DNA from: Accumulibacter sp.
GTDB taxonomy: Bacteria; Pseudomonadota; Gammaproteobacteria; Burkholderiales; Rhodocyclaceae
Assembly: GCA_031257115.1 (NCBI GenBank)
Contig: JAIRPF010000056.1
Coordinates: forward strand, 1-44,513
Length of the DNA: 44,513 nucleotides
Reading direction: 5' to 3'
The position numbers and the translations under genes were made by a program. Shown here one piece after another: positions 1 to 44,513 of this stretch; positions within the stretch are counted from its first letter, which is position 1; each line of letters starts with the position of its first letter. Below the pieces are notes generated by a model. The model was given only the letters and a program-made list of their open reading frames with translations. It was not told the origin of the DNA and did no database searches.

Positions 1-61
1 GGGTTTGCACCCCTCCCAAGTAGCTACGGTCGAAACCCCGGCCTTCCAGGCCGGGGTTCCA
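1..61. repeat. Left copy of a 61-bp terminal direct repeat
   Basis: Bases 1-61 are identical to 44453-44513. The copy contains a perfect 10-bp stem hairpin (AACCCCGGCC, loop TTCCA, GGCCGGGGTT) at 34-58 and most of a second hairpin at its left edge (GGGT-TTGC-ACCC). It could be a dispersed hairpin repeat at which assembly stopped on both sides, or the overlap of a path that closed on itself. No coding potential is seen. Confidence 0.95.
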
Positions 62-70
62 GCCTTCGCA

Positions 71-96
71 CCGCCCTAAAGGGCGGGGTTTCAAAC
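71..96. repeat. Hairpins adjoining the left terminal repeat
   Basis: A perfect CCGCCC-TAAA-GGGCGG hairpin lies at 71-86, immediately followed by GGTTT-C-AAACC at 86-96. Together with the hairpins in the terminal repeat these form a row of small palindromes downstream of the minus-strand tctA gene. They may belong to the same repeat family or help end transcription; no clear U-tract accompanies them. A further imperfect CCTCCC/GGGAGG palindrome follows near 118-136. Confidence 0.7.
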
Positions 97-140
97 CGGA
101 GTCAGTTTTACGATGAACCTCCCTTGAGGGGGAGGCTCAC

Positions 141-1631
141 TCACGGCGCGAGTTTCTTTTTCGCCCTGTACGAAGTGATGGCGGGCGCCACGATGCTTAT
201 GACGGATAGAACGAGGAACACGGCCGAGAAGGGGCGTTGGAGCAGTACCATGACGTCATTGTTCGAGTTGAGCATGGCCCGGTTCAGGTTGCTTTCCGCC
301 ATGGGACCCAGGATGACTCCGAGTACCAGGGGCGCCGCCGGGTAGCCGTATTTCCGCATGAAGAAGCCGACCACGCCGAAAACCACCGTCACCAGCACGT
401 CGAAAAGGCTGTTCGACAGGGTATAGGCGCCGACGATGCAGAATACGCCGACCAGGGGAAGCAGGAGGCGGGGGGAAACCCGCAGCACATAGGGGGCGAA
501 TTTCGCCGATAGAAAGCCCATGCCCAGCATGACGAACTGAATCAGGATCCAGCCGGCGAAAATCGCGTAGACGATGTGGGGCGTTTCGGTAAAGAGAAGC
601 GGGCCGGGGCGGACGCCGATCAGGGTGATGGCGCCCAGCATGACCGCGGTGATGGAATCTCCCGGCACGCCCAGGGTCAGCATGGGAATGAGCGCGCCGC
701 CCGTGGTGCCGTTGTTGGCCGCTTCCGGCGCCGCGACGCCTTCGAGGACGCCGGTTCCGTATTTGCCGCCGTTCTTCGATATTTTCTGCATGACGTTGTA
801 CGCCATGAAACAGGCGATGCCGCCGCCGGCTCCCGGAATGATTCCGATGAACACGCCCAGGAAGGAACCCACGGTCATCGCCAGCGCGATGCCCTTGATC
901 TCCGTCCAGGAGGGAATCATGCCGGTGATTTTCTGCGGCACGATGTCCGCTTCGCGGGGCGGGTTTCCCACTTCGGAGAACACCTGGGCCATGGCGAAGA
1001 CGCCGATGAGGACGGGCAGCAGCGCCAGGCCGCCCATCATGTGGTAGCTGCCAAAGGTATAGCGGGGCGTGCCGACGATGACGTCGATGCCGACGGTGGA
1101 AACCAGCAGGCCGAACCAGCCCGAAATCAGGCCCTTGAGGATGTTCTTGCCCGAGGCGCTGGCGATGATGGCCAGGCCGAAGATGGAAAGCGAGAAATAA
1201 TCCGCCGCCTGGAATTGCAGGGCGACCTTTGCCAACTGGGGCGCGATGAGGATGAGGCAGGCGGTGCTGATGATGCCGCCGGTGAAGGACGCCACCGTGG
1301 CGATGCCGATGGCCTTGCCCGCCTTGCCTTGCTGGCACAGGGGATAGCCATCCAGCATGGTGGCGCCCGCCGAGGGCGTGCCGGGAGTGTTGAGCAGGAT
1401 GGCCGCCACCGAGCCGCCCACCATGGAGCCGCAGAAAACCCCGGACAGCATGATCAGCGCGGTGTGGGGTTCCAGGCGATAGGACAGGGGAAGGAGAAGG
1501 ATGATCCCCATGGAGCCGGTCATTCCGGGAAGCGCGCCGATGATGACTCCGACGAAGGTGCCGAAGACCATCAGCATGAAGGTGACGGGTTGAAAGGCGT
1601 CGACGAAACCCTGGGCCAGCATTTCCGGCAT
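141..1631 (-). CDS. tctA: Tripartite tricarboxylate transporter, large membrane subunit TctA
   Basis: This is the large permease of a tripartite tricarboxylate transporter, moving a carboxylate across the inner membrane with a periplasmic binding protein and a small membrane subunit. The 496-residue length is normal for TctA. The N-terminal half has the family's glycine-rich signatures (GVIIGALPGMTGSMG near residues 28-42 and NTPGTPSAGATMLDGYP near 81-97), and about a dozen hydrophobic segments follow. The ATG is preceded by AGGAGG five bases upstream. It is last in the order AKR-tctC-tctB-tctA, nine bases behind tctB. The substrate cannot be read from sequence; the family handles citrate, other di/tricarboxylates and aromatic acids. 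Confidence 0.95.
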   Translation of the reverse strand: MPEMLAQGFVDAFQPVTFMLMVFGTFVGVIIGALPGMTGSMGIILLLPLSYRLEPHTALIMLSGVFCGSMVGGSVAAILLNTPGTPSAGATMLDGYPLCQQGKAGKAIGIATVASFTGGIISTACLILIAPQLAKVALQFQAADYFSLSIFGLAIIASASGKNILKGLISGWFGLLVSTVGIDVIVGTPRYTFGSYHMMGGLALLPVLIGVFAMAQVFSEVGNPPREADIVPQKITGMIPSWTEIKGIALAMTVGSFLGVFIGIIPGAGGGIACFMAYNVMQKISKNGGKYGTGVLEGVAAPEAANNGTTGGALIPMLTLGVPGDSITAVMLGAITLIGVRPGPLLFTETPHIVYAIFAGWILIQFVMLGMGFLSAKFAPYVLRVSPRLLLPLVGVFCIVGAYTLSNSLFDVLVTVVFGVVGFFMRKYGYPAAPLVLGVILGPMAESNLNRAMLNSNNDVMVLLQRPFSAVFLVLSVISIVAPAITSYRAKKKLAP

Positions 1632-1640
1632 GGCTGCCTC

Positions 1641-2096
1641 CTAGAACAGCCGGAATTCCGGCAGCATGACCTGGAAAATCACGCGGAAGACGACGTATAT
1701 CGCGACCGTCATGCCGGCGCTGCCGGCGGCGGCGACCGCGTACTTCCGGTACCCGAAAAACCACGCGCCGAAAAACAGATAGAAAGGCGTCGTCAGGGAA
1801 AAACCGAGAGAGGACATCGACAGGACGTAGACGATCGTCGCCGCGACGAAAACGGCGAGGCGCAGCGCCGCCTTGTGGTCCGCGACGCCTTCCTTTCTGG
1901 GCCATCCGTCAAGCAGGCTCGACGCCGCCAGCAGCAGCCCGAAAACGAAAAGCCCCGCGGCTACGACCTTGGGATAATCTCCGGGGCCAAGGCCGGCATC
2001 CACCTTGAGCATTTTCTCCGCTTCCACGAACCAGAAAACGGCGAGAAAGACCAGAAGCAGCCCCATGACGAGGTCGGCCCGACGGGTGTTTTTCAT
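1641..2096 (-). CDS. tctB: Tripartite tricarboxylate transporter, small membrane subunit TctB
   Basis: This is the small integral membrane subunit that pairs with TctA. The protein is 151 residues with about four hydrophobic segments, typical for TctB. An upstream in-frame start would add 25 residues rich in Arg and Pro; I reject it because the ATG at 2096 has AGGAG eight bases upstream and begins the usual short cytoplasmic N-terminus before the first membrane segment. Sequence identity among TctB proteins is low, so the call rests on size, topology and position between tctC and tctA. Confidence 0.88.
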   Translation of the reverse strand: MKNTRRADLVMGLLLVFLAVFWFVEAEKMLKVDAGLGPGDYPKVVAAGLFVFGLLLAASSLLDGWPRKEGVADHKAALRLAVFVAATIVYVLSMSSLGFSLTTPFYLFFGAWFFGYRKYAVAAAGSAGMTVAIYVVFRVIFQVMLPEFRLF

Positions 2097-2177
2097 GAAT
2101 ACTTCTCCTGCTGGCGCGGGGAAACGAGGCCCGCAAGGACGCCACCGCCGGGGCGGCATCCTTGCGATCACGGCCGG

Positions 2178-3149
2178 TTACTTGTAGCGGTTGCCGATCT
2201 TGGCCGTCTTTATGACGTTCTCAAGCCGCTTGTCCTCGGAGGCGATGAGTTCGCCAAAGGTCTTTGCGTCCTTGAACGAGGGCGTCACGCTCATGGCCTT
2301 CATCTTTTCGATGAATACCGGATCCTCGACGGCGCTCTTGAAGATGGCCTGGAGCCTCTCCACGATCGCGGGAGGCGTGTTCGCCGGCGCGACGACGCCG
2401 CGCCACTGGTCGTACACGAAATCGAGGCCGGCTTCCTTGCCGGTGGGAACGTCGGGGAAAACGCCGAAGCGTTTTTCGCCGAAGACCGCCAGTATCCGCA
2501 CCTGCCCGGATTGCGCGTTGGGAATGCCTTCGGGGGCCACGTTCATGGCGGACTGGCAGTCGCCGGAAAGAAGGCCGGTGACGGACGGGCCGCCGCCCGC
2601 GAAAGGAATGTGCTTGAGCTTGACGCCCGCCGTCTGCTCGAAAAGAATGGCCGCCAGATGGTTCCCGCCGCCCACGCCCGCGTTGCCGATGGAAACCTGG
2701 CCGGGATTGGCCTTGGCGTCGGCGATGAATTCCTGGAGCGTTTTCCATTTCGCGTCGGCCCGGACATTAAGGTAATCATTTGCTTCGACCACCTTGGCCA
2801 CCGGCGCGAAATCGGTGGCTTTGAAGGGAACGTTGTCCATGTGGGTCTTGATGACGTGGGCGATGTTCCAGTGCATCACGCTGTAGCCGTCCGGGGCCGC
2901 GTTGCGCATGAAGTCGACGATGCCCGGCACGCCCGCCGCCTCGCCCTTGTTCACGATGACCAGGGGCTGGCCGTTGGCATATTTGGGGAATACCTCCGCC
3001 AGCGCGCGGAACACCAGATCCGCGCCGCCGCCAGCCGCCCAGGCCACCATGGCGGTGACCGGCTTGGCCGGGAATTTCGAAGCGTCGTCGGCGGCCAGGG
3101 GCGCGCCCGCGAACGTACACATCAATAAAGCGGCAATGAGCTTTTTCAT
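2178..3149 (-). CDS. tctC: Tripartite tricarboxylate transporter, periplasmic binding protein TctC
   Basis: This is the extracytoplasmic solute receptor of the TTT system (Bug/TctC family), 323 residues. It begins with a Sec signal peptide (Lys-Lys followed by a hydrophobic core, cleavage likely after APLAA near residue 20). Family features include FPAKPVT near the mature N-terminus, the AWAAGGGADLVFRALA loop that contacts ligand carboxylates, GNAGVGGGNHLAA and PFAGGGPSVTGLLSG. The ATG at 3149 is preceded by AAGGAGGAAAGG; a longer frame upstream has no ribosome site and would bury the signal peptide. It is the first transporter gene, about 100 bp after the aldo/keto reductase. Confidence 0.95.
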   Translation of the reverse strand: MKKLIAALLMCTFAGAPLAADDASKFPAKPVTAMVAWAAGGGADLVFRALAEVFPKYANGQPLVIVNKGEAAGVPGIVDFMRNAAPDGYSVMHWNIAHVIKTHMDNVPFKATDFAPVAKVVEANDYLNVRADAKWKTLQEFIADAKANPGQVSIGNAGVGGGNHLAAILFEQTAGVKLKHIPFAGGGPSVTGLLSGDCQSAMNVAPEGIPNAQSGQVRILAVFGEKRFGVFPDVPTGKEAGLDFVYDQWRGVVAPANTPPAIVERLQAIFKSAVEDPVFIEKMKAMSVTPSFKDAKTFGELIASEDKRLENVIKTAKIGNRYK

Positions 3150-3252
3150 CCTTTCCTCCTTAAAAAAAACGATAAAAACACCAATGAGCCACACACAGCC
3201 ACATACAACCACACGCAACCGCATACACGCCGGCCGGATTCGCGCCGCGCGA

Positions 3253-4320
3253 TCATCTCCCGTAGAAAAGCCGGGGCGGATGGAGCATGTTCCACACCGC
3301 GTCGCAGGCGTCCAGCGCATCCTGCGGCAAGCGTACGCCCACGGCCTTCATGTTTTCCAGCAACTGCTCCACCGAGGTCGTGCCGGAAACGATCGAAGTG
3401 ATCCCCTTCTTGTTCAGAATCCAGGCCAGCGCGAACCGCGACAGGCTATGGCCGTGCTCGCGGGCAATATCGCTCAGCATCCCGACCGCGTCGAAATCGA
3501 TGTCGTTCCAATACTTCTGCTGGTAAACGAAGCCCTGGCCGCCCATGCTGAAACGCTTGCCCTCGATCGGCGGCTTGCCTTTTTCATATTTGCCGGAAAG
3601 GAAGCCGGCGGCCATCGGGCTGAAAACCGCGACGCCGACGCCTTCCTCGATGCAAAGCGGCAGAAGCTCGTATTCGATGTCGCGGGCAAGCAGATTGAAG
3701 GGCGGCTCGATGACGTCCCAGCGGGCCAGGCCGTGCTTGTCGCTGAGCCACAGCGCCTTGCCGAGCTGGAAGGCGCGGAAATTCGAGCAGCCCAGGTAGC
3801 GCACCTTGCCCTGCCGCACGAGATCGTCCATCGCCCGCAGCGTCTCGTCGAGCGGCGTGTCGTAATCGGGCATGTGCGCGTAGAAAATGTCCAGATAATC
3901 CGTTCCCAGCCGCTTCAGGCTCCCCTCGACGGACTGCATCAGATTCTTGCGCGAAAGCCCCGTGTCGTTCGGCCCGGTCTCCTCACCGCTCGGCCAGGGC
4001 TTGAAAGCGCGCGGACGGGCCAGGTCGATCGGCCCCGCGATGACCTGCTCCCCGTACTTCGCGCCCAGCTTGCGGATATGGCCGGCCTTCGAAGCGATGA
4101 CCAGCGAATCGCGCATCCCCTTGATCGCCTTGCCCACGATTCGTTCGGTCTCGGTATTGGCGTAGATATCCGCCGTGTCGATGAAATTGATCCCCTCGTC
4201 GACCGCCCTCCGGATGATGCGAATCGACTCCGCCTCGTCCACCTGCCTGCCGAACATCATCGTCCCGAGGCAGAAAGCCGAAACCTTCAACCCCGTCCTT
4301 CCCATCTTGCGATATTCCAT
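3253..4320 (-). CDS. Aldo/keto reductase
   Basis: This is an NAD(P)H-dependent oxidoreductase of the aldo/keto reductase superfamily, 355 residues. The catalytic tetrad is visible as Asp48 (FIDTAD), Tyr53, Lys78 (ASKAG) and His149 (FYAHMPD). The C-terminal ISGTTSVEQLLEN-like segment (here IVSGTTSVEQLLENMKA) matches the cofactor-binding end of the fold. It resembles the YajO/Tas-type bacterial AKRs rather than aldose reductases. A near-perfect ribosome site (AAGGAGGT) precedes the ATG. It leads the tctCBA genes, so it probably acts on the imported carboxylate or a product; the exact substrate is unknown. Confidence 0.93.
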   Translation of the reverse strand: MEYRKMGRTGLKVSAFCLGTMMFGRQVDEAESIRIIRRAVDEGINFIDTADIYANTETERIVGKAIKGMRDSLVIASKAGHIRKLGAKYGEQVIAGPIDLARPRAFKPWPSGEETGPNDTGLSRKNLMQSVEGSLKRLGTDYLDIFYAHMPDYDTPLDETLRAMDDLVRQGKVRYLGCSNFRAFQLGKALWLSDKHGLARWDVIEPPFNLLARDIEYELLPLCIEEGVGVAVFSPMAAGFLSGKYEKGKPPIEGKRFSMGGQGFVYQQKYWNDIDFDAVGMLSDIAREHGHSLSRFALAWILNKKGITSIVSGTTSVEQLLENMKAVGVRLPQDALDACDAVWNMLHPPRLFYGR

Positions 4321-5050
4321 GCAACCTCCTTTTTGTCCGTTTTCGCCCCCGGCGGATCATGTTTTCAGCCTTGAGCAACGAGATTCAACCACAACGGCAC
4401 GGCGGACACAACGCGGACACGGCGAACCCCCCCTTCGCCCCCGCCAGCGCGGCGAGAAGCGAAAACTTCAGCGCGTTTTCCGCTCATTTCCTCACCCCGA
4501 AAATCAGGCGTTTCGCGCAAGAGCCGGCGGTAAACGCCCTCACCCCTTCCGCAAACCGTCTGCCCATCGGACATCATCCATCCGCCACGAACGACCGGCC
4601 CCGCACACACCTTCCGCGCGTAGCGCGCTGACCAAAAACCTCCTTCTTGAGGAAGGTGGCTCGCGCGATAGCGCGAGTCGGAAGGAGTCGGGCGGTCGAG
4701 GAAAGCGCCGGACGGTCGAATGCGACAGGCGCGACTGAAACACGGAGCGCGCGCGTCCCGCCCGCTTTGTCCGCTTTCTTTGCGGGCGGGACGCCCGCGC
4801 TCAATTTTTGATGAACGCACCGGATTCCCGCTCATCAAGGGAATGACGGGTTCTTTTTTCGCCTCCCGCTTTCCGTCGTGCCCGCCGTGTTTTCCGTGGT
4901 TACTGCTTTTCGCTCTTGTCTTTCGCCGCGATTGCCACGGGTGTCATTTTTCTTTCAGGCTTTCTCCGTGAAGTTGGTGCTCGCGAGCTTACCCCAACCC
5001 AGGCGGGCTACTGCCTGTGGCCCGCGATTTCCGCGAACACTTGCCGGCCT
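4321..5050. repeat. Gene-free 730 bp filled with composite inverted repeats
   Basis: No credible gene is seen. The stretch starts with an outer-arm repeat of the ACAACGGCACGGCGGACAC type (4386-4420). It continues with a palindromic segment (ACCTCCTTCTTGAGGAAGGT at 4638-4657, then GGCTCGCGCGATAGCGCGAG) and a GCGGGCGGGACGCCCGC-type palindrome (about 4780-4800). It ends with a half dRS3-like hairpin (ATTCCC at 4824, GGGAAT ending 4844) and an inverse outer arm (GTCGTGCCCGCCGTG, 4875-4925). The same modules recur in other gaps of the window. The AKR promoter must lie near 4321-4400. Confidence 0.7.
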
Positions 5051-5773
5051 TCAATCGGAAATGACGAGCGTTCCGGACGAAATGATGAATTCCGCCGCGT
5101 TTTCGATGTCGTTTTTCAGCGCGGCTTTCGCGCCTTCCATATCGCCCGTCTTGATCGCCTTGACGAATTTTCCGTGATGGCTCAGGGTTTTCACCAGCCG
5201 CGTATGGTGGTCGCTGATCGCGCGCGCTTCGAGCCGCTTTGACCCGGAACGCAGGTCATAGTTGAGAATCGGGCCGATGCGCAGCCAGAGGATCTCGATC
5301 AACTGTAGCAGCATCGGCATTTCGGAAGCCCTGTAAATGGCGAAGTGAAGGTCCTTGTTGATGCTGATCAACCGGGTTCCGTCGGGGTTGTCCTGCCCCA
5401 GCTCGTCATTGAACGCGGCGTTGAGGGTTTCGATTTCGTCAAGATGCCGCTCGTTCATGCGCGGACATGCCTGCTCGGTGGCGAACCCTTCGAGATTGGC
5501 CCGGATGCTCGTGATTTCCCGAAATTGGCTGACCGTCATCATCGGCACACGGATGACCCGGCCCGGCCCGATTTCCAGGGCTTTTTCGGCAACGAGCCGT
5601 TGCGTCGCCTCGCGCACGGGCATGACGCTGACCTTCAGGGCATCGGCGGTGGAACGCAGGGAGAGTTGTTGCCCCGGCATCATCCTGCCGGACATCAACA
5701 GCTCCTTGAGTTGTTCATAGACGTCGCCGCTCAGGGTTTGCCTTTGCAACGGGGTGACGAGTTCATGGATCAT
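5051..5773 (-). CDS. GntR-family transcriptional regulator (FCD domain)
   Basis: This is a DNA-binding regulator of 240 residues. The N-terminal winged helix (residues about 10-78) carries the GntR signature around LRSTADALKVS and PVREATQRL. The C-terminal part is a helical FCD-type ligand domain; the RANLEGFATEQA helix and the DLHFAIYRAS and SDHHTRLV segments supply the usual Asp/His metal or acid-binding residues. FCD regulators usually sense small organic acids. The gene is divergent to the alcohol dehydrogenase and on the same strand as the AKR-tct genes. Two GTGATCAC palindromes in the divergent region are its likely operators. The ATG has only a weak ribosome site. Confidence 0.93.
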   Translation of the reverse strand: MIHELVTPLQRQTLSGDVYEQLKELLMSGRMMPGQQLSLRSTADALKVSVMPVREATQRLVAEKALEIGPGRVIRVPMMTVSQFREITSIRANLEGFATEQACPRMNERHLDEIETLNAAFNDELGQDNPDGTRLISINKDLHFAIYRASEMPMLLQLIEILWLRIGPILNYDLRSGSKRLEARAISDHHTRLVKTLSHHGKFVKAIKTGDMEGAKAALKNDIENAAEFIISSGTLVISD

Positions 5774-5789
5774 GGCGGCGAATAAAAGT

Positions 5790-5802
5790 TATATGTGATC
5801 AC
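5790..5802 (-). promoter_or_regulatory. Candidate GntR operator, regulator-proximal copy
   Basis: TATATGTGATCAC, containing the perfect 8-bp palindrome GTGATCAC at 5795-5802, lies 17 bp upstream of the regulator start. A second copy in inverted orientation occurs at 6010-6022. GntR/FCD regulators typically bind short AT-flanked palindromes in their own promoter, so autoregulation is inferred. Confidence 0.6.
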
Positions 5803-6009
5803 TTTAGCACGCTTTCAAGCGGGCTGAAAACACGCGCCGCCCCAACGATTTTCGCCGCCCGCGTTGACGGGCCGCCGCCATGCGTTGGAGCCGCAAGCCA
5901 GCGTGGGCAAGGCGTGAACGCCGTCCGGCGGCGGCGCTCCATTTTTTTGAGTGTCCCCGAACAAACAGCTTGTATTTTGTTGTTATTTGTGATTTCATAT
6001 AAATGTACT

Positions 6010-6022
6010 GTGATCACATATA
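6010..6022 (+). promoter_or_regulatory. Candidate GntR operator, dehydrogenase-side copy
   Basis: GTGATCACATATA is the exact reverse complement of the site at 5790-5802, in an AT-rich stretch (about 5965-6030) upstream of the alcohol dehydrogenase start at 6138. The AT-rich segment TTTCATATAAATG just before it is a plausible minus-10 area, so binding here would block the divergent catabolic operon. The rest of 5774-6137 holds nothing else recognisable. Confidence 0.6.
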
Positions 6023-6137
6023 TAAGATCGTGTCACGGCTGTCCACTACCGGATCATGCCCGAAGCGTCGGGGTGTTCCGTGCGGAGTGAATGATCTGGG
6101 GGTTTGCGGGTAAAGCGTTTGCCGAAAGGATGAATCG

Positions 6138-7163
6138 ATGAAAATGAAGGCGGCTCTGGTAACGGACCTGGAAAAAGTGTCGATAGAGGAAATCGAGCGG
6201 CCCCGGATCAAGGACGACGAGGTTCTCATCAAGGCCAGAACGGTCGGCGTCTGCGGCTCCGATCTGCATCTGTTCCGGGGCACGCACGCATTTCGTAAGC
6301 CGCCCGCCATCCTGGGGCATGAGATCGCCGGCGACGTCGTCGAGATCGGGAAAAACGTCCGCAGCGTCAAGGTGGGCGACCGCGTCACCGTCGAACCCCA
6401 GTACGGTTGCGGAGAGTGCGAATTTTGCCGGCAAGGGCTGGTCAATCTTTGCCAGAAGAAAGTCGTGCCCGGAACGGCCAAATGGATCGGGGTTTTCGTC
6501 GAGTATTTCAACGCCCCCGAAAAAACGGTCTATAAGCTGAACGACGCCGTCGGCTACCCGATGGGGACGATGATCGAGCCGCTCGCGGTGGCCGTGCGGG
6601 CCGTCCGCAAGGCGACCGTAAAGGAAAAGGACTGCCTGGTGATCCTCGGTTCCGGAACCATCGGCCTGCTCTGCCTGGTGGTGGCGAAGCATCTGGGTTA
6701 CGAAACCGTCATCTGCACCGACGTCGCGCGCTTCAACCTCGACATGGCGATCAAGCATGGCGCGACGCGCGCGATCGATCCGCGCGAAACCGATCTCGCC
6801 GATACCGTCCGGCAGCTCACCAACGGCAAGGGCGCCGATTTGGCGCTGATCGCCGCGGGAGCGCCCAACATCCTCGATCAAGCCTCGGCGTGCGTCAAAA
6901 AATGCGGAGAAATCGGCGTGATCGCCATGATCACCGAAAAAATCCCGTTCCACTCATATCAGATCGTGTTCAACGAGCAACGGATGTACGGCGCCATGAC
7001 CTATGCCACGCGCGATTTCAGGGAAGCGGCCGAAATGGTCAACGGCGGTCTCGATCTGACGGATTTCGTCACGCAGACGCTGGACTTGGCGCATACGCAG
7101 GAGGGCCTGGACATTCTCAGCCGGAAAAAGGAGAACGTCGTCAAGGTGATGGTGGAATTTTAA
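6138..7163 (+). CDS. Zinc-dependent medium-chain alcohol/polyol dehydrogenase
   Basis: This is an oxidoreductase of the medium-chain dehydrogenase family, 341 residues, related to sorbitol and threonine dehydrogenases. Catalytic zinc ligands are Cys39 (GVCGSD), His61-Glu62 (GHE) and probably Glu147 (IEPLA). The structural zinc site is intact at Cys91, Cys94, Cys97 and Cys105. The Rossmann motif GSGTIG is at 171-176, and Asp195 at the end of the second strand favours NAD+ over NADP+. GAAAGGA seven bases upstream supports the start. It begins the plus-strand operon opposite the GntR regulator. Oxidation of a hydroxyl group on the imported compound is likely, but the substrate is unknown. Confidence 0.93.
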   Translation: MKMKAALVTDLEKVSIEEIERPRIKDDEVLIKARTVGVCGSDLHLFRGTHAFRKPPAILGHEIAGDVVEIGKNVRSVKVGDRVTVEPQYGCGECEFCRQGLVNLCQKKVVPGTAKWIGVFVEYFNAPEKTVYKLNDAVGYPMGTMIEPLAVAVRAVRKATVKEKDCLVILGSGTIGLLCLVVAKHLGYETVICTDVARFNLDMAIKHGATRAIDPRETDLADTVRQLTNGKGADLALIAAGAPNILDQASACVKKCGEIGVIAMITEKIPFHSYQIVFNEQRMYGAMTYATRDFREAAEMVNGGLDLTDFVTQTLDLAHTQEGLDILSRKKENVVKVMVEF

Positions 7164-7227
7164 GGCGTTTGTTCAGAGAAGTTTGAAGAAAAATTTGTTT
7201 GTGGAACAACTGCTGGGGGAAACCATT

Positions 7228-7794
7228 ATGGGAAAAATAAAAGCCATATTGCATTTTCTTGACGATCGCCTTGAGGAATCCATTTTGAGCATGTTGTTGC
7301 TGCTAATTACTCTATTGACAGGCACACAAATCATTATGCGGTATGTGCTGCTTAGCCCGTTGTCGTGGAGCGAGGAACTGTGCCGCTACTGCTATATGTG
7401 GACGGGGTTTATCAGTGTCGCCTATTGCATACGCAAGCGCATTCCCATTCGGATCAACACCTTGGTGATGTTATTGCCACACCGTAAACAGAAAATGCTG
7501 GAAGTATTTACTAATGCCATATCGACTGTTCTCTATAGCGCTTTTTTTCTCTCTACGATCACGATCATCGAAAAAACGATTATTACCCGCCAAGCCAGTC
7601 CGGCCATGCGTCTTCCATTTTATATCATTTATATCGGCCCTTTCCTCGGCTTTGGACTGTCTCTTCTACGTCTGATACAGGTTATCGCGCAAGATGCCAG
7701 GGATGTACTTTCCCGGACCGGCGATGGTCCAGAAGAATTGCCACAGGTACGGGAAGCCATTGAATACATTCGAGAAAACAGACGGGGAGGTTAA
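7228..7794 (+). CDS. dctQ: TRAP transporter small permease DctQ
   Basis: This is the four-helix small membrane subunit of a TRAP transporter, 188 residues from the preferred start. The DctQ signature lies in the RYVLLSPLSWSEELCRYCYM region after the first helix, with further hydrophobic segments to about residue 150. The ATG at 7228 has GGGGGA seven bases upstream; a TTG at 7183 would add 15 residues but lacks a ribosome site. It sits 64 bp after the dehydrogenase and five bases before DctM. Base composition changes abruptly here: this gene and the next three are much richer in A+T than the dehydrogenase. Confidence 0.92.
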   Translation: MGKIKAILHFLDDRLEESILSMLLLLITLLTGTQIIMRYVLLSPLSWSEELCRYCYMWTGFISVAYCIRKRIPIRINTLVMLLPHRKQKMLEVFTNAISTVLYSAFFLSTITIIEKTIITRQASPAMRLPFYIIYIGPFLGFGLSLLRLIQVIAQDARDVLSRTGDGPEELPQVREAIEYIRENRRGG

Positions 7795-7799
7795 CAGAT

Positions 7800-9089
7800 A
7801 TGCCTTTGTCGCTATTGATCGTCATTTTCGGCATCGTATTGTTTATTGGCCTGCCGCTTGGTGTGGCGCTAACGGGCATTGCCATCCTTCCGGGACTATT
7901 TCAGCCTTCCTTTCCTTATACCGCTGAATCAGCGGTCAGAAGCTTGTCCGGAGGTATGGACAGTTTCCTCCTATTGGCCATTCCTCTGTTCATGTTTTCG
8001 GGCGTTATTATGGCCAAGGGAGGGATTTCAGAAAAATTGTTTGACCTGTTTGCCTATTTCTTTGGCAATCTGACCGCAGGTTTTCCCATGGCAGTCGTTA
8101 TAACCTGTTTGTTCTATGGCGCAATTTCCGGATCTGCACCAGCCACCACAGCTGCTGTTGGATCCATGAGTATCCCGTTCTTGGTCAAACGCGGTTATGA
8201 CCCGGTTTTTGCCTCGGCACTTGTCGCTGTATCGGGCGGATTGGGGGTAATCATCCCGCCAAGCATTCCCATGATCGCCTATAGTACTATCTCCAGCGTT
8301 TCCGTAGCCGACATGTTTATTGCCGGCATTCTGCCCGGTCTCCTGATTGCCGGTTGTTTAATGATATATGCTTTGTATTATTGCAAAAAGAAGGGCGAGG
8401 ACAAGGAAAAGTTGCATGCTTACTATATGCAAATTCATCGGCAGGGTTTTCTCATTCTCTTTAAGGGCAGCTTCTTTGCGTTGCTTACGCCAATCATCAT
8501 TCTGGGCAGCATTTACGGTGGAATAGCCACCCCCACAGAAGCAGCGTCACTTTCCGTATATTATGCCCTGATAGTCAGTCTGTTTGTTTATAAGACTATC
8601 AAGATTCGGGATATCCCCACAATTTTGTGCGAAACCGTCAAAACCTACGCGCCGATTCTTTTTGTCATTGCCTGCGCCGTGGTGCTCAGTCGCGTCATCA
8701 CGCTGCTCCAGATTTCACGCATGGTCGAGCAAGCCGTGCTTGCGAATGTTTCGTCGAAGGTTGTCATTTTACTGTTGATCAACATTATCTTACTGATTGC
8801 CGGGATGTTCATGGATGCCATTCCGGCCATGATGATTTTTACGCCGATCGTTCTGCCGTTGGTCAAAAACATTGGCATGTCGCCTGTTCATTTGGGTATC
8901 GTCATGATCGTCAACTTGGCCGTTGGTTTTGTGACGCCGCCTGTTGGCGTCAATTTATTCGTGGCTTCCAATATGACGGGAATTTCCGTTCTTTCGGTTG
9001 CAAAGGCTGCGCTGCCGTTCATCGCGGCTTTTCTGGTGGCACTGTTGTTGATAACTTTTATCCCGGCAATCAGCTTGAGTTTAATTTGA
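7800..9089 (+). CDS. dctM: TRAP transporter large permease DctM
   Basis: This is the twelve-helix channel subunit of a TRAP transporter, 429 residues, the normal family length. It shows the family's repeated elements: FMFSGVIMAKGGIS near 62-75, GAISGSAPATTAAVGS near 104-119, GGLGVIIPPSIPMI near 143-156 and the mirrored GFVTPPVGVNLFV near 380 in the second half. GGAGG nine bases upstream overlaps the end of dctQ, so the two are translated together. Together with DctQ it uses a sodium gradient to import the acid delivered by DctP. Confidence 0.96.
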   Translation: MPLSLLIVIFGIVLFIGLPLGVALTGIAILPGLFQPSFPYTAESAVRSLSGGMDSFLLLAIPLFMFSGVIMAKGGISEKLFDLFAYFFGNLTAGFPMAVVITCLFYGAISGSAPATTAAVGSMSIPFLVKRGYDPVFASALVAVSGGLGVIIPPSIPMIAYSTISSVSVADMFIAGILPGLLIAGCLMIYALYYCKKKGEDKEKLHAYYMQIHRQGFLILFKGSFFALLTPIIILGSIYGGIATPTEAASLSVYYALIVSLFVYKTIKIRDIPTILCETVKTYAPILFVIACAVVLSRVITLLQISRMVEQAVLANVSSKVVILLLINIILLIAGMFMDAIPAMMIFTPIVLPLVKNIGMSPVHLGIVMIVNLAVGFVTPPVGVNLFVASNMTGISVLSVAKAALPFIAAFLVALLLITFIPAISLSLI

Positions 9090-9104
9090 CAAAGGAGGAT
9101 ACAC

Positions 9105-10169
9105 ATGTTTAATAAGTATTTGCAGTCGGCATTATGTGGCCTGGTTTGTATACTGTTTACGTCCGTATCGGCCAGCGCCACGGAAGAACTTGTCAACCCA
9201 TCGACGATTCCGAGCAAATTTTCGCAAGATAAGGCGCAGTTCGTGCTCAACATCGCAACCCCCGTCGCCGAGGACAGTGTCAATCACTATATCGCCTATC
9301 GCGCGAAGCATTTATTTGAAGAAAGGAGCAATGGCCGTTTGTTTGCCAACGTCTATGAGGCTAGCTCTCTCGGCGGGGAGCGCGAAACTATCGAGGGAAT
9401 GCTGTCAGGTACAATAGATTTTTTTGTTACCATTTCAGCCGCATTTACGCCTTTTGCGCCGCGCACGGGCATCTTCGATTTGCCCAATGCCTATCCGAAT
9501 CTCGATGTGGCACGCAAAACCTTGGACAGCGACTTCTTGCAATTGCTGATACCCGATTACGAAGCCGCAGGTTTCAAGATGTTCGGTTTCTCCGATGCCG
9601 GTTTCCGGCAGGCTACATCGAACAGGCTGTTGAGAAAAATTGAAGACTTCAAGGGTCTGAAAATTCGTACCATGGAAAATCCGAACCATCTGGCTTACTG
9701 GAAAGCTCTTGGTGCCAACCCAACACCCATGGACTTCAGTGAAGTCTATATCAGCTTACAGCAGGGAACCATTGATGCGCAGGAAAACCCATATGATCTC
9801 ATCGTAGCTAATAAGCTGTATGAACCTCAGAAGTACATTACCGAAACTAATCACGTCATACATGGATTGACCATGATGATGAGCAAGCTCAAATATGACG
9901 CGATGCCCGACGATTTGAAGCAGATCGTAGAAAAAAGTGTCAAGGAAGCCTTAGCTTATGGTCGTCACGTCGCCGATGTTCGCATTGAAAGCCGCAAAAA
10001 GATCGTGACCGACTACGGCTGTGTTATTGAATTGGTCTCTCCGGAACTGCGTAAGCAGATGCTATCTAGGCTAGAAGATGTATATAGTCAGATGCGCAAA
10101 GCAACAGGCGACAAAATAATGGATACCTTCCTCAAACGCATTGCTGACATCGAAGCAGTATCAAAGTAG
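9105..10169 (+). CDS. dctP: TRAP transporter substrate-binding protein DctP
   Basis: This is the periplasmic solute receptor of the TRAP system, 354 residues with a Sec signal peptide (cleavage likely after SVSASA near residue 25). The family core is clear: the conserved arginine in LKIRTMENPNHLAYWKALG, which normally binds the substrate carboxylate, followed by NPTPMDFSEVYISLQQG and IDAQENP. AAAGGAGG lies six bases before the ATG. It is low in G+C like its neighbours. The binding protein follows the permeases here, unlike the common dctP-first order. The ligand is probably an organic acid, but is not identifiable. Confidence 0.95.
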   Translation: MFNKYLQSALCGLVCILFTSVSASATEELVNPSTIPSKFSQDKAQFVLNIATPVAEDSVNHYIAYRAKHLFEERSNGRLFANVYEASSLGGERETIEGMLSGTIDFFVTISAAFTPFAPRTGIFDLPNAYPNLDVARKTLDSDFLQLLIPDYEAAGFKMFGFSDAGFRQATSNRLLRKIEDFKGLKIRTMENPNHLAYWKALGANPTPMDFSEVYISLQQGTIDAQENPYDLIVANKLYEPQKYITETNHVIHGLTMMMSKLKYDAMPDDLKQIVEKSVKEALAYGRHVADVRIESRKKIVTDYGCVIELVSPELRKQMLSRLEDVYSQMRKATGDKIMDTFLKRIADIEAVSK

Positions 10170-10234
10170 CAGCCGGTATTTTGCCCCAGCCCTGGATCGA
10201 CATCTGGGGCTTCTGGACTACTGGAGTTTATGCC

Positions 10235-11392
10235 GTGAAATGTTCCTACAAAATAACCAATGGGCGAGTCATTGATCCAGCAGCGGGTATCAATGCCATC
10301 AAAGATATATATGTTCGCAACAGCAGAATCGTCGACATTCCCGCCGGGCAAGATGTTGAAATAGGTGAAGTCATCGATGCAACGGATTGCTTGGTCGTGC
10401 CAGGGTTGATCGATTTTCATACGCATCTCAACCGTGGAAATTCGGACTTGGGTATCAATCCGGATTTGATGACCCTGCCCAACGGAATAACGTCCGCAGT
10501 CGATGCCGGTTCTACAGGTAGCGCAAACTTTGAAGGTTTTTATAAGGATATCGTATGCGCTGCCGACATCACTATAAAAAGCTTCATACACGTTTCGGCC
10601 ATTGGCGTCATGGCGGAGCGATGCAATGAGAGCCCCGATCCTGAACACTATGATCCAGATCGGATCGAGTATATGTTCGAGCGTTATCCGCAGCAACTTC
10701 TTGGGATCAAGGTGCGCATCGGTCAGAATTTTTCCCGTCAGTTCGGACTAGAACCCCTGTTGGTTGCAAAAAATTTGGCAACCCGGATGAACACAGCGCT
10801 GTGTGTGCATGCTGTCCATCCCGAAAGTCCGTATGATGATATTTTGAAGCCTCTTACCAAGGGAGATATTCTCTGCCATTGTTTCCAGGCGAAGGGTTCC
10901 TACAGTATTCTCGACGAGAATGGAAAAATTAGCGCGGTTGCTAGAGATGCACGATCCCGTGGGGTGATTTTCGATGCAGCTTCCGGACGCGCAAACTACA
11001 ACTTTGGCGTGGCACGAAGCGCCATTCAAGACGGCTTTTTCCCGGACATCATCAGTACAGACGTGGTTACTTACAGCATGTATACGCGCAAGGTATTCAG
11101 TTTGCCTTGGGTCTTGTCTGCCTATCTGGCCTTGGGCATGCCTCTGCATGAAGCTCTGCGCGCCGTCACGCAAAATCCAGCTAAACTAATGGGAATGGAT
11201 GGGCAAATCGGAACGCTGGCATCTGGTGCACTTGCAGACATAGCGATTCTCAAAATTCACCATCAACCAATGGCTTTTAACGATCCGTTTGGAAATAACA
11301 TTTTTGGCAATCAGTTACTTGTTCCCATGGCTACGTTCAAAGCAGGACGATGTGCCTTCATGCGAATTGAGTTTGCATTTCAGCCTGCATAG
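10235..11392 (+). CDS. Amidohydrolase/deacetylase-family metallohydrolase
   Basis: This is a metal-dependent hydrolase of the amidohydrolase superfamily, similar in layout to dihydroorotase-like and Atu3266/EF_0837-type enzymes, about 385 residues. The beta-barrel metal ligands are visible: HTH in IDFHTHLNRG, the lysine in LLGIKVRIGQ, His in CVHAVHPES, His in ILCHCFQ, and Asp in DIISTDVV. I prefer the GTG at 10235 (GGAG eight bases upstream, giving VKCSYKITNGRVIDPA, the usual N-terminus) over a TTG at 10181 with no ribosome site. It closes the TRAP block, so it probably cleaves an amide, ester or cyclic amide in the imported compound. Confidence 0.9.
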   Translation: MKCSYKITNGRVIDPAAGINAIKDIYVRNSRIVDIPAGQDVEIGEVIDATDCLVVPGLIDFHTHLNRGNSDLGINPDLMTLPNGITSAVDAGSTGSANFEGFYKDIVCAADITIKSFIHVSAIGVMAERCNESPDPEHYDPDRIEYMFERYPQQLLGIKVRIGQNFSRQFGLEPLLVAKNLATRMNTALCVHAVHPESPYDDILKPLTKGDILCHCFQAKGSYSILDENGKISAVARDARSRGVIFDAASGRANYNFGVARSAIQDGFFPDIISTDVVTYSMYTRKVFSLPWVLSAYLALGMPLHEALRAVTQNPAKLMGMDGQIGTLASGALADIAILKIHHQPMAFNDPFGNNIFGNQLLVPMATFKAGRCAFMRIEFAFQPA

Positions 11393-11585
11393 ACCAAGAG
11401 GTAAAGTCCTGCGAATCCCAGCGCTTGATTATTATTTCCAATTTACAAAACGTGGGCAAGAGGGAATGCCGCGATCCCTCCCATTGCGCGGCTCTAAACC
11501 GCGTGTACCTTTCTCAAGAGGAGGGATTATTTGATATGGGCGCGGGCGTCTCATACGTGCCTTACTTTTTGCTTTCCAAAAACCA

Positions 11586-12665
11586 TCACCCGTAATTCGA
11601 GATTTCCGCGAATCCGTCGGCGGTTTTGCGGAACATTTCCACCAAGACGGGATCGAAGTGCTTTCCGCCTCCTTCGATGATGATGCGTTCCGCCTTTTCG
11701 CGGCTGAACGACGGTTTGTAGGATCGCCTGGAAATCAATGCGTCATATACGTCGGCAATGGCCATCAGGCGTCCTTCCAGGGGAATGTCCTCGCCGCTCA
11801 GGCCGACGGGGTAGCCCGTGCCGTCCCATCTTTCATGGTGAGTGGCCACGAAGGTCTTGGCGTGTTTCAAAAAGTCGTGCTCCGGCATGTTTTGCCCGAT
11901 TTTTTCGATGATGCTGATGCCGATGGTCACGTGCGTCTTCATGATCTCGAATTCTTCCGGCGTCAGCTTTCCGGGCTTGTTCAGGATGGCGTCGCCGATG
12001 GCGATCTTGCCGACGTCGTGCAATTGCGCCGACGGCAGCAGAAAATACAGATTCCAGTGAGCCATCTCGTTCCGGTAGATGTTCTCTTCGATCAGGGCGG
12101 CTATCAGCAGTTGCAGGTATCTCTGCGTGCGGGAGACGTGATTTCCCGTCATGGTGTCGCGGAATTCCACCAGTTCGGAAACGGTGCTCAATACCGCGCT
12201 TTGCAGGCTGAAAATGCTGTCGGTCTGCTTGCGCACCATTGCTTGCAGGTTCTCGTTATGGTTTTTCAGTTCCTTTTTCTGCGATATGGTCAGCAAATGG
12301 GTTTCGATGCGTCTCAACAGCAGCGGCGCGGAAAACGGCTTGTACACGTAATCGATGGCGCCCATGTTCAGGCCCTTCATCTCGCTGGCCTCGTTTTTTC
12401 TGCCGGTGAGAAAAATGACGGGGATGTCTTCCGTTCCCTCGGTCTCGGTCTTGATCTTGAGCCGCCGCAGGGTTTCGTAGCCATCCATTTCCGGCATGTC
12501 GATGTCCAGCAGGATCAAGTCCGGAATGACGCGCGACAGCATCTCGAACAGTTTTGCCGCCGAGGGCAGCGGATAGACTTTGTATTTGTCCTTGAGCATG
12601 TTCTTGCCCATGGACAGGATCGCCATGTTGTCGTCTACCAGCATGATCGTATGACGCGCTTGCAC
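11586..12665 (-). CDS. HD-GYP response regulator (cyclic-di-GMP phosphodiesterase)
   Basis: This is a two-domain regulator of 359 residues. The receiver (about 5-122) has the acidic pocket Asp11-Asp12, the phospho-acceptor Asp54 and Lys109. The HD-GYP domain (about 155-355) has His176, the His216-Asp217 pair (QLHDVGKI), His245, His276-His277 and GTGYP at 282-286, so the metal site appears intact and the enzyme should hydrolyse cyclic-di-GMP. The start is GTG with AAGGAGA seven bases upstream. It lies 22 bp after the hybrid kinase on the same strand and is its probable output partner. The 193 bp downstream, before the amidohydrolase end, have no gene. Confidence 0.94.
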   Translation of the reverse strand: MQARHTIMLVDDNMAILSMGKNMLKDKYKVYPLPSAAKLFEMLSRVIPDLILLDIDMPEMDGYETLRRLKIKTETEGTEDIPVIFLTGRKNEASEMKGLNMGAIDYVYKPFSAPLLLRRIETHLLTISQKKELKNHNENLQAMVRKQTDSIFSLQSAVLSTVSELVEFRDTMTGNHVSRTQRYLQLLIAALIEENIYRNEMAHWNLYFLLPSAQLHDVGKIAIGDAILNKPGKLTPEEFEIMKTHVTIGISIIEKIGQNMPEHDFLKHAKTFVATHHERWDGTGYPVGLSGEDIPLEGRLMAIADVYDALISRRSYKPSFSREKAERIIIEGGGKHFDPVLVEMFRKTADGFAEISNYG

Positions 12666-12687
12666 GATAGTTCTCCTTTGCCAGCCG

Positions 12688-15600
12688 TCAGGGGGAATCG
12701 CGTTCCGCTTCGCGGGCCGCCAGCTTCTCGCCGATCAGCCGCAGTTCCATTTTGTCCGTCTGTTCCCGCAGCCACAGCACCAGATCCTGCCCCGATGCGT
12801 AGTGGAAGGCTTCCAGTTCTTCCAGGGCTTCGTCCACGCCATCCATGTCATAGCATTCGCAGGCGGCGCGCAGGCGTTCCAGCGCTTGCGGATCGGGCGC
12901 GTCCTTTTCCGGTTTGTCCGCGTCGAGACCGGCCAGCGCCTCGTTCAGCCGGGCGATCAGCCGCTCGGCGGACGCGATGAAGCTGGCATTGCGCGCCATG
13001 ACGGAAGCAAAATCGCCGGCCTTGGCGGCGTGTTCCAGTTCCTTGGCTTCGTCCCCGATCTGGTTGGCGCCGACGCTGTAGCTGCTGCCCTTGAGGCCGT
13101 GCACGACAATGGCATACCCCGCGAGTCCTTCCACGGAAACGCCTTTCGCCTGTTCCAGCAGGGCGGGCGTGTGTTTCGCATAGGAACGCAGCGCCTGGAG
13201 CAGCGCCTGGTCGTTGTCGCCGAAACGCGCCAGCGCCTGTTCCAGATCCAGGCCCTGTATCCGCCAGACGGGAAACGGCGGCGCGTCCCGGTCCGGGCCG
13301 TTCTCCGGCATCCGGCACAGCCATCGCCCGACGATCGCGTCCAGAAGGTGCATGTCGATGGGTTTGCCGAGAAAGCCCTGGAATCCTTCGTCGAGAAACA
13401 TCTTTTCGTTTCCGACGATGACGTTGGCGGTCAGCACGATGATGGGCACGGTTCGCGCGTAATCCGTGCCGATGGCGCGAATCCGTTTCATGGCCTCGGT
13501 GCCGTCCATGCCCGGCATCATGTGATCCATGAAAATCGCATCGTAGCGGACGCGCTCCGCGCGCACCGCCTCGACCGCCTGCTCGCCGCTGCCCAGGCAA
13601 TCCACTTTCATGCCATAAGGTTTCAGCATACCCTTGATTACGTCCAGATTCACCGGCACGTCATCCACCGCCAGGATGTGGGTGTCGTGCAGATTGGCGC
13701 ATTCCTTTCGGGCGTTTCGAATGACTCGGCAATCGACATAGCGGAAATCCCGCAACTGTTTCACTACTTCCGCGCCAATCGGCTTCACGCTGACGAAACC
13801 CTGGCGGATGCGGACGGTAAAGACCGAGCCTTTCCCGTACTCGCTTTCGACGCCAACCGTTCCGTCCATCAGGTCCACCAGCCTCTTGACCAGCGCCAGT
13901 CCCAATCCGGTTCCTTCGATGTTGCGGTTGGCCTTGCCATCCAACTGATTATAGCTGGTAAAAAGTTTTCCCGTATCTTCCGGGCGGATGCCGATTCCCG
14001 AATCGCGTATCGAGGAGCACAGCCAGACGTTTCTTCCTTCCCGTTCCCATGACAGCTTCCATTCAACGACGCCCTTCTGCGTGTATTTGAAGGCATTGGA
14101 CAAAAGGTTGTTGAATATCTGCTTGACGCGCAATTCGTCGCCGTACAGCGTTCTCGGCAGCGTCTCGTCCAGCACCAGACTGAAGTGGATGTCCTTGTCG
14201 CCCTTGCGCGTGATGTTCATGCTGGCGATGTCGCTGATCTGGGACGGCGTTTCGTATTCGGAGGGAAACAGCTCGAATTTCCCAGACTCGATCTTGGAGA
14301 TGTCCAGGATGTCGTTGACTATCGAGAGCATGACGTGGCCGGCTCTGTGAATGTTTTCCAGAGACCGGCTGTTTCTTTCGTCCTGATCCTTTTCGTTGAG
14401 CATCAATTCGGAAATGCCGATGATGGCATTGAGCGGGGTGCGGATTTCATGGCTCATCGTGGCCAGGAAACGCCCCTTGGCTTCCGAGGCGGCCTCGGTG
14501 GCCTTGACCTGTTCCGCCAGCTCGCGGGTTCGTTCCGCCACATCGGCTTTCAGGCGAACCCCCTCGCGGTGCCGCTGCATCAGCAGCATCGCCAGGAGCA
14601 GGATGAACAGCGACATGAAAACGCAGGTGCTGATGAGGAAAACGATCTGCGTCCTCGACGCCTCGCGCCGGAAGTCGAAAACGGAATATTCCCAGCGGCG
14701 GACGATGCTTTGCGTGTCGACCAGCGCCTGGGCCTTGCTGATGATGCCGCGCAGTTCCTTTTGTTCCTTATTGAAACCGAATCCGGTGGAGAGAGGGTCC
14801 TCGAAAACCAGATTGATTTTGAAGTTCGTCTTTTTCAGGTAATTGGTAATGTAGGAGAAATGAAACTGGCTGAGCATCATGAGATCGATTTCGCCCGTTT
14901 CGAGGGCGTTGAATTCATTGAGCTGGCTGTCGAATTGCTTCGTGCTCGCGTGACTGGGAAACCATTGCTGAAAGACGTGGGTATAGGCGGTATCCTGCAA
15001 CAGGCCGATCCGGTGGAAAAGCACTTCGTTGTGACGGAGATTTCTAAGGCTGTTCAGTGAAATGAGGGCGTAATAATCTTTCAGATAAGGTTGATCCGCC
15101 AGCAAAAATTCGCGCCGCCGGTATTCGTTGTAGGACATGTCCAGCACCATCGGCGCGTCGGGATCGCCGCTTCTCAGCATTCTCAGCAAAAGCGGCCAGT
15201 TGTCCTTGTCGAACACGACGGGCTTGAAGGAAAGCCCCGTGATCGAGCTGATCTCGGCCAGGATGTCGAAAGCGACGCCGCTCCAGTGATTTTCCTTTTC
15301 ATTGTAAAACTCGATGGGATAATTGGTCGGACTGGCGCCGACGGGAATGGGAAGACCGGCGCGGATGTGTTCTTCGTAATAGTCGCGCTCGGCTTCGTTC
15401 AGATTGTCCACGAAGGTCTTGCGATAAAATCGGGTTATCCCTTCGCGGTACAGGTTGTGGAGATAGCTCAGCGTCTCGTTGGAAAAACTTTTGTTGATCG
15501 CGGCGATCAGCGGGGCGAGTTCCAGGTTGCCGGTCGTCACGGATATGCGCTGGTACAGCAGGGGCAGGAAGGTGCTGACGGCGATGTCCTTCTGATCGTG

Positions 15601-16302
15601 GAATATTTCGAGCCAGGCGTCGTTGCCGACGAACAGGTCGGCTTCTTTCCGGCGGAGCCGGCCGGCGGCTTCGTCGACGCTGTCGAGTTCGACGATGCTC
15701 AGCGTCTTGCCGTATTTTTCCTCCAGATGCGGAATGACCAGGGCCTTGTCGCCCGAATCGCGCAGAAAAGCGATGTTGAGCGGGCGTTCCCTGACAATCT
15801 CGTCGAGCGAGGGGCCGAAGGCGCGGGTGGCGATCTTGACGGGCCGTTCCCTGGCGGGCCGGGTCATGCTGAATCCCCGCGGGCGAGCGCCGGGCGGAGT
15901 GAAATCGCTGGTGAAATCGATCTCGCCGCTCTTTATGCCCTTGACCAGATCGTTCCAGGAATAGATTTTCACCTGAAAGGGAACGCCAAAGAAATCGCTC
16001 AGCCATTTGGCGATCAGCGTCGCGTAACCATCCACCGAGCCGTCGTCCTGATAGAAACACTCGGAGCTTTTCATCATGCCGTAGGTAAACGAAGTCCGCC
16101 CCGCGATCGCCTGGTTTACGGCCTGTATTTCCGCCTCCGTGATATTGGGAATGGCGCGGAAGGAGATGGGAGCGTATGCCCCGGAGGCGTCGTCCGGTCT
16201 TGTTCCCTCGATGCCGTTTCGCGTCCAGACGAAACCGAGGATGCCGCCTAGCACGGCGGCCAGCAACGAGACCATCAGGTATATCCGTATCTTCGCCGGC
16301 AT
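12688..16302 (-). CDS. BvgS-like hybrid sensor histidine kinase with two periplasmic binding domains
   Basis: This is a membrane sensor of 1204 residues. Order of parts: signal anchor (about 8-26), two periplasmic solute-binding (SBP_bac_3-like) modules (about 55-290 and 315-545), a membrane helix (about 552-576), a short coiled linker, HisKA with His618 in SHEIRTPL, an ATPase domain (N-box NNLLSNAFKYT, DSGIGI, GTGLGLAL), a receiver with Asp926 and Lys980, and a C-terminal HPt domain with His1068 (VHGLKGSS). This is the phosphorelay layout of BvgS and EvgS. The ATG at 16302 has AAAGG upstream; a TTG seven codons earlier is less likely. The HPt probably passes phosphate to the adjacent HD-GYP regulator. 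Confidence 0.95.
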   Translation of the reverse strand: MPAKIRIYLMVSLLAAVLGGILGFVWTRNGIEGTRPDDASGAYAPISFRAIPNITEAEIQAVNQAIAGRTSFTYGMMKSSECFYQDDGSVDGYATLIAKWLSDFFGVPFQVKIYSWNDLVKGIKSGEIDFTSDFTPPGARPRGFSMTRPARERPVKIATRAFGPSLDEIVRERPLNIAFLRDSGDKALVIPHLEEKYGKTLSIVELDSVDEAAGRLRRKEADLFVGNDAWLEIFHDQKDIAVSTFLPLLYQRISVTTGNLELAPLIAAINKSFSNETLSYLHNLYREGITRFYRKTFVDNLNEAERDYYEEHIRAGLPIPVGASPTNYPIEFYNEKENHWSGVAFDILAEISSITGLSFKPVVFDKDNWPLLLRMLRSGDPDAPMVLDMSYNEYRRREFLLADQPYLKDYYALISLNSLRNLRHNEVLFHRIGLLQDTAYTHVFQQWFPSHASTKQFDSQLNEFNALETGEIDLMMLSQFHFSYITNYLKKTNFKINLVFEDPLSTGFGFNKEQKELRGIISKAQALVDTQSIVRRWEYSVFDFRREASRTQIVFLISTCVFMSLFILLLAMLLMQRHREGVRLKADVAERTRELAEQVKATEAASEAKGRFLATMSHEIRTPLNAIIGISELMLNEKDQDERNSRSLENIHRAGHVMLSIVNDILDISKIESGKFELFPSEYETPSQISDIASMNITRKGDKDIHFSLVLDETLPRTLYGDELRVKQIFNNLLSNAFKYTQKGVVEWKLSWEREGRNVWLCSSIRDSGIGIRPEDTGKLFTSYNQLDGKANRNIEGTGLGLALVKRLVDLMDGTVGVESEYGKGSVFTVRIRQGFVSVKPIGAEVVKQLRDFRYVDCRVIRNARKECANLHDTHILAVDDVPVNLDVIKGMLKPYGMKVDCLGSGEQAVEAVRAERVRYDAIFMDHMMPGMDGTEAMKRIRAIGTDYARTVPIIVLTANVIVGNEKMFLDEGFQGFLGKPIDMHLLDAIVGRWLCRMPENGPDRDAPPFPVWRIQGLDLEQALARFGDNDQALLQALRSYAKHTPALLEQAKGVSVEGLAGYAIVVHGLKGSSYSVGANQIGDEAKELEHAAKAGDFASVMARNASFIASAERLIARLNEALAGLDADKPEKDAPDPQALERLRAACECYDMDGVDEALEELEAFHYASGQDLVLWLREQTDKMELRLIGEKLAAREAERDSP

Positions 16303-16349
16303 GAACCGCCTTTCTTCAAACAAGCCCGGCCGTCGACCGGCCGGAAGAC

Positions 16350-16393
16350 GATGTTCGACTCACGAGGTTCCGATGTTCGACTCACGAAGTTCC
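16350..16393. repeat. 22-bp tandem duplication upstream of the hybrid kinase
   Basis: Two consecutive 22-bp units, each beginning GATGTTCGACTCACGA and ending in GTTCC, differ at one base (G versus A at unit position 17). They lie 48 bp upstream of the kinase start. The position fits a repeated activator site, but a chance duplication is equally possible. Confidence 0.7.
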
Positions 16394-16518
16394 GTTCGCG
16401 TTCGCCGATTTTCCGCGCGCGGCGGAGACGCGATCGGCGTCCGGAACCCCCTCGATCGTCAGGTTTATCAGTAATAATAAACCCGGCCCGCGATATTACG
16501 GCGAAAATCTCCGGGAGA

Positions 16519-16554
16519 CAAAAATCCCCCGAGGCCGGAAGGCCATCGGGGGAT
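16519..16554 (-). terminator. Rho-independent terminator of the kor-nfn operon
   Basis: Read on the minus strand, ATCCCCCGA pairs with TCGGGGGAT, with GGCC/GGCC pairing inside, followed by a run of five T. It lies 35 bp beyond the stop codon of the 733-residue protein and marks the end of the operon. Confidence 0.85.
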
Positions 16555-16589
16555 CCTCGTCGTTTTCAGGAATAGCCGCCGGTGTCGGC

Positions 16590-18791
16590 TCAAGCGAACG
16601 CCTCCGCCCGCTTCATCAGCTCGTCCAGGCCAGGCTCGCTCGCGTTGCGCGGCTTCCCCGGATGGATGATCGCTACCTGGCAGTTCTCGGCGGCTTCGAC
16701 GAGCTGCGCATACGTGCCGGCCCCGGCGTCCTTGACGTAAGCCTGTTTGTTGTCGTTGTAGGCGAATATCTTGGCGCTGATCTGGATACATTCGTTGCAC
16801 GAGGCGCAGCGCGGCGTCTCGATGTACGCTTCGTCCGTGGACGTTTCGGGTTCCTTTTCCGGGAAGGCCGCGTCGGCGGTGGGCGCGGAATCGGGAGCCG
16901 GCGGCGTGACCGCGGGATCGGGAATCGGCGGCGTGGCCGCCGTGGCGATGGCCGCGCCGCTCGCTTCCCAGGCCGCCTTTTCCCTGGCCAGCAGTTTTTC
17001 GGCGTGTGAATTGTGAATGCCGCCGAGTTCCTGCAAGCTGTGCCACATCGACAGGCAGCGGCGCGCCTCGCGGACGATCTTTTCGACGACGATGACCTTT
17101 TGCAGCCGGTTGTCCGGGGCGACCATCAATAGAGAAGGAACACTGTCGATGCAGTGGATGTCGCCGCGCTCGACGTTGTCGATGACGCCGCTGGCCTCGG
17201 CCAGCCCGTTTTGCCAGTGCGGCTTGGCGACGGCGGCGAAGAACTTGCCGTAGCGGGCGTCGCAGGCGACGAAGTCGATCAGGGTGAAGGGATGATCCTC
17301 GACGACGCTCTGGCAATTTTCGTCCTGATAGGCCACGCAATGGATCGGCCAGTCAAGATCGGCCTGCGGATTGGCCGCCAGCGAGAAGCGGGAAGCCCAG
17401 TCGTTGCCGGCGGTCGGATCCATGGTGAAAACCGGGAAGACGCGCGATTCGAGCGCCGCGGCGCCGATCAGGTAGGGAGGCAACTGGCCCTTGCCCTTGA
17501 CGACGCCGGAGAAGATGGAGAACAGCGCGGGGCCGGAGCAATCGAGGCCGCGCACGATCTTCTCGCGCACCCGGTACAGCGCGGAAGCCGGCGCCTGCAC
17601 GACGAACACGCCGACCATGCCCAGCGCCATGCGGGCAAGCTGCCGGTTGCGCAGGGCGAAAGCCAGGTGGCCGTTGCCGATCGGCGATTCCTCGATGATG
17701 TCGTCGGACTGCACGAGCACCTTGATCGGCAGGTTGAGCGACATGATTTCGGTCAGCGCGCCAAGCTCGCCGCCCGGCAACTGATGCGCGTGGACGCGCG
17801 CCAGATAGTCGGGAAAGATGGCCATTTCGCGTGGGTCGAGACCGTTCTCGCCAAAGGATTCGAAAAGGCGGTCGTGTTTCGCCTCGCTGTACTCGCCCCG
17901 CACCTCAAGCTCGCCGATGGCCACGGCCTTGGCCAGCTCGATGGCCTTGGGCAGGCGTTCGCGGTAAGCCCTGATGGCGTCACCGCAGGAATCGAAGGCG
18001 AAACTGTAGGGTTGGCTGGTGGAATGCGACGAGGGGTAGAACTGCTGCGTCTTGAGCGTCGCCAGCAGCCATTCGATCCGTTTCCTGCGGCTTTTGCCCA
18101 GGTTTTCCTTCGGAACGGACCGGCTCAGCAGTTTCGACATCGCGTCGAAATCGAACTTGTCCAGCGGCCCCGAACCAAAGGTTTGCCGGAGATTGTCCGC
18201 GCTGCGCCCGGCGTTCGAATTGGCGAAATCCGCCCGCAGGATGTCGGACAGCTTGACGATCAGGCGATCGGCGATTTCGCCGAAGCGCCGCGCGCGGCTC
18301 GCCTGGGTCAGCGTCCAGGCGTGCCCGATCAGTTGGCAAGGCATGGCGCCGTCGCAATCGACGACGTCGCCGTCCACCTTGAGATTGGCGCGCGCCTGGG
18401 CGAGGCTCTCGGCGATCGCCTTGTCGCTCTTGCCGAGATCCCTGGCGGCCTTGTCCCACAGGGCGGAGAGTTTCCCGCCCTTGCCGGCGGCCGCCTGGGC
18501 GCGGATGTGCCGTTCGAGGCGCAGGAGATGCTTCCTGATCCGGCCGGCGTCGTCGCCGTGGGCGATTTTATCGAGGATGCCGTCGATCAGGCCGGAAAGC
18601 GATTCGATGCAGGCGCCGCCCGCCGGCTCCGCGACCAGTACCAGGGGAAAGTCGTAGCGCAGCCGGGTCAGATCCCGATAACTGGCGAAAAGGGCCGGGC
18701 GCAGGTTGAGTCGGTCGATGACTTCCAGGTTGGGCGTGTTTGCCTTTCCGGACAGAAAAAATGCCACGTTGGCTTGCAGATCGGCTTCCAT
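16590..18791 (-). CDS. Large protein of unknown function with C-terminal [4Fe-4S] ferredoxin domain, in the kor-nfn operon
   Basis: I do not recognise this 733-residue protein as a known enzyme. The last 80 residues form a single-cluster ferredoxin-like domain: Cys662, Cys665, Cys668 and Cys704, the last in ENCQVAIIHPG, where the usual Pro after Cys is Gln. A Pro/Ala-rich linker (about 605-645) joins it to a roughly 600-residue soluble body. Within the body, the stretch around NRQLARMALGMVGVFVVQ, GPALFSIFSG and SRVFPVFTMDP is faintly reminiscent of the C-terminal thiamine domain of NifJ-type pyruvate:ferredoxin oxidoreductases, but I see no thiamine-binding GDG...N motif. It lies 77 bp after korB and ends at a terminator, so a redox role with KorAB/NfnAB is inferred. 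Confidence 0.85.
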   Translation of the reverse strand: MEADLQANVAFFLSGKANTPNLEVIDRLNLRPALFASYRDLTRLRYDFPLVLVAEPAGGACIESLSGLIDGILDKIAHGDDAGRIRKHLLRLERHIRAQAAAGKGGKLSALWDKAARDLGKSDKAIAESLAQARANLKVDGDVVDCDGAMPCQLIGHAWTLTQASRARRFGEIADRLIVKLSDILRADFANSNAGRSADNLRQTFGSGPLDKFDFDAMSKLLSRSVPKENLGKSRRKRIEWLLATLKTQQFYPSSHSTSQPYSFAFDSCGDAIRAYRERLPKAIELAKAVAIGELEVRGEYSEAKHDRLFESFGENGLDPREMAIFPDYLARVHAHQLPGGELGALTEIMSLNLPIKVLVQSDDIIEESPIGNGHLAFALRNRQLARMALGMVGVFVVQAPASALYRVREKIVRGLDCSGPALFSIFSGVVKGKGQLPPYLIGAAALESRVFPVFTMDPTAGNDWASRFSLAANPQADLDWPIHCVAYQDENCQSVVEDHPFTLIDFVACDARYGKFFAAVAKPHWQNGLAEASGVIDNVERGDIHCIDSVPSLLMVAPDNRLQKVIVVEKIVREARRCLSMWHSLQELGGIHNSHAEKLLAREKAAWEASGAAIATAATPPIPDPAVTPPAPDSAPTADAAFPEKEPETSTDEAYIETPRCASCNECIQISAKIFAYNDNKQAYVKDAGAGTYAQLVEAAENCQVAIIHPGKPRNASEPGLDELMKRAEAFA

Positions 18792-18868
18792 AAAGGGCTA
18801 TCCCGTCGAGTTGTTGGTGGATGCCGTCCCCGCTGCGGCGAGCGGGGACGGCCGTATCGTTTCCTTGT

Positions 18869-19822
18869 TCAGACCGAGTATTTGTCGAGTTCGGCCTCGA
18901 AGTTTTTCCTGATGGCCTCCGCCGTGCGCAGGGCGCCGCCGTGCCGCGTGTCCTCGTAGCACGGAACGTCCGGATTCCGGTAAAGGATGCCGACCGGGAT
19001 GACGTCCGTGCCGGAGGCGATTTCGCGCGCCCGGTGGATGTCCAGCGGGTCGTGCTCGATCTGGTTCTTGTATACGCGGGCGAGGCTCTGGCCGATCTGG
19101 ATGCCGTTGGCGTGATGCACGAGCTGTACGCGGGCCGGGTCTTGCAGCCACGGTTCGAGGGCCTTGGGCAGCCATTCCGGGCAGCGCTGGATGACGCGGA
19201 CGAAGGAAAATCCCTTGTGATGGTAGGCGGCCTTGACGATGTCGAACAGCGTTTCCGGAATCCAGTCGACCGCCTGCGCGATGAACGAGACGTTGGAGAC
19301 GCCGAGCGACACGGTCAGGGGGTTCAACGCCTGGAGGTAGCTGCCGCGCGGCGTGGTGTTGCTTTTGGTGCCGAACGGCGAGGTGGGCGAGGCTTGTTTC
19401 TTGGTCAGGCCGTAAATCTGGTTGTCGTGCAGAAAGACGGTCATGTCCATGTTGTAGCGCAGGGCGTGGATCCAATGCGCCGCGCCGATGCTGCAACAGT
19501 CGCCGTCGCCGGTGTTGACGAACACGGCGAGATCGGGGCGCGTCATCCTGACGCCCTCGGCGATCGGAAAGGCGCGGCCGTGGATGCCGTGAAAACCGTA
19601 GGTCTTCATGTAGTGCGGAAAACGGCTGGAGCAGCCGATGCCGGAGACGAACACGGTTTTTTCCGGGCGCAACCCCTCGTCGCGGCACAGGCGCTGGACG
19701 GCGGCGAGGATGGCGTTGTCGCCACAGCCGGTACACCAGCGTGGAACGCCGCTCTGATAGTCTTCCAGCGCCGACTGCTCCCTGTACAGATCGAGCAGTT
19801 GCTTGATGGCGGATAGTTTCAT
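18869..19822 (-). CDS. korB: 2-oxoacid:ferredoxin oxidoreductase beta subunit
   Basis: This is the thiamine-diphosphate subunit of a 2-oxoacid (probably 2-oxoglutarate):ferredoxin oxidoreductase, 317 residues. The thiamine/Mg motif is GDGD at 105-108 with Asn134 in DNQIYGLTKKQ, the OFOR-beta signature. Cys30, Cys33 (WCTGCGD), Cys64 and a Cys near 219 (IQRCPEW) should hold the [4Fe-4S] cluster. The start has GGGGA five bases upstream, nine bases after korA. With KorA it converts a 2-oxoacid and CoA to acyl-CoA, CO2 and reduced ferredoxin. The 2-oxoglutarate preference is inferred from the KorAB subunit layout. Confidence 0.93.
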   Translation of the reverse strand: MKLSAIKQLLDLYREQSALEDYQSGVPRWCTGCGDNAILAAVQRLCRDEGLRPEKTVFVSGIGCSSRFPHYMKTYGFHGIHGRAFPIAEGVRMTRPDLAVFVNTGDGDCCSIGAAHWIHALRYNMDMTVFLHDNQIYGLTKKQASPTSPFGTKSNTTPRGSYLQALNPLTVSLGVSNVSFIAQAVDWIPETLFDIVKAAYHHKGFSFVRVIQRCPEWLPKALEPWLQDPARVQLVHHANGIQIGQSLARVYKNQIEHDPLDIHRAREIASGTDVIPVGILYRNPDVPCYEDTRHGGALRTAEAIRKNFEAELDKYSV

Positions 19823-19831
19823 GCTTTTCCC

Positions 19832-21718
19832 CTATTTTTCGAGTTTGGCCAGCAGGACCTTGCGGATGGTGCCCGGCTTGACCGGTTGGCCGCGCACTTC
19901 CGTCCAGCAATCGACGTCGACCAGATAGCGCGCGCGCAGCAGCGTGGCGAGCGCGGAATAACGGCGGTTGTCCGCGTCGATCAGCTCGTCGTCCGGGTTG
20001 TCGCTCCAGTTGGTTTCGACGGTCATCACCTTCTTGAACCGCCGCATGATCTCCTTGATGCCGGGCTGCATCGGCTGGAGGAAGCGCAGATGCGTCGAGG
20101 AGATTTTCTTGCCCTCGGCGCGCAGTTCGGCGACGGCCTCTTCGATCGCGCCCTTGGTGCTGCCCCAGCCGATGACCAGCAGGTCGCCCTCCTCGTCGCC
20201 GAACACGTCCGGCGGCAGCAGGGTTTTTTGCAGGGCGGCGATTTTCAGGCTGCGCGCGCGCAAGCCTTCCTGGTTGATGTCCGGGTCGTAGGCGACATGG
20301 CTGTCGCGGTCGTGGGCCAGCCCCGTGACCGTGTGCATGCCGCCCGGCTGGCCGGGAATGAAGCGGCGCGCGACGCCGGTGACTGGGTCCCAGTCGTAGG
20401 GCCGCGCGCCTTCCGGCACCGGGCTTTGGTCGATCGGCGGCGCGAGCCACGATTCCTGGAAGCGCGGCCGGTCGAACGGCTGCTGCGAGGACGACAGGCT
20501 GGCGTCGCTCAGGATGACGACGACGGTGTTGAAAGTCTCGGCGATGCGCCGCGCGGTAATCACCGAGTAGAAGCAATCCTCGATCGTCGACGGCGCCATC
20601 ACGACCTTGGGCGCGTCGCCGTGGCTGCCGAAGATGGCGGTCAGCATGTCGCCCTGTTCGACCTTGGTCGGCTGGCCGGTGCTCGGGCCGCCGCGCTGGA
20701 CGTTGACCACGACGAGCGGAATCTCCGCCATCACGGCGAGGCCGATGCCTTCCTGCTTGAGCGAATAGCCGGGGCCGGAGGTGATGGTCACGGCGCATTT
20801 GCCGGCGTAGGACGAGCCGATGGCGAAGGCGCAGGCGGCGATTTCGTCCTCGGCCTGGTGCACGATGCCGCCGACCTTCTCGAAGGCTTCCGACAGATAG
20901 TGCGAGGCCGAGGTCGCCGGGGTGATCGGGTACATCGCGCAGATGTCCATGCCCGAGGCCATCACGCCCAGCGCCAGCGAGACGTTGCCGTTGATCGAGA
21001 TCTGCGGCCGGTTGTGCGGCGTGGCCGGGATGCTGAAGGAAAAGTCGATGTTGGCCTTGGCCCACTTGTAGCCGGCTTCGAGCAGCGCCACGTTGGCGTC
21101 GATGACGCTCCGTTCCTTCTTGCCGAAAGTCAGCGCGATCTGCTCGCGCCCGGCTTGCAGGTCGAAGTTGTAGATGCGGCAGAGGATGCCCAGCGCGAAC
21201 ATGTTCTTGCCGCGCCGCGCGTTGGGCGTGAGCTTGAGGCATTCCTCCTCCATCGGGATTTCGTAGACCTTGAAATCCGCCTTGACCAGCCGGTCGTAAG
21301 CCTCGATGTACGACTTGACGACGTTCGGGTCGGAATGAGTGCGCCACATGTTTTCCAGCAGGATGATGCAGCCCGGCTTGAGTTCGCGGGCGTTGACCCG
21401 GCCGAGCAGCACCTGCTCGTTGAAGGCCACGACCAGGTCGGTCTCGTTGCCGCCGTTGGTGACGTAGCCGGAGCCGATGCGGATGCGGTTGCCGGAAGCG
21501 CCGGCCACGCTGCGGGCCGGCGGGCGGATTTCCGCCGGAATGATCTCGGTCGTCCAGACGCCGTTGCCCATGCGGGCGGCGATCGATCCGAGCGACTGGC
21601 CGCAGCGCTGCGCGCCCTCGCCGGAATCGCTGATGATCTCGACGATGTGCTCCTTGAGCGTCACGCACGTTTTTTCCTGCGCCCTGGCGCTGGCTTTCCT
21701 GGTTGCTGTCGTTGTCAT
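19832..21718 (-). CDS. korA: 2-oxoacid:ferredoxin oxidoreductase, fused gamma-alpha subunit
   Basis: This subunit of 628 residues fuses the gamma domain (about 20-210, beginning at SDSGEGAQRCGQSLG) to the alpha domain (about 240-600) with the YPITP substrate motif at 263-267, EDEIAA and TSGPGYSLKQEG. This is the layout of KorA in 2-oxoglutarate:ferredoxin oxidoreductases of betaproteobacteria such as Thauera. The ATG at 21718 is chosen because a longer frame would overlap the upstream nfnB-like gene by 68 bp and add a composition unlike the family. Partner of KorB just downstream. Confidence 0.93.
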   Translation of the reverse strand: MTTTATRKASARAQEKTCVTLKEHIVEIISDSGEGAQRCGQSLGSIAARMGNGVWTTEIIPAEIRPPARSVAGASGNRIRIGSGYVTNGGNETDLVVAFNEQVLLGRVNARELKPGCIILLENMWRTHSDPNVVKSYIEAYDRLVKADFKVYEIPMEEECLKLTPNARRGKNMFALGILCRIYNFDLQAGREQIALTFGKKERSVIDANVALLEAGYKWAKANIDFSFSIPATPHNRPQISINGNVSLALGVMASGMDICAMYPITPATSASHYLSEAFEKVGGIVHQAEDEIAACAFAIGSSYAGKCAVTITSGPGYSLKQEGIGLAVMAEIPLVVVNVQRGGPSTGQPTKVEQGDMLTAIFGSHGDAPKVVMAPSTIEDCFYSVITARRIAETFNTVVVILSDASLSSSQQPFDRPRFQESWLAPPIDQSPVPEGARPYDWDPVTGVARRFIPGQPGGMHTVTGLAHDRDSHVAYDPDINQEGLRARSLKIAALQKTLLPPDVFGDEEGDLLVIGWGSTKGAIEEAVAELRAEGKKISSTHLRFLQPMQPGIKEIMRRFKKVMTVETNWSDNPDDELIDADNRRYSALATLLRARYLVDVDCWTEVRGQPVKPGTIRKVLLAKLEK

Positions 21719-21746
21719 GGGGGACTGTTCCAAAATCGCGGTTGAT

Positions 21747-23237
21747 CTAAACCCGGATGCGGACGAAATTGCGTTCGCTCGCGTCGATGCCGAACACGGT
21801 ATCCTCGCCGGCATCGTAGGGGCGGTCGCCGTCGCGGATGCCGAGATAGGCTTTCATGCCGGCGGCGGCCTGCCGTCCGGCGCCCATGGCCTTGATCACG
21901 GTGGCGGCGCCGGTGACGATGTCGCCGCCCGCGAAAACGCCGGCCATCGAGGTGGCCAGGCGTTCGTCGGTATCGATGTATCCCCGTTTGTTCAGGCGCA
22001 GCCGGGAGGTCTGGCCCATGATCGGGTTGGCGTTGGTGCCGATGGCGTAGACCACCAGGTCGCATTCGAAGTCGAATTCGCTGCCGGCGACGGGCGCGGG
22101 GCGGCGGCGGCCGGAACCGTCGGGTTCGCCAAGCTCCATGCGCACGCAGCGCAGGCCCTTGACGTTGCCGCTGCCGTCGTCGAGGACGGCCACCGGATGG
22201 GTCAGCCAGTGGAATTCGACGCCTTCCTCCTCGGCGTGGTGGATTTCCTCGGCGCGCGCCGGAGCTTCCTTGCGCGAGCGGCGGTAGATGCAGTAGACCT
22301 TTTCCGCGCCGAGGCGCAGCGAGACGCGCATCGCGTCCATCGCGGTGTTGCCCGCGCCGACGACCGCGACGCGCCTGCCGATCGGCTGCGGCGTGTCGAA
22401 ATCCGGAAAATCCCTGCCGCGCATCAGGTTGCAGCGCGTGAGCAATTCGTTCGCGGAAAGCACGCCGTTCGCCGAATCGCCCGGAATGCCCAGCATCGTC
22501 GGATACCCCGCGCCGACGCCGACGAATACCGCGTCGAAGCCCATTTCGCCGATCATCTGTTCGAGCGTGAACAGCCGGCCGACCAGCGTGTTGCATTCGA
22601 ACCTGACGCCAAGTTTCTTCAGGTTGGCGATTTCCGCGTCGACCACCGGATTGGGCAGGCGGAAGTCGGGAATGCCGTATTTCAGCACGCCGCCGGCCTG
22701 GTGGAAGGCTTCGTAGACCGTGACCTCGCAGCCGGCCTTGGCCATGTCGGCGGCGCAGGCCATCCCGGCCGGCCCGGAACCGACGATGCCAACCTTGAAG
22801 CCGTTCGGCTCGATATGGGGAACATTGGCCCAGCCTTGCTGGATCGCCGCGTCACCGACGAAACGCTCCAGCCGGCCGATGGCCACCGGCTCCAGCGTCT
22901 GGCCGACGGTGCACCGGCCCTCGCACTGGTTTTCCTGCGGGCAGACGCGGCCGCAGATGGCCGGCAGCAGGCTGGTCCGGGTCAGGATGTCGTAAGCGCC
23001 GCGCAAATCCCTTTCGTTGACCCCGCGGATGAATCCGGGAATGTCGATGCCGACCGGGCAGCCCGACACGCAGGGCTGATCGGGGCAGAGCAGGCAACGC
23101 TCGGATTCGCGCAGCGCGTCGTCCAGGCGATAGCCGCTGGCCACTTCCTCGAAATTCTTCGCGCGCGCGGTCGGGGCCTGTTCGGGCATGGGCGTGCGCT
23201 CCTGCGGGATGCTTCGTATCGTTCTTTTCTTCGCCAT
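21747..23237 (-). CDS. NfnB-like NADPH/ferredoxin oxidoreductase large subunit (GltD family)
   Basis: This flavoprotein of 496 residues is of the glutamate-synthase-small-subunit family and resembles NfnB. Two N-terminal cysteine groups (Cys48, 51, 56, 60 and Cys95, 99, 105, 109) fit two [4Fe-4S] clusters; GSGPAG at 153-158 binds FAD; a second Rossmann motif, VVGAGNTAMDA, followed by YRRSRKEAPAR, fits NADPH. No glutamate synthase large subunit is nearby, while an NfnA-like gene precedes it, so an Nfn-type transhydrogenase is more likely than GOGAT. The ATG at 23237 lacks a ribosome site; the Met at residue 17 (23189) has AGGAG nine bases upstream and is a real alternative. Confidence 0.9.
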   Translation of the reverse strand: MAKKRTIRSIPQERTPMPEQAPTARAKNFEEVASGYRLDDALRESERCLLCPDQPCVSGCPVGIDIPGFIRGVNERDLRGAYDILTRTSLLPAICGRVCPQENQCEGRCTVGQTLEPVAIGRLERFVGDAAIQQGWANVPHIEPNGFKVGIVGSGPAGMACAADMAKAGCEVTVYEAFHQAGGVLKYGIPDFRLPNPVVDAEIANLKKLGVRFECNTLVGRLFTLEQMIGEMGFDAVFVGVGAGYPTMLGIPGDSANGVLSANELLTRCNLMRGRDFPDFDTPQPIGRRVAVVGAGNTAMDAMRVSLRLGAEKVYCIYRRSRKEAPARAEEIHHAEEEGVEFHWLTHPVAVLDDGSGNVKGLRCVRMELGEPDGSGRRRPAPVAGSEFDFECDLVVYAIGTNANPIMGQTSRLRLNKRGYIDTDERLATSMAGVFAGGDIVTGAATVIKAMGAGRQAAAGMKAYLGIRDGDRPYDAGEDTVFGIDASERNFVRIRV

Positions 23238-23271
23238 GAGTGATTACCGTGTAACTGACAGGTTGAGGAAT

Positions 23272-24156
23272 CTATTTTCCGGCGGCCGCGCCGACCGCCC
23301 TGTCGATCGACTTCTGCATCCGGCAGCCTTTTTCCCAATGTTCGAGCGCCATGCGCTCTTCCCTGGAATGACGGCGCAGGCGCATCGTCAGGTCGTCGAA
23401 ATCGACCCGATGGCCGTCGAAGTCCGGCCCGTCGACGCAGGCGAACTTGACCTCGTCGCCCACTTTCACGCGGCAGCCGCCGCACATCCCGGTGCCGTCG
23501 ACCATGATCGGATTCAGGCTGACCATGGTCTTGATCTTGTACGGACGGGTCGTGTCGGCGCAGCTCTTCATCATAATGGGCGGGCCGATGGCGATGACCT
23601 CGTCGACGTCGGAATGTTTCTTGAGCGCCGCTTCGATGCCGGCCGTCACCCGCCCGTGCAGTCCGACCGAGCCGTCGTCGCTGCAAATGATGAATTCGTC
23701 GCAGATCGCGCGGAACTTGTCTTCCCAGAACACCAGATCCTTGCCGCGGAAACCGATCACGCCGATGACGTAGGCGCCGCCTTCCTTGAGCGCCTTGGCC
23801 TGCGGATAAACCGGGGCGACGCCCAGACCGCCCCCGACGCAGATCACCTTTCTGGCGTGCGAAGGCGGCGTGGGAATGCCCATCGGCCCGACCAGACCGT
23901 ACAGGAACGCGCCGGCCTGGCATTCCCGTTGCATTTGCCGGGTGGTCTTGCCCACGGCCTGGATGACCAGGGTGACGGTTCCCTTTTCCCGGTCGAAATC
24001 GGCAATGGTCAGGGGAACCCGCTCGCCGTGCTCGCTCAGCATCACGATCACGAATTGCCCCGGCCTGGCCGCTCTGGCCATCATCGGGTGGCGGATTTCC
24101 AGCAGATAGGTGACGTCGGAAAAATCCTCGCGTTTCACGATTTCATAATTTGACAT
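23272..24156 (-). CDS. NfnA-like ferredoxin-NAD(P)H reductase subunit
   Basis: This flavoprotein of 294 residues is of the ferredoxin-NADP reductase/dihydroorotate-dehydrogenase electron-transfer type. RVPLTIAD (46-53) fits the FAD site and VGGGLGVAP (107-115) the nucleotide site. Asp220, Cys225, Cys228 and Cys240 near the C-terminus match the unusual Asp plus three Cys ligation of the [2Fe-2S] cluster described for NfnA. It opens the minus-strand operon and lies 34 bp before the NfnB-like gene. Together they should exchange electrons between NADH, NADPH and ferredoxin. AAGGTG precedes the ATG. Confidence 0.91.
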   Translation of the reverse strand: MSNYEIVKREDFSDVTYLLEIRHPMMARAARPGQFVIVMLSEHGERVPLTIADFDREKGTVTLVIQAVGKTTRQMQRECQAGAFLYGLVGPMGIPTPPSHARKVICVGGGLGVAPVYPQAKALKEGGAYVIGVIGFRGKDLVFWEDKFRAICDEFIICSDDGSVGLHGRVTAGIEAALKKHSDVDEVIAIGPPIMMKSCADTTRPYKIKTMVSLNPIMVDGTGMCGGCRVKVGDEVKFACVDGPDFDGHRVDFDDLTMRLRRHSREERMALEHWEKGCRMQKSIDRAVGAAAGK

Positions 24157-24729
24157 GGTTCACACCTTCGAAACCGGCGAAAACCGCCGGATGGAGCGGA
24201 AAAAAGGCGGATGCGGCGCGACGGCGACGCCACCCTCGAAAAGATTTGTTTTACCGCGCGTCGCAATAGTCATGGACGACGCGGCGCCCGCGTGCCTTCG
24301 CCGTTCGGCCCGGCGGGCGAAACGCGCCGCGACGCCATGAGCGGATTCCTGGGGAGCCTGGACATGAGTTTCTGGAACCAATTTTGCATTCCTTTGCCTG
24401 TGTGAAAAGCCATCCCGCTTTCAGGCCCGGCCGCCTTTTCTCTTTCCGCCCGGCGGCTTGCCTCGCGCTGCGAGACTATATTCTCAATGGCGGCGCGGGC
24501 TTAGGCAAATGAAAGATATGCACGAAATTGTTTGTTTTTGGAATCAACTCTTCATCGATCTTCGGGAAGCGGCAAAAACCCGGCGGCAGACATTCATGCC
24601 CTTCCAGTCAGCCACAATCAGGCGACCGCGACCGCAAGAAAGGAGTTTCGACCCGGAGCCGGCTTGCGACGAACCCTGGCCGCCGCGCGCGGACGGCGTC
24701 CGCGCGGGAACGCGCCCGGCGGCGGAAGA
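24157..24729. other. Gene-free 573 bp upstream of the kor-nfn operon
   Basis: No convincing gene is seen on either strand; open frames here are Arg/Ala-rich and lack ribosome sites. The promoter of the minus-strand kor-nfn operon must lie here, probably in the less GC-rich part around 24360-24420, but I cannot place it. Part of the stretch (from about 24520) has AT-rich words of a different texture, without recognisable content. Confidence 0.5.
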
Positions 24730-25560
24730 TCAGGGGCTTCGCTTTTCCCGATCCGGCGGTCTTTCGCGAACCTTGATTCCACGGCCCATGACGAACAGTT
24801 CGACGGCCAGCTTGTCTCCACGAGCGATGGCGGCGGCGAACTGTTCCTGGTTGAAATACTGCAAGCCCATCGCGGTCAGTTGCCGCCGCGCTTCGATCGC
24901 CGTCATGGCGGCGCTGGGCATGGCCATGTCCGGCGGATTTTCGGCCGCTGCTTCCTTGCCGCGCGAGATCGCCGCCTGCGCGTGGCGTCCGTCCTTGTCG
25001 GCCGGCGCGGGCGGGGCGTTCGCCGGAATGGCGGCTTCGGATTTCCGGTACCTCGGTTCGGCCACCGTGCTGAGCTTGACCAGCCTGCCCGCGATGACCA
25101 GGGTTTCGACGCGGGAAAACACCTCGCTCCTGGAAAACGGCTTTTTCATGAAATCCTCGGCGCCGATGCGTTTTACGTAGAATTGCTCGGTCGCCTGTTC
25201 GTTGCCGCTGATGACGATGACCGGTATGTGGCGCGTGAGCGGATCGCGGCGTATCTGGCGGAGCGCCGCGAAGCCGTTCATTCCGGGCAGCACGATGTCG
25301 AGAAAGATGAGGTCCGGCTGTTCCGCGCGCGCGATTTCCAGGCCCGTTTCGGCGTCGGGCGCTTCCCGCACCACGCAGCCGGCCGAACGCAGAATTTTGG
25401 CGAGCGACGCGACGATCGTCGCCGAATCGTCGATGACGAGGATTTTCCTGCCCTTGTGGCTAAACCGGCCCTTCCGTCGCCTGTCGGCCGAATGGCCCTT
25501 CGGCACGGGCCGCAAGTCGCCGTTTTTCAGGATGGATTTGATTTGCCCGAAGAGACTCAT
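24730..25560 (-). CDS. Response regulator (PilH/CheY-like receiver) with ankyrin-like C-terminal tail
   Basis: This protein of 276 residues has a receiver domain (about 38-158) with Asp44-Asp45, phospho-acceptor Asp88 (FLDIVLPGMNG) and Lys140, resembling twitching-motility PilG/PilH regulators. An Ala/Pro-rich linker (about 170-225) follows. The C-terminal segment (about 228-262) contains NQEQFAAAIARGDKLAVELF, which looks like a single ankyrin-type helix pair. There is no DNA-binding domain, so output is likely by protein contact. The ATG at 25560 is preferred to a TTG seven codons upstream. No kinase gene is adjacent. Confidence 0.88.
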   Translation of the reverse strand: MSLFGQIKSILKNGDLRPVPKGHSADRRRKGRFSHKGRKILVIDDSATIVASLAKILRSAGCVVREAPDAETGLEIARAEQPDLIFLDIVLPGMNGFAALRQIRRDPLTRHIPVIVISGNEQATEQFYVKRIGAEDFMKKPFSRSEVFSRVETLVIAGRLVKLSTVAEPRYRKSEAAIPANAPPAPADKDGRHAQAAISRGKEAAAENPPDMAMPSAAMTAIEARRQLTAMGLQYFNQEQFAAAIARGDKLAVELFVMGRGIKVRERPPDREKRSP

Positions 25561-25787
25561 GCTTCGATTTCCGGTTGCCAAACGTCAGAAACGCCATCCT
25601 CTTTTCTGGTGCACAGTATAAGTGAGCCGCCGGGGAAAGTGGCACGGAAATATGGCGCAAAAATGTGGCGCGGAAATGTGACAAGTCGCGGCGAGGCGCC
25701 CGGATGGACGAAACGGCCGCGCTCCGGGCAAGGATCGGCCGTCCGGCGGGTCACCGAATGCCGTTTGCCGGTGGGAACGCGCTTGCG

Positions 25788-25937
25788 TCAGCCCGCGTCG
25801 GCAACGAAAACGGTCATGCCGACGACGCGGATGCCGGTATATTTGGACTCGTTTCGGGCAATCCAGGTATCGACCGCGTCCAGCGTCAGGTGGGAGGCGA
25901 GGACTTGTCCAGTGCGTTTGTTCACGACGGAATACAT
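25788..25937 (-). CDS. Small protein of 49 residues, unknown function
   Basis: This short reading frame begins MYSVVNKRTGQVLASHLTLD and ends VVGMTVFVADAG. AAAGGAT lies seven bases upstream of the ATG. Composition is balanced (no Arg/Pro excess), with an alternating hydrophobic pattern suggesting a small strand-helix-strand fold, so it looks like a real gene and not a shadow. A longer frame to 26126 would run through the hairpin-rich leader and is rejected. It lies 227 bp before the response regulator on the same strand. The upstream leader with an attenuator-like structure suggests regulated expression. I do not recognise a family. Confidence 0.6.
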   Translation of the reverse strand: MYSVVNKRTGQVLASHLTLDAVDTWIARNESKYTGIRVVGMTVFVADAG

Positions 25938-26056
25938 AGTTCGATCCTTTCTATCAGATTTGACTGACCTGTTTTGCGTTTGCGACCGCAACGCCTCCCG
26001 CCGTTCGCGCCGAACCCGCCCCGGCGGCCGGAAAAGCAGGAAATTCCGGCGTCGCC

Positions 26057-26112
26057 AAAAAAAATCCCACACCGGCTCGGCATGGGATTCAAAATCCCAT
26101 CGTTGCGATGGG
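26057..26112 (-). promoter_or_regulatory. Attenuator-like leader with mutually exclusive hairpins
   Basis: On the minus strand the order is CCCATCG-CAA-CGATGGG (26096-26112), then a stem ATGGGATT-TTG-AATCCCAT (26082-26100), then AATCCCA...TGGGATT (26063-26089) with inner CCG/CGG pairing and eight T at 26057-26064. The middle stem shares bases with both others. The last is a good intrinsic terminator, so the middle stem would act as antiterminator. It lies about 120 bases upstream of the 49-codon gene. No known riboswitch is recognised. Confidence 0.6.
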
Positions 26113-26127
26113 TCAGGGAGGGTCAAA

Positions 26128-26156
26128 CGTTGCCAGCGGGGGACGCTGAAGCAACG
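26128..26156 (-). ncRNA. Upstream structured stem of the putative leader RNA
   Basis: CGTTGC pairs with GCAACG, and an inner CAGCG pairs with CGCTG around a short loop, forming a long stable hairpin just 5' of the attenuator-like part on the minus strand. It may be the sensing portion of a cis-acting leader or part of a small RNA ending at the terminator at 26057. The start of the transcript is not determined. Confidence 0.4.
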
Positions 26157-26428
26157 CGCGGAATGATAGGGAGTCCCGGCAAGCGTGTCTGTTTGACATG
26201 TTTGGCGTTTCCGTAACGGAATGTAATCGGCGGGTGGCGCGAGACGATTCGCGCGTTCCGCCGCGCCGGGAGAGCGGAGAACGGCGCCCGCGCCGCGTTT
26301 TCCGGCAGTCCCCGTTCCATCACGTTTCGCCCGTTCCGTCTTTATTCCGCCGCCGCCGGAATTTTGGGGTAAATTCGGCGTCCCTGAGCTTTACCGGCCA
26401 TCGTTTTCTTGCCTCATTTTTTTGCCTC

Positions 26429-26875
26429 ATGAATCCACACGCCCCGAAGCTGCGCACACCACTCGACCGCTTGCGCCAGGTACTGATGTTCGAAATCGGC
26501 GGATTGTTGCTGATCACGCCGCCGTTCGTCTGGCTTTCCGGAGTCCCGCCACTCGATTCTTTCGGTCTGCTGGCGGTGATGGCCCTGATCGCGGCAATAT
26601 GGAACGCGCTCTACAACACCACGTTCGACTGGATCGAAGGGCGCTTGACGGGCCGCGCCGCCGACCGGCGGCCGACGTCGCTGCGCGTGGCGCAAGCCAT
26701 CGGCTTCGAGGGCGGCCTGCTGTCGATCAGCCTGCCGGTGGTGATGACCTGGACGGGCATGGGATGGCTTCAGGCCCTGCTGGCCGACATCGGTCTGGCG
26801 GTGGCTTACGTCGCATACGCATACGTCTTCAATCTCGGATACGACCGCGTTTTTCCGATCACGCAGAACGTTTGA
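26429..26875 (+). CDS. PACE-family multidrug efflux protein
   Basis: This small membrane protein of 148 residues belongs to the proteobacterial antimicrobial compound efflux family (AceI-like, two bacterial transmembrane pair domains). Four hydrophobic helices are visible. The first contains the conserved acidic residue in LMFEIGGLL, and the end of the second has the WNALYNTTFDWIEGR motif typical of PACE. A second, weaker repeat in the second half ends with YAYVFNLGYDRVFP. Members export chlorhexidine and related biocides, and short polyamines, using the proton gradient. The ATG at 26429 lacks a good ribosome site, but upstream extensions are Arg-rich and not family-like. Confidence 0.9.
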   Translation: MNPHAPKLRTPLDRLRQVLMFEIGGLLLITPPFVWLSGVPPLDSFGLLAVMALIAAIWNALYNTTFDWIEGRLTGRAADRRPTSLRVAQAIGFEGGLLSISLPVVMTWTGMGWLQALLADIGLAVAYVAYAYVFNLGYDRVFPITQNV

Positions 26876-27722
26876 TCCAGACCTAAGCGAGGAACGAAAA
26901 GCGGTTGACCACGACGAACACGGCGGGCACGACGGAAAACGAGAACAAAAACATTGCCCACGGAGGACGCGAAGGACACTGGAAAAGGCGAAGAGACAAC
27001 CCATCATTCCCGCGCAAGCGGGAATCCGGGAGCCGACCCTCCGGCGCGGAACGCGCCGCCGACCGGAAGGATTCGGGCGCTTCGGATTTCCAACCATGAA
27101 TATTTGACGAACGGACTCGATTCCGGCTTGCCAAGGGGACGACGGGGTTTCCTGTTTGTCCGCGTTTGAGAATTCGACCGCCCGACTCCTTCCGTTACGC
27201 CTTCGGCGCGACACCTCACCCAAAAGGGAGGCTTGGCTTGCGGCGCTTCGCGCCGGAAAGTACGTTCCTGGATTCCCGCGTTCGCGGGAATGACGAGGGT
27301 GACGGAACCGGCGAAGGCGGCGGCGAACCGGATTCCCGCCTGTCAAGGAAATAACGGGGGGTCTTTGTCTTTCGTCGTATCCGTCGTATCCGTCGTGTCC
27401 GTCGTATCCGTCGTATCCGTCGTATCCGTCGTGGTCAATGATTTTCGCCTGCCTCCGTGCTTCTCCGTGCCCTTCGCAACCAACATTTTTTACCTTTTGC
27501 CGCGCTCGTCGTGGCTCATCGTTTTTTTATCACGTTCCTGGAAGGAGGTTGTATGATGGACGGCGAATGAATCGCGCGGTGTCCATGGGTGGAATTTCGC
27601 ACGCGGAACCACGTCGTTTCTGGATTTCCGCACGGCATTCGTTCTTGCATGTAGGGTAACTTTTTGAATTCCCCCTGTTTTTTTCGAATAAATCGGGGTT
27701 TTGTACGTTCGCTTTTCCAGGA
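26876..27722. repeat. Gene-free region with composite inverted repeats and a 9-bp tandem array
   Basis: No gene is seen. An outer arm (GACCACGACGAACACGGCGG and onwards, 26905-26985) is followed by a perfect dRS3-like hairpin (ATTCCC 27006-27011, GGGAAT 27020-27025), a GGCGCTTCGCGCC-type palindrome (27241-27254), a second dRS3-like hairpin (27272-27291), a degenerate third near 27331-27352, and the 9-bp tandem array. From about 27590 the DNA becomes AT-rich ahead of the TAXI gene. Confidence 0.75.
27373..27435. repeat. 9-bp tandem repeat, about seven units
   Basis: The unit is CGTCGTATC: copies at 27373, 27382, 27391 (CGTCGTGTC), 27400, 27409 and 27418, then an altered seventh (CGTCGTGGTC). 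There are no spacers, so it is not a CRISPR. It seems to have grown by slippage from the CGTCGTGTCCGTCGTGG-type outer arm of the interspersed element found elsewhere in the window. Copy number is probably variable between strains. Confidence 0.9.
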
Positions 27723-27785
27723 ATGGAATTTGCATGGGTCGTGACACCATGTGGTTTGTCGGTAAATTTCAACAAGGAGCATGAA

Positions 27786-28778
27786 ATGAGGAAAATAAAG
27801 TTGGTTCTGGGTTGTCTCGCGGCGCTGTCCCTCGCGCTTCCCGCCCCCGCGTCCCTAGCCGCGCTGAGCAAGGAGGAGCGCGGCAAGCACTTCATCACCG
27901 TGCTTACCGGCCCCTCCAGCGGGATCTACTTCCCCATCGGCGGCGCGTTCGCCACCTTCATCGGTTCGCTGGGCTACAAGACCTCGGCGACGGCCACCGG
28001 GGCCACGGCCGAGAACATCAACGCGCTCAACACCGGGCAGGGCGAAATGGCCATCGCCATGGCGGACGCCGTCATCCAGGCCGTGGATGGCTTCGGCGCC
28101 TACGAGGGCAAGCCCAAGGCCACCAACCTCCGCGCCCTGATGGGACTGTGGCCCAACGTCTGCCAGATCGTCACCACGGAGAAGACCGGCATCAAGAGCT
28201 TCGCCGACCTCAAGGGCAAGCGCATCGGCGTGGGCGCGCCCAATTCCGGCGTGGAACTCAACGCGCGCATGATGTTCGAAGCCCACGGCATGACCTACAA
28301 GGACGTGAAGGTCGACTACCTCAACTACGGCGAAGCCATCGACCAGATGAAGAACGGCCTGATCGACGCGGCCTTCGTCACTTCCGGTCTGGGCAACGCG
28401 ACGATCCGCGAACTCGGCGTGGAGCATAAAATCGCCTTCGTTCCGGTCGAGGGCGAGGGTCTGAAAAAACTGACCGAGAAATATCCCTTCTATATCGAGT
28501 ACAAGATTCCCGCCGCCGTCTATGGCACGGCCAAGGACACCACCACCGCCGCGGTGATGAACATCATGCTCATCGATGTGAAGCTGCCGGACAACGTGGT
28601 CCATGACATCCTCGAAAACCTTTATTCGCCCGCCGGACTCGAGGCGATCGGCGCTTCGCACGCCACAGCCAAGAAGGAAATCACGCCGGAAACCGCGCTG
28701 CGCGGCATCGTCGGCACGTCCGTTCCGCTGCACAACGGCGCGCAGCAGTACTACAAGGCCAAGGGGGTGCTCAAGTAA
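27786..28778 (+). CDS. TAXI-family TRAP transporter solute-binding protein
   Basis: This is the periplasmic receptor of a TAXI-type TRAP transporter, 330 residues. A Sec signal peptide (cleavage near ASLAA, residue 25) is followed by the family core: ITVLTGPSSGIYFPIGGAFA, TGATAENINALNTGQGEMAI, LMGLWPN and the GKRIGVGAPNSGVELNAR lobe. AAGGAG six bases before the ATG at 27786 decides against a longer frame from 27723. It starts an operon with a DUF1850 protein and the fused permease. TAXI systems import organic acids such as 2-oxoglutarate in characterised cases; the ligand here is unknown. Confidence 0.94.
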   Translation: MRKIKLVLGCLAALSLALPAPASLAALSKEERGKHFITVLTGPSSGIYFPIGGAFATFIGSLGYKTSATATGATAENINALNTGQGEMAIAMADAVIQAVDGFGAYEGKPKATNLRALMGLWPNVCQIVTTEKTGIKSFADLKGKRIGVGAPNSGVELNARMMFEAHGMTYKDVKVDYLNYGEAIDQMKNGLIDAAFVTSGLGNATIRELGVEHKIAFVPVEGEGLKKLTEKYPFYIEYKIPAAVYGTAKDTTTAAVMNIMLIDVKLPDNVVHDILENLYSPAGLEAIGASHATAKKEITPETALRGIVGTSVPLHNGAQQYYKAKGVLK

Positions 28779-28815
28779 GTCCCGGACGATCGCGTCGAAC
28801 TGTGGTCAGGAATAA

Positions 28816-29307
28816 ATGACGCGGCGACACTGGCATGGAGGGCGTTTCCGCGTCTTCCATGCCGCCTTGGCGGTCATCCTGCCGCTCGCCGGCATGTCGC
28901 CTGGCGTCGCCGGGGATACGGTACTCCGCATCTATGACTGGAAAACCGGCGCCGTTTATGCCGAGGCTCCGGTGAGGGCCGATAGCCGTCTCTTCTTCGG
29001 CTGGATTCATTCGCTGGAAAAGATTCCCTGGAACGAATACTTTCATGTGGATGAAAAAAACAGGCTGATTCTCGACGCGATTACTTTCCCCGCCTTCGGC
29101 GCGGGAATTCCGGAAAACAAAGGAAAGGTTTGTTACGTGAAGGATGGGTTGATTCACATGGAAGAAATCGGGCAAGTGTTCGGCGAGCTTCATTGGCTCA
29201 ATTCCCATACCGCCACCCGCGACATCGTGCTGGACGGCGCGCTCGTCGCGCGCGGCAGCGAACTTCCGCAACACGCCCGTTTGCGTTTGGTCATCGAGAA
29301 GAAATAA
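28816..29307 (+). CDS. DUF1850 protein, TAXI-TRAP companion
   Basis: This secreted or periplasmic protein of 163 residues has an N-terminal signal segment (hydrophobic core about 14-32). The body carries the DUF1850 pattern FFGWIHSLEKIPWNEYFHVD (about 60-79), with the aromatic-rich IHS...W.E core, and FPAFGAGIPE. DUF1850 genes are commonly found between a TAXI receptor and its fused permease, exactly as here, but their role is not known. AGGA lies five bases before the ATG; it ends 16 bp before the permease start. Confidence 0.87.
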   Translation: MTRRHWHGGRFRVFHAALAVILPLAGMSPGVAGDTVLRIYDWKTGAVYAEAPVRADSRLFFGWIHSLEKIPWNEYFHVDEKNRLILDAITFPAFGAGIPENKGKVCYVKDGLIHMEEIGQVFGELHWLNSHTATRDIVLDGALVARGSELPQHARLRLVIEKK

Positions 29308-29323
29308 GGAGAAGGAGAAAATC

Positions 29324-31369
29324 ATGAGCGAAAAAGCCGCCGATTCGCCGGTGAACCCGGCCGACAGGATCGATCTGAACGATGCCGAGCTTGCCAAGGC
29401 CAGGGAAGGGATTCTCACCGAGGAACAGCTAAAGCTCATCGAGGACGCCGACCGGGAATCCAAGTTCCGCAAGCTGGAGTCGTCCGTCCTGTCCAAGGTA
29501 TTCTACGGAGCCTGCCTCATCGTATCGCTGTACCACTTTCTCAACCCGTTCATGGGGTCCAGGCTGATTCCCTTCGGCCCGCCGCTGGTGCTGGAGCACC
29601 GTTCGCTGCACGTGGCCATGATGCTCGCCCTGGGTTTCGTCATGTACCCGTTCGGCGGAAAGAGCAGCTACAAAAAGGTCGCCTGGCTCGACTGGGTTCT
29701 CATCGCCCTTTCCATCATCGCGCCTCTCTATGTATGGATCGATTATTCCGGCGTGATCGAAAGGGCCGGAATGCCCAACGGTAACGACGTCATCATCGCC
29801 ACCCTGCTGATCGTCCTGGTGCTGGAAGGTTCCCGCCGCATGACCGGCCTGGTGTTGCCGATCCTGGGGCTGATCTTCATCGCCTACGGACTGTTTGGCC
29901 GCTACGTGCCCGGCCTCTTCATGCACCGCGGCTACACCTGGGTGCAGCTCTCCAACCACCTCTTCGCCAACACCGAGGGCATCTACGGCACATCGGTGAG
30001 CGTCGCCGCAAGCTACATCTACCTGTTCATCCTGTTCGGCGCGGTCATGTCCAAATGCGGCATGGGGTCGTTCTTCAACGACATCGCCATGGCGCTGGCG
30101 GGGCACTTCAAGGGCGGCCCGGCCAAGGTGGCGGTCATTTCATCGGCCCTGTTCGGCTCGATCAACGGCTCCGCCGTGGCCAACGTGGTAACCGCCGGCG
30201 CGTTCACCATTCCCCTGATGAAGAAGGTCGGCTATTCCAAGGAATTCGCGGGCGCGGTGGAAGCCTGCGCCTCGGTGGGCGGACAGGCGTTGCCGCCGGT
30301 GATGGGCGCCGCCGCCTTCATCATGGCCGAAATCCTCGGCGTATCCTATTCCGTGATCATCATCCACGCGGCCATTCCCGCGCTGCTCTACTACATGGGC
30401 GTCCTGATCCAGGTCCACCTGCGCGCCGGCAAGATGGGGCTCGTCGGCCTGCCCAGGGAAAATCTGCCGAAAGTCATCGACGTGCTCAAGGACAAGGGCC
30501 ACCTGCTCATCCCGATCGTCGTGCTGCTCTACTTCCTGCTGTTTTCGGGCACCACCGTCATCTATTCGGCGGTCATCACCATCCTGTCGACAATCGTCAT
30601 TTCCAGCCTGCGCAAGAACACCCGCATGAGCTTCAAGGTCATCTGCGACGCTTTCGTCGACGGCGCCAAGCAGACCGTTTCGGTGGCGATGGCCTGCGCC
30701 TGCGTGGGCATCATCATCGGCGTGACCTCGAAGACCGGATTCGGCCTGAACATGGCTAACACGATCATTTCGGTGGGCCAACAGAGCCTCTTGTTCACGC
30801 TGATCTTCAGCATGATCACCTGCATGATCCTGGGCATGGGCGTACCCTCGATCCCGGCCTACATCATCACCGCCGCCATCGCCGCGCCCGCGCTGGCCAA
30901 GCTGGGAATCCCGGCGATGGCCGCGCACCTGTTCGCCTTCTACTACGCCATGTTCGCCAACCTGACGCCGCCGGTGGCCCTGGCCTCCTTCGCCGCAGCG
31001 GGCATCGCCGGCGGGGACTTCATGAAAACCGGATTCGCCTCGGTCAAGCTGGCGCTCGCCGGGTTCATCGTCCCCTTCATGTTCGTCTATTCGCCGCAGC
31101 TCATGCTGATCGACACGACCTGGGGCGAAGGCCTCCGCGTCGTCATCGGCGCCTGCATCGGCGTATTGCTGATCGGAGTGGCCGTCGAAGGCTATCTGTT
31201 CGTCAAGGTCAACATGCTTCTCCGGCTGATCGCCTTCGCCAGCGCGCTGTGTCTCATCGACGCCGGCATGATGACGGACATCATCGGCCTGGCGGGCACG
31301 ATCCTGGTCGTCGGTATGCAATACTTCCTGTCCAGGAAACAGGAGCCGACGGCGGCGTCGACGTCCTAG
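29324..31369 (+). CDS. TRAP transporter fused permease (DctQM), TAXI type
   Basis: This fused small-plus-large TRAP permease has 681 residues. A hydrophilic N-terminus of about 60 residues precedes four helices of the DctQ-like part (to about 210) and then the DctM-like part, which holds SINGSAVANVVTAGAFTIP near 280-298, VGGQALPPVMGAAAFIMAE and the second-half mirror GMGVPSIPAYI and NLTPPVALASFAAAGI. Length and order match TAXI permeases. AAGGAGAAGGAG precedes the ATG. It ends the operon and is followed by a strong terminator. It works with the TAXI receptor at 27786. Confidence 0.95.
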   Translation: MSEKAADSPVNPADRIDLNDAELAKAREGILTEEQLKLIEDADRESKFRKLESSVLSKVFYGACLIVSLYHFLNPFMGSRLIPFGPPLVLEHRSLHVAMMLALGFVMYPFGGKSSYKKVAWLDWVLIALSIIAPLYVWIDYSGVIERAGMPNGNDVIIATLLIVLVLEGSRRMTGLVLPILGLIFIAYGLFGRYVPGLFMHRGYTWVQLSNHLFANTEGIYGTSVSVAASYIYLFILFGAVMSKCGMGSFFNDIAMALAGHFKGGPAKVAVISSALFGSINGSAVANVVTAGAFTIPLMKKVGYSKEFAGAVEACASVGGQALPPVMGAAAFIMAEILGVSYSVIIIHAAIPALLYYMGVLIQVHLRAGKMGLVGLPRENLPKVIDVLKDKGHLLIPIVVLLYFLLFSGTTVIYSAVITILSTIVISSLRKNTRMSFKVICDAFVDGAKQTVSVAMACACVGIIIGVTSKTGFGLNMANTIISVGQQSLLFTLIFSMITCMILGMGVPSIPAYIITAAIAAPALAKLGIPAMAAHLFAFYYAMFANLTPPVALASFAAAGIAGGDFMKTGFASVKLALAGFIVPFMFVYSPQLMLIDTTWGEGLRVVIGACIGVLLIGVAVEGYLFVKVNMLLRLIAFASALCLIDAGMMTDIIGLAGTILVVGMQYFLSRKQEPTAASTS

Positions 31370-31386
31370 GCGCTTCCGTGAAACGG

Positions 31387-31416
31387 AAAAAGCCGCCCCG
31401 AAGGGCGGCTTTTTTT
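31387..31416 (+). terminator. Rho-independent terminator after the TAXI-TRAP operon
   Basis: AAAAAGCCGCCC pairs perfectly with GGGCGGCTTTTT around the loop CGAA, with extra T following. It lies 18 bp past the permease stop. The A-run before the stem makes it potentially bidirectional. Confidence 0.93.
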
Positions 31417-31572
31417 GCGGCAATCGGCCGTAAAGCCTTCGCTTCGGATTCACGGATCGTCGCTGGCGCGAAAACGGCCGCGAATCATGGCGAGCGCGCG
31501 AAACATCGCGGCGATCCGGCGTCGTCCGGCATGATATGATTCACGTCTTTTCAATGGCTTGTGAGGCGGACG

Positions 31573-32823
31573 ATGTTTTCAACGAAAGATACCCTGGCAA
31601 AATTCGATCCCGACGTATGGCGGGCGATTGAGTGTGAAAATCGTCGCCAGGAAGAGCATATCGAACTGATCGCTTCCGAAAATTACGTCAGCCGCGCGGT
31701 AATGGAAGCGCAAGGTTCGCAATTGACCAACAAGTACGCCGAGGGCTATCCGGGCAAGCGTTACTACGGCGGCTGCGAATACGTCGACATCGCCGAGCAG
31801 GTCGCCATCGACCGCCTGAAGGCGCTCTTCGGCGCGGACGCCGCCAACGTGCAGCCGAACTCCGGCTCGCAGGCCAACCAGGCCGTGCTGATGGCTTTCG
31901 CCAAGCCGGGCGACACGATCATGGGCATGAGCCTCGCCGAGGGCGGGCATCTCACGCATGGTATGCCGCTGAACATGTCGGGCAAGTGGTTCAACGTCGT
32001 CGCCTACGGCCTCGACGACAAGGAAGAGATCGACTACGCCGCGATGGAAGCCCTGGCCCGCCAGCACAAGCCCAGGATCATCATCGCCGGCGCGTCGGCG
32101 TATTCGCTGCGCATCGATTTCGAGCGTTTCGCCCAGGTGGCCAGGGACGTCGGCGCGATTTTCTGGGTCGACATGGCGCATTACGCCGGGCTGATCGCCG
32201 CCGGCTGCTATCCGAATCCCGTGCCGTTCGCCGACGTGGTGACCACCACCACCCACAAGACCCTGCGCGGCCCGCGCGGCGGCGCGATCCTGATGAAGGC
32301 CGGGCACGAAAAAGTCGTCAATTCCGCCATTTTCCCCGGCTTGCAGGGCGGGCCGCTGATGCACGTCATCGCCGCCAAGGCCGTTTGTTTCAAGGAAGCG
32401 GCCGCGCCGGAATTTCGCCGTTATCAGGAACGGGTGGTCGAAAACGCCGCCGCGATGGCGCGGACGCTCGGCGAGGAACGCGGCCTGCGCATCGTTTCGG
32501 GCCGCACCGAAAGCCACGTCTTTCTCGTCGACCTGCGCGCCCGGAAAATCACCGGCAAGGCGGCGGAAGCCGCGCTCGGGCAGGCAAACATCACGGTCAA
32601 CAAGAACACGATCCCGAAAGACCCGGAAAAACCGCTCGTGACCTCCGGTATCCGCATCGGCTCGCCGGCGATGACCACGCGCGGTTTCGGCCCGGCCGAG
32701 GCGAAAAAAGTCGCGCACCTGATCGCCGACGTGATCGAAGCGCCGAACGACGAGGCCGTTCTGGGACGGGTGCGCGAAGAGGTTGCCGCGCTGTGCCGGA
32801 AATTTCCGGTCTACGGAGCCTAG
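31573..32823 (+). CDS. glyA: Serine hydroxymethyltransferase
   Basis: This is the pyridoxal-phosphate enzyme that interconverts serine and glycine and charges tetrahydrofolate with a one-carbon unit, 416 residues. The cofactor lysine is Lys229 in [31 protein letters not shown] and the [10 protein letters not shown] strand with the PLP-ring Asp and His are all present. The ATG at 31573 has GAGG upstream; a GTG four codons earlier is less likely. It lies six bases before nrdR, the usual betaproteobacterial pair. A TATGAT at 31535-31540 could be its minus-10 element. Confidence 0.98.
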
Positions 32824-32829
32824 CCCGGC

Positions 32830-33297
32830 ATGAAATGCCCATTCTGCGGAGCGTCCGACACGACGGTCGCGGATACGCGCGTCAGCGAGGACGGCGACAT
32901 CGTGCGGCGGCGGCGGCGCTGCCTGTCGTGCGACAAACGCTTTTCCACCCACGAGCGGGCGGAAATCCGCCTGCCGCAGGTGGTCAAAAAGAATGGATCG
33001 CGCGTCGACTTCGACCGCGAAAAGCTCTCGGCCAGCCTGTGGCTGGCCCTGCGCAAACGGCCCGTGGCGGTCGAAACGGTCGACGCGGCGATCTTGCGCA
33101 TCGAGGAAAAGCTGCTGACGCTGGGCGCGCGCGAGATCCCGTCGGAAGAAATCGGCGAAATGGTCATGCGCGAACTCAAAAAGATCGACAAGGTAGCCTA
33201 CGTCCGCTTCGCCTCGGTCTATCGCAATTTCGAGGATGTCGACGAATTTTCCAACCTCGTCCGTGAAGTCTCGCGCCCGACACGGCAGATGCGTTAG
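32830..33297 (+). CDS. nrdR: Transcriptional repressor NrdR
   Basis: This is the nucleotide-sensing repressor of ribonucleotide reductase genes, 155 residues. The N-terminal zinc ribbon has Cys3, Cys6, Cys31 and Cys34 with the Arg-rich stretch between, and an ATP-cone domain (about 49-139) starts at [20 protein letters not shown]. Length and motifs are standard. It follows glyA by six bases with no separate promoter visible, so it is co-transcribed. After its stop no terminator is evident before the repeat region. Confidence 0.97.
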
Positions 33298-33677
33298 CCC
33301 AACCGTTGGGGTTCGCTTTGCTCACCCCAGCCTATGCGCGCCAAAAGCAATCGACCACAACGAACACGACAGGCGCGACGAAAAACAAGAATGAAAAGCA
33401 TTGCCCACGAAGAGCACGGAGAAACACGGGAAAAAGCGAAAAAGATATCTCGTCATTCTCGCAAAAGCGGGAATCCATCGCGAAGCGCCGGAATGTATGC
33501 GCTGGATATCCGCCTATCAAGGGAATGACGAAGGAAAGAAACCATCATTACTTGAATCGAAAACGCTCCAACCGCTTTTCGCTCTTGTTTCTCGTCGTGC
33601 CCACTGTGTTCGTCGTGGCTACTGAAAAGGTTTCCACCGCGCGCCGTGGCTCGGTCGCGGTTCTGGTCTGGCGGTGT
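33298..33677. repeat. Gene-free 380 bp holding one composite inverted-repeat element
   Basis: This contains the cleanest arrangement of the interspersed element: an outer arm (33352-33432, with CCCACGAAGAGCACGGAGAA), an inner dRS3-like hairpin (CATTCTCGC...GCGGGAATCC, 33454-33476), an internal GCGCCGGAATGTATGCGCTG word (33485-33504), a degenerate mirror hairpin ending GGGAATGACG (33521-33530), and an inverse outer arm (TTTCTCGTCGTGCCCACTGT, 33589 on). No gene is seen. Confidence 0.75.
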
Positions 33678-34064
33678 TCACACCGGTTTGTCGGCCAGCA
33701 GGACGCAAATCCAGACGGTGGCGACGTTGAGCAGCGCCAGGAAAACGGCCGCGCTGCCGACGTCCTTGGCGCGCTTGGAAAGCGGATGCCGGTCCAGCGA
33801 TATTCGATCCACGACCGCTTCGATCGCCGAGTTGATCAATTCGGCGATGAGCACCAGGAACACGCTGGCGATCATCAACGCCCGCCCGATCCAGGTCACC
33901 GGCAGGAAAAAGGACAGCAGGATCAGGATCGCCGCCAGCCGCGCCTCTTGCCGGAAAGCGTCCTCGCAGGCATGGGCGGCGCGCAGTCCGGCCAGCGAGT
34001 AGCGCAGCGCGTTCCACAGACGCCTGAGGCCGGTTTTACCCTTGAATGGGCTTTCTTCGGACAC
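33678..34064 (-). CDS. dgkA: Diacylglycerol kinase
   Basis: This integral membrane enzyme phosphorylates diacylglycerol, recycling lipid from envelope glucan synthesis, 128 residues. The family motif [14 protein letters not shown] (74-87) supplies the key Glu and Asn, and [14 protein letters not shown] (31-44) is the conserved surface helix; three membrane helices follow the usual pattern. The start is a GTG at 34064 with AGGGAGG just upstream; the longer frame upstream would read through the rpiA promoter and start. Divergent from rpiA, 106 bp apart. Confidence 0.94.
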
Positions 34065-34170
34065 GAATCCTCCCTGCTCGAAAAAAAGATTGGTCACGGC
34101 ACTCCGCAGGAACGCGAGGCGCGCCTCGCTTAGAATACACGCTTTCTGGAAACTCTTTGGCCGGCAGACC

Positions 34171-34833
34171 ATGACACAGGATGAAATGAAACGGGCGGCG
34201 GCCCGCGCCGCGCTCGGATACGTCGTCGAAGGGAGCCTCGTGGGCGTCGGGAGCGGTTCCACGTCGCGCTTTTTCATCGAGGAGCTGGCGGGCATGAGAG
34301 GGCGCATCGCCGGCGCCGTCGCGAGTTCCGAGGATACGAGACGGCGCCTGGAAAATCACGGCATCAAGGTTTTCGGCCTCGATGAAATCGCCGAACTGCC
34401 CGTGTACATCGATGGCGCCGACGAGATCACGCCCGCCATGCACATGATCAAGGGCGGCGGCGGCGCGCTGACGCGCGAGAAGATCGTTTCCGCCGTCGCC
34501 GGAAAGTTCGTCTGCATCGTCGACGCAACGAAGGTCGTCGATTGCCTTGGCCGCTTCCCGCTGCCCATCGAGGTCATTCCGATGGCCAGCGCCCACGTCG
34601 CGCGCGAACTCGTGAGACTCGGCGGCGCGCCGGTCGCGCGCGAAGGCTTCGTCACCGACAACGGCAACCTGATCCTCGACGTGGGCGGGCTGCGCATCGC
34701 CGATCCGGTCGATCTCGAAACGCGGCTCAACCAGATCGCCGGCGTGGTCACCAACGGCCTGTTCGCCCGGCGTCCCGCCGACGTATGCCTGGTCGGCGCG
34801 GCGGAGGGCGTCAGGACGATGACCGCCGGCTGA
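34171..34833 (+). CDS. rpiA: Ribose-5-phosphate isomerase A
   Basis: This enzyme interconverts ribose 5-phosphate and ribulose 5-phosphate in the pentose phosphate pathway, 220 residues. The phosphate loop GVGSGSTS (25-32), Asp81, Asp84 (DGADE), Lys94 (KGGGGAL) and catalytic Glu103 fall at the positions known for the Escherichia coli enzyme. The ATG at 34171 is chosen over an earlier in-frame Met, which would overlap dgkA. It converges with yggX, five bases between their stops. A TAGAAT at 34131-34136 may be the minus-10 element. Confidence 0.97.
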
Positions 34834-34838
34834 AGCGG

Positions 34839-35111
34839 CTATTCGCCCGGCGGCACGTATCCCCGCACCGGTTCGACGCCCTCGCCGAAAAAGTACCTTT
34901 CGACCTGTTCGGTCAGGTACTTGCGATGGCCGGCGTCGGCCAGGTTCAAACGGTTTTCGTTGATGATCATCGTCTGCATACGCATCCATTGCTGCCATGC
35001 TTCCTTGGAAACGCCGGCGAAAATCCGCTTGCCCAGCTCGCCCGGATACGGCGGAAAATCAAGGCCCTCCGCCTCGCGGCCGAGTTTGACGCAATTGACC
35101 ATTCTTGCCAT
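34839..35111 (-). CDS. yggX: Fe(2+)-trafficking / oxidative damage protection protein YggX
   Basis: This small cytoplasmic protein of 90 residues protects iron-sulfur enzymes and is linked to iron traffic. The family N-terminus [20 protein letters not shown] with its single conserved Cys7, YPGELGKRI and [20 protein letters not shown] are all clear. GGAG lies about ten bases before the ATG. In many betaproteobacteria it follows argA; here argA lies upstream on the same strand, but 412 bp of repeat DNA have come between. Confidence 0.97.
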
Positions 35112-35523
35112 GAGAATCGGCTCCAGTCAGTGATTGATGAAAAAGTCGAGTGCCACGGACGTGGCGAAACCCCAAAATGTTAACCACGGAGAGCACGGAA
35201 AGAAACGGGATTTTCCATGAGTTTTTCTCCGCGCCTCTCCGTGATTTTCGTGTCTGGCGCGTTTTCGAGTCAAACACTTACGAATTTCCGTCATCCCCGC
35301 GCAGGCGGGAATCCAGTTCGTTGCTTCCAGACCGAAGGGCCGCGAATGTTTGCGACGCTCCGCGCCGGAGTGTACGCGCTGGATTCCCGCTTTCGCGGGA
35401 ATGACGGGGGAAGGGGACGGGCATCGCTTGAATCGGAATCGCTAAGGTTTTTTCGTGCGCTCCGTGAACTCCGTGGCCAATGTTTTTTCCTTTTGCCGGT
35501 TTTTGCACTCGCCGTGCTTCCAT
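35112..35523. repeat. Gene-free 412 bp between argA and yggX holding a composite inverted-repeat element
   Basis: The modules occur in the same order as in the 33.3-33.7 kb gap: outer arm (AACCACGGAGAGCACGG, 35176-35192), inner hairpin (CATCCCCGCGCAGGCGGGAA, 35292-35311), internal GCGCCGGAGTGTACGCGCTG (35363-35382), perfect dRS3-like hairpin ATTCCC-GCTTTCGC-GGGAAT (35383-35402) and an inverse outer arm (GCTCCGTGAACTCCGTGGCC, 35459-35478). No gene is seen. Confidence 0.78.
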
Positions 35524-36843
35524 CTACAGCGTCTTGGCGAAAATTTTGGAGCGGCGTTGCAGGTTGTAGACCAGACGTTTTTCCTCGGGCAGGTCGGCCA
35601 GCGTTTTTTCGACGAATCCGCGCTCCCGGAACCAGTGCGCGGTCAGGGTGGTGAGCACGAACAGCCGCCTGACGCCGGCCGCGCGGGCGCGCGTTTCGAT
35701 GCGCTTGAGCAACTGCTCGCCGTATCCCCAGCGCCTGTAATGGGGATGCACCGCCATGCAGGCCAGTTCCGCCTGCTCGTTGCCGTAGGGATACAGGGCG
35801 GCGCAGCCGACGATCATCGCGTCGTGCTCGACCACCGAGAAGCGCGAGATTTCGCGTTCGAGCAGTTCGCGCGAGCGGCGCACCAGCGCGCCGGACTCCT
35901 CCAGCGGCTGGATCAGCGCGACGAGGCCGCTGATGTCGTCGGGGCGCGCGTCGCGCAGGATTTCCAGCGATTCGCGCGTGATGATCGTGCCGACGCCGTC
36001 GCGCGAGAAAAGTTCGAGCAGCAGGGTTCCGTCTTCGTTGAAGCCGATGAGGTGCACCCGCCCGACTCCCGAACGGCTGGCGCGCACGGCGCACGGCAGA
36101 TAGCGCCGGATGTCCGGCGAAAGCCAGTCGGCCTCGCGCATCAGCCGCTCCGCCGCGTCCGCGGTCAGTTCGTCGAGCAGCCGGCCGCCGCTGTCGGTGA
36201 CTCCCGGACTGTCGGACAGGAAAATCAGCTTGTCGGCGTTGATGGCGATGGCCGTCGCCTCGGCGACTTCTTCCATCGCCAGGTTGAAGATTTCGCCGGT
36301 CGGACTCTGCCCGGTGCACGACAGGATGACGATGTTGCCCAGTCCGAGCTGCGCCCGCACGCCGTCGGCGTCGATCTTGCGCACCGTCCCGGCGTACTGC
36401 ATGTCGACGCCGTCGATCACGCCGACCGGCTTGGCGGTGATGAAATTGCCGCCGACCACGCGGATCCGGCTGTTGGCCATCGGCGTATCCGGCAGGCCCT
36501 GCGAGAGCAGCGCCTCGATTTCCAGATACACGCTGCCCACGGCGTCGATCACGCAATCGAGCGTGGCCGCGTCGGTGATGCGATAACCGGCGTGAACCCT
36601 GGATTCCAGGCCCTTTTCGCGCAATTCTTCCTCGATCTGGGGACGCGCGCCGTGCGCCAGCACCAGCCGCACGCCGAGCGCCGCGAGCAGGTTGGCGTCG
36701 TAGGCCAGCGTGCGCGCGAAAGGACCGGAAATGGCCTTGCCGCCAAACGCGATGACGAAAGTCTTGCCGCGAAAAAGGTTGATGTACGGAGCCGTCGACC
36801 GGAACAGCGATACGAACTGCGAGGCGCTCTGGGCATCGAACAT
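35524..36843 (-). CDS. argA: N-acetylglutamate synthase (amino-acid N-acetyltransferase)
   Basis: This is the first enzyme of arginine synthesis, making N-acetylglutamate from glutamate and acetyl-CoA, 439 residues. The N-terminal amino-acid-kinase-like domain (about 20-285) has KTFVIAFGGKAI and LVLAHGARPQIEE; it is regulatory and binds arginine in this family. The C-terminal GNAT domain (about 295-435) has the acetyl-CoA loop YRRWGYGEQLL and VLTTLTAHWFRERGF. Length and layout match the classical ArgA. It starts six bases after the pap stop, so it belongs to the rsmE-pap-argA transcript. Confidence 0.97.
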   Translation of the reverse strand: MFDAQSASQFVSLFRSTAPYINLFRGKTFVIAFGGKAISGPFARTLAYDANLLAALGVRLVLAHGARPQIEEELREKGLESRVHAGYRITDAATLDCVIDAVGSVYLEIEALLSQGLPDTPMANSRIRVVGGNFITAKPVGVIDGVDMQYAGTVRKIDADGVRAQLGLGNIVILSCTGQSPTGEIFNLAMEEVAEATAIAINADKLIFLSDSPGVTDSGGRLLDELTADAAERLMREADWLSPDIRRYLPCAVRASRSGVGRVHLIGFNEDGTLLLELFSRDGVGTIITRESLEILRDARPDDISGLVALIQPLEESGALVRRSRELLEREISRFSVVEHDAMIVGCAALYPYGNEQAELACMAVHPHYRRWGYGEQLLKRIETRARAAGVRRLFVLTTLTAHWFRERGFVEKTLADLPEEKRLVYNLQRRSKIFAKTL

Positions 36844-36849
36844 GGTTTT

Positions 36850-38355
36850 TCAATCTCTCTTCTTTTTGGGATTGTCGGAAGCGAGCGCCCGTTCCAGGCG
36901 TTCGCAGATCGTGCGCAGGATTTTCACCCGCGCGTGGCATTTGTCGTCGGCCTCGACCAGGGTCCAGGGCGCTTCGCCGGTGCTCGTCCGGTCGACCATG
37001 TCGCACACGGCGGCGTGGTAAGCGCCGCGCTTTTCCCGGTTGCGCCAATCCTCGCCGGTGATCTTGAAGCGTTTGAACGCGACGTTCTCGCGTTCCCTGA
37101 ACCGCTTCAACTGTTCCTCGTCGCTGATATGCAGCCAGAACTTGACGAGAATCGCCCCGTTTCCGGCCAGTTCGTGCTCGAAATCGTTGATTTCGGCGTA
37201 GGCGCGCAGCCAGTCCGCCTCGGAACAAAGGCCCTCGACCCGCTCGACCAGCACGCGCCCGTACCACGTGCGGTCGAAGATGGCCACCCGGCCGTTGCGC
37301 GGGACGTGCCGCCAGAAACGCCACAGATAGGGCTGCGCCCGTTCTTCCTCGGTCGGCGCGGCCACCGGGACGACCTGGTACTGCCGGGCGTCGAGCGCCG
37401 CCGTCACGCGCCGGATGCCGCCGCCCTTGCCCGCCGCGTCGAAGCCCTCGAAGGCGAGGATCAGCGAACGCCCGCCGAACTTCGGATGGCGCGCGAGGCT
37501 CGCCAAGCGGCCCTGCCACCGGGCGAGTTGCGTTTCGTACATCTTTCTGTCCAGGCGGAGCGAAAGATTCAGCGCCGTCAGCACGTCGAGGCTGTCGCCT
37601 TTCGGGGCGATCGGCGGCGCCACCGGGTAATTCTGGTCGCGCGTGTCGGCCAGGCGCTTTTGCAGCGCGTCGAGGATGACCTTGCCCACGGTCAGCGAGC
37701 GGTAGCGGTCGTCCGTTCCCTCGACGACGATCCACGGCGCCCACGGCGTATTGGTCACGCGCAGCACGTGACGCGCCGCTTCCTGCAACTTGCCGTAGGT
37801 TTTCAGTCGCGCCCGGCTCTCCCGCGTCACCCGCCAGGCCGTGCGCGGGTCCTTTTCCAGCGCATCGAGCCGCCGTTTCTGTCCGTCGCGCGAGAGGTGA
37901 AACCAGAACTTCAGCACCAATGCGCCCTCGTTCGCCAGCATCGCCTCGAAACGGTTGATCTCGTCCAGGCGCTGGTCGAGGCTCCCCTTCGTGAGATCGC
38001 CGGCGATGCGCCCGGCGATCGGGTCGGAATACCAGGAACCGGAAAAGATGCCGATCCGTCCCTTCGGCGGCAGCGTCCGCCAGAAGCGCCACATGGCCGG
38101 CCGCTCGCGCTCCTCGTCGGACGGCGCGGAAAACGCCCGCGTAGACAGGAAACGCGGGTCCATCCATTCGCAAAGGACATTGATCGTCTCGCCCTTGCCC
38201 GCGCCGTCCACCCCGCTGACCAGGATGACGACCGGAAACTTGCCCTGCTCGCGCAGATCGAACTGCGCGTCGAGCAAGGCTTCGCGCAGTTTCGGGACTT
38301 CCGCGCGGAACGTCTCCTTGTCGATCCGGTGTCCGAGTTCCGCCGATTCAAACAT
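36850..38355 (-). CDS. pap: Polyphosphate:AMP phosphotransferase (two-domain PPK2)
   Basis: This enzyme transfers phosphate from polyphosphate to AMP, giving ADP, 501 residues with two tandem PPK2 domains (about 15-240 and 255-490). Each has a Walker A loop (GVDGAGKGE and GFDAAGKGG), a lid region (WRFWRTLPPKGRI and WRFWRHVPRNGRV) and a following GSWY or RTWY Walker-B-type turn. The double-domain form is the one described as Pap, while single-domain PPK2s prefer other nucleotides. Its start overlaps the end of rsmE by eight bases and it is followed by argA after six, so all three are probably translated from one mRNA. Confidence 0.95.
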   Translation of the reverse strand: MFESAELGHRIDKETFRAEVPKLREALLDAQFDLREQGKFPVVILVSGVDGAGKGETINVLCEWMDPRFLSTRAFSAPSDEERERPAMWRFWRTLPPKGRIGIFSGSWYSDPIAGRIAGDLTKGSLDQRLDEINRFEAMLANEGALVLKFWFHLSRDGQKRRLDALEKDPRTAWRVTRESRARLKTYGKLQEAARHVLRVTNTPWAPWIVVEGTDDRYRSLTVGKVILDALQKRLADTRDQNYPVAPPIAPKGDSLDVLTALNLSLRLDRKMYETQLARWQGRLASLARHPKFGGRSLILAFEGFDAAGKGGGIRRVTAALDARQYQVVPVAAPTEEERAQPYLWRFWRHVPRNGRVAIFDRTWYGRVLVERVEGLCSEADWLRAYAEINDFEHELAGNGAILVKFWLHISDEEQLKRFRERENVAFKRFKITGEDWRNREKRGAYHAAVCDMVDRTSTGEAPWTLVEADDKCHARVKILRTICERLERALASDNPKKKRD

Positions 38356-39124
38356 GGTTCAATCCCCCTCCGGGCGCGTCCCCGAAATCTCCCCACAAAC
38401 ACTGGATCGCCGCCAGCGCCGCCAGGCCCGCCGTCTCCGTGCGCAGAACGCGCGGGCCGATGCGGACGGCCGTGAAACCGGCCGCGCGCGCCAGCTCGAT
38501 CTCTTCCGGCGCCAGCCCGCCCTCGGCGCCGACCAGCAGTTCGACGGCGGCGCCCGCCTCCGGCGCGGGGAGCGCGGCGAGCGCGACGGAGGCGCTGGGG
38601 TCGAGCAGCAGGCGCGTCGGCCGGCCGCCGGCCGGAAGCCGGCCAAGCCAGTCGCGCAAATCCTCCGGATCGGCGATTTCCGGCACGCGGTTGCGTCCGC
38701 ACTGCTCGCAGGCGGAAACCGCCACGGCGCGCCAGTGCGCCGCCCGCTTTTTCGCCCGCTCGCCTTCCAGGCGGACGACGCCGCGCCTCGTCACCACCGG
38801 CGCGATACGCCCGACGCCCAATTCCACCGCCTTCTGCACGGTCAAATCCATCTTCTCGCCCGCCTGCAAAGCCTGCGCCAGCGTCAGCCCAAGCGGCGAT
38901 TCCCGCTCGACGCCGCGCCAGGCCAGCACCTCGGCGACCACCGCCTCGCGGTCGCGGGAATGGACGCGGCAAGCGTACTCCCCGCCCTTGCCGTCGAACA
39001 GCGTCAGCGCGTCGCCCGCCGCCAGCCGCAACGCGCGCGCCGCGTGCCGGGCGGCGGCGGGCGGCAGCGCGACGCGCGCGCCGGCGGCGAGAGGAATGGG
39101 CGTATGGAAACGCGGCGGATTCAT
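38348..39124 (-). CDS. rsmE: 16S rRNA (uracil-1498-N3) methyltransferase RsmE
   Basis: This SPOUT-class methyltransferase modifies U1498 of 16S rRNA, 258 residues. It has an N-terminal PUA-like domain (about 1-75, HAARALRLAAGDALTLFDGK) and a C-terminal knot domain with the SAM motifs LLVGAEGGLAPEE (about 195-207) and RIGPRVLRTETAGLAALA (about 220-237). QKAVELGVGRIAPV is a further family mark. The ATG at 39124 is chosen because everything upstream reads through repeat DNA. It overlaps pap by eight bases. The protein is unusually rich in Ala and Arg. Confidence 0.96.
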   Translation of the reverse strand: MNPPRFHTPIPLAAGARVALPPAAARHAARALRLAAGDALTLFDGKGGEYACRVHSRDREAVVAEVLAWRGVERESPLGLTLAQALQAGEKMDLTVQKAVELGVGRIAPVVTRRGVVRLEGERAKKRAAHWRAVAVSACEQCGRNRVPEIADPEDLRDWLGRLPAGGRPTRLLLDPSASVALAALPAPEAGAAVELLVGAEGGLAPEEIELARAAGFTAVRIGPRVLRTETAGLAALAAIQCLWGDFGDAPGGGLNHV

Positions 39125-39659
39125 GCCCGGTATTATCCTGGAAAAACGCCCGGACGCGGCGCGCGCATGACCCCACCGCGAAGCCGCCTCCTCCGTGGAA
39201 ATTCCGTGATCTCCCGTGACATCCGTATTTCCGCGCGCGGTTCCCGCGGAGGCGGAGTCCCTCAACCCGCCCAACCGAAAGCGCCCTGGAGGGGAGATTC
39301 TGCAATGAAGCGCGGGCGGGACGCCCGCAAACGAACGAAGCGGGCGAGACGCCCGCGCTTCAAGGGAGGATTCGGCGGAAAAAACAAGCCTCCCTCCTGA
39401 GGGAGGCGGTCGCGCGACAGCGCGTTTTCGAATCAACCGCCCGCAAACCCCTGTTATTCACGTGTTCGCGGGAATGACGGGGGCTTTCTTTCGCTTCCCA
39501 CTTTTCGCAGTCCCATCCCGCCCGTGAACCGGGCAAACCTCCCTCAAGAGGGAGGTTTGCCTTGCGGCGCTTCGCGCCGGGGGGTTGGACAAGGGCGGGG
39601 ATCGTTCGTCCCGTGGTGCGTTCGCTTTTCGTAACGCGCGGGGTCAAGCCGGAAACGGT
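39125..39659. repeat. Gene-free 535 bp with palindromic repeats
   Basis: No gene is seen. It contains GCGGGCGGGACGCCCGC (39312-39328), mirrored by GCGGGCGAGACGCCCGC (39340-39356). A near-identical module is found at about 4780-4800. CCTCCCTCCTGAGGGAGG (39391-39408) with GCGCGACAGCGCG and CCTCCCTCAAGAGGGAGG (39539-39556) with GGCGCTTCGCGCC (39564-39576) follow. Between them is a half dRS3-like hairpin ending GGGAATGACGGGGG (39469-39482). The rsmE promoter presumably lies in the first 100 bp. Confidence 0.72.
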
Positions 39660-40433
39660 TTAGCCGCTTTTCCGTCTCGCCGCGTCGATCAGGCGGCGGG
39701 CGATGCTGGCCTGGTCGGGGAGCGGCGGCAGGGCGTGGCGGGGGAACCAGGCGGCGGCTTCGATTTCGACGGGGTCGGGGGTGATGTCGCCGCCGGCGTA
39801 GTCGGCGAAGAAGGCGATCATCAGCGAATTGGGGAAAGGCCACGGCTGGGTCTGGAAATAGCGCAGGTTGGCGATTTCGACGCGCACTTCTTCGCGCACT
39901 TCGCGGACGGCGCATTGTTCGACGGATTCGCCGGCTTCGACGAATCCGGCCAGCGCGCTGAACACGCCGGGCTTGAAGTGCGGGCTGCGCGCCAGCAGCA
40001 GTTCGTCGCCGCGTTCGACCAGGACCATCACCGCCGGCGAGATGCGCGGATAGGCCAGCAGGCCGCAGGCCGGGCAGGTCATGGCGAATTCACCGGGTTT
40101 TTTCGCCGTCGGCGCGCCGCAATGGCCGCAGAAACGGTGGTTTTTTTGCCAGTCCAGCAGCTCGCTGGCGCGTCCGGCCAGCGCGAAAGCCTCAGCGCCG
40201 GCGAGTCCGTAGAGCGGGCGCAGCGGGAAAAATTCGCCGGGGACGCGGGCGGGCAGGTCCGCGATTTCGGCGGCGAAGCAGGGGCGTCCACGCCAGTCGC
40301 CGATGCGAAGCGCCGCCGGGGGATGACCGAAATCGGCGGCGAGTCCCAGCGGGAATGTCTTGGCCGAGGAATCGCCGTCTACGACGAAAAACCGGTTTTC
40401 GCGGCGCAGCAGCCAGTAGGAGGGTTCTTCCAT
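39660..40433 (-). CDS. nudC: NAD(H) pyrophosphatase / NAD-RNA decapping Nudix hydrolase NudC
   Basis: This enzyme hydrolyses NADH to NMNH and AMP and removes NAD caps from RNA, 257 residues. The zinc ribbon is intact (Cys102, Cys105, Cys120, Cys123). The Nudix box runs from Gly163 (GFVEAGES) to about residue 185 with the REVREE core. Downstream is the NudC signature TQPWPFPNS. It follows the HDOD gene by 13 bp and is probably co-transcribed. The ribosome site is weak. Confidence 0.96.
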   Translation of the reverse strand: MEEPSYWLLRRENRFFVVDGDSSAKTFPLGLAADFGHPPAALRIGDWRGRPCFAAEIADLPARVPGEFFPLRPLYGLAGAEAFALAGRASELLDWQKNHRFCGHCGAPTAKKPGEFAMTCPACGLLAYPRISPAVMVLVERGDELLLARSPHFKPGVFSALAGFVEAGESVEQCAVREVREEVRVEIANLRYFQTQPWPFPNSLMIAFFADYAGGDITPDPVEIEAAAWFPRHALPPLPDQASIARRLIDAARRKSG

Positions 40434-40446
40434 GACGTTCGTGTTC

Positions 40447-41619
40447 CTAGGTCTGTATCGCCTCGGCGAAAGCCAGGGCTTGCATCAGCGCCCGGTTGAA
40501 GGCGTCGCCCGAGAGGCCGAGCATGGCGGCCTGGGCGGCGATGGCTTCGCCGTCCTCGCCTTCGCAGGCGATCGCCAGGTCGAGGAAAGGGCCGTAGATG
40601 CCGCTGCGGCCGAGCAGGGCGTCGGCGATGGTTTCGGGCAGGTTCATCGTTTCGAGCGCCTTTTCCATGGAAACGCCGAGCAGGGTTTCGAGCATCGAGA
40701 AAGCGCCGACGATGAACAGGTTGTCGTATTCGTTCTTGTCCACCAGCCCGCAGCCGATGATTTCCATCAGGCGGGCGCGGCACAGCGCCGTGTGCATCTG
40801 GGCTTGCGCCATCGGGTCCCGGCTGGCCGTGGCCAGCAGCAGCGAGAGCCAGCGGTTGAGTTTGTCGTAACCGAGGATGGTCACCGCGTGGCGGAACGAC
40901 TGGATTTCGCACGAGAGTCCGAAACCGACGGAATTGATGTAGCGCAGCAGTTTGTAGGAGAGCGTCACGTCCAGTTTCAGGGCGGCTTCGATTTCCCTGA
41001 TGTCGGCGTTTTTGCGCACCAGATTCATGATGCGGATGATTTGCGCCTGGGCCGGATTGACCGCCTTGGCCCGAACGGACGGTTCCCTGAAGAACCAGCT
41101 CGCGGCGGCGTTGAGGCCGGCGTTGAGGCAGTCCTGAAAGGATTGCTTGTCGGGGACATTGAAGGCCACGCCGATCCCGTGGGGCTGCGTCTGCGCGGCC
41201 AGGGTTTTCAGCTGGGCCGGCGGAAAGCGGCGCGCGTCCAGGCCGATGAAGCGGAACGCGACGCCAGACGACAGCGCGGCCTTGGCGTGCTCGTCGATCA
41301 TCAGGCACAGAGAGGTTCCGGCGGTTTGCAGACTGGCGGCCAGCGTTGCCGCGTCGGCGCCGGCGAAGGCCGCGCCCGGCACTTCGAGGGTAGCGTTCGC
41401 CGGCGCGATCCATTCGAGCAGCCCCGCGTCCCACGGCGTATTTCCGAGGCCGATGAACAGCGGTTTTTCGTCCGCCGGCCAGTCGTCGGCCAGGGATTGC
41501 AGCGCGCCAACGGCCTCGCGCGCGCCCGCGCCGCCCAGCGGATGCAGGCAAAGGCGGTTGGCGAGAATCCGGTTCTGGCGGTTGATGAGCGGCTGGCGGG
41601 AGATGAATACGTCGGGCAT
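40447..41619 (-). CDS. HDOD-domain signalling protein with degenerate EAL-like N-terminus
   Basis: This protein of 390 residues resembles the YuxH type. The N-terminal half (about 1-190) starts FISRQPLINRQNRIL, the usual beginning of an EAL domain, but lacks the EAL metal-binding triad and other acidic ligands, so it should not hydrolyse cyclic-di-GMP. The C-terminal half (about 195-385) is an HDOD domain (LKLDVTLSYKLLRYINSVGF, then QSFRHAVTILGYDKLNRW, GAFSMLETLLG), a helical scaffold without phosphohydrolase residues. Such proteins act by binding partners in signalling or motility control. AGGTAA lies before the ATG. Confidence 0.9.
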   Translation of the reverse strand: MPDVFISRQPLINRQNRILANRLCLHPLGGAGAREAVGALQSLADDWPADEKPLFIGLGNTPWDAGLLEWIAPANATLEVPGAAFAGADAATLAASLQTAGTSLCLMIDEHAKAALSSGVAFRFIGLDARRFPPAQLKTLAAQTQPHGIGVAFNVPDKQSFQDCLNAGLNAAASWFFREPSVRAKAVNPAQAQIIRIMNLVRKNADIREIEAALKLDVTLSYKLLRYINSVGFGLSCEIQSFRHAVTILGYDKLNRWLSLLLATASRDPMAQAQMHTALCRARLMEIIGCGLVDKNEYDNLFIVGAFSMLETLLGVSMEKALETMNLPETIADALLGRSGIYGPFLDLAIACEGEDGEAIAAQAAMLGLSGDAFNRALMQALAFAEAIQT

Positions 41620-41857
41620 GGCGATTACCTGAAAATTGTTCGATCAATTCCTCATGAATCACAAACGCATCGGCGGCCGAATTTTCCTCCGGAGCCGCAT
41701 TGTCCGGCAAATCCTCTCCGGACGGCGGCCGGCGATCCGATACGCCGGCCGGGCGATTCCTGTAGAATCCGCGCGTGCGGCGACGGCGGACGCATGGAGC
41801 GCGGGAGTCAGTCTACCACGGCGCTCCGCCGTTTCCGCGCCGACGCCGCCCGGAAAT

Positions 41858-41903
41858 TCCGCCAATTTCACCAATCTCGCCAAATTCCTCCAATCCCGCC
41901 AAC
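41858..41903. repeat. Imperfect 9-10 bp tandem repeat before the methyltransferase
   Basis: Five units close to TCCGCCAAT: TCCGCCAAT, TTCACCAAT, CTCGCCAAAT, TCCTCCAAT, CCCGCCAAC. They end 13 bases before the ATG at 41917, so they form most of the 5' leader next to the ribosome site. Repeat-number change could alter translation. Confidence 0.7.
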
Positions 41904-41916
41904 TTCTCAGGATCGC

Positions 41917-43092
41917 ATGGAAAATTTTTTTGCCTCGTGCCCGCGCGGTCTCGAGAATCTGCTCTTCGAGGACATCGTTGCCGCCGGCGGCGCGGACGCG
42001 CAAGCCGTGCCCGGCGGCGTGCGATTCGCGGCCGACTGGCGAAGCTGTTACGCCGTCAACCTGCATTCGCGCATCGCCACGCGCGTGCTGTGGCGCGTGG
42101 CGCACGGCCATTACGCCAGGGAGGACGACATCTACCGGCTGGCGCTGGACGCGCCGTGGCCGAAGTGGTTCGACGCCGGGCGAACCCTGCGCGTCGACGT
42201 GACCGCCGTCAAAAGTCCCCTGAAAAGCCTGGAATTCATCACGCTGCGCATCAAGGACGCGGTCTGCGACCGCTTCCGCGCCGACCAGGGCAAGCGGCCG
42301 AGCGTCGATACGCGCGATCCGGACGTGCGCGTGTACGGCTTCCTGACCGCCGACGCCTGCACGTTGTACCTCGACACATCGGGCGCGCCGCTCCATCGGC
42401 GCGGACTGCGCCAGAAAACGGTCGAAGCGCCGCTCAAGGAAAACCTGGCGGCGGGCATCCTGCGTCTGTCCGGCTGGCGGCCGGGCGCGCCGCTGCTCGA
42501 CCCGATGTGCGGCAGCGGCACCTTCCTGACGGAAGCGGCGCAGATGGCGTTGAACATCGCGCCGGGCGCGAACGGGCGCGGTTTCGGCTTTCAGCGCCTG
42601 TCGAATTTCCGGCTGGAGGTCTGGAAAGACCTGCTCGACGCCGCGCAGGAAGCGGAAAAACCGGCGCGCCCGGCGCAAATCTGGGGTAGCGACGTTTCCC
42701 CGGCCGCCGTGCGCGCCGCGCTGGCCAATCTCGACCGCGCCGGCCTGCTGCCAGCGGTCGCGCTGCGATCGGGCGACCTTCTGGAAATCGACGCGCCGGC
42801 GCCGTCCGGCGTCCTGATCGCCAATCTGCCCTACGGCGAGCGCCTGTCGGATCAGGAAGAACTGGCGGCGTTCTACCCGAAACTCGGCGGCGCGCTCAAA
42901 CGCAAATTCGCCGGCTGGGACTGCCACCTGCTGACCGCCGACCCGCGCCTGCCGAAACTGATGCGCCTGACGCCAGGCCGAAAAACGCCGCTCTTCAACG
43001 GAGACATCGAATGCCGCCTGTTCACCTTCAAAATGGTGTCCGGAAGCAACCGCCGCGTTACCGCCGAAAAGCGCGAACGAGAAGAGGTTTAG
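41917..43092 (+). CDS. THUMP-domain class I RNA methyltransferase (RlmL-N/YpsC-like)
   Basis: This SAM-dependent RNA (guanine-N2) methyltransferase has 391 residues. The N-terminal ferredoxin-like/THUMP part (about 1-160) includes VKSPLKSLEFITLRIKDAVC. The C-terminal Rossmann methyltransferase has Asp195 in DPMCGSGTFL and the catalytic NLPY at 303-306 (NLPYGERL), the N-(L/P)-P-Y pattern of N2-guanine methyltransferases. It corresponds to the N-terminal half of Escherichia coli RlmL without the RlmK half, as is common outside gammaproteobacteria. AGGA lies four bases before the ATG. Probable target: guanine in 23S rRNA, inferred. Confidence 0.93.
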   Translation: MENFFASCPRGLENLLFEDIVAAGGADAQAVPGGVRFAADWRSCYAVNLHSRIATRVLWRVAHGHYAREDDIYRLALDAPWPKWFDAGRTLRVDVTAVKSPLKSLEFITLRIKDAVCDRFRADQGKRPSVDTRDPDVRVYGFLTADACTLYLDTSGAPLHRRGLRQKTVEAPLKENLAAGILRLSGWRPGAPLLDPMCGSGTFLTEAAQMALNIAPGANGRGFGFQRLSNFRLEVWKDLLDAAQEAEKPARPAQIWGSDVSPAAVRAALANLDRAGLLPAVALRSGDLLEIDAPAPSGVLIANLPYGERLSDQEELAAFYPKLGGALKRKFAGWDCHLLTADPRLPKLMRLTPGRKTPLFNGDIECRLFTFKMVSGSNRRVTAEKREREEV

Positions 43093-43327
43093 CCACGAAG
43101 GGTACGGCGAGAGGCAAAAGAAAAAATCGTTAACCATAAAGGGCGCGGGGAAAACAAGAATGTAAAACCCTGGCCACGGAGGGTGTGGGGAAAACGGGAT
43201 TTTTCATGATTTTTCTCCGTGTTTCTCCGTAAACTCCGTGCCCAGTGTTTTTCCGTTGTGCCCGTCATGCTCGTTGTGGTTAACTTCCTTTCCTCCCTTT
43301 CTCCAGAATCGATTCGAGGCTTTCAGG
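43093..43327. repeat. Outer-arm inverted repeat without inner hairpins
   Basis: An outer arm (AGCCACGAAGGGTACGGCGA, then CTGGCCACGGAGGGTGTGGGG) is followed by its inverse (TTTTCTCCGTGTTTCTCCGT, then AACTCCGTGCCCAGTG). The inner dRS3-like module present in the other gaps is missing. The stretch forms a large imperfect palindrome centred near 43207. No gene is seen. Confidence 0.72.
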
Positions 43328-44077
43328 ATGAGCGAAATTTCGGAAACGGCCATCGCGGCCGGCTTGATCGCGGCGGCGCGGAAACTGTCGGAAAATGTCG
43401 GGCGAATGGCGTTTTCTCCGCCGGTCAGCCACGTCTACAACCCGCTGGAATACGCCTGGGCGCCGCACGAACAGTATCTGCGCCGCTTCGGCAACGGGCG
43501 CAAGCGGATCGTTTTCCTCGGCATGAACCCCGGCCCGTTCGGCATGGCGCAATGCGGAATTCCATTCGGCGAAATCGCCGCCGCGCGCGACTGGCTGGGC
43601 ATCGCGGCCCCGGTCGGCAAACCGGAACGCGAAAATCCCAAACGCCCCGTCGAAGGCTTTGCCTGCCAGCGTTCCGAGGTAAGCGGCAAGCGCCTGTGGG
43701 GCCTGTTCCGGGAACGGTTCGGGACGGCGGAGGCTTTTTTCGCGGAACACTTCGTCGCCAACTACTGCCCGCTGGCTTTTTTCGACGGGGGGCGCAACCT
43801 GACGCCCGACAAGCTGCCAGCGCGCGAAACCGAACCGCTCCATGCCGCCTGCGACGAGCATCTGCGCGAACTTGCCAGGGTGCTGGAACCCGAATGGATC
43901 ATCGGCGTCGGCGGATTCGCCGAGGCGCGCGCGGCGCAAGCGTTGCGCGGAACGCGGACGCGGATCGGCAAGGTGCTGCACCCCAGCCCGGCCAGCCCCG
44001 CCGCCAACCGGGGCTGGGCGGAAGCGGCGATCCGGCAGATGGTCGCGCAAGGCGTCTGGAATCCTGACACCCCCTGA
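43328..44077 (+). CDS. SMUG1-type uracil-DNA glycosylase
   Basis: This base-excision repair enzyme removes uracil, and probably hydroxymethyluracil, from DNA, 249 residues. The catalytic water-activating motif GMNPGPFGM (65-73) with Asn67, the following QCGIPFG, and the DNA-wedge motif HPSPASPAANRGW (His218) match animal SMUG1 closely. Such genes occur in scattered bacteria. GAGG lies upstream of the ATG at 43328; a longer frame begins inside repeat DNA and is rejected. No neighbour suggests a special system; it lies beside the decayed Fic fragment. Confidence 0.95.
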   Translation: MSEISETAIAAGLIAAARKLSENVGRMAFSPPVSHVYNPLEYAWAPHEQYLRRFGNGRKRIVFLGMNPGPFGMAQCGIPFGEIAAARDWLGIAAPVGKPERENPKRPVEGFACQRSEVSGKRLWGLFRERFGTAEAFFAEHFVANYCPLAFFDGGRNLTPDKLPARETEPLHAACDEHLRELARVLEPEWIIGVGGFAEARAAQALRGTRTRIGKVLHPSPASPAANRGWAEAAIRQMVAQGVWNPDTP

Positions 44078-44097
44078 TCCGGAGATACCCGATCACC

Positions 44098-44341
44098 GAT
44101 CCGCCAGTTCGTGGCTCGTATGCCGCGGCCACTACCCGGTGACTTCTTCAGCGCGCCCCATTCCGGCAACCGCGTGATGTCGCGCAGCGCGGTGTCCGGC
44201 GAACATTTGGCGATGGCGGCCCACTTGCTGCTCGTGAGCTTGCCCTCGAAGCCGTCGGGCAGGTGGTTGAGCAGTTTCACCTGCCGCTCGTTCAGCGGTG
44301 TGCCTGCCCAGTGTTGCCAGAAGCGCGCCTTGACCAAGCAC
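44098..44341 (-). pseudogene. C-terminal remnant of a Fic-family protein
   Basis: The minus-strand translation contains KARFWQHWAGTPLNERQVK, then LLNHLPDGFEGKLTSSKWA and AIAKCSPDTALRDI, the winged-helix C-terminal part of Fic/DOC-type AMP-transferase proteins. The catalytic HPFxxGNGR core would lie further upstream and is absent. The matching frame ends upstream near 44341, just before the hairpin repeat, and the native stop seems lost, as the frame runs on into the glycosylase gene. It is therefore a truncated relic. Exact limits are approximate. Confidence 0.72.
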
Positions 44342-44410
44342 GGCGGCCGAACGGGCGCTCGGCGGTCAACGGTAATCGCAGAAACAATTGGATCCACGAG
44401 CAACTAATTA

Positions 44411-44434
44411 GCGACAGGCATTCATGCCTGTCGC
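44411..44434. repeat. Perfect 10-bp-stem hairpin next to the Fic remnant
   Basis: GCGACAGGCA-TTCA-TGCCTGTCGC is a perfect inverted repeat. It is the first of three hairpins spaced over the last 100 bases (next: GGGGT-TTGC-ACCCC at 44452-44465, then AACCCCGGCC/GGCCGGGGTT at 44486-44510). It marks the edge of the repeat that adjoins the truncated Fic gene. Confidence 0.9.
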
Positions 44435-44452
44435 TGTGAACGAACCTGGAAG

Positions 44453-44513
44453 GGGTTTGCACCCCTCCCAAGTAGCTACGGTCGAAACCCCGGCCTTCCA
44501 GGCCGGGGTTCCA
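44453..44513. repeat. Right copy of the 61-bp terminal direct repeat
   Basis: Identical to bases 1-61. Here the hairpin GGGGT-TTGC-ACCCC is complete (44452-44465). The sequence then runs off the window. Joining the right end to the left would give an uninterrupted row of at least four hairpins. Confidence 0.95.

Follow-up and report, generated by a model that had tools for sequence, protein, structure and literature searches.

Azoarcus evansii KorABC is a 2-oxoglutarate:NADP oxidoreductase in which KorC is itself the flavoprotein. With Nfn chemistry, the oxidation of 2-oxoglutarate could produce NADPH, NADH being the co-substrate, or the reaction could run in reverse. AadN, the fused Nfn of Rhodopseudomonas palustris, belongs to an anaerobic electron chain, and strains hold either AadN or KorAB (excerpted text of PMC9973337). 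Two-subunit OFORs are described as lacking domain V and as having their sole cluster near a large pocket able to hold ferredoxin (excerpted text of PMC5020499). Here we analyse a 44,513-nucleotide stretch of DNA from Accumulibacter sp. (contig JAIRPF010000056.1; hereafter the window), in which genes for KorAB and NfnAB lie together with one for a ferredoxin-tailed protein, F733. No description of an F733-type protein was found in open-access titles and abstract openings, which does not imply its absence from print.

A ferredoxin-tailed protein encoded with KorAB and NfnAB

NfnA, NfnB, KorA and KorB are encoded upstream of F733 in this order, all on the same strand:

23272..24156, minus strand: NfnA, small subunit; closest solved chain 5jca_S (NfnI subunit beta), E 5e-94
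21747..23237, minus strand: NfnB, large subunit of NADH-dependent ferredoxin:NADP oxidoreductase; 4ylf_B, E 4e-171, and 5jca_L (NfnI subunit alpha), E 7e-146
19832..21814, minus strand: KorA, fused gamma-alpha subunit; above the TIGR03710 cut-off
18869..19822, minus strand: KorB, thiamine-binding beta subunit; TIGR02177 236 bits, below the cut-off of 262
18823..18852, minus strand: GC-rich hairpin of 12 bp in the 77-bp korB-F733 gap
16590..18791, minus strand: F733, 733 aa with an ATG start; putative pseudo-PFOR (C-terminal half) with a C-terminal tethered ferredoxin

NfnA and NfnB both match solved Nfn chains across almost their entire length (4ylf_B we take to be Thermotoga maritima NfnAB), and bifurcation is predicted from the family. 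The putative substrate of KorAB is likewise assigned by family only, with KorB under the TIGR02177 cut-off. An ATG near 21718 is the likelier start of KorA, because NfnB ends at 21747. The hairpin is a possible stoichiometry control; in 13 relatives the corresponding gaps run from 12 to 164 bp, and their folds and lengths differ. The first-pass annotation placed F733 last before the terminator, a position that is not established: terminator-like sites lie at 16541-16526 and 16345-16325, the scan gave 12 sites versus 8.0 +/- 3.4 in shuffled sequence, and the next ORF on this strand, encoding a hybrid sensor kinase, starts at 16323. A promoter scan found none, with 1.2 expected.

The coordinates of the 733-residue ORF, its four ferredoxin cysteines and its Pro/Ala linker were all confirmed. 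The last two features map as follows:

16836..16979, minus strand: Pro/Ala-rich linker, residues 605-652; mean column identity 0.46, the least conserved part
16593..16826, minus strand: single [4Fe-4S] ferredoxin domain, residues 656-733, with C662, C665, C668 and C704; mean column identity 0.82, the most conserved part

The body falls between these extremes (0.61-0.69), and 26 of the 55 residues from 601 to 655 are proline or alanine. All four cysteines are invariant in 20/20 homologues of one alignment and in 55/55 of a larger one, the latter consisting of the window and 54 of 80 loci hand-picked for spread; the 26 loci omitted included near-duplicates, incomplete matches and the interrupted L102. 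Fer4_13 is the sole Pfam family above its cut-off in F733 (residues 661-710, E 2.8e-6, 28.3 bits versus 24.5), with Fer4_15 below its cut-off at the same site (E 0.24). By family score and its four ligands, the tail is assigned to the Fer4_13 single-cluster ferredoxins, and cluster binding is expected from the family. In one homologue (genome G311, locus L131) three tail ferredoxins stand in tandem, two of which are counted by Pfam.

The body is matched by no Pfam or NCBIfam model, and NCBIfam returned zero matches to the whole protein at E 1. Searching the PDB by sequence gave one significant match, to ferredoxin I (1dax, E 5e-5); MARTX cysteine protease domains (E 0.16-0.27) and a nisin immunity protein (E 2) were dismissed as chance-level matches. 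We also rejected F733 itself as a ferredoxin:NAD(P) reductase, there being no flavin- or nucleotide-binding Pfam family at E 1.

Homology of the body to giant PFORs

Matches to F733 occur in 37 of 99 related genomes, with full-length orthologues in 20 (18/28 genomes of the window's genus and 2 others). Most of the other matches lie close to an end of a long ORF (~1600-1940 codons), and those that match better span F733 residues 266-732. Four such ORFs were checked and all are PFOR-like, with POR_N, POR, PFOR_II, a two-cluster ferredoxin and a thiamine domain; L031 and L032 end in Fer4_13 above the cut-off and L038 in Fer4_15, and the tail of L039 gives a weak match only. Against TIGR02176, L031 and L032 score 420 and 396 bits (cut-off 911).

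Comparison of an F733 profile (55 homologues) with a profile of eight giant C-terminal halves gave an hhalign alignment of 714 columns (probability 100, E 1e-76); five column shuffles and one reversal all gave E 0.3 or worse. Separate pieces of F733 place in order on the giants: residues 1-135 (E 6e-10), 136-265 (the weakest, E 2e-5, probability 77.8), 261-360 (E 7e-15), 440-610 (E 7e-31) and 646-733 (E 2e-25). Ahead of linker and tail, the protein divides into two parts:

18012..18791, minus strand: F733 residues 1-260, aligning with the giant-PFOR stretch that bears the two-cluster ferredoxin domain; hhalign alone, probability 97.0, E 1.2e-10, collinear
16962..18011, minus strand: F733 residues 261-610, degenerate thiamine (domain VI-like) region and giant-PFOR C-terminal extension, with no GDG/SNTGG; hhalign alone, probability 100, E 6.5e-45

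By these profile alignments, the F733 body is homologous to the catalytic beta domain (domain VI) of PFOR/OFOR enzymes. The earlier impression of a decayed thiamine domain of NifJ-type enzymes is thus borne out by the hhalign match to the giants together with the lost thiamine residues described below; no confident match to an enzyme unrelated to OFORs emerged. Against E. coli YdbK alone the F733 profile gives a weak match at the correct place (hhalign probability 3.9), so the giant family was required to detect the homology. Against KorB it gives no match, which rules out F733 as a recent KorB duplicate.

Loss of thiamine and internal cluster ligands

GDG...SNTGG is the thiamine/Mg motif. Among 67 F rows the Asn, Thr and Gly of SNTGG are present in 0, 1 and 0 and the Asp of GDG in 2, whereas the same positions are kept in 9/9 and 4/4 giant rows and in 1/1 for YdbK. 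Proximal-cluster cysteines 1, 2, 3 and 4 are present in 0, 66, 0 and 0 of the 67 rows, Cys146 (proximal cysteine 2) being the sole remnant of that motif in F733. Of the eight cysteines of the two-cluster domain (domain V), seven positions are kept in 0/67 rows and one in 1/67; six positions are deleted, as is most of domain V in the region of residues 1-260. Some F-row motif columns fall in gappy stretches, where the motif's absence is more secure than the individual letter. Proximal, domain V and thiamine residues are all present in YdbK and in those giant rows that have letters there (2/9 giant rows are gapped at the domain V columns and 1/9 at the first two proximal columns).

KorB, the intact equivalent of the domain that is dead in F733, keeps GDGDC and the four cluster-type cysteines C29, C32, C63 and C213 (numbered without the start Met) in 10/10 aligned sequences. 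Since catalytic and internal cluster residues are gone, the tail cysteines are invariant and KorB retains its motifs, F733 resembles a pseudoenzyme whose tethered ferredoxin still works. The first-pass annotation had reported no thiamine motif, which is right in that no functional one remains. Its alternative suggestion, a new oxidoreductase that works with the ferredoxin tethered to it, is not supported, the thiamine motif and internal cluster ligands of the fold being missing.

Three lone cysteines of the body are conserved among homologues: C146 in 54/55, C269 in 49/55 and C579 in 51/55. A residual cluster bound by them is not supported, as they are scattered, with only one at a PFOR ligand position.

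Constraint on F733

F733 is full length and free of stops in 20/99 related genomes, and its pairwise dN/dS, well below 1, is 0.28 and 0.26 versus genomes G011 and G023; it is therefore not a chance frame. The corresponding values are 0.09 and 0.08 for KorB, 0.18 and 0.16 for NfnB, 0.18 and 0.14 for NfnA, and 0.15 and 0.12 for KorA. F733 thus evolves faster than its operon neighbours (0.26-0.28 versus 0.08-0.18) yet is constrained, and it is not decaying in the genus. Faster evolution fits a scaffold and equally fits a loosely constrained part. Among 72,556 plasmid records, two match F733, covering 64% and 40% of the query, with no annotated feature under either.

The loss of catalytic motifs, an in-frame stop in the L102 homologue and the split frames of genome G132 could suggest a decaying gene, left over from a lost PFOR and retained passively in the operon. 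In G132 a protein of the sister family E (see below) lies in two frames, one holding the 755-aa body and the other the 98-aa ferredoxin, and KorA is broken over three frames, through either sequence errors or decay. We find this explanation barely credible given the dN/dS values, the invariant ferredoxin ligands, the lack of stops in 20/20 full-length genomes, where no frameshifts were seen either, and the occurrence of homologues down to 43% identity in several titled classes.

Linkage and co-occurrence with KorAB and NfnAB

We scanned 84,980 species genomes, confirmed 230 relatives of F733 and used the best 80 of these 230 loci (full or partial), the most divergent lying outside this sample. 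Giant PFORs may be among the other 150 relatives. Wherever one of the best 80 loci had enough DNA, the expected genes were found upstream on the same strand: KorB in 68/68, KorA in 61/61, NfnB in 58/58 and NfnA in 53/53. The F homologues reach the 43% identity noted above in loci titled mostly as Betaproteobacteria; some are titled as Gamma- or Alphaproteobacteria or as Acidobacteria, and one as a Pyrinomonadaceae, although metagenome-bin titles can be wrong. The carriers include a cultured strain, Propionivibrio soli SG131 by the title of L058. The tie to kor and nfn that the first reading had noted thus held in every such locus with enough upstream DNA, and the gene was not found apart from kor/nfn in these relatives.

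Among the 99 relatives, the same 20 genomes hold F733 and a KorB scoring at least 469 bits, the next KorB-like score being 208; this KorB is therefore in 20/20 F-positive and 0/79 F-negative relatives. Among 369 genomes of the class, KorB reaches at least 345 bits in 12 (next score 220, in a search limited to E 1e-60), and all 12 encode F or E. Of the 13 genomes in the class sample that have F (2 genomes) or E (11 genomes), G440 alone lacks KorB, and its E lies on a 6-kb contig. Within the genome samples searched, this KorB clade occurs only with F or its sister family E. Linkage and co-occurrence are those expected of a KorAB subunit, and F733 is a candidate for physical association with the enzyme.

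Sister family E and its neighbour D

In the 11 class genomes with E, ten E proteins have 811-869 aa and an F-like architecture. Their ten neighbourhoods (16.6-19 kb) place E after korA-korB, followed by a frame of 1143-1603 aa that we call D; no NfnA or NfnB relatives were detected in 10/10 of them. Because these E loci lack nearby nfnAB, the F/E protein type is not definable as a general Kor-Nfn bridge.

D appears to be a second PFOR pseudoenzyme. Across 10 rows both two-cluster motifs are intact in 10/10, and the four proximal cysteines and the Asn and Gly of SNTGG are kept in 0/10 and the Thr in 1/10; the GDG Asp survives in 6/10, so that the loss has gone less far than in F. D showed no ferredoxin tail. 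Judged by score or position, the 11 class genomes with D are the very ones with E (search limited to E 1e-30); matches in other genomes, on the strength of their lower identity (27-40%) and their frame length and not one by one, were classed as split relatives, fragments or ordinary giants. Among the best 80 of 230 F loci, many of which have little downstream DNA, only L111 has a giant-PFOR-like match downstream, a 516-aa POR_N protein that is not D.

A KorAB core with E and no nearby nfnAB in 10/10 neighbourhoods would suit a ferredoxin dedicated to KorAB only, with the proximity of nfnAB reflecting shared regulation and the tail reducing NfnAB, free ferredoxins and other acceptors alike. We judge this quite unlikely for F733, as nfnAB accompanies 53/53 testable F loci (best 80 of 230) and the sharing of the same 11 class genomes by D and E indicates a tight partner swap.

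In a tree of 54 rows, built by a quick method with no bootstrap, F and E fall into a single clade (SH-aLRT 99), which is nested with the same-tail giants in a larger group (95), and D forms a clade of its own (90). D_L132, E_L132 and YdbK sit on long branches, and E is not monophyletic, E_L132 (from a locus with D) being sister of the F rows. A simple history, resting on this one quick tree, would make korAB-E-D the older arrangement, with the F lineage having swapped D for nfnAB.

Proposed function of F733

We favour, with modest confidence, the reading that F733 is related to the C-terminal half of giant ferredoxin-tailed PFORs, is catalytically dead and now serves as an accessory electron-transfer subunit of KorAB, its tail linking the KorB cluster and NfnAB. 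The body would dock on KorAB, perhaps touching KorA, and the docked protein would make up for the intramolecular ferredoxin domain missing from two-subunit OFORs. The linker could let the single-cluster ferredoxin move between the only [4Fe-4S] cluster of KorB and NfnAB. Electrons from a 2-oxoacid (probably 2-oxoglutarate) would then reach NAD(P) through a private carrier, bypassing the free ferredoxin pool; alternatively, flow might be reversed for reductive carboxylation.

Distance co-variation across 56 loci is suggestive in this respect. The F body and KorA give a partial r of 0.56 after removing NfnA and NfnB, beside a KorA-KorB yardstick of 0.54, and the F body and NfnB give 0.33 after removing KorA and KorB. 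The signal between body and KorA fits docking, but within one operon it is confounded by shared ancestry. The tail alone co-varies little (KorA 0.30, KorB 0.10, NfnB 0.23, NfnA 0.03); for this reason, and because D keeps the GDG Asp in six rows, our confidence in the explanation is the weaker. The triplicated tail of G311/L131 fits a current-carrying role.

Alternatively, F733 could be an assembly, stability or oxygen-protection subunit, in which the pseudo-beta body caps the exposed cluster of KorB, the tail only docks or senses and no current is needed. A pseudoenzyme scaffold with three conserved lone cysteines would be compatible with this, and in D. africanus PFOR the proximal cluster is covered by an extra domain at the C terminus, which gives unusual oxygen stability (excerpted text of PMC5020499). 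We nevertheless consider it unlikely, as the ferredoxin is the most conserved part (0.82), keeps its four ligands in 55/55 and is triplicated in one homologue; for a pure cap the cluster would be superfluous.

The electron-transfer reading agrees in part with the first-pass annotation, which saw a docking or electron-exchange subunit holding KorAB and NfnAB together. This stands as the best reading of the homology, linkage, tethered ferredoxin and weak co-variation; the joining of the two enzymes is a proposal, and it does not carry over to the E loci, which have no nfnAB nearby.

Physiological context

The genome of the window, rated 100% complete, has no match to the OGDH E1 subunit (TIGR00239, E 0.001), and its best SucB match scores 319 bits, below the cut-off of 379. 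Within the genus, E1 is absent (no match at E 0.001) in 7/18 F-positive versus 1/10 F-negative genomes, and in 4/12 versus 0/6 of those at least 90% complete. All 7 F-positive genomes lacking E1 are also without SucB above the cut-off; the 5/5 E1-positive genomes compared have it. The direction is right for an operon that tracks loss of 2-oxoglutarate dehydrogenase, but the association is weak and we did not retain it. The same genome carries a second, divergent 2-oxoacid oxidoreductase operon (L151; frames of 499, 629 and 619 aa), possibly KorABC-like, so we do not claim KorAB-F733-NfnAB as the sole route from 2-oxoglutarate.

If F733 is a private carrier, ferredoxin-dependent 2-oxoacid oxidation would be coupled to NAD(P) without the free ferredoxin pool. 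This might explain how the cycle is closed in genomes without 2-oxoglutarate dehydrogenase, and nature would thereby supply a model for tethering ferredoxins to oxidoreductases. The picture is suggestive of an electron cable reserved for one step of central metabolism, and of an enzyme fold turned into wiring around a single enzyme, apparently on two occasions (F/E and D). A broader conjecture, which we offer tentatively and regard as doubtful in its full extent, is a new class of wiring pseudoenzymes: dead giant-PFOR copies would serve as KorAB modules, F/E as a swinging tethered ferredoxin and D as a wire with two clusters, and NfnAB and D would be interchangeable as exits. The NfnAB version would be a five-protein 2-oxoglutarate:NAD(P) oxidoreductase coupling NADH and NADPH to 2-oxoglutarate (con- or bifurcating) without ferredoxin release, and would replace 2-oxoglutarate dehydrogenase in the organism of the window.

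Comparison with known systems

The KorA and KorB of the window resemble two-subunit OFORs of the type found in Sulfolobus (StOFOR) and Mycobacterium (KorAB). StOFOR uses free ferredoxin, modelled at a distance of about 14 Å, and the excerpted text of PMC5020499 mentions no pseudo-PFOR subunit for it. AadN is an Nfn-type enzyme like the NfnAB of the window, and the excerpted text of PMC9973337 mentions no F733-type protein alongside it. The Desulfovibrio africanus-type PFOR/NifJ, represented by E. coli YdbK, shares the domain VI-like core with F733; unlike F733, YdbK has thiamine and cluster residues, and no ferredoxin tail aligned in it. The nearest group in the tree is that of the giants (gA: L031-L035 and L145; ~1650 aa), which are collinear with F733 over its whole length and have the same linker and ferredoxin tail, but keep the alpha and gamma parts, the two-cluster domain, the proximal cluster and the thiamine motif, none of which F733 has. 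Azoarcus evansii KorABC is also a Kor wired to a pyridine-nucleotide flavoprotein; the window instead combines its Kor with NfnAB and an apparently dead PFOR carrying a tethered ferredoxin.

Variants of F733 and of the giant PFOR-like proteins

Among the best 80 of 230 relatives of F733, the 733-aa pseudo-PFOR with a C-terminal tethered ferredoxin, 79 loci carry one F733 ORF apiece; the exception (L102) has a single in-frame stop, giving segments of 219 and 539 aa. In L131, the homologue bears three C-terminal ferredoxin repeats in succession and sits inside an intact nfnAB–korAB operon.

L102:7932-10208 (+), stop-interrupted F733 homologue, metagenome bin
L131:9137-12067 (+), F733 homologue with triple ferredoxin tail, genome G311

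The giant PFOR-like proteins, whose C-terminal halves align with F733, also mostly end in a ferredoxin, and the four scored against TIGR02176 gave 387–420 bits (cut-off 911). In one further example, the ferredoxin domain is partly duplicated, which could be an assembly artefact.

L031-L035, L038, L039, L145, giant PFOR-like ORFs, about 1650-1939 codons
L037:1-3543 (+), giant PFOR tail, cut by contig end

Loci of the sister family E

In ten loci the sister family E, likewise a body with a ferredoxin tail, follows korA and korB and precedes D, a second PFOR pseudoenzyme that retains the two-cluster domain; no nfnAB genes were detected in these neighbourhoods. The D frame is shorter in L134, L140 and L142, and stops lie within its N-terminal part in G200 and G317. 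In the single-contig genome G132, the ferredoxin and body of E occupy separate frames and KorA is spread over three, reflecting either sequencing errors or decay.

L132-L134, L136-L142, korA-korB-E then D (genomes G429, G433, G200, G265, G447, G316, G132, G317, G196, G417)
L139:11649-17042 (-), split E and broken KorA, G132

Surroundings of F733

A hairpin separates korB from F733 in the window; the corresponding gaps of relatives span 12–164 bp and their folds are not alike. F733 is followed directly, in the same orientation, by a hybrid sensor kinase and an apparent response regulator.

18823-18852, 12-bp hairpin, GC-rich, korB-F733 gap
12688-16323 (-), hybrid sensor kinase, sensor domains of the SBP_bac_3 family
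11586-12665 (-), response regulator, identified by eye

The window genome also encodes a second operon of an NfnB-like flavoprotein with KorA-like and KorB-like proteins.

L151:6541-11311 (-), second 2-oxoacid oxidoreductase operon, genome C138

This operon lies within 3 kb of F733 in L072, L074, L085, L087, L088, L094 and L112, with no NfnB-like part seen in L074. In the window genome and relatives alike, it is perhaps an Azoarcus-type KorABC.
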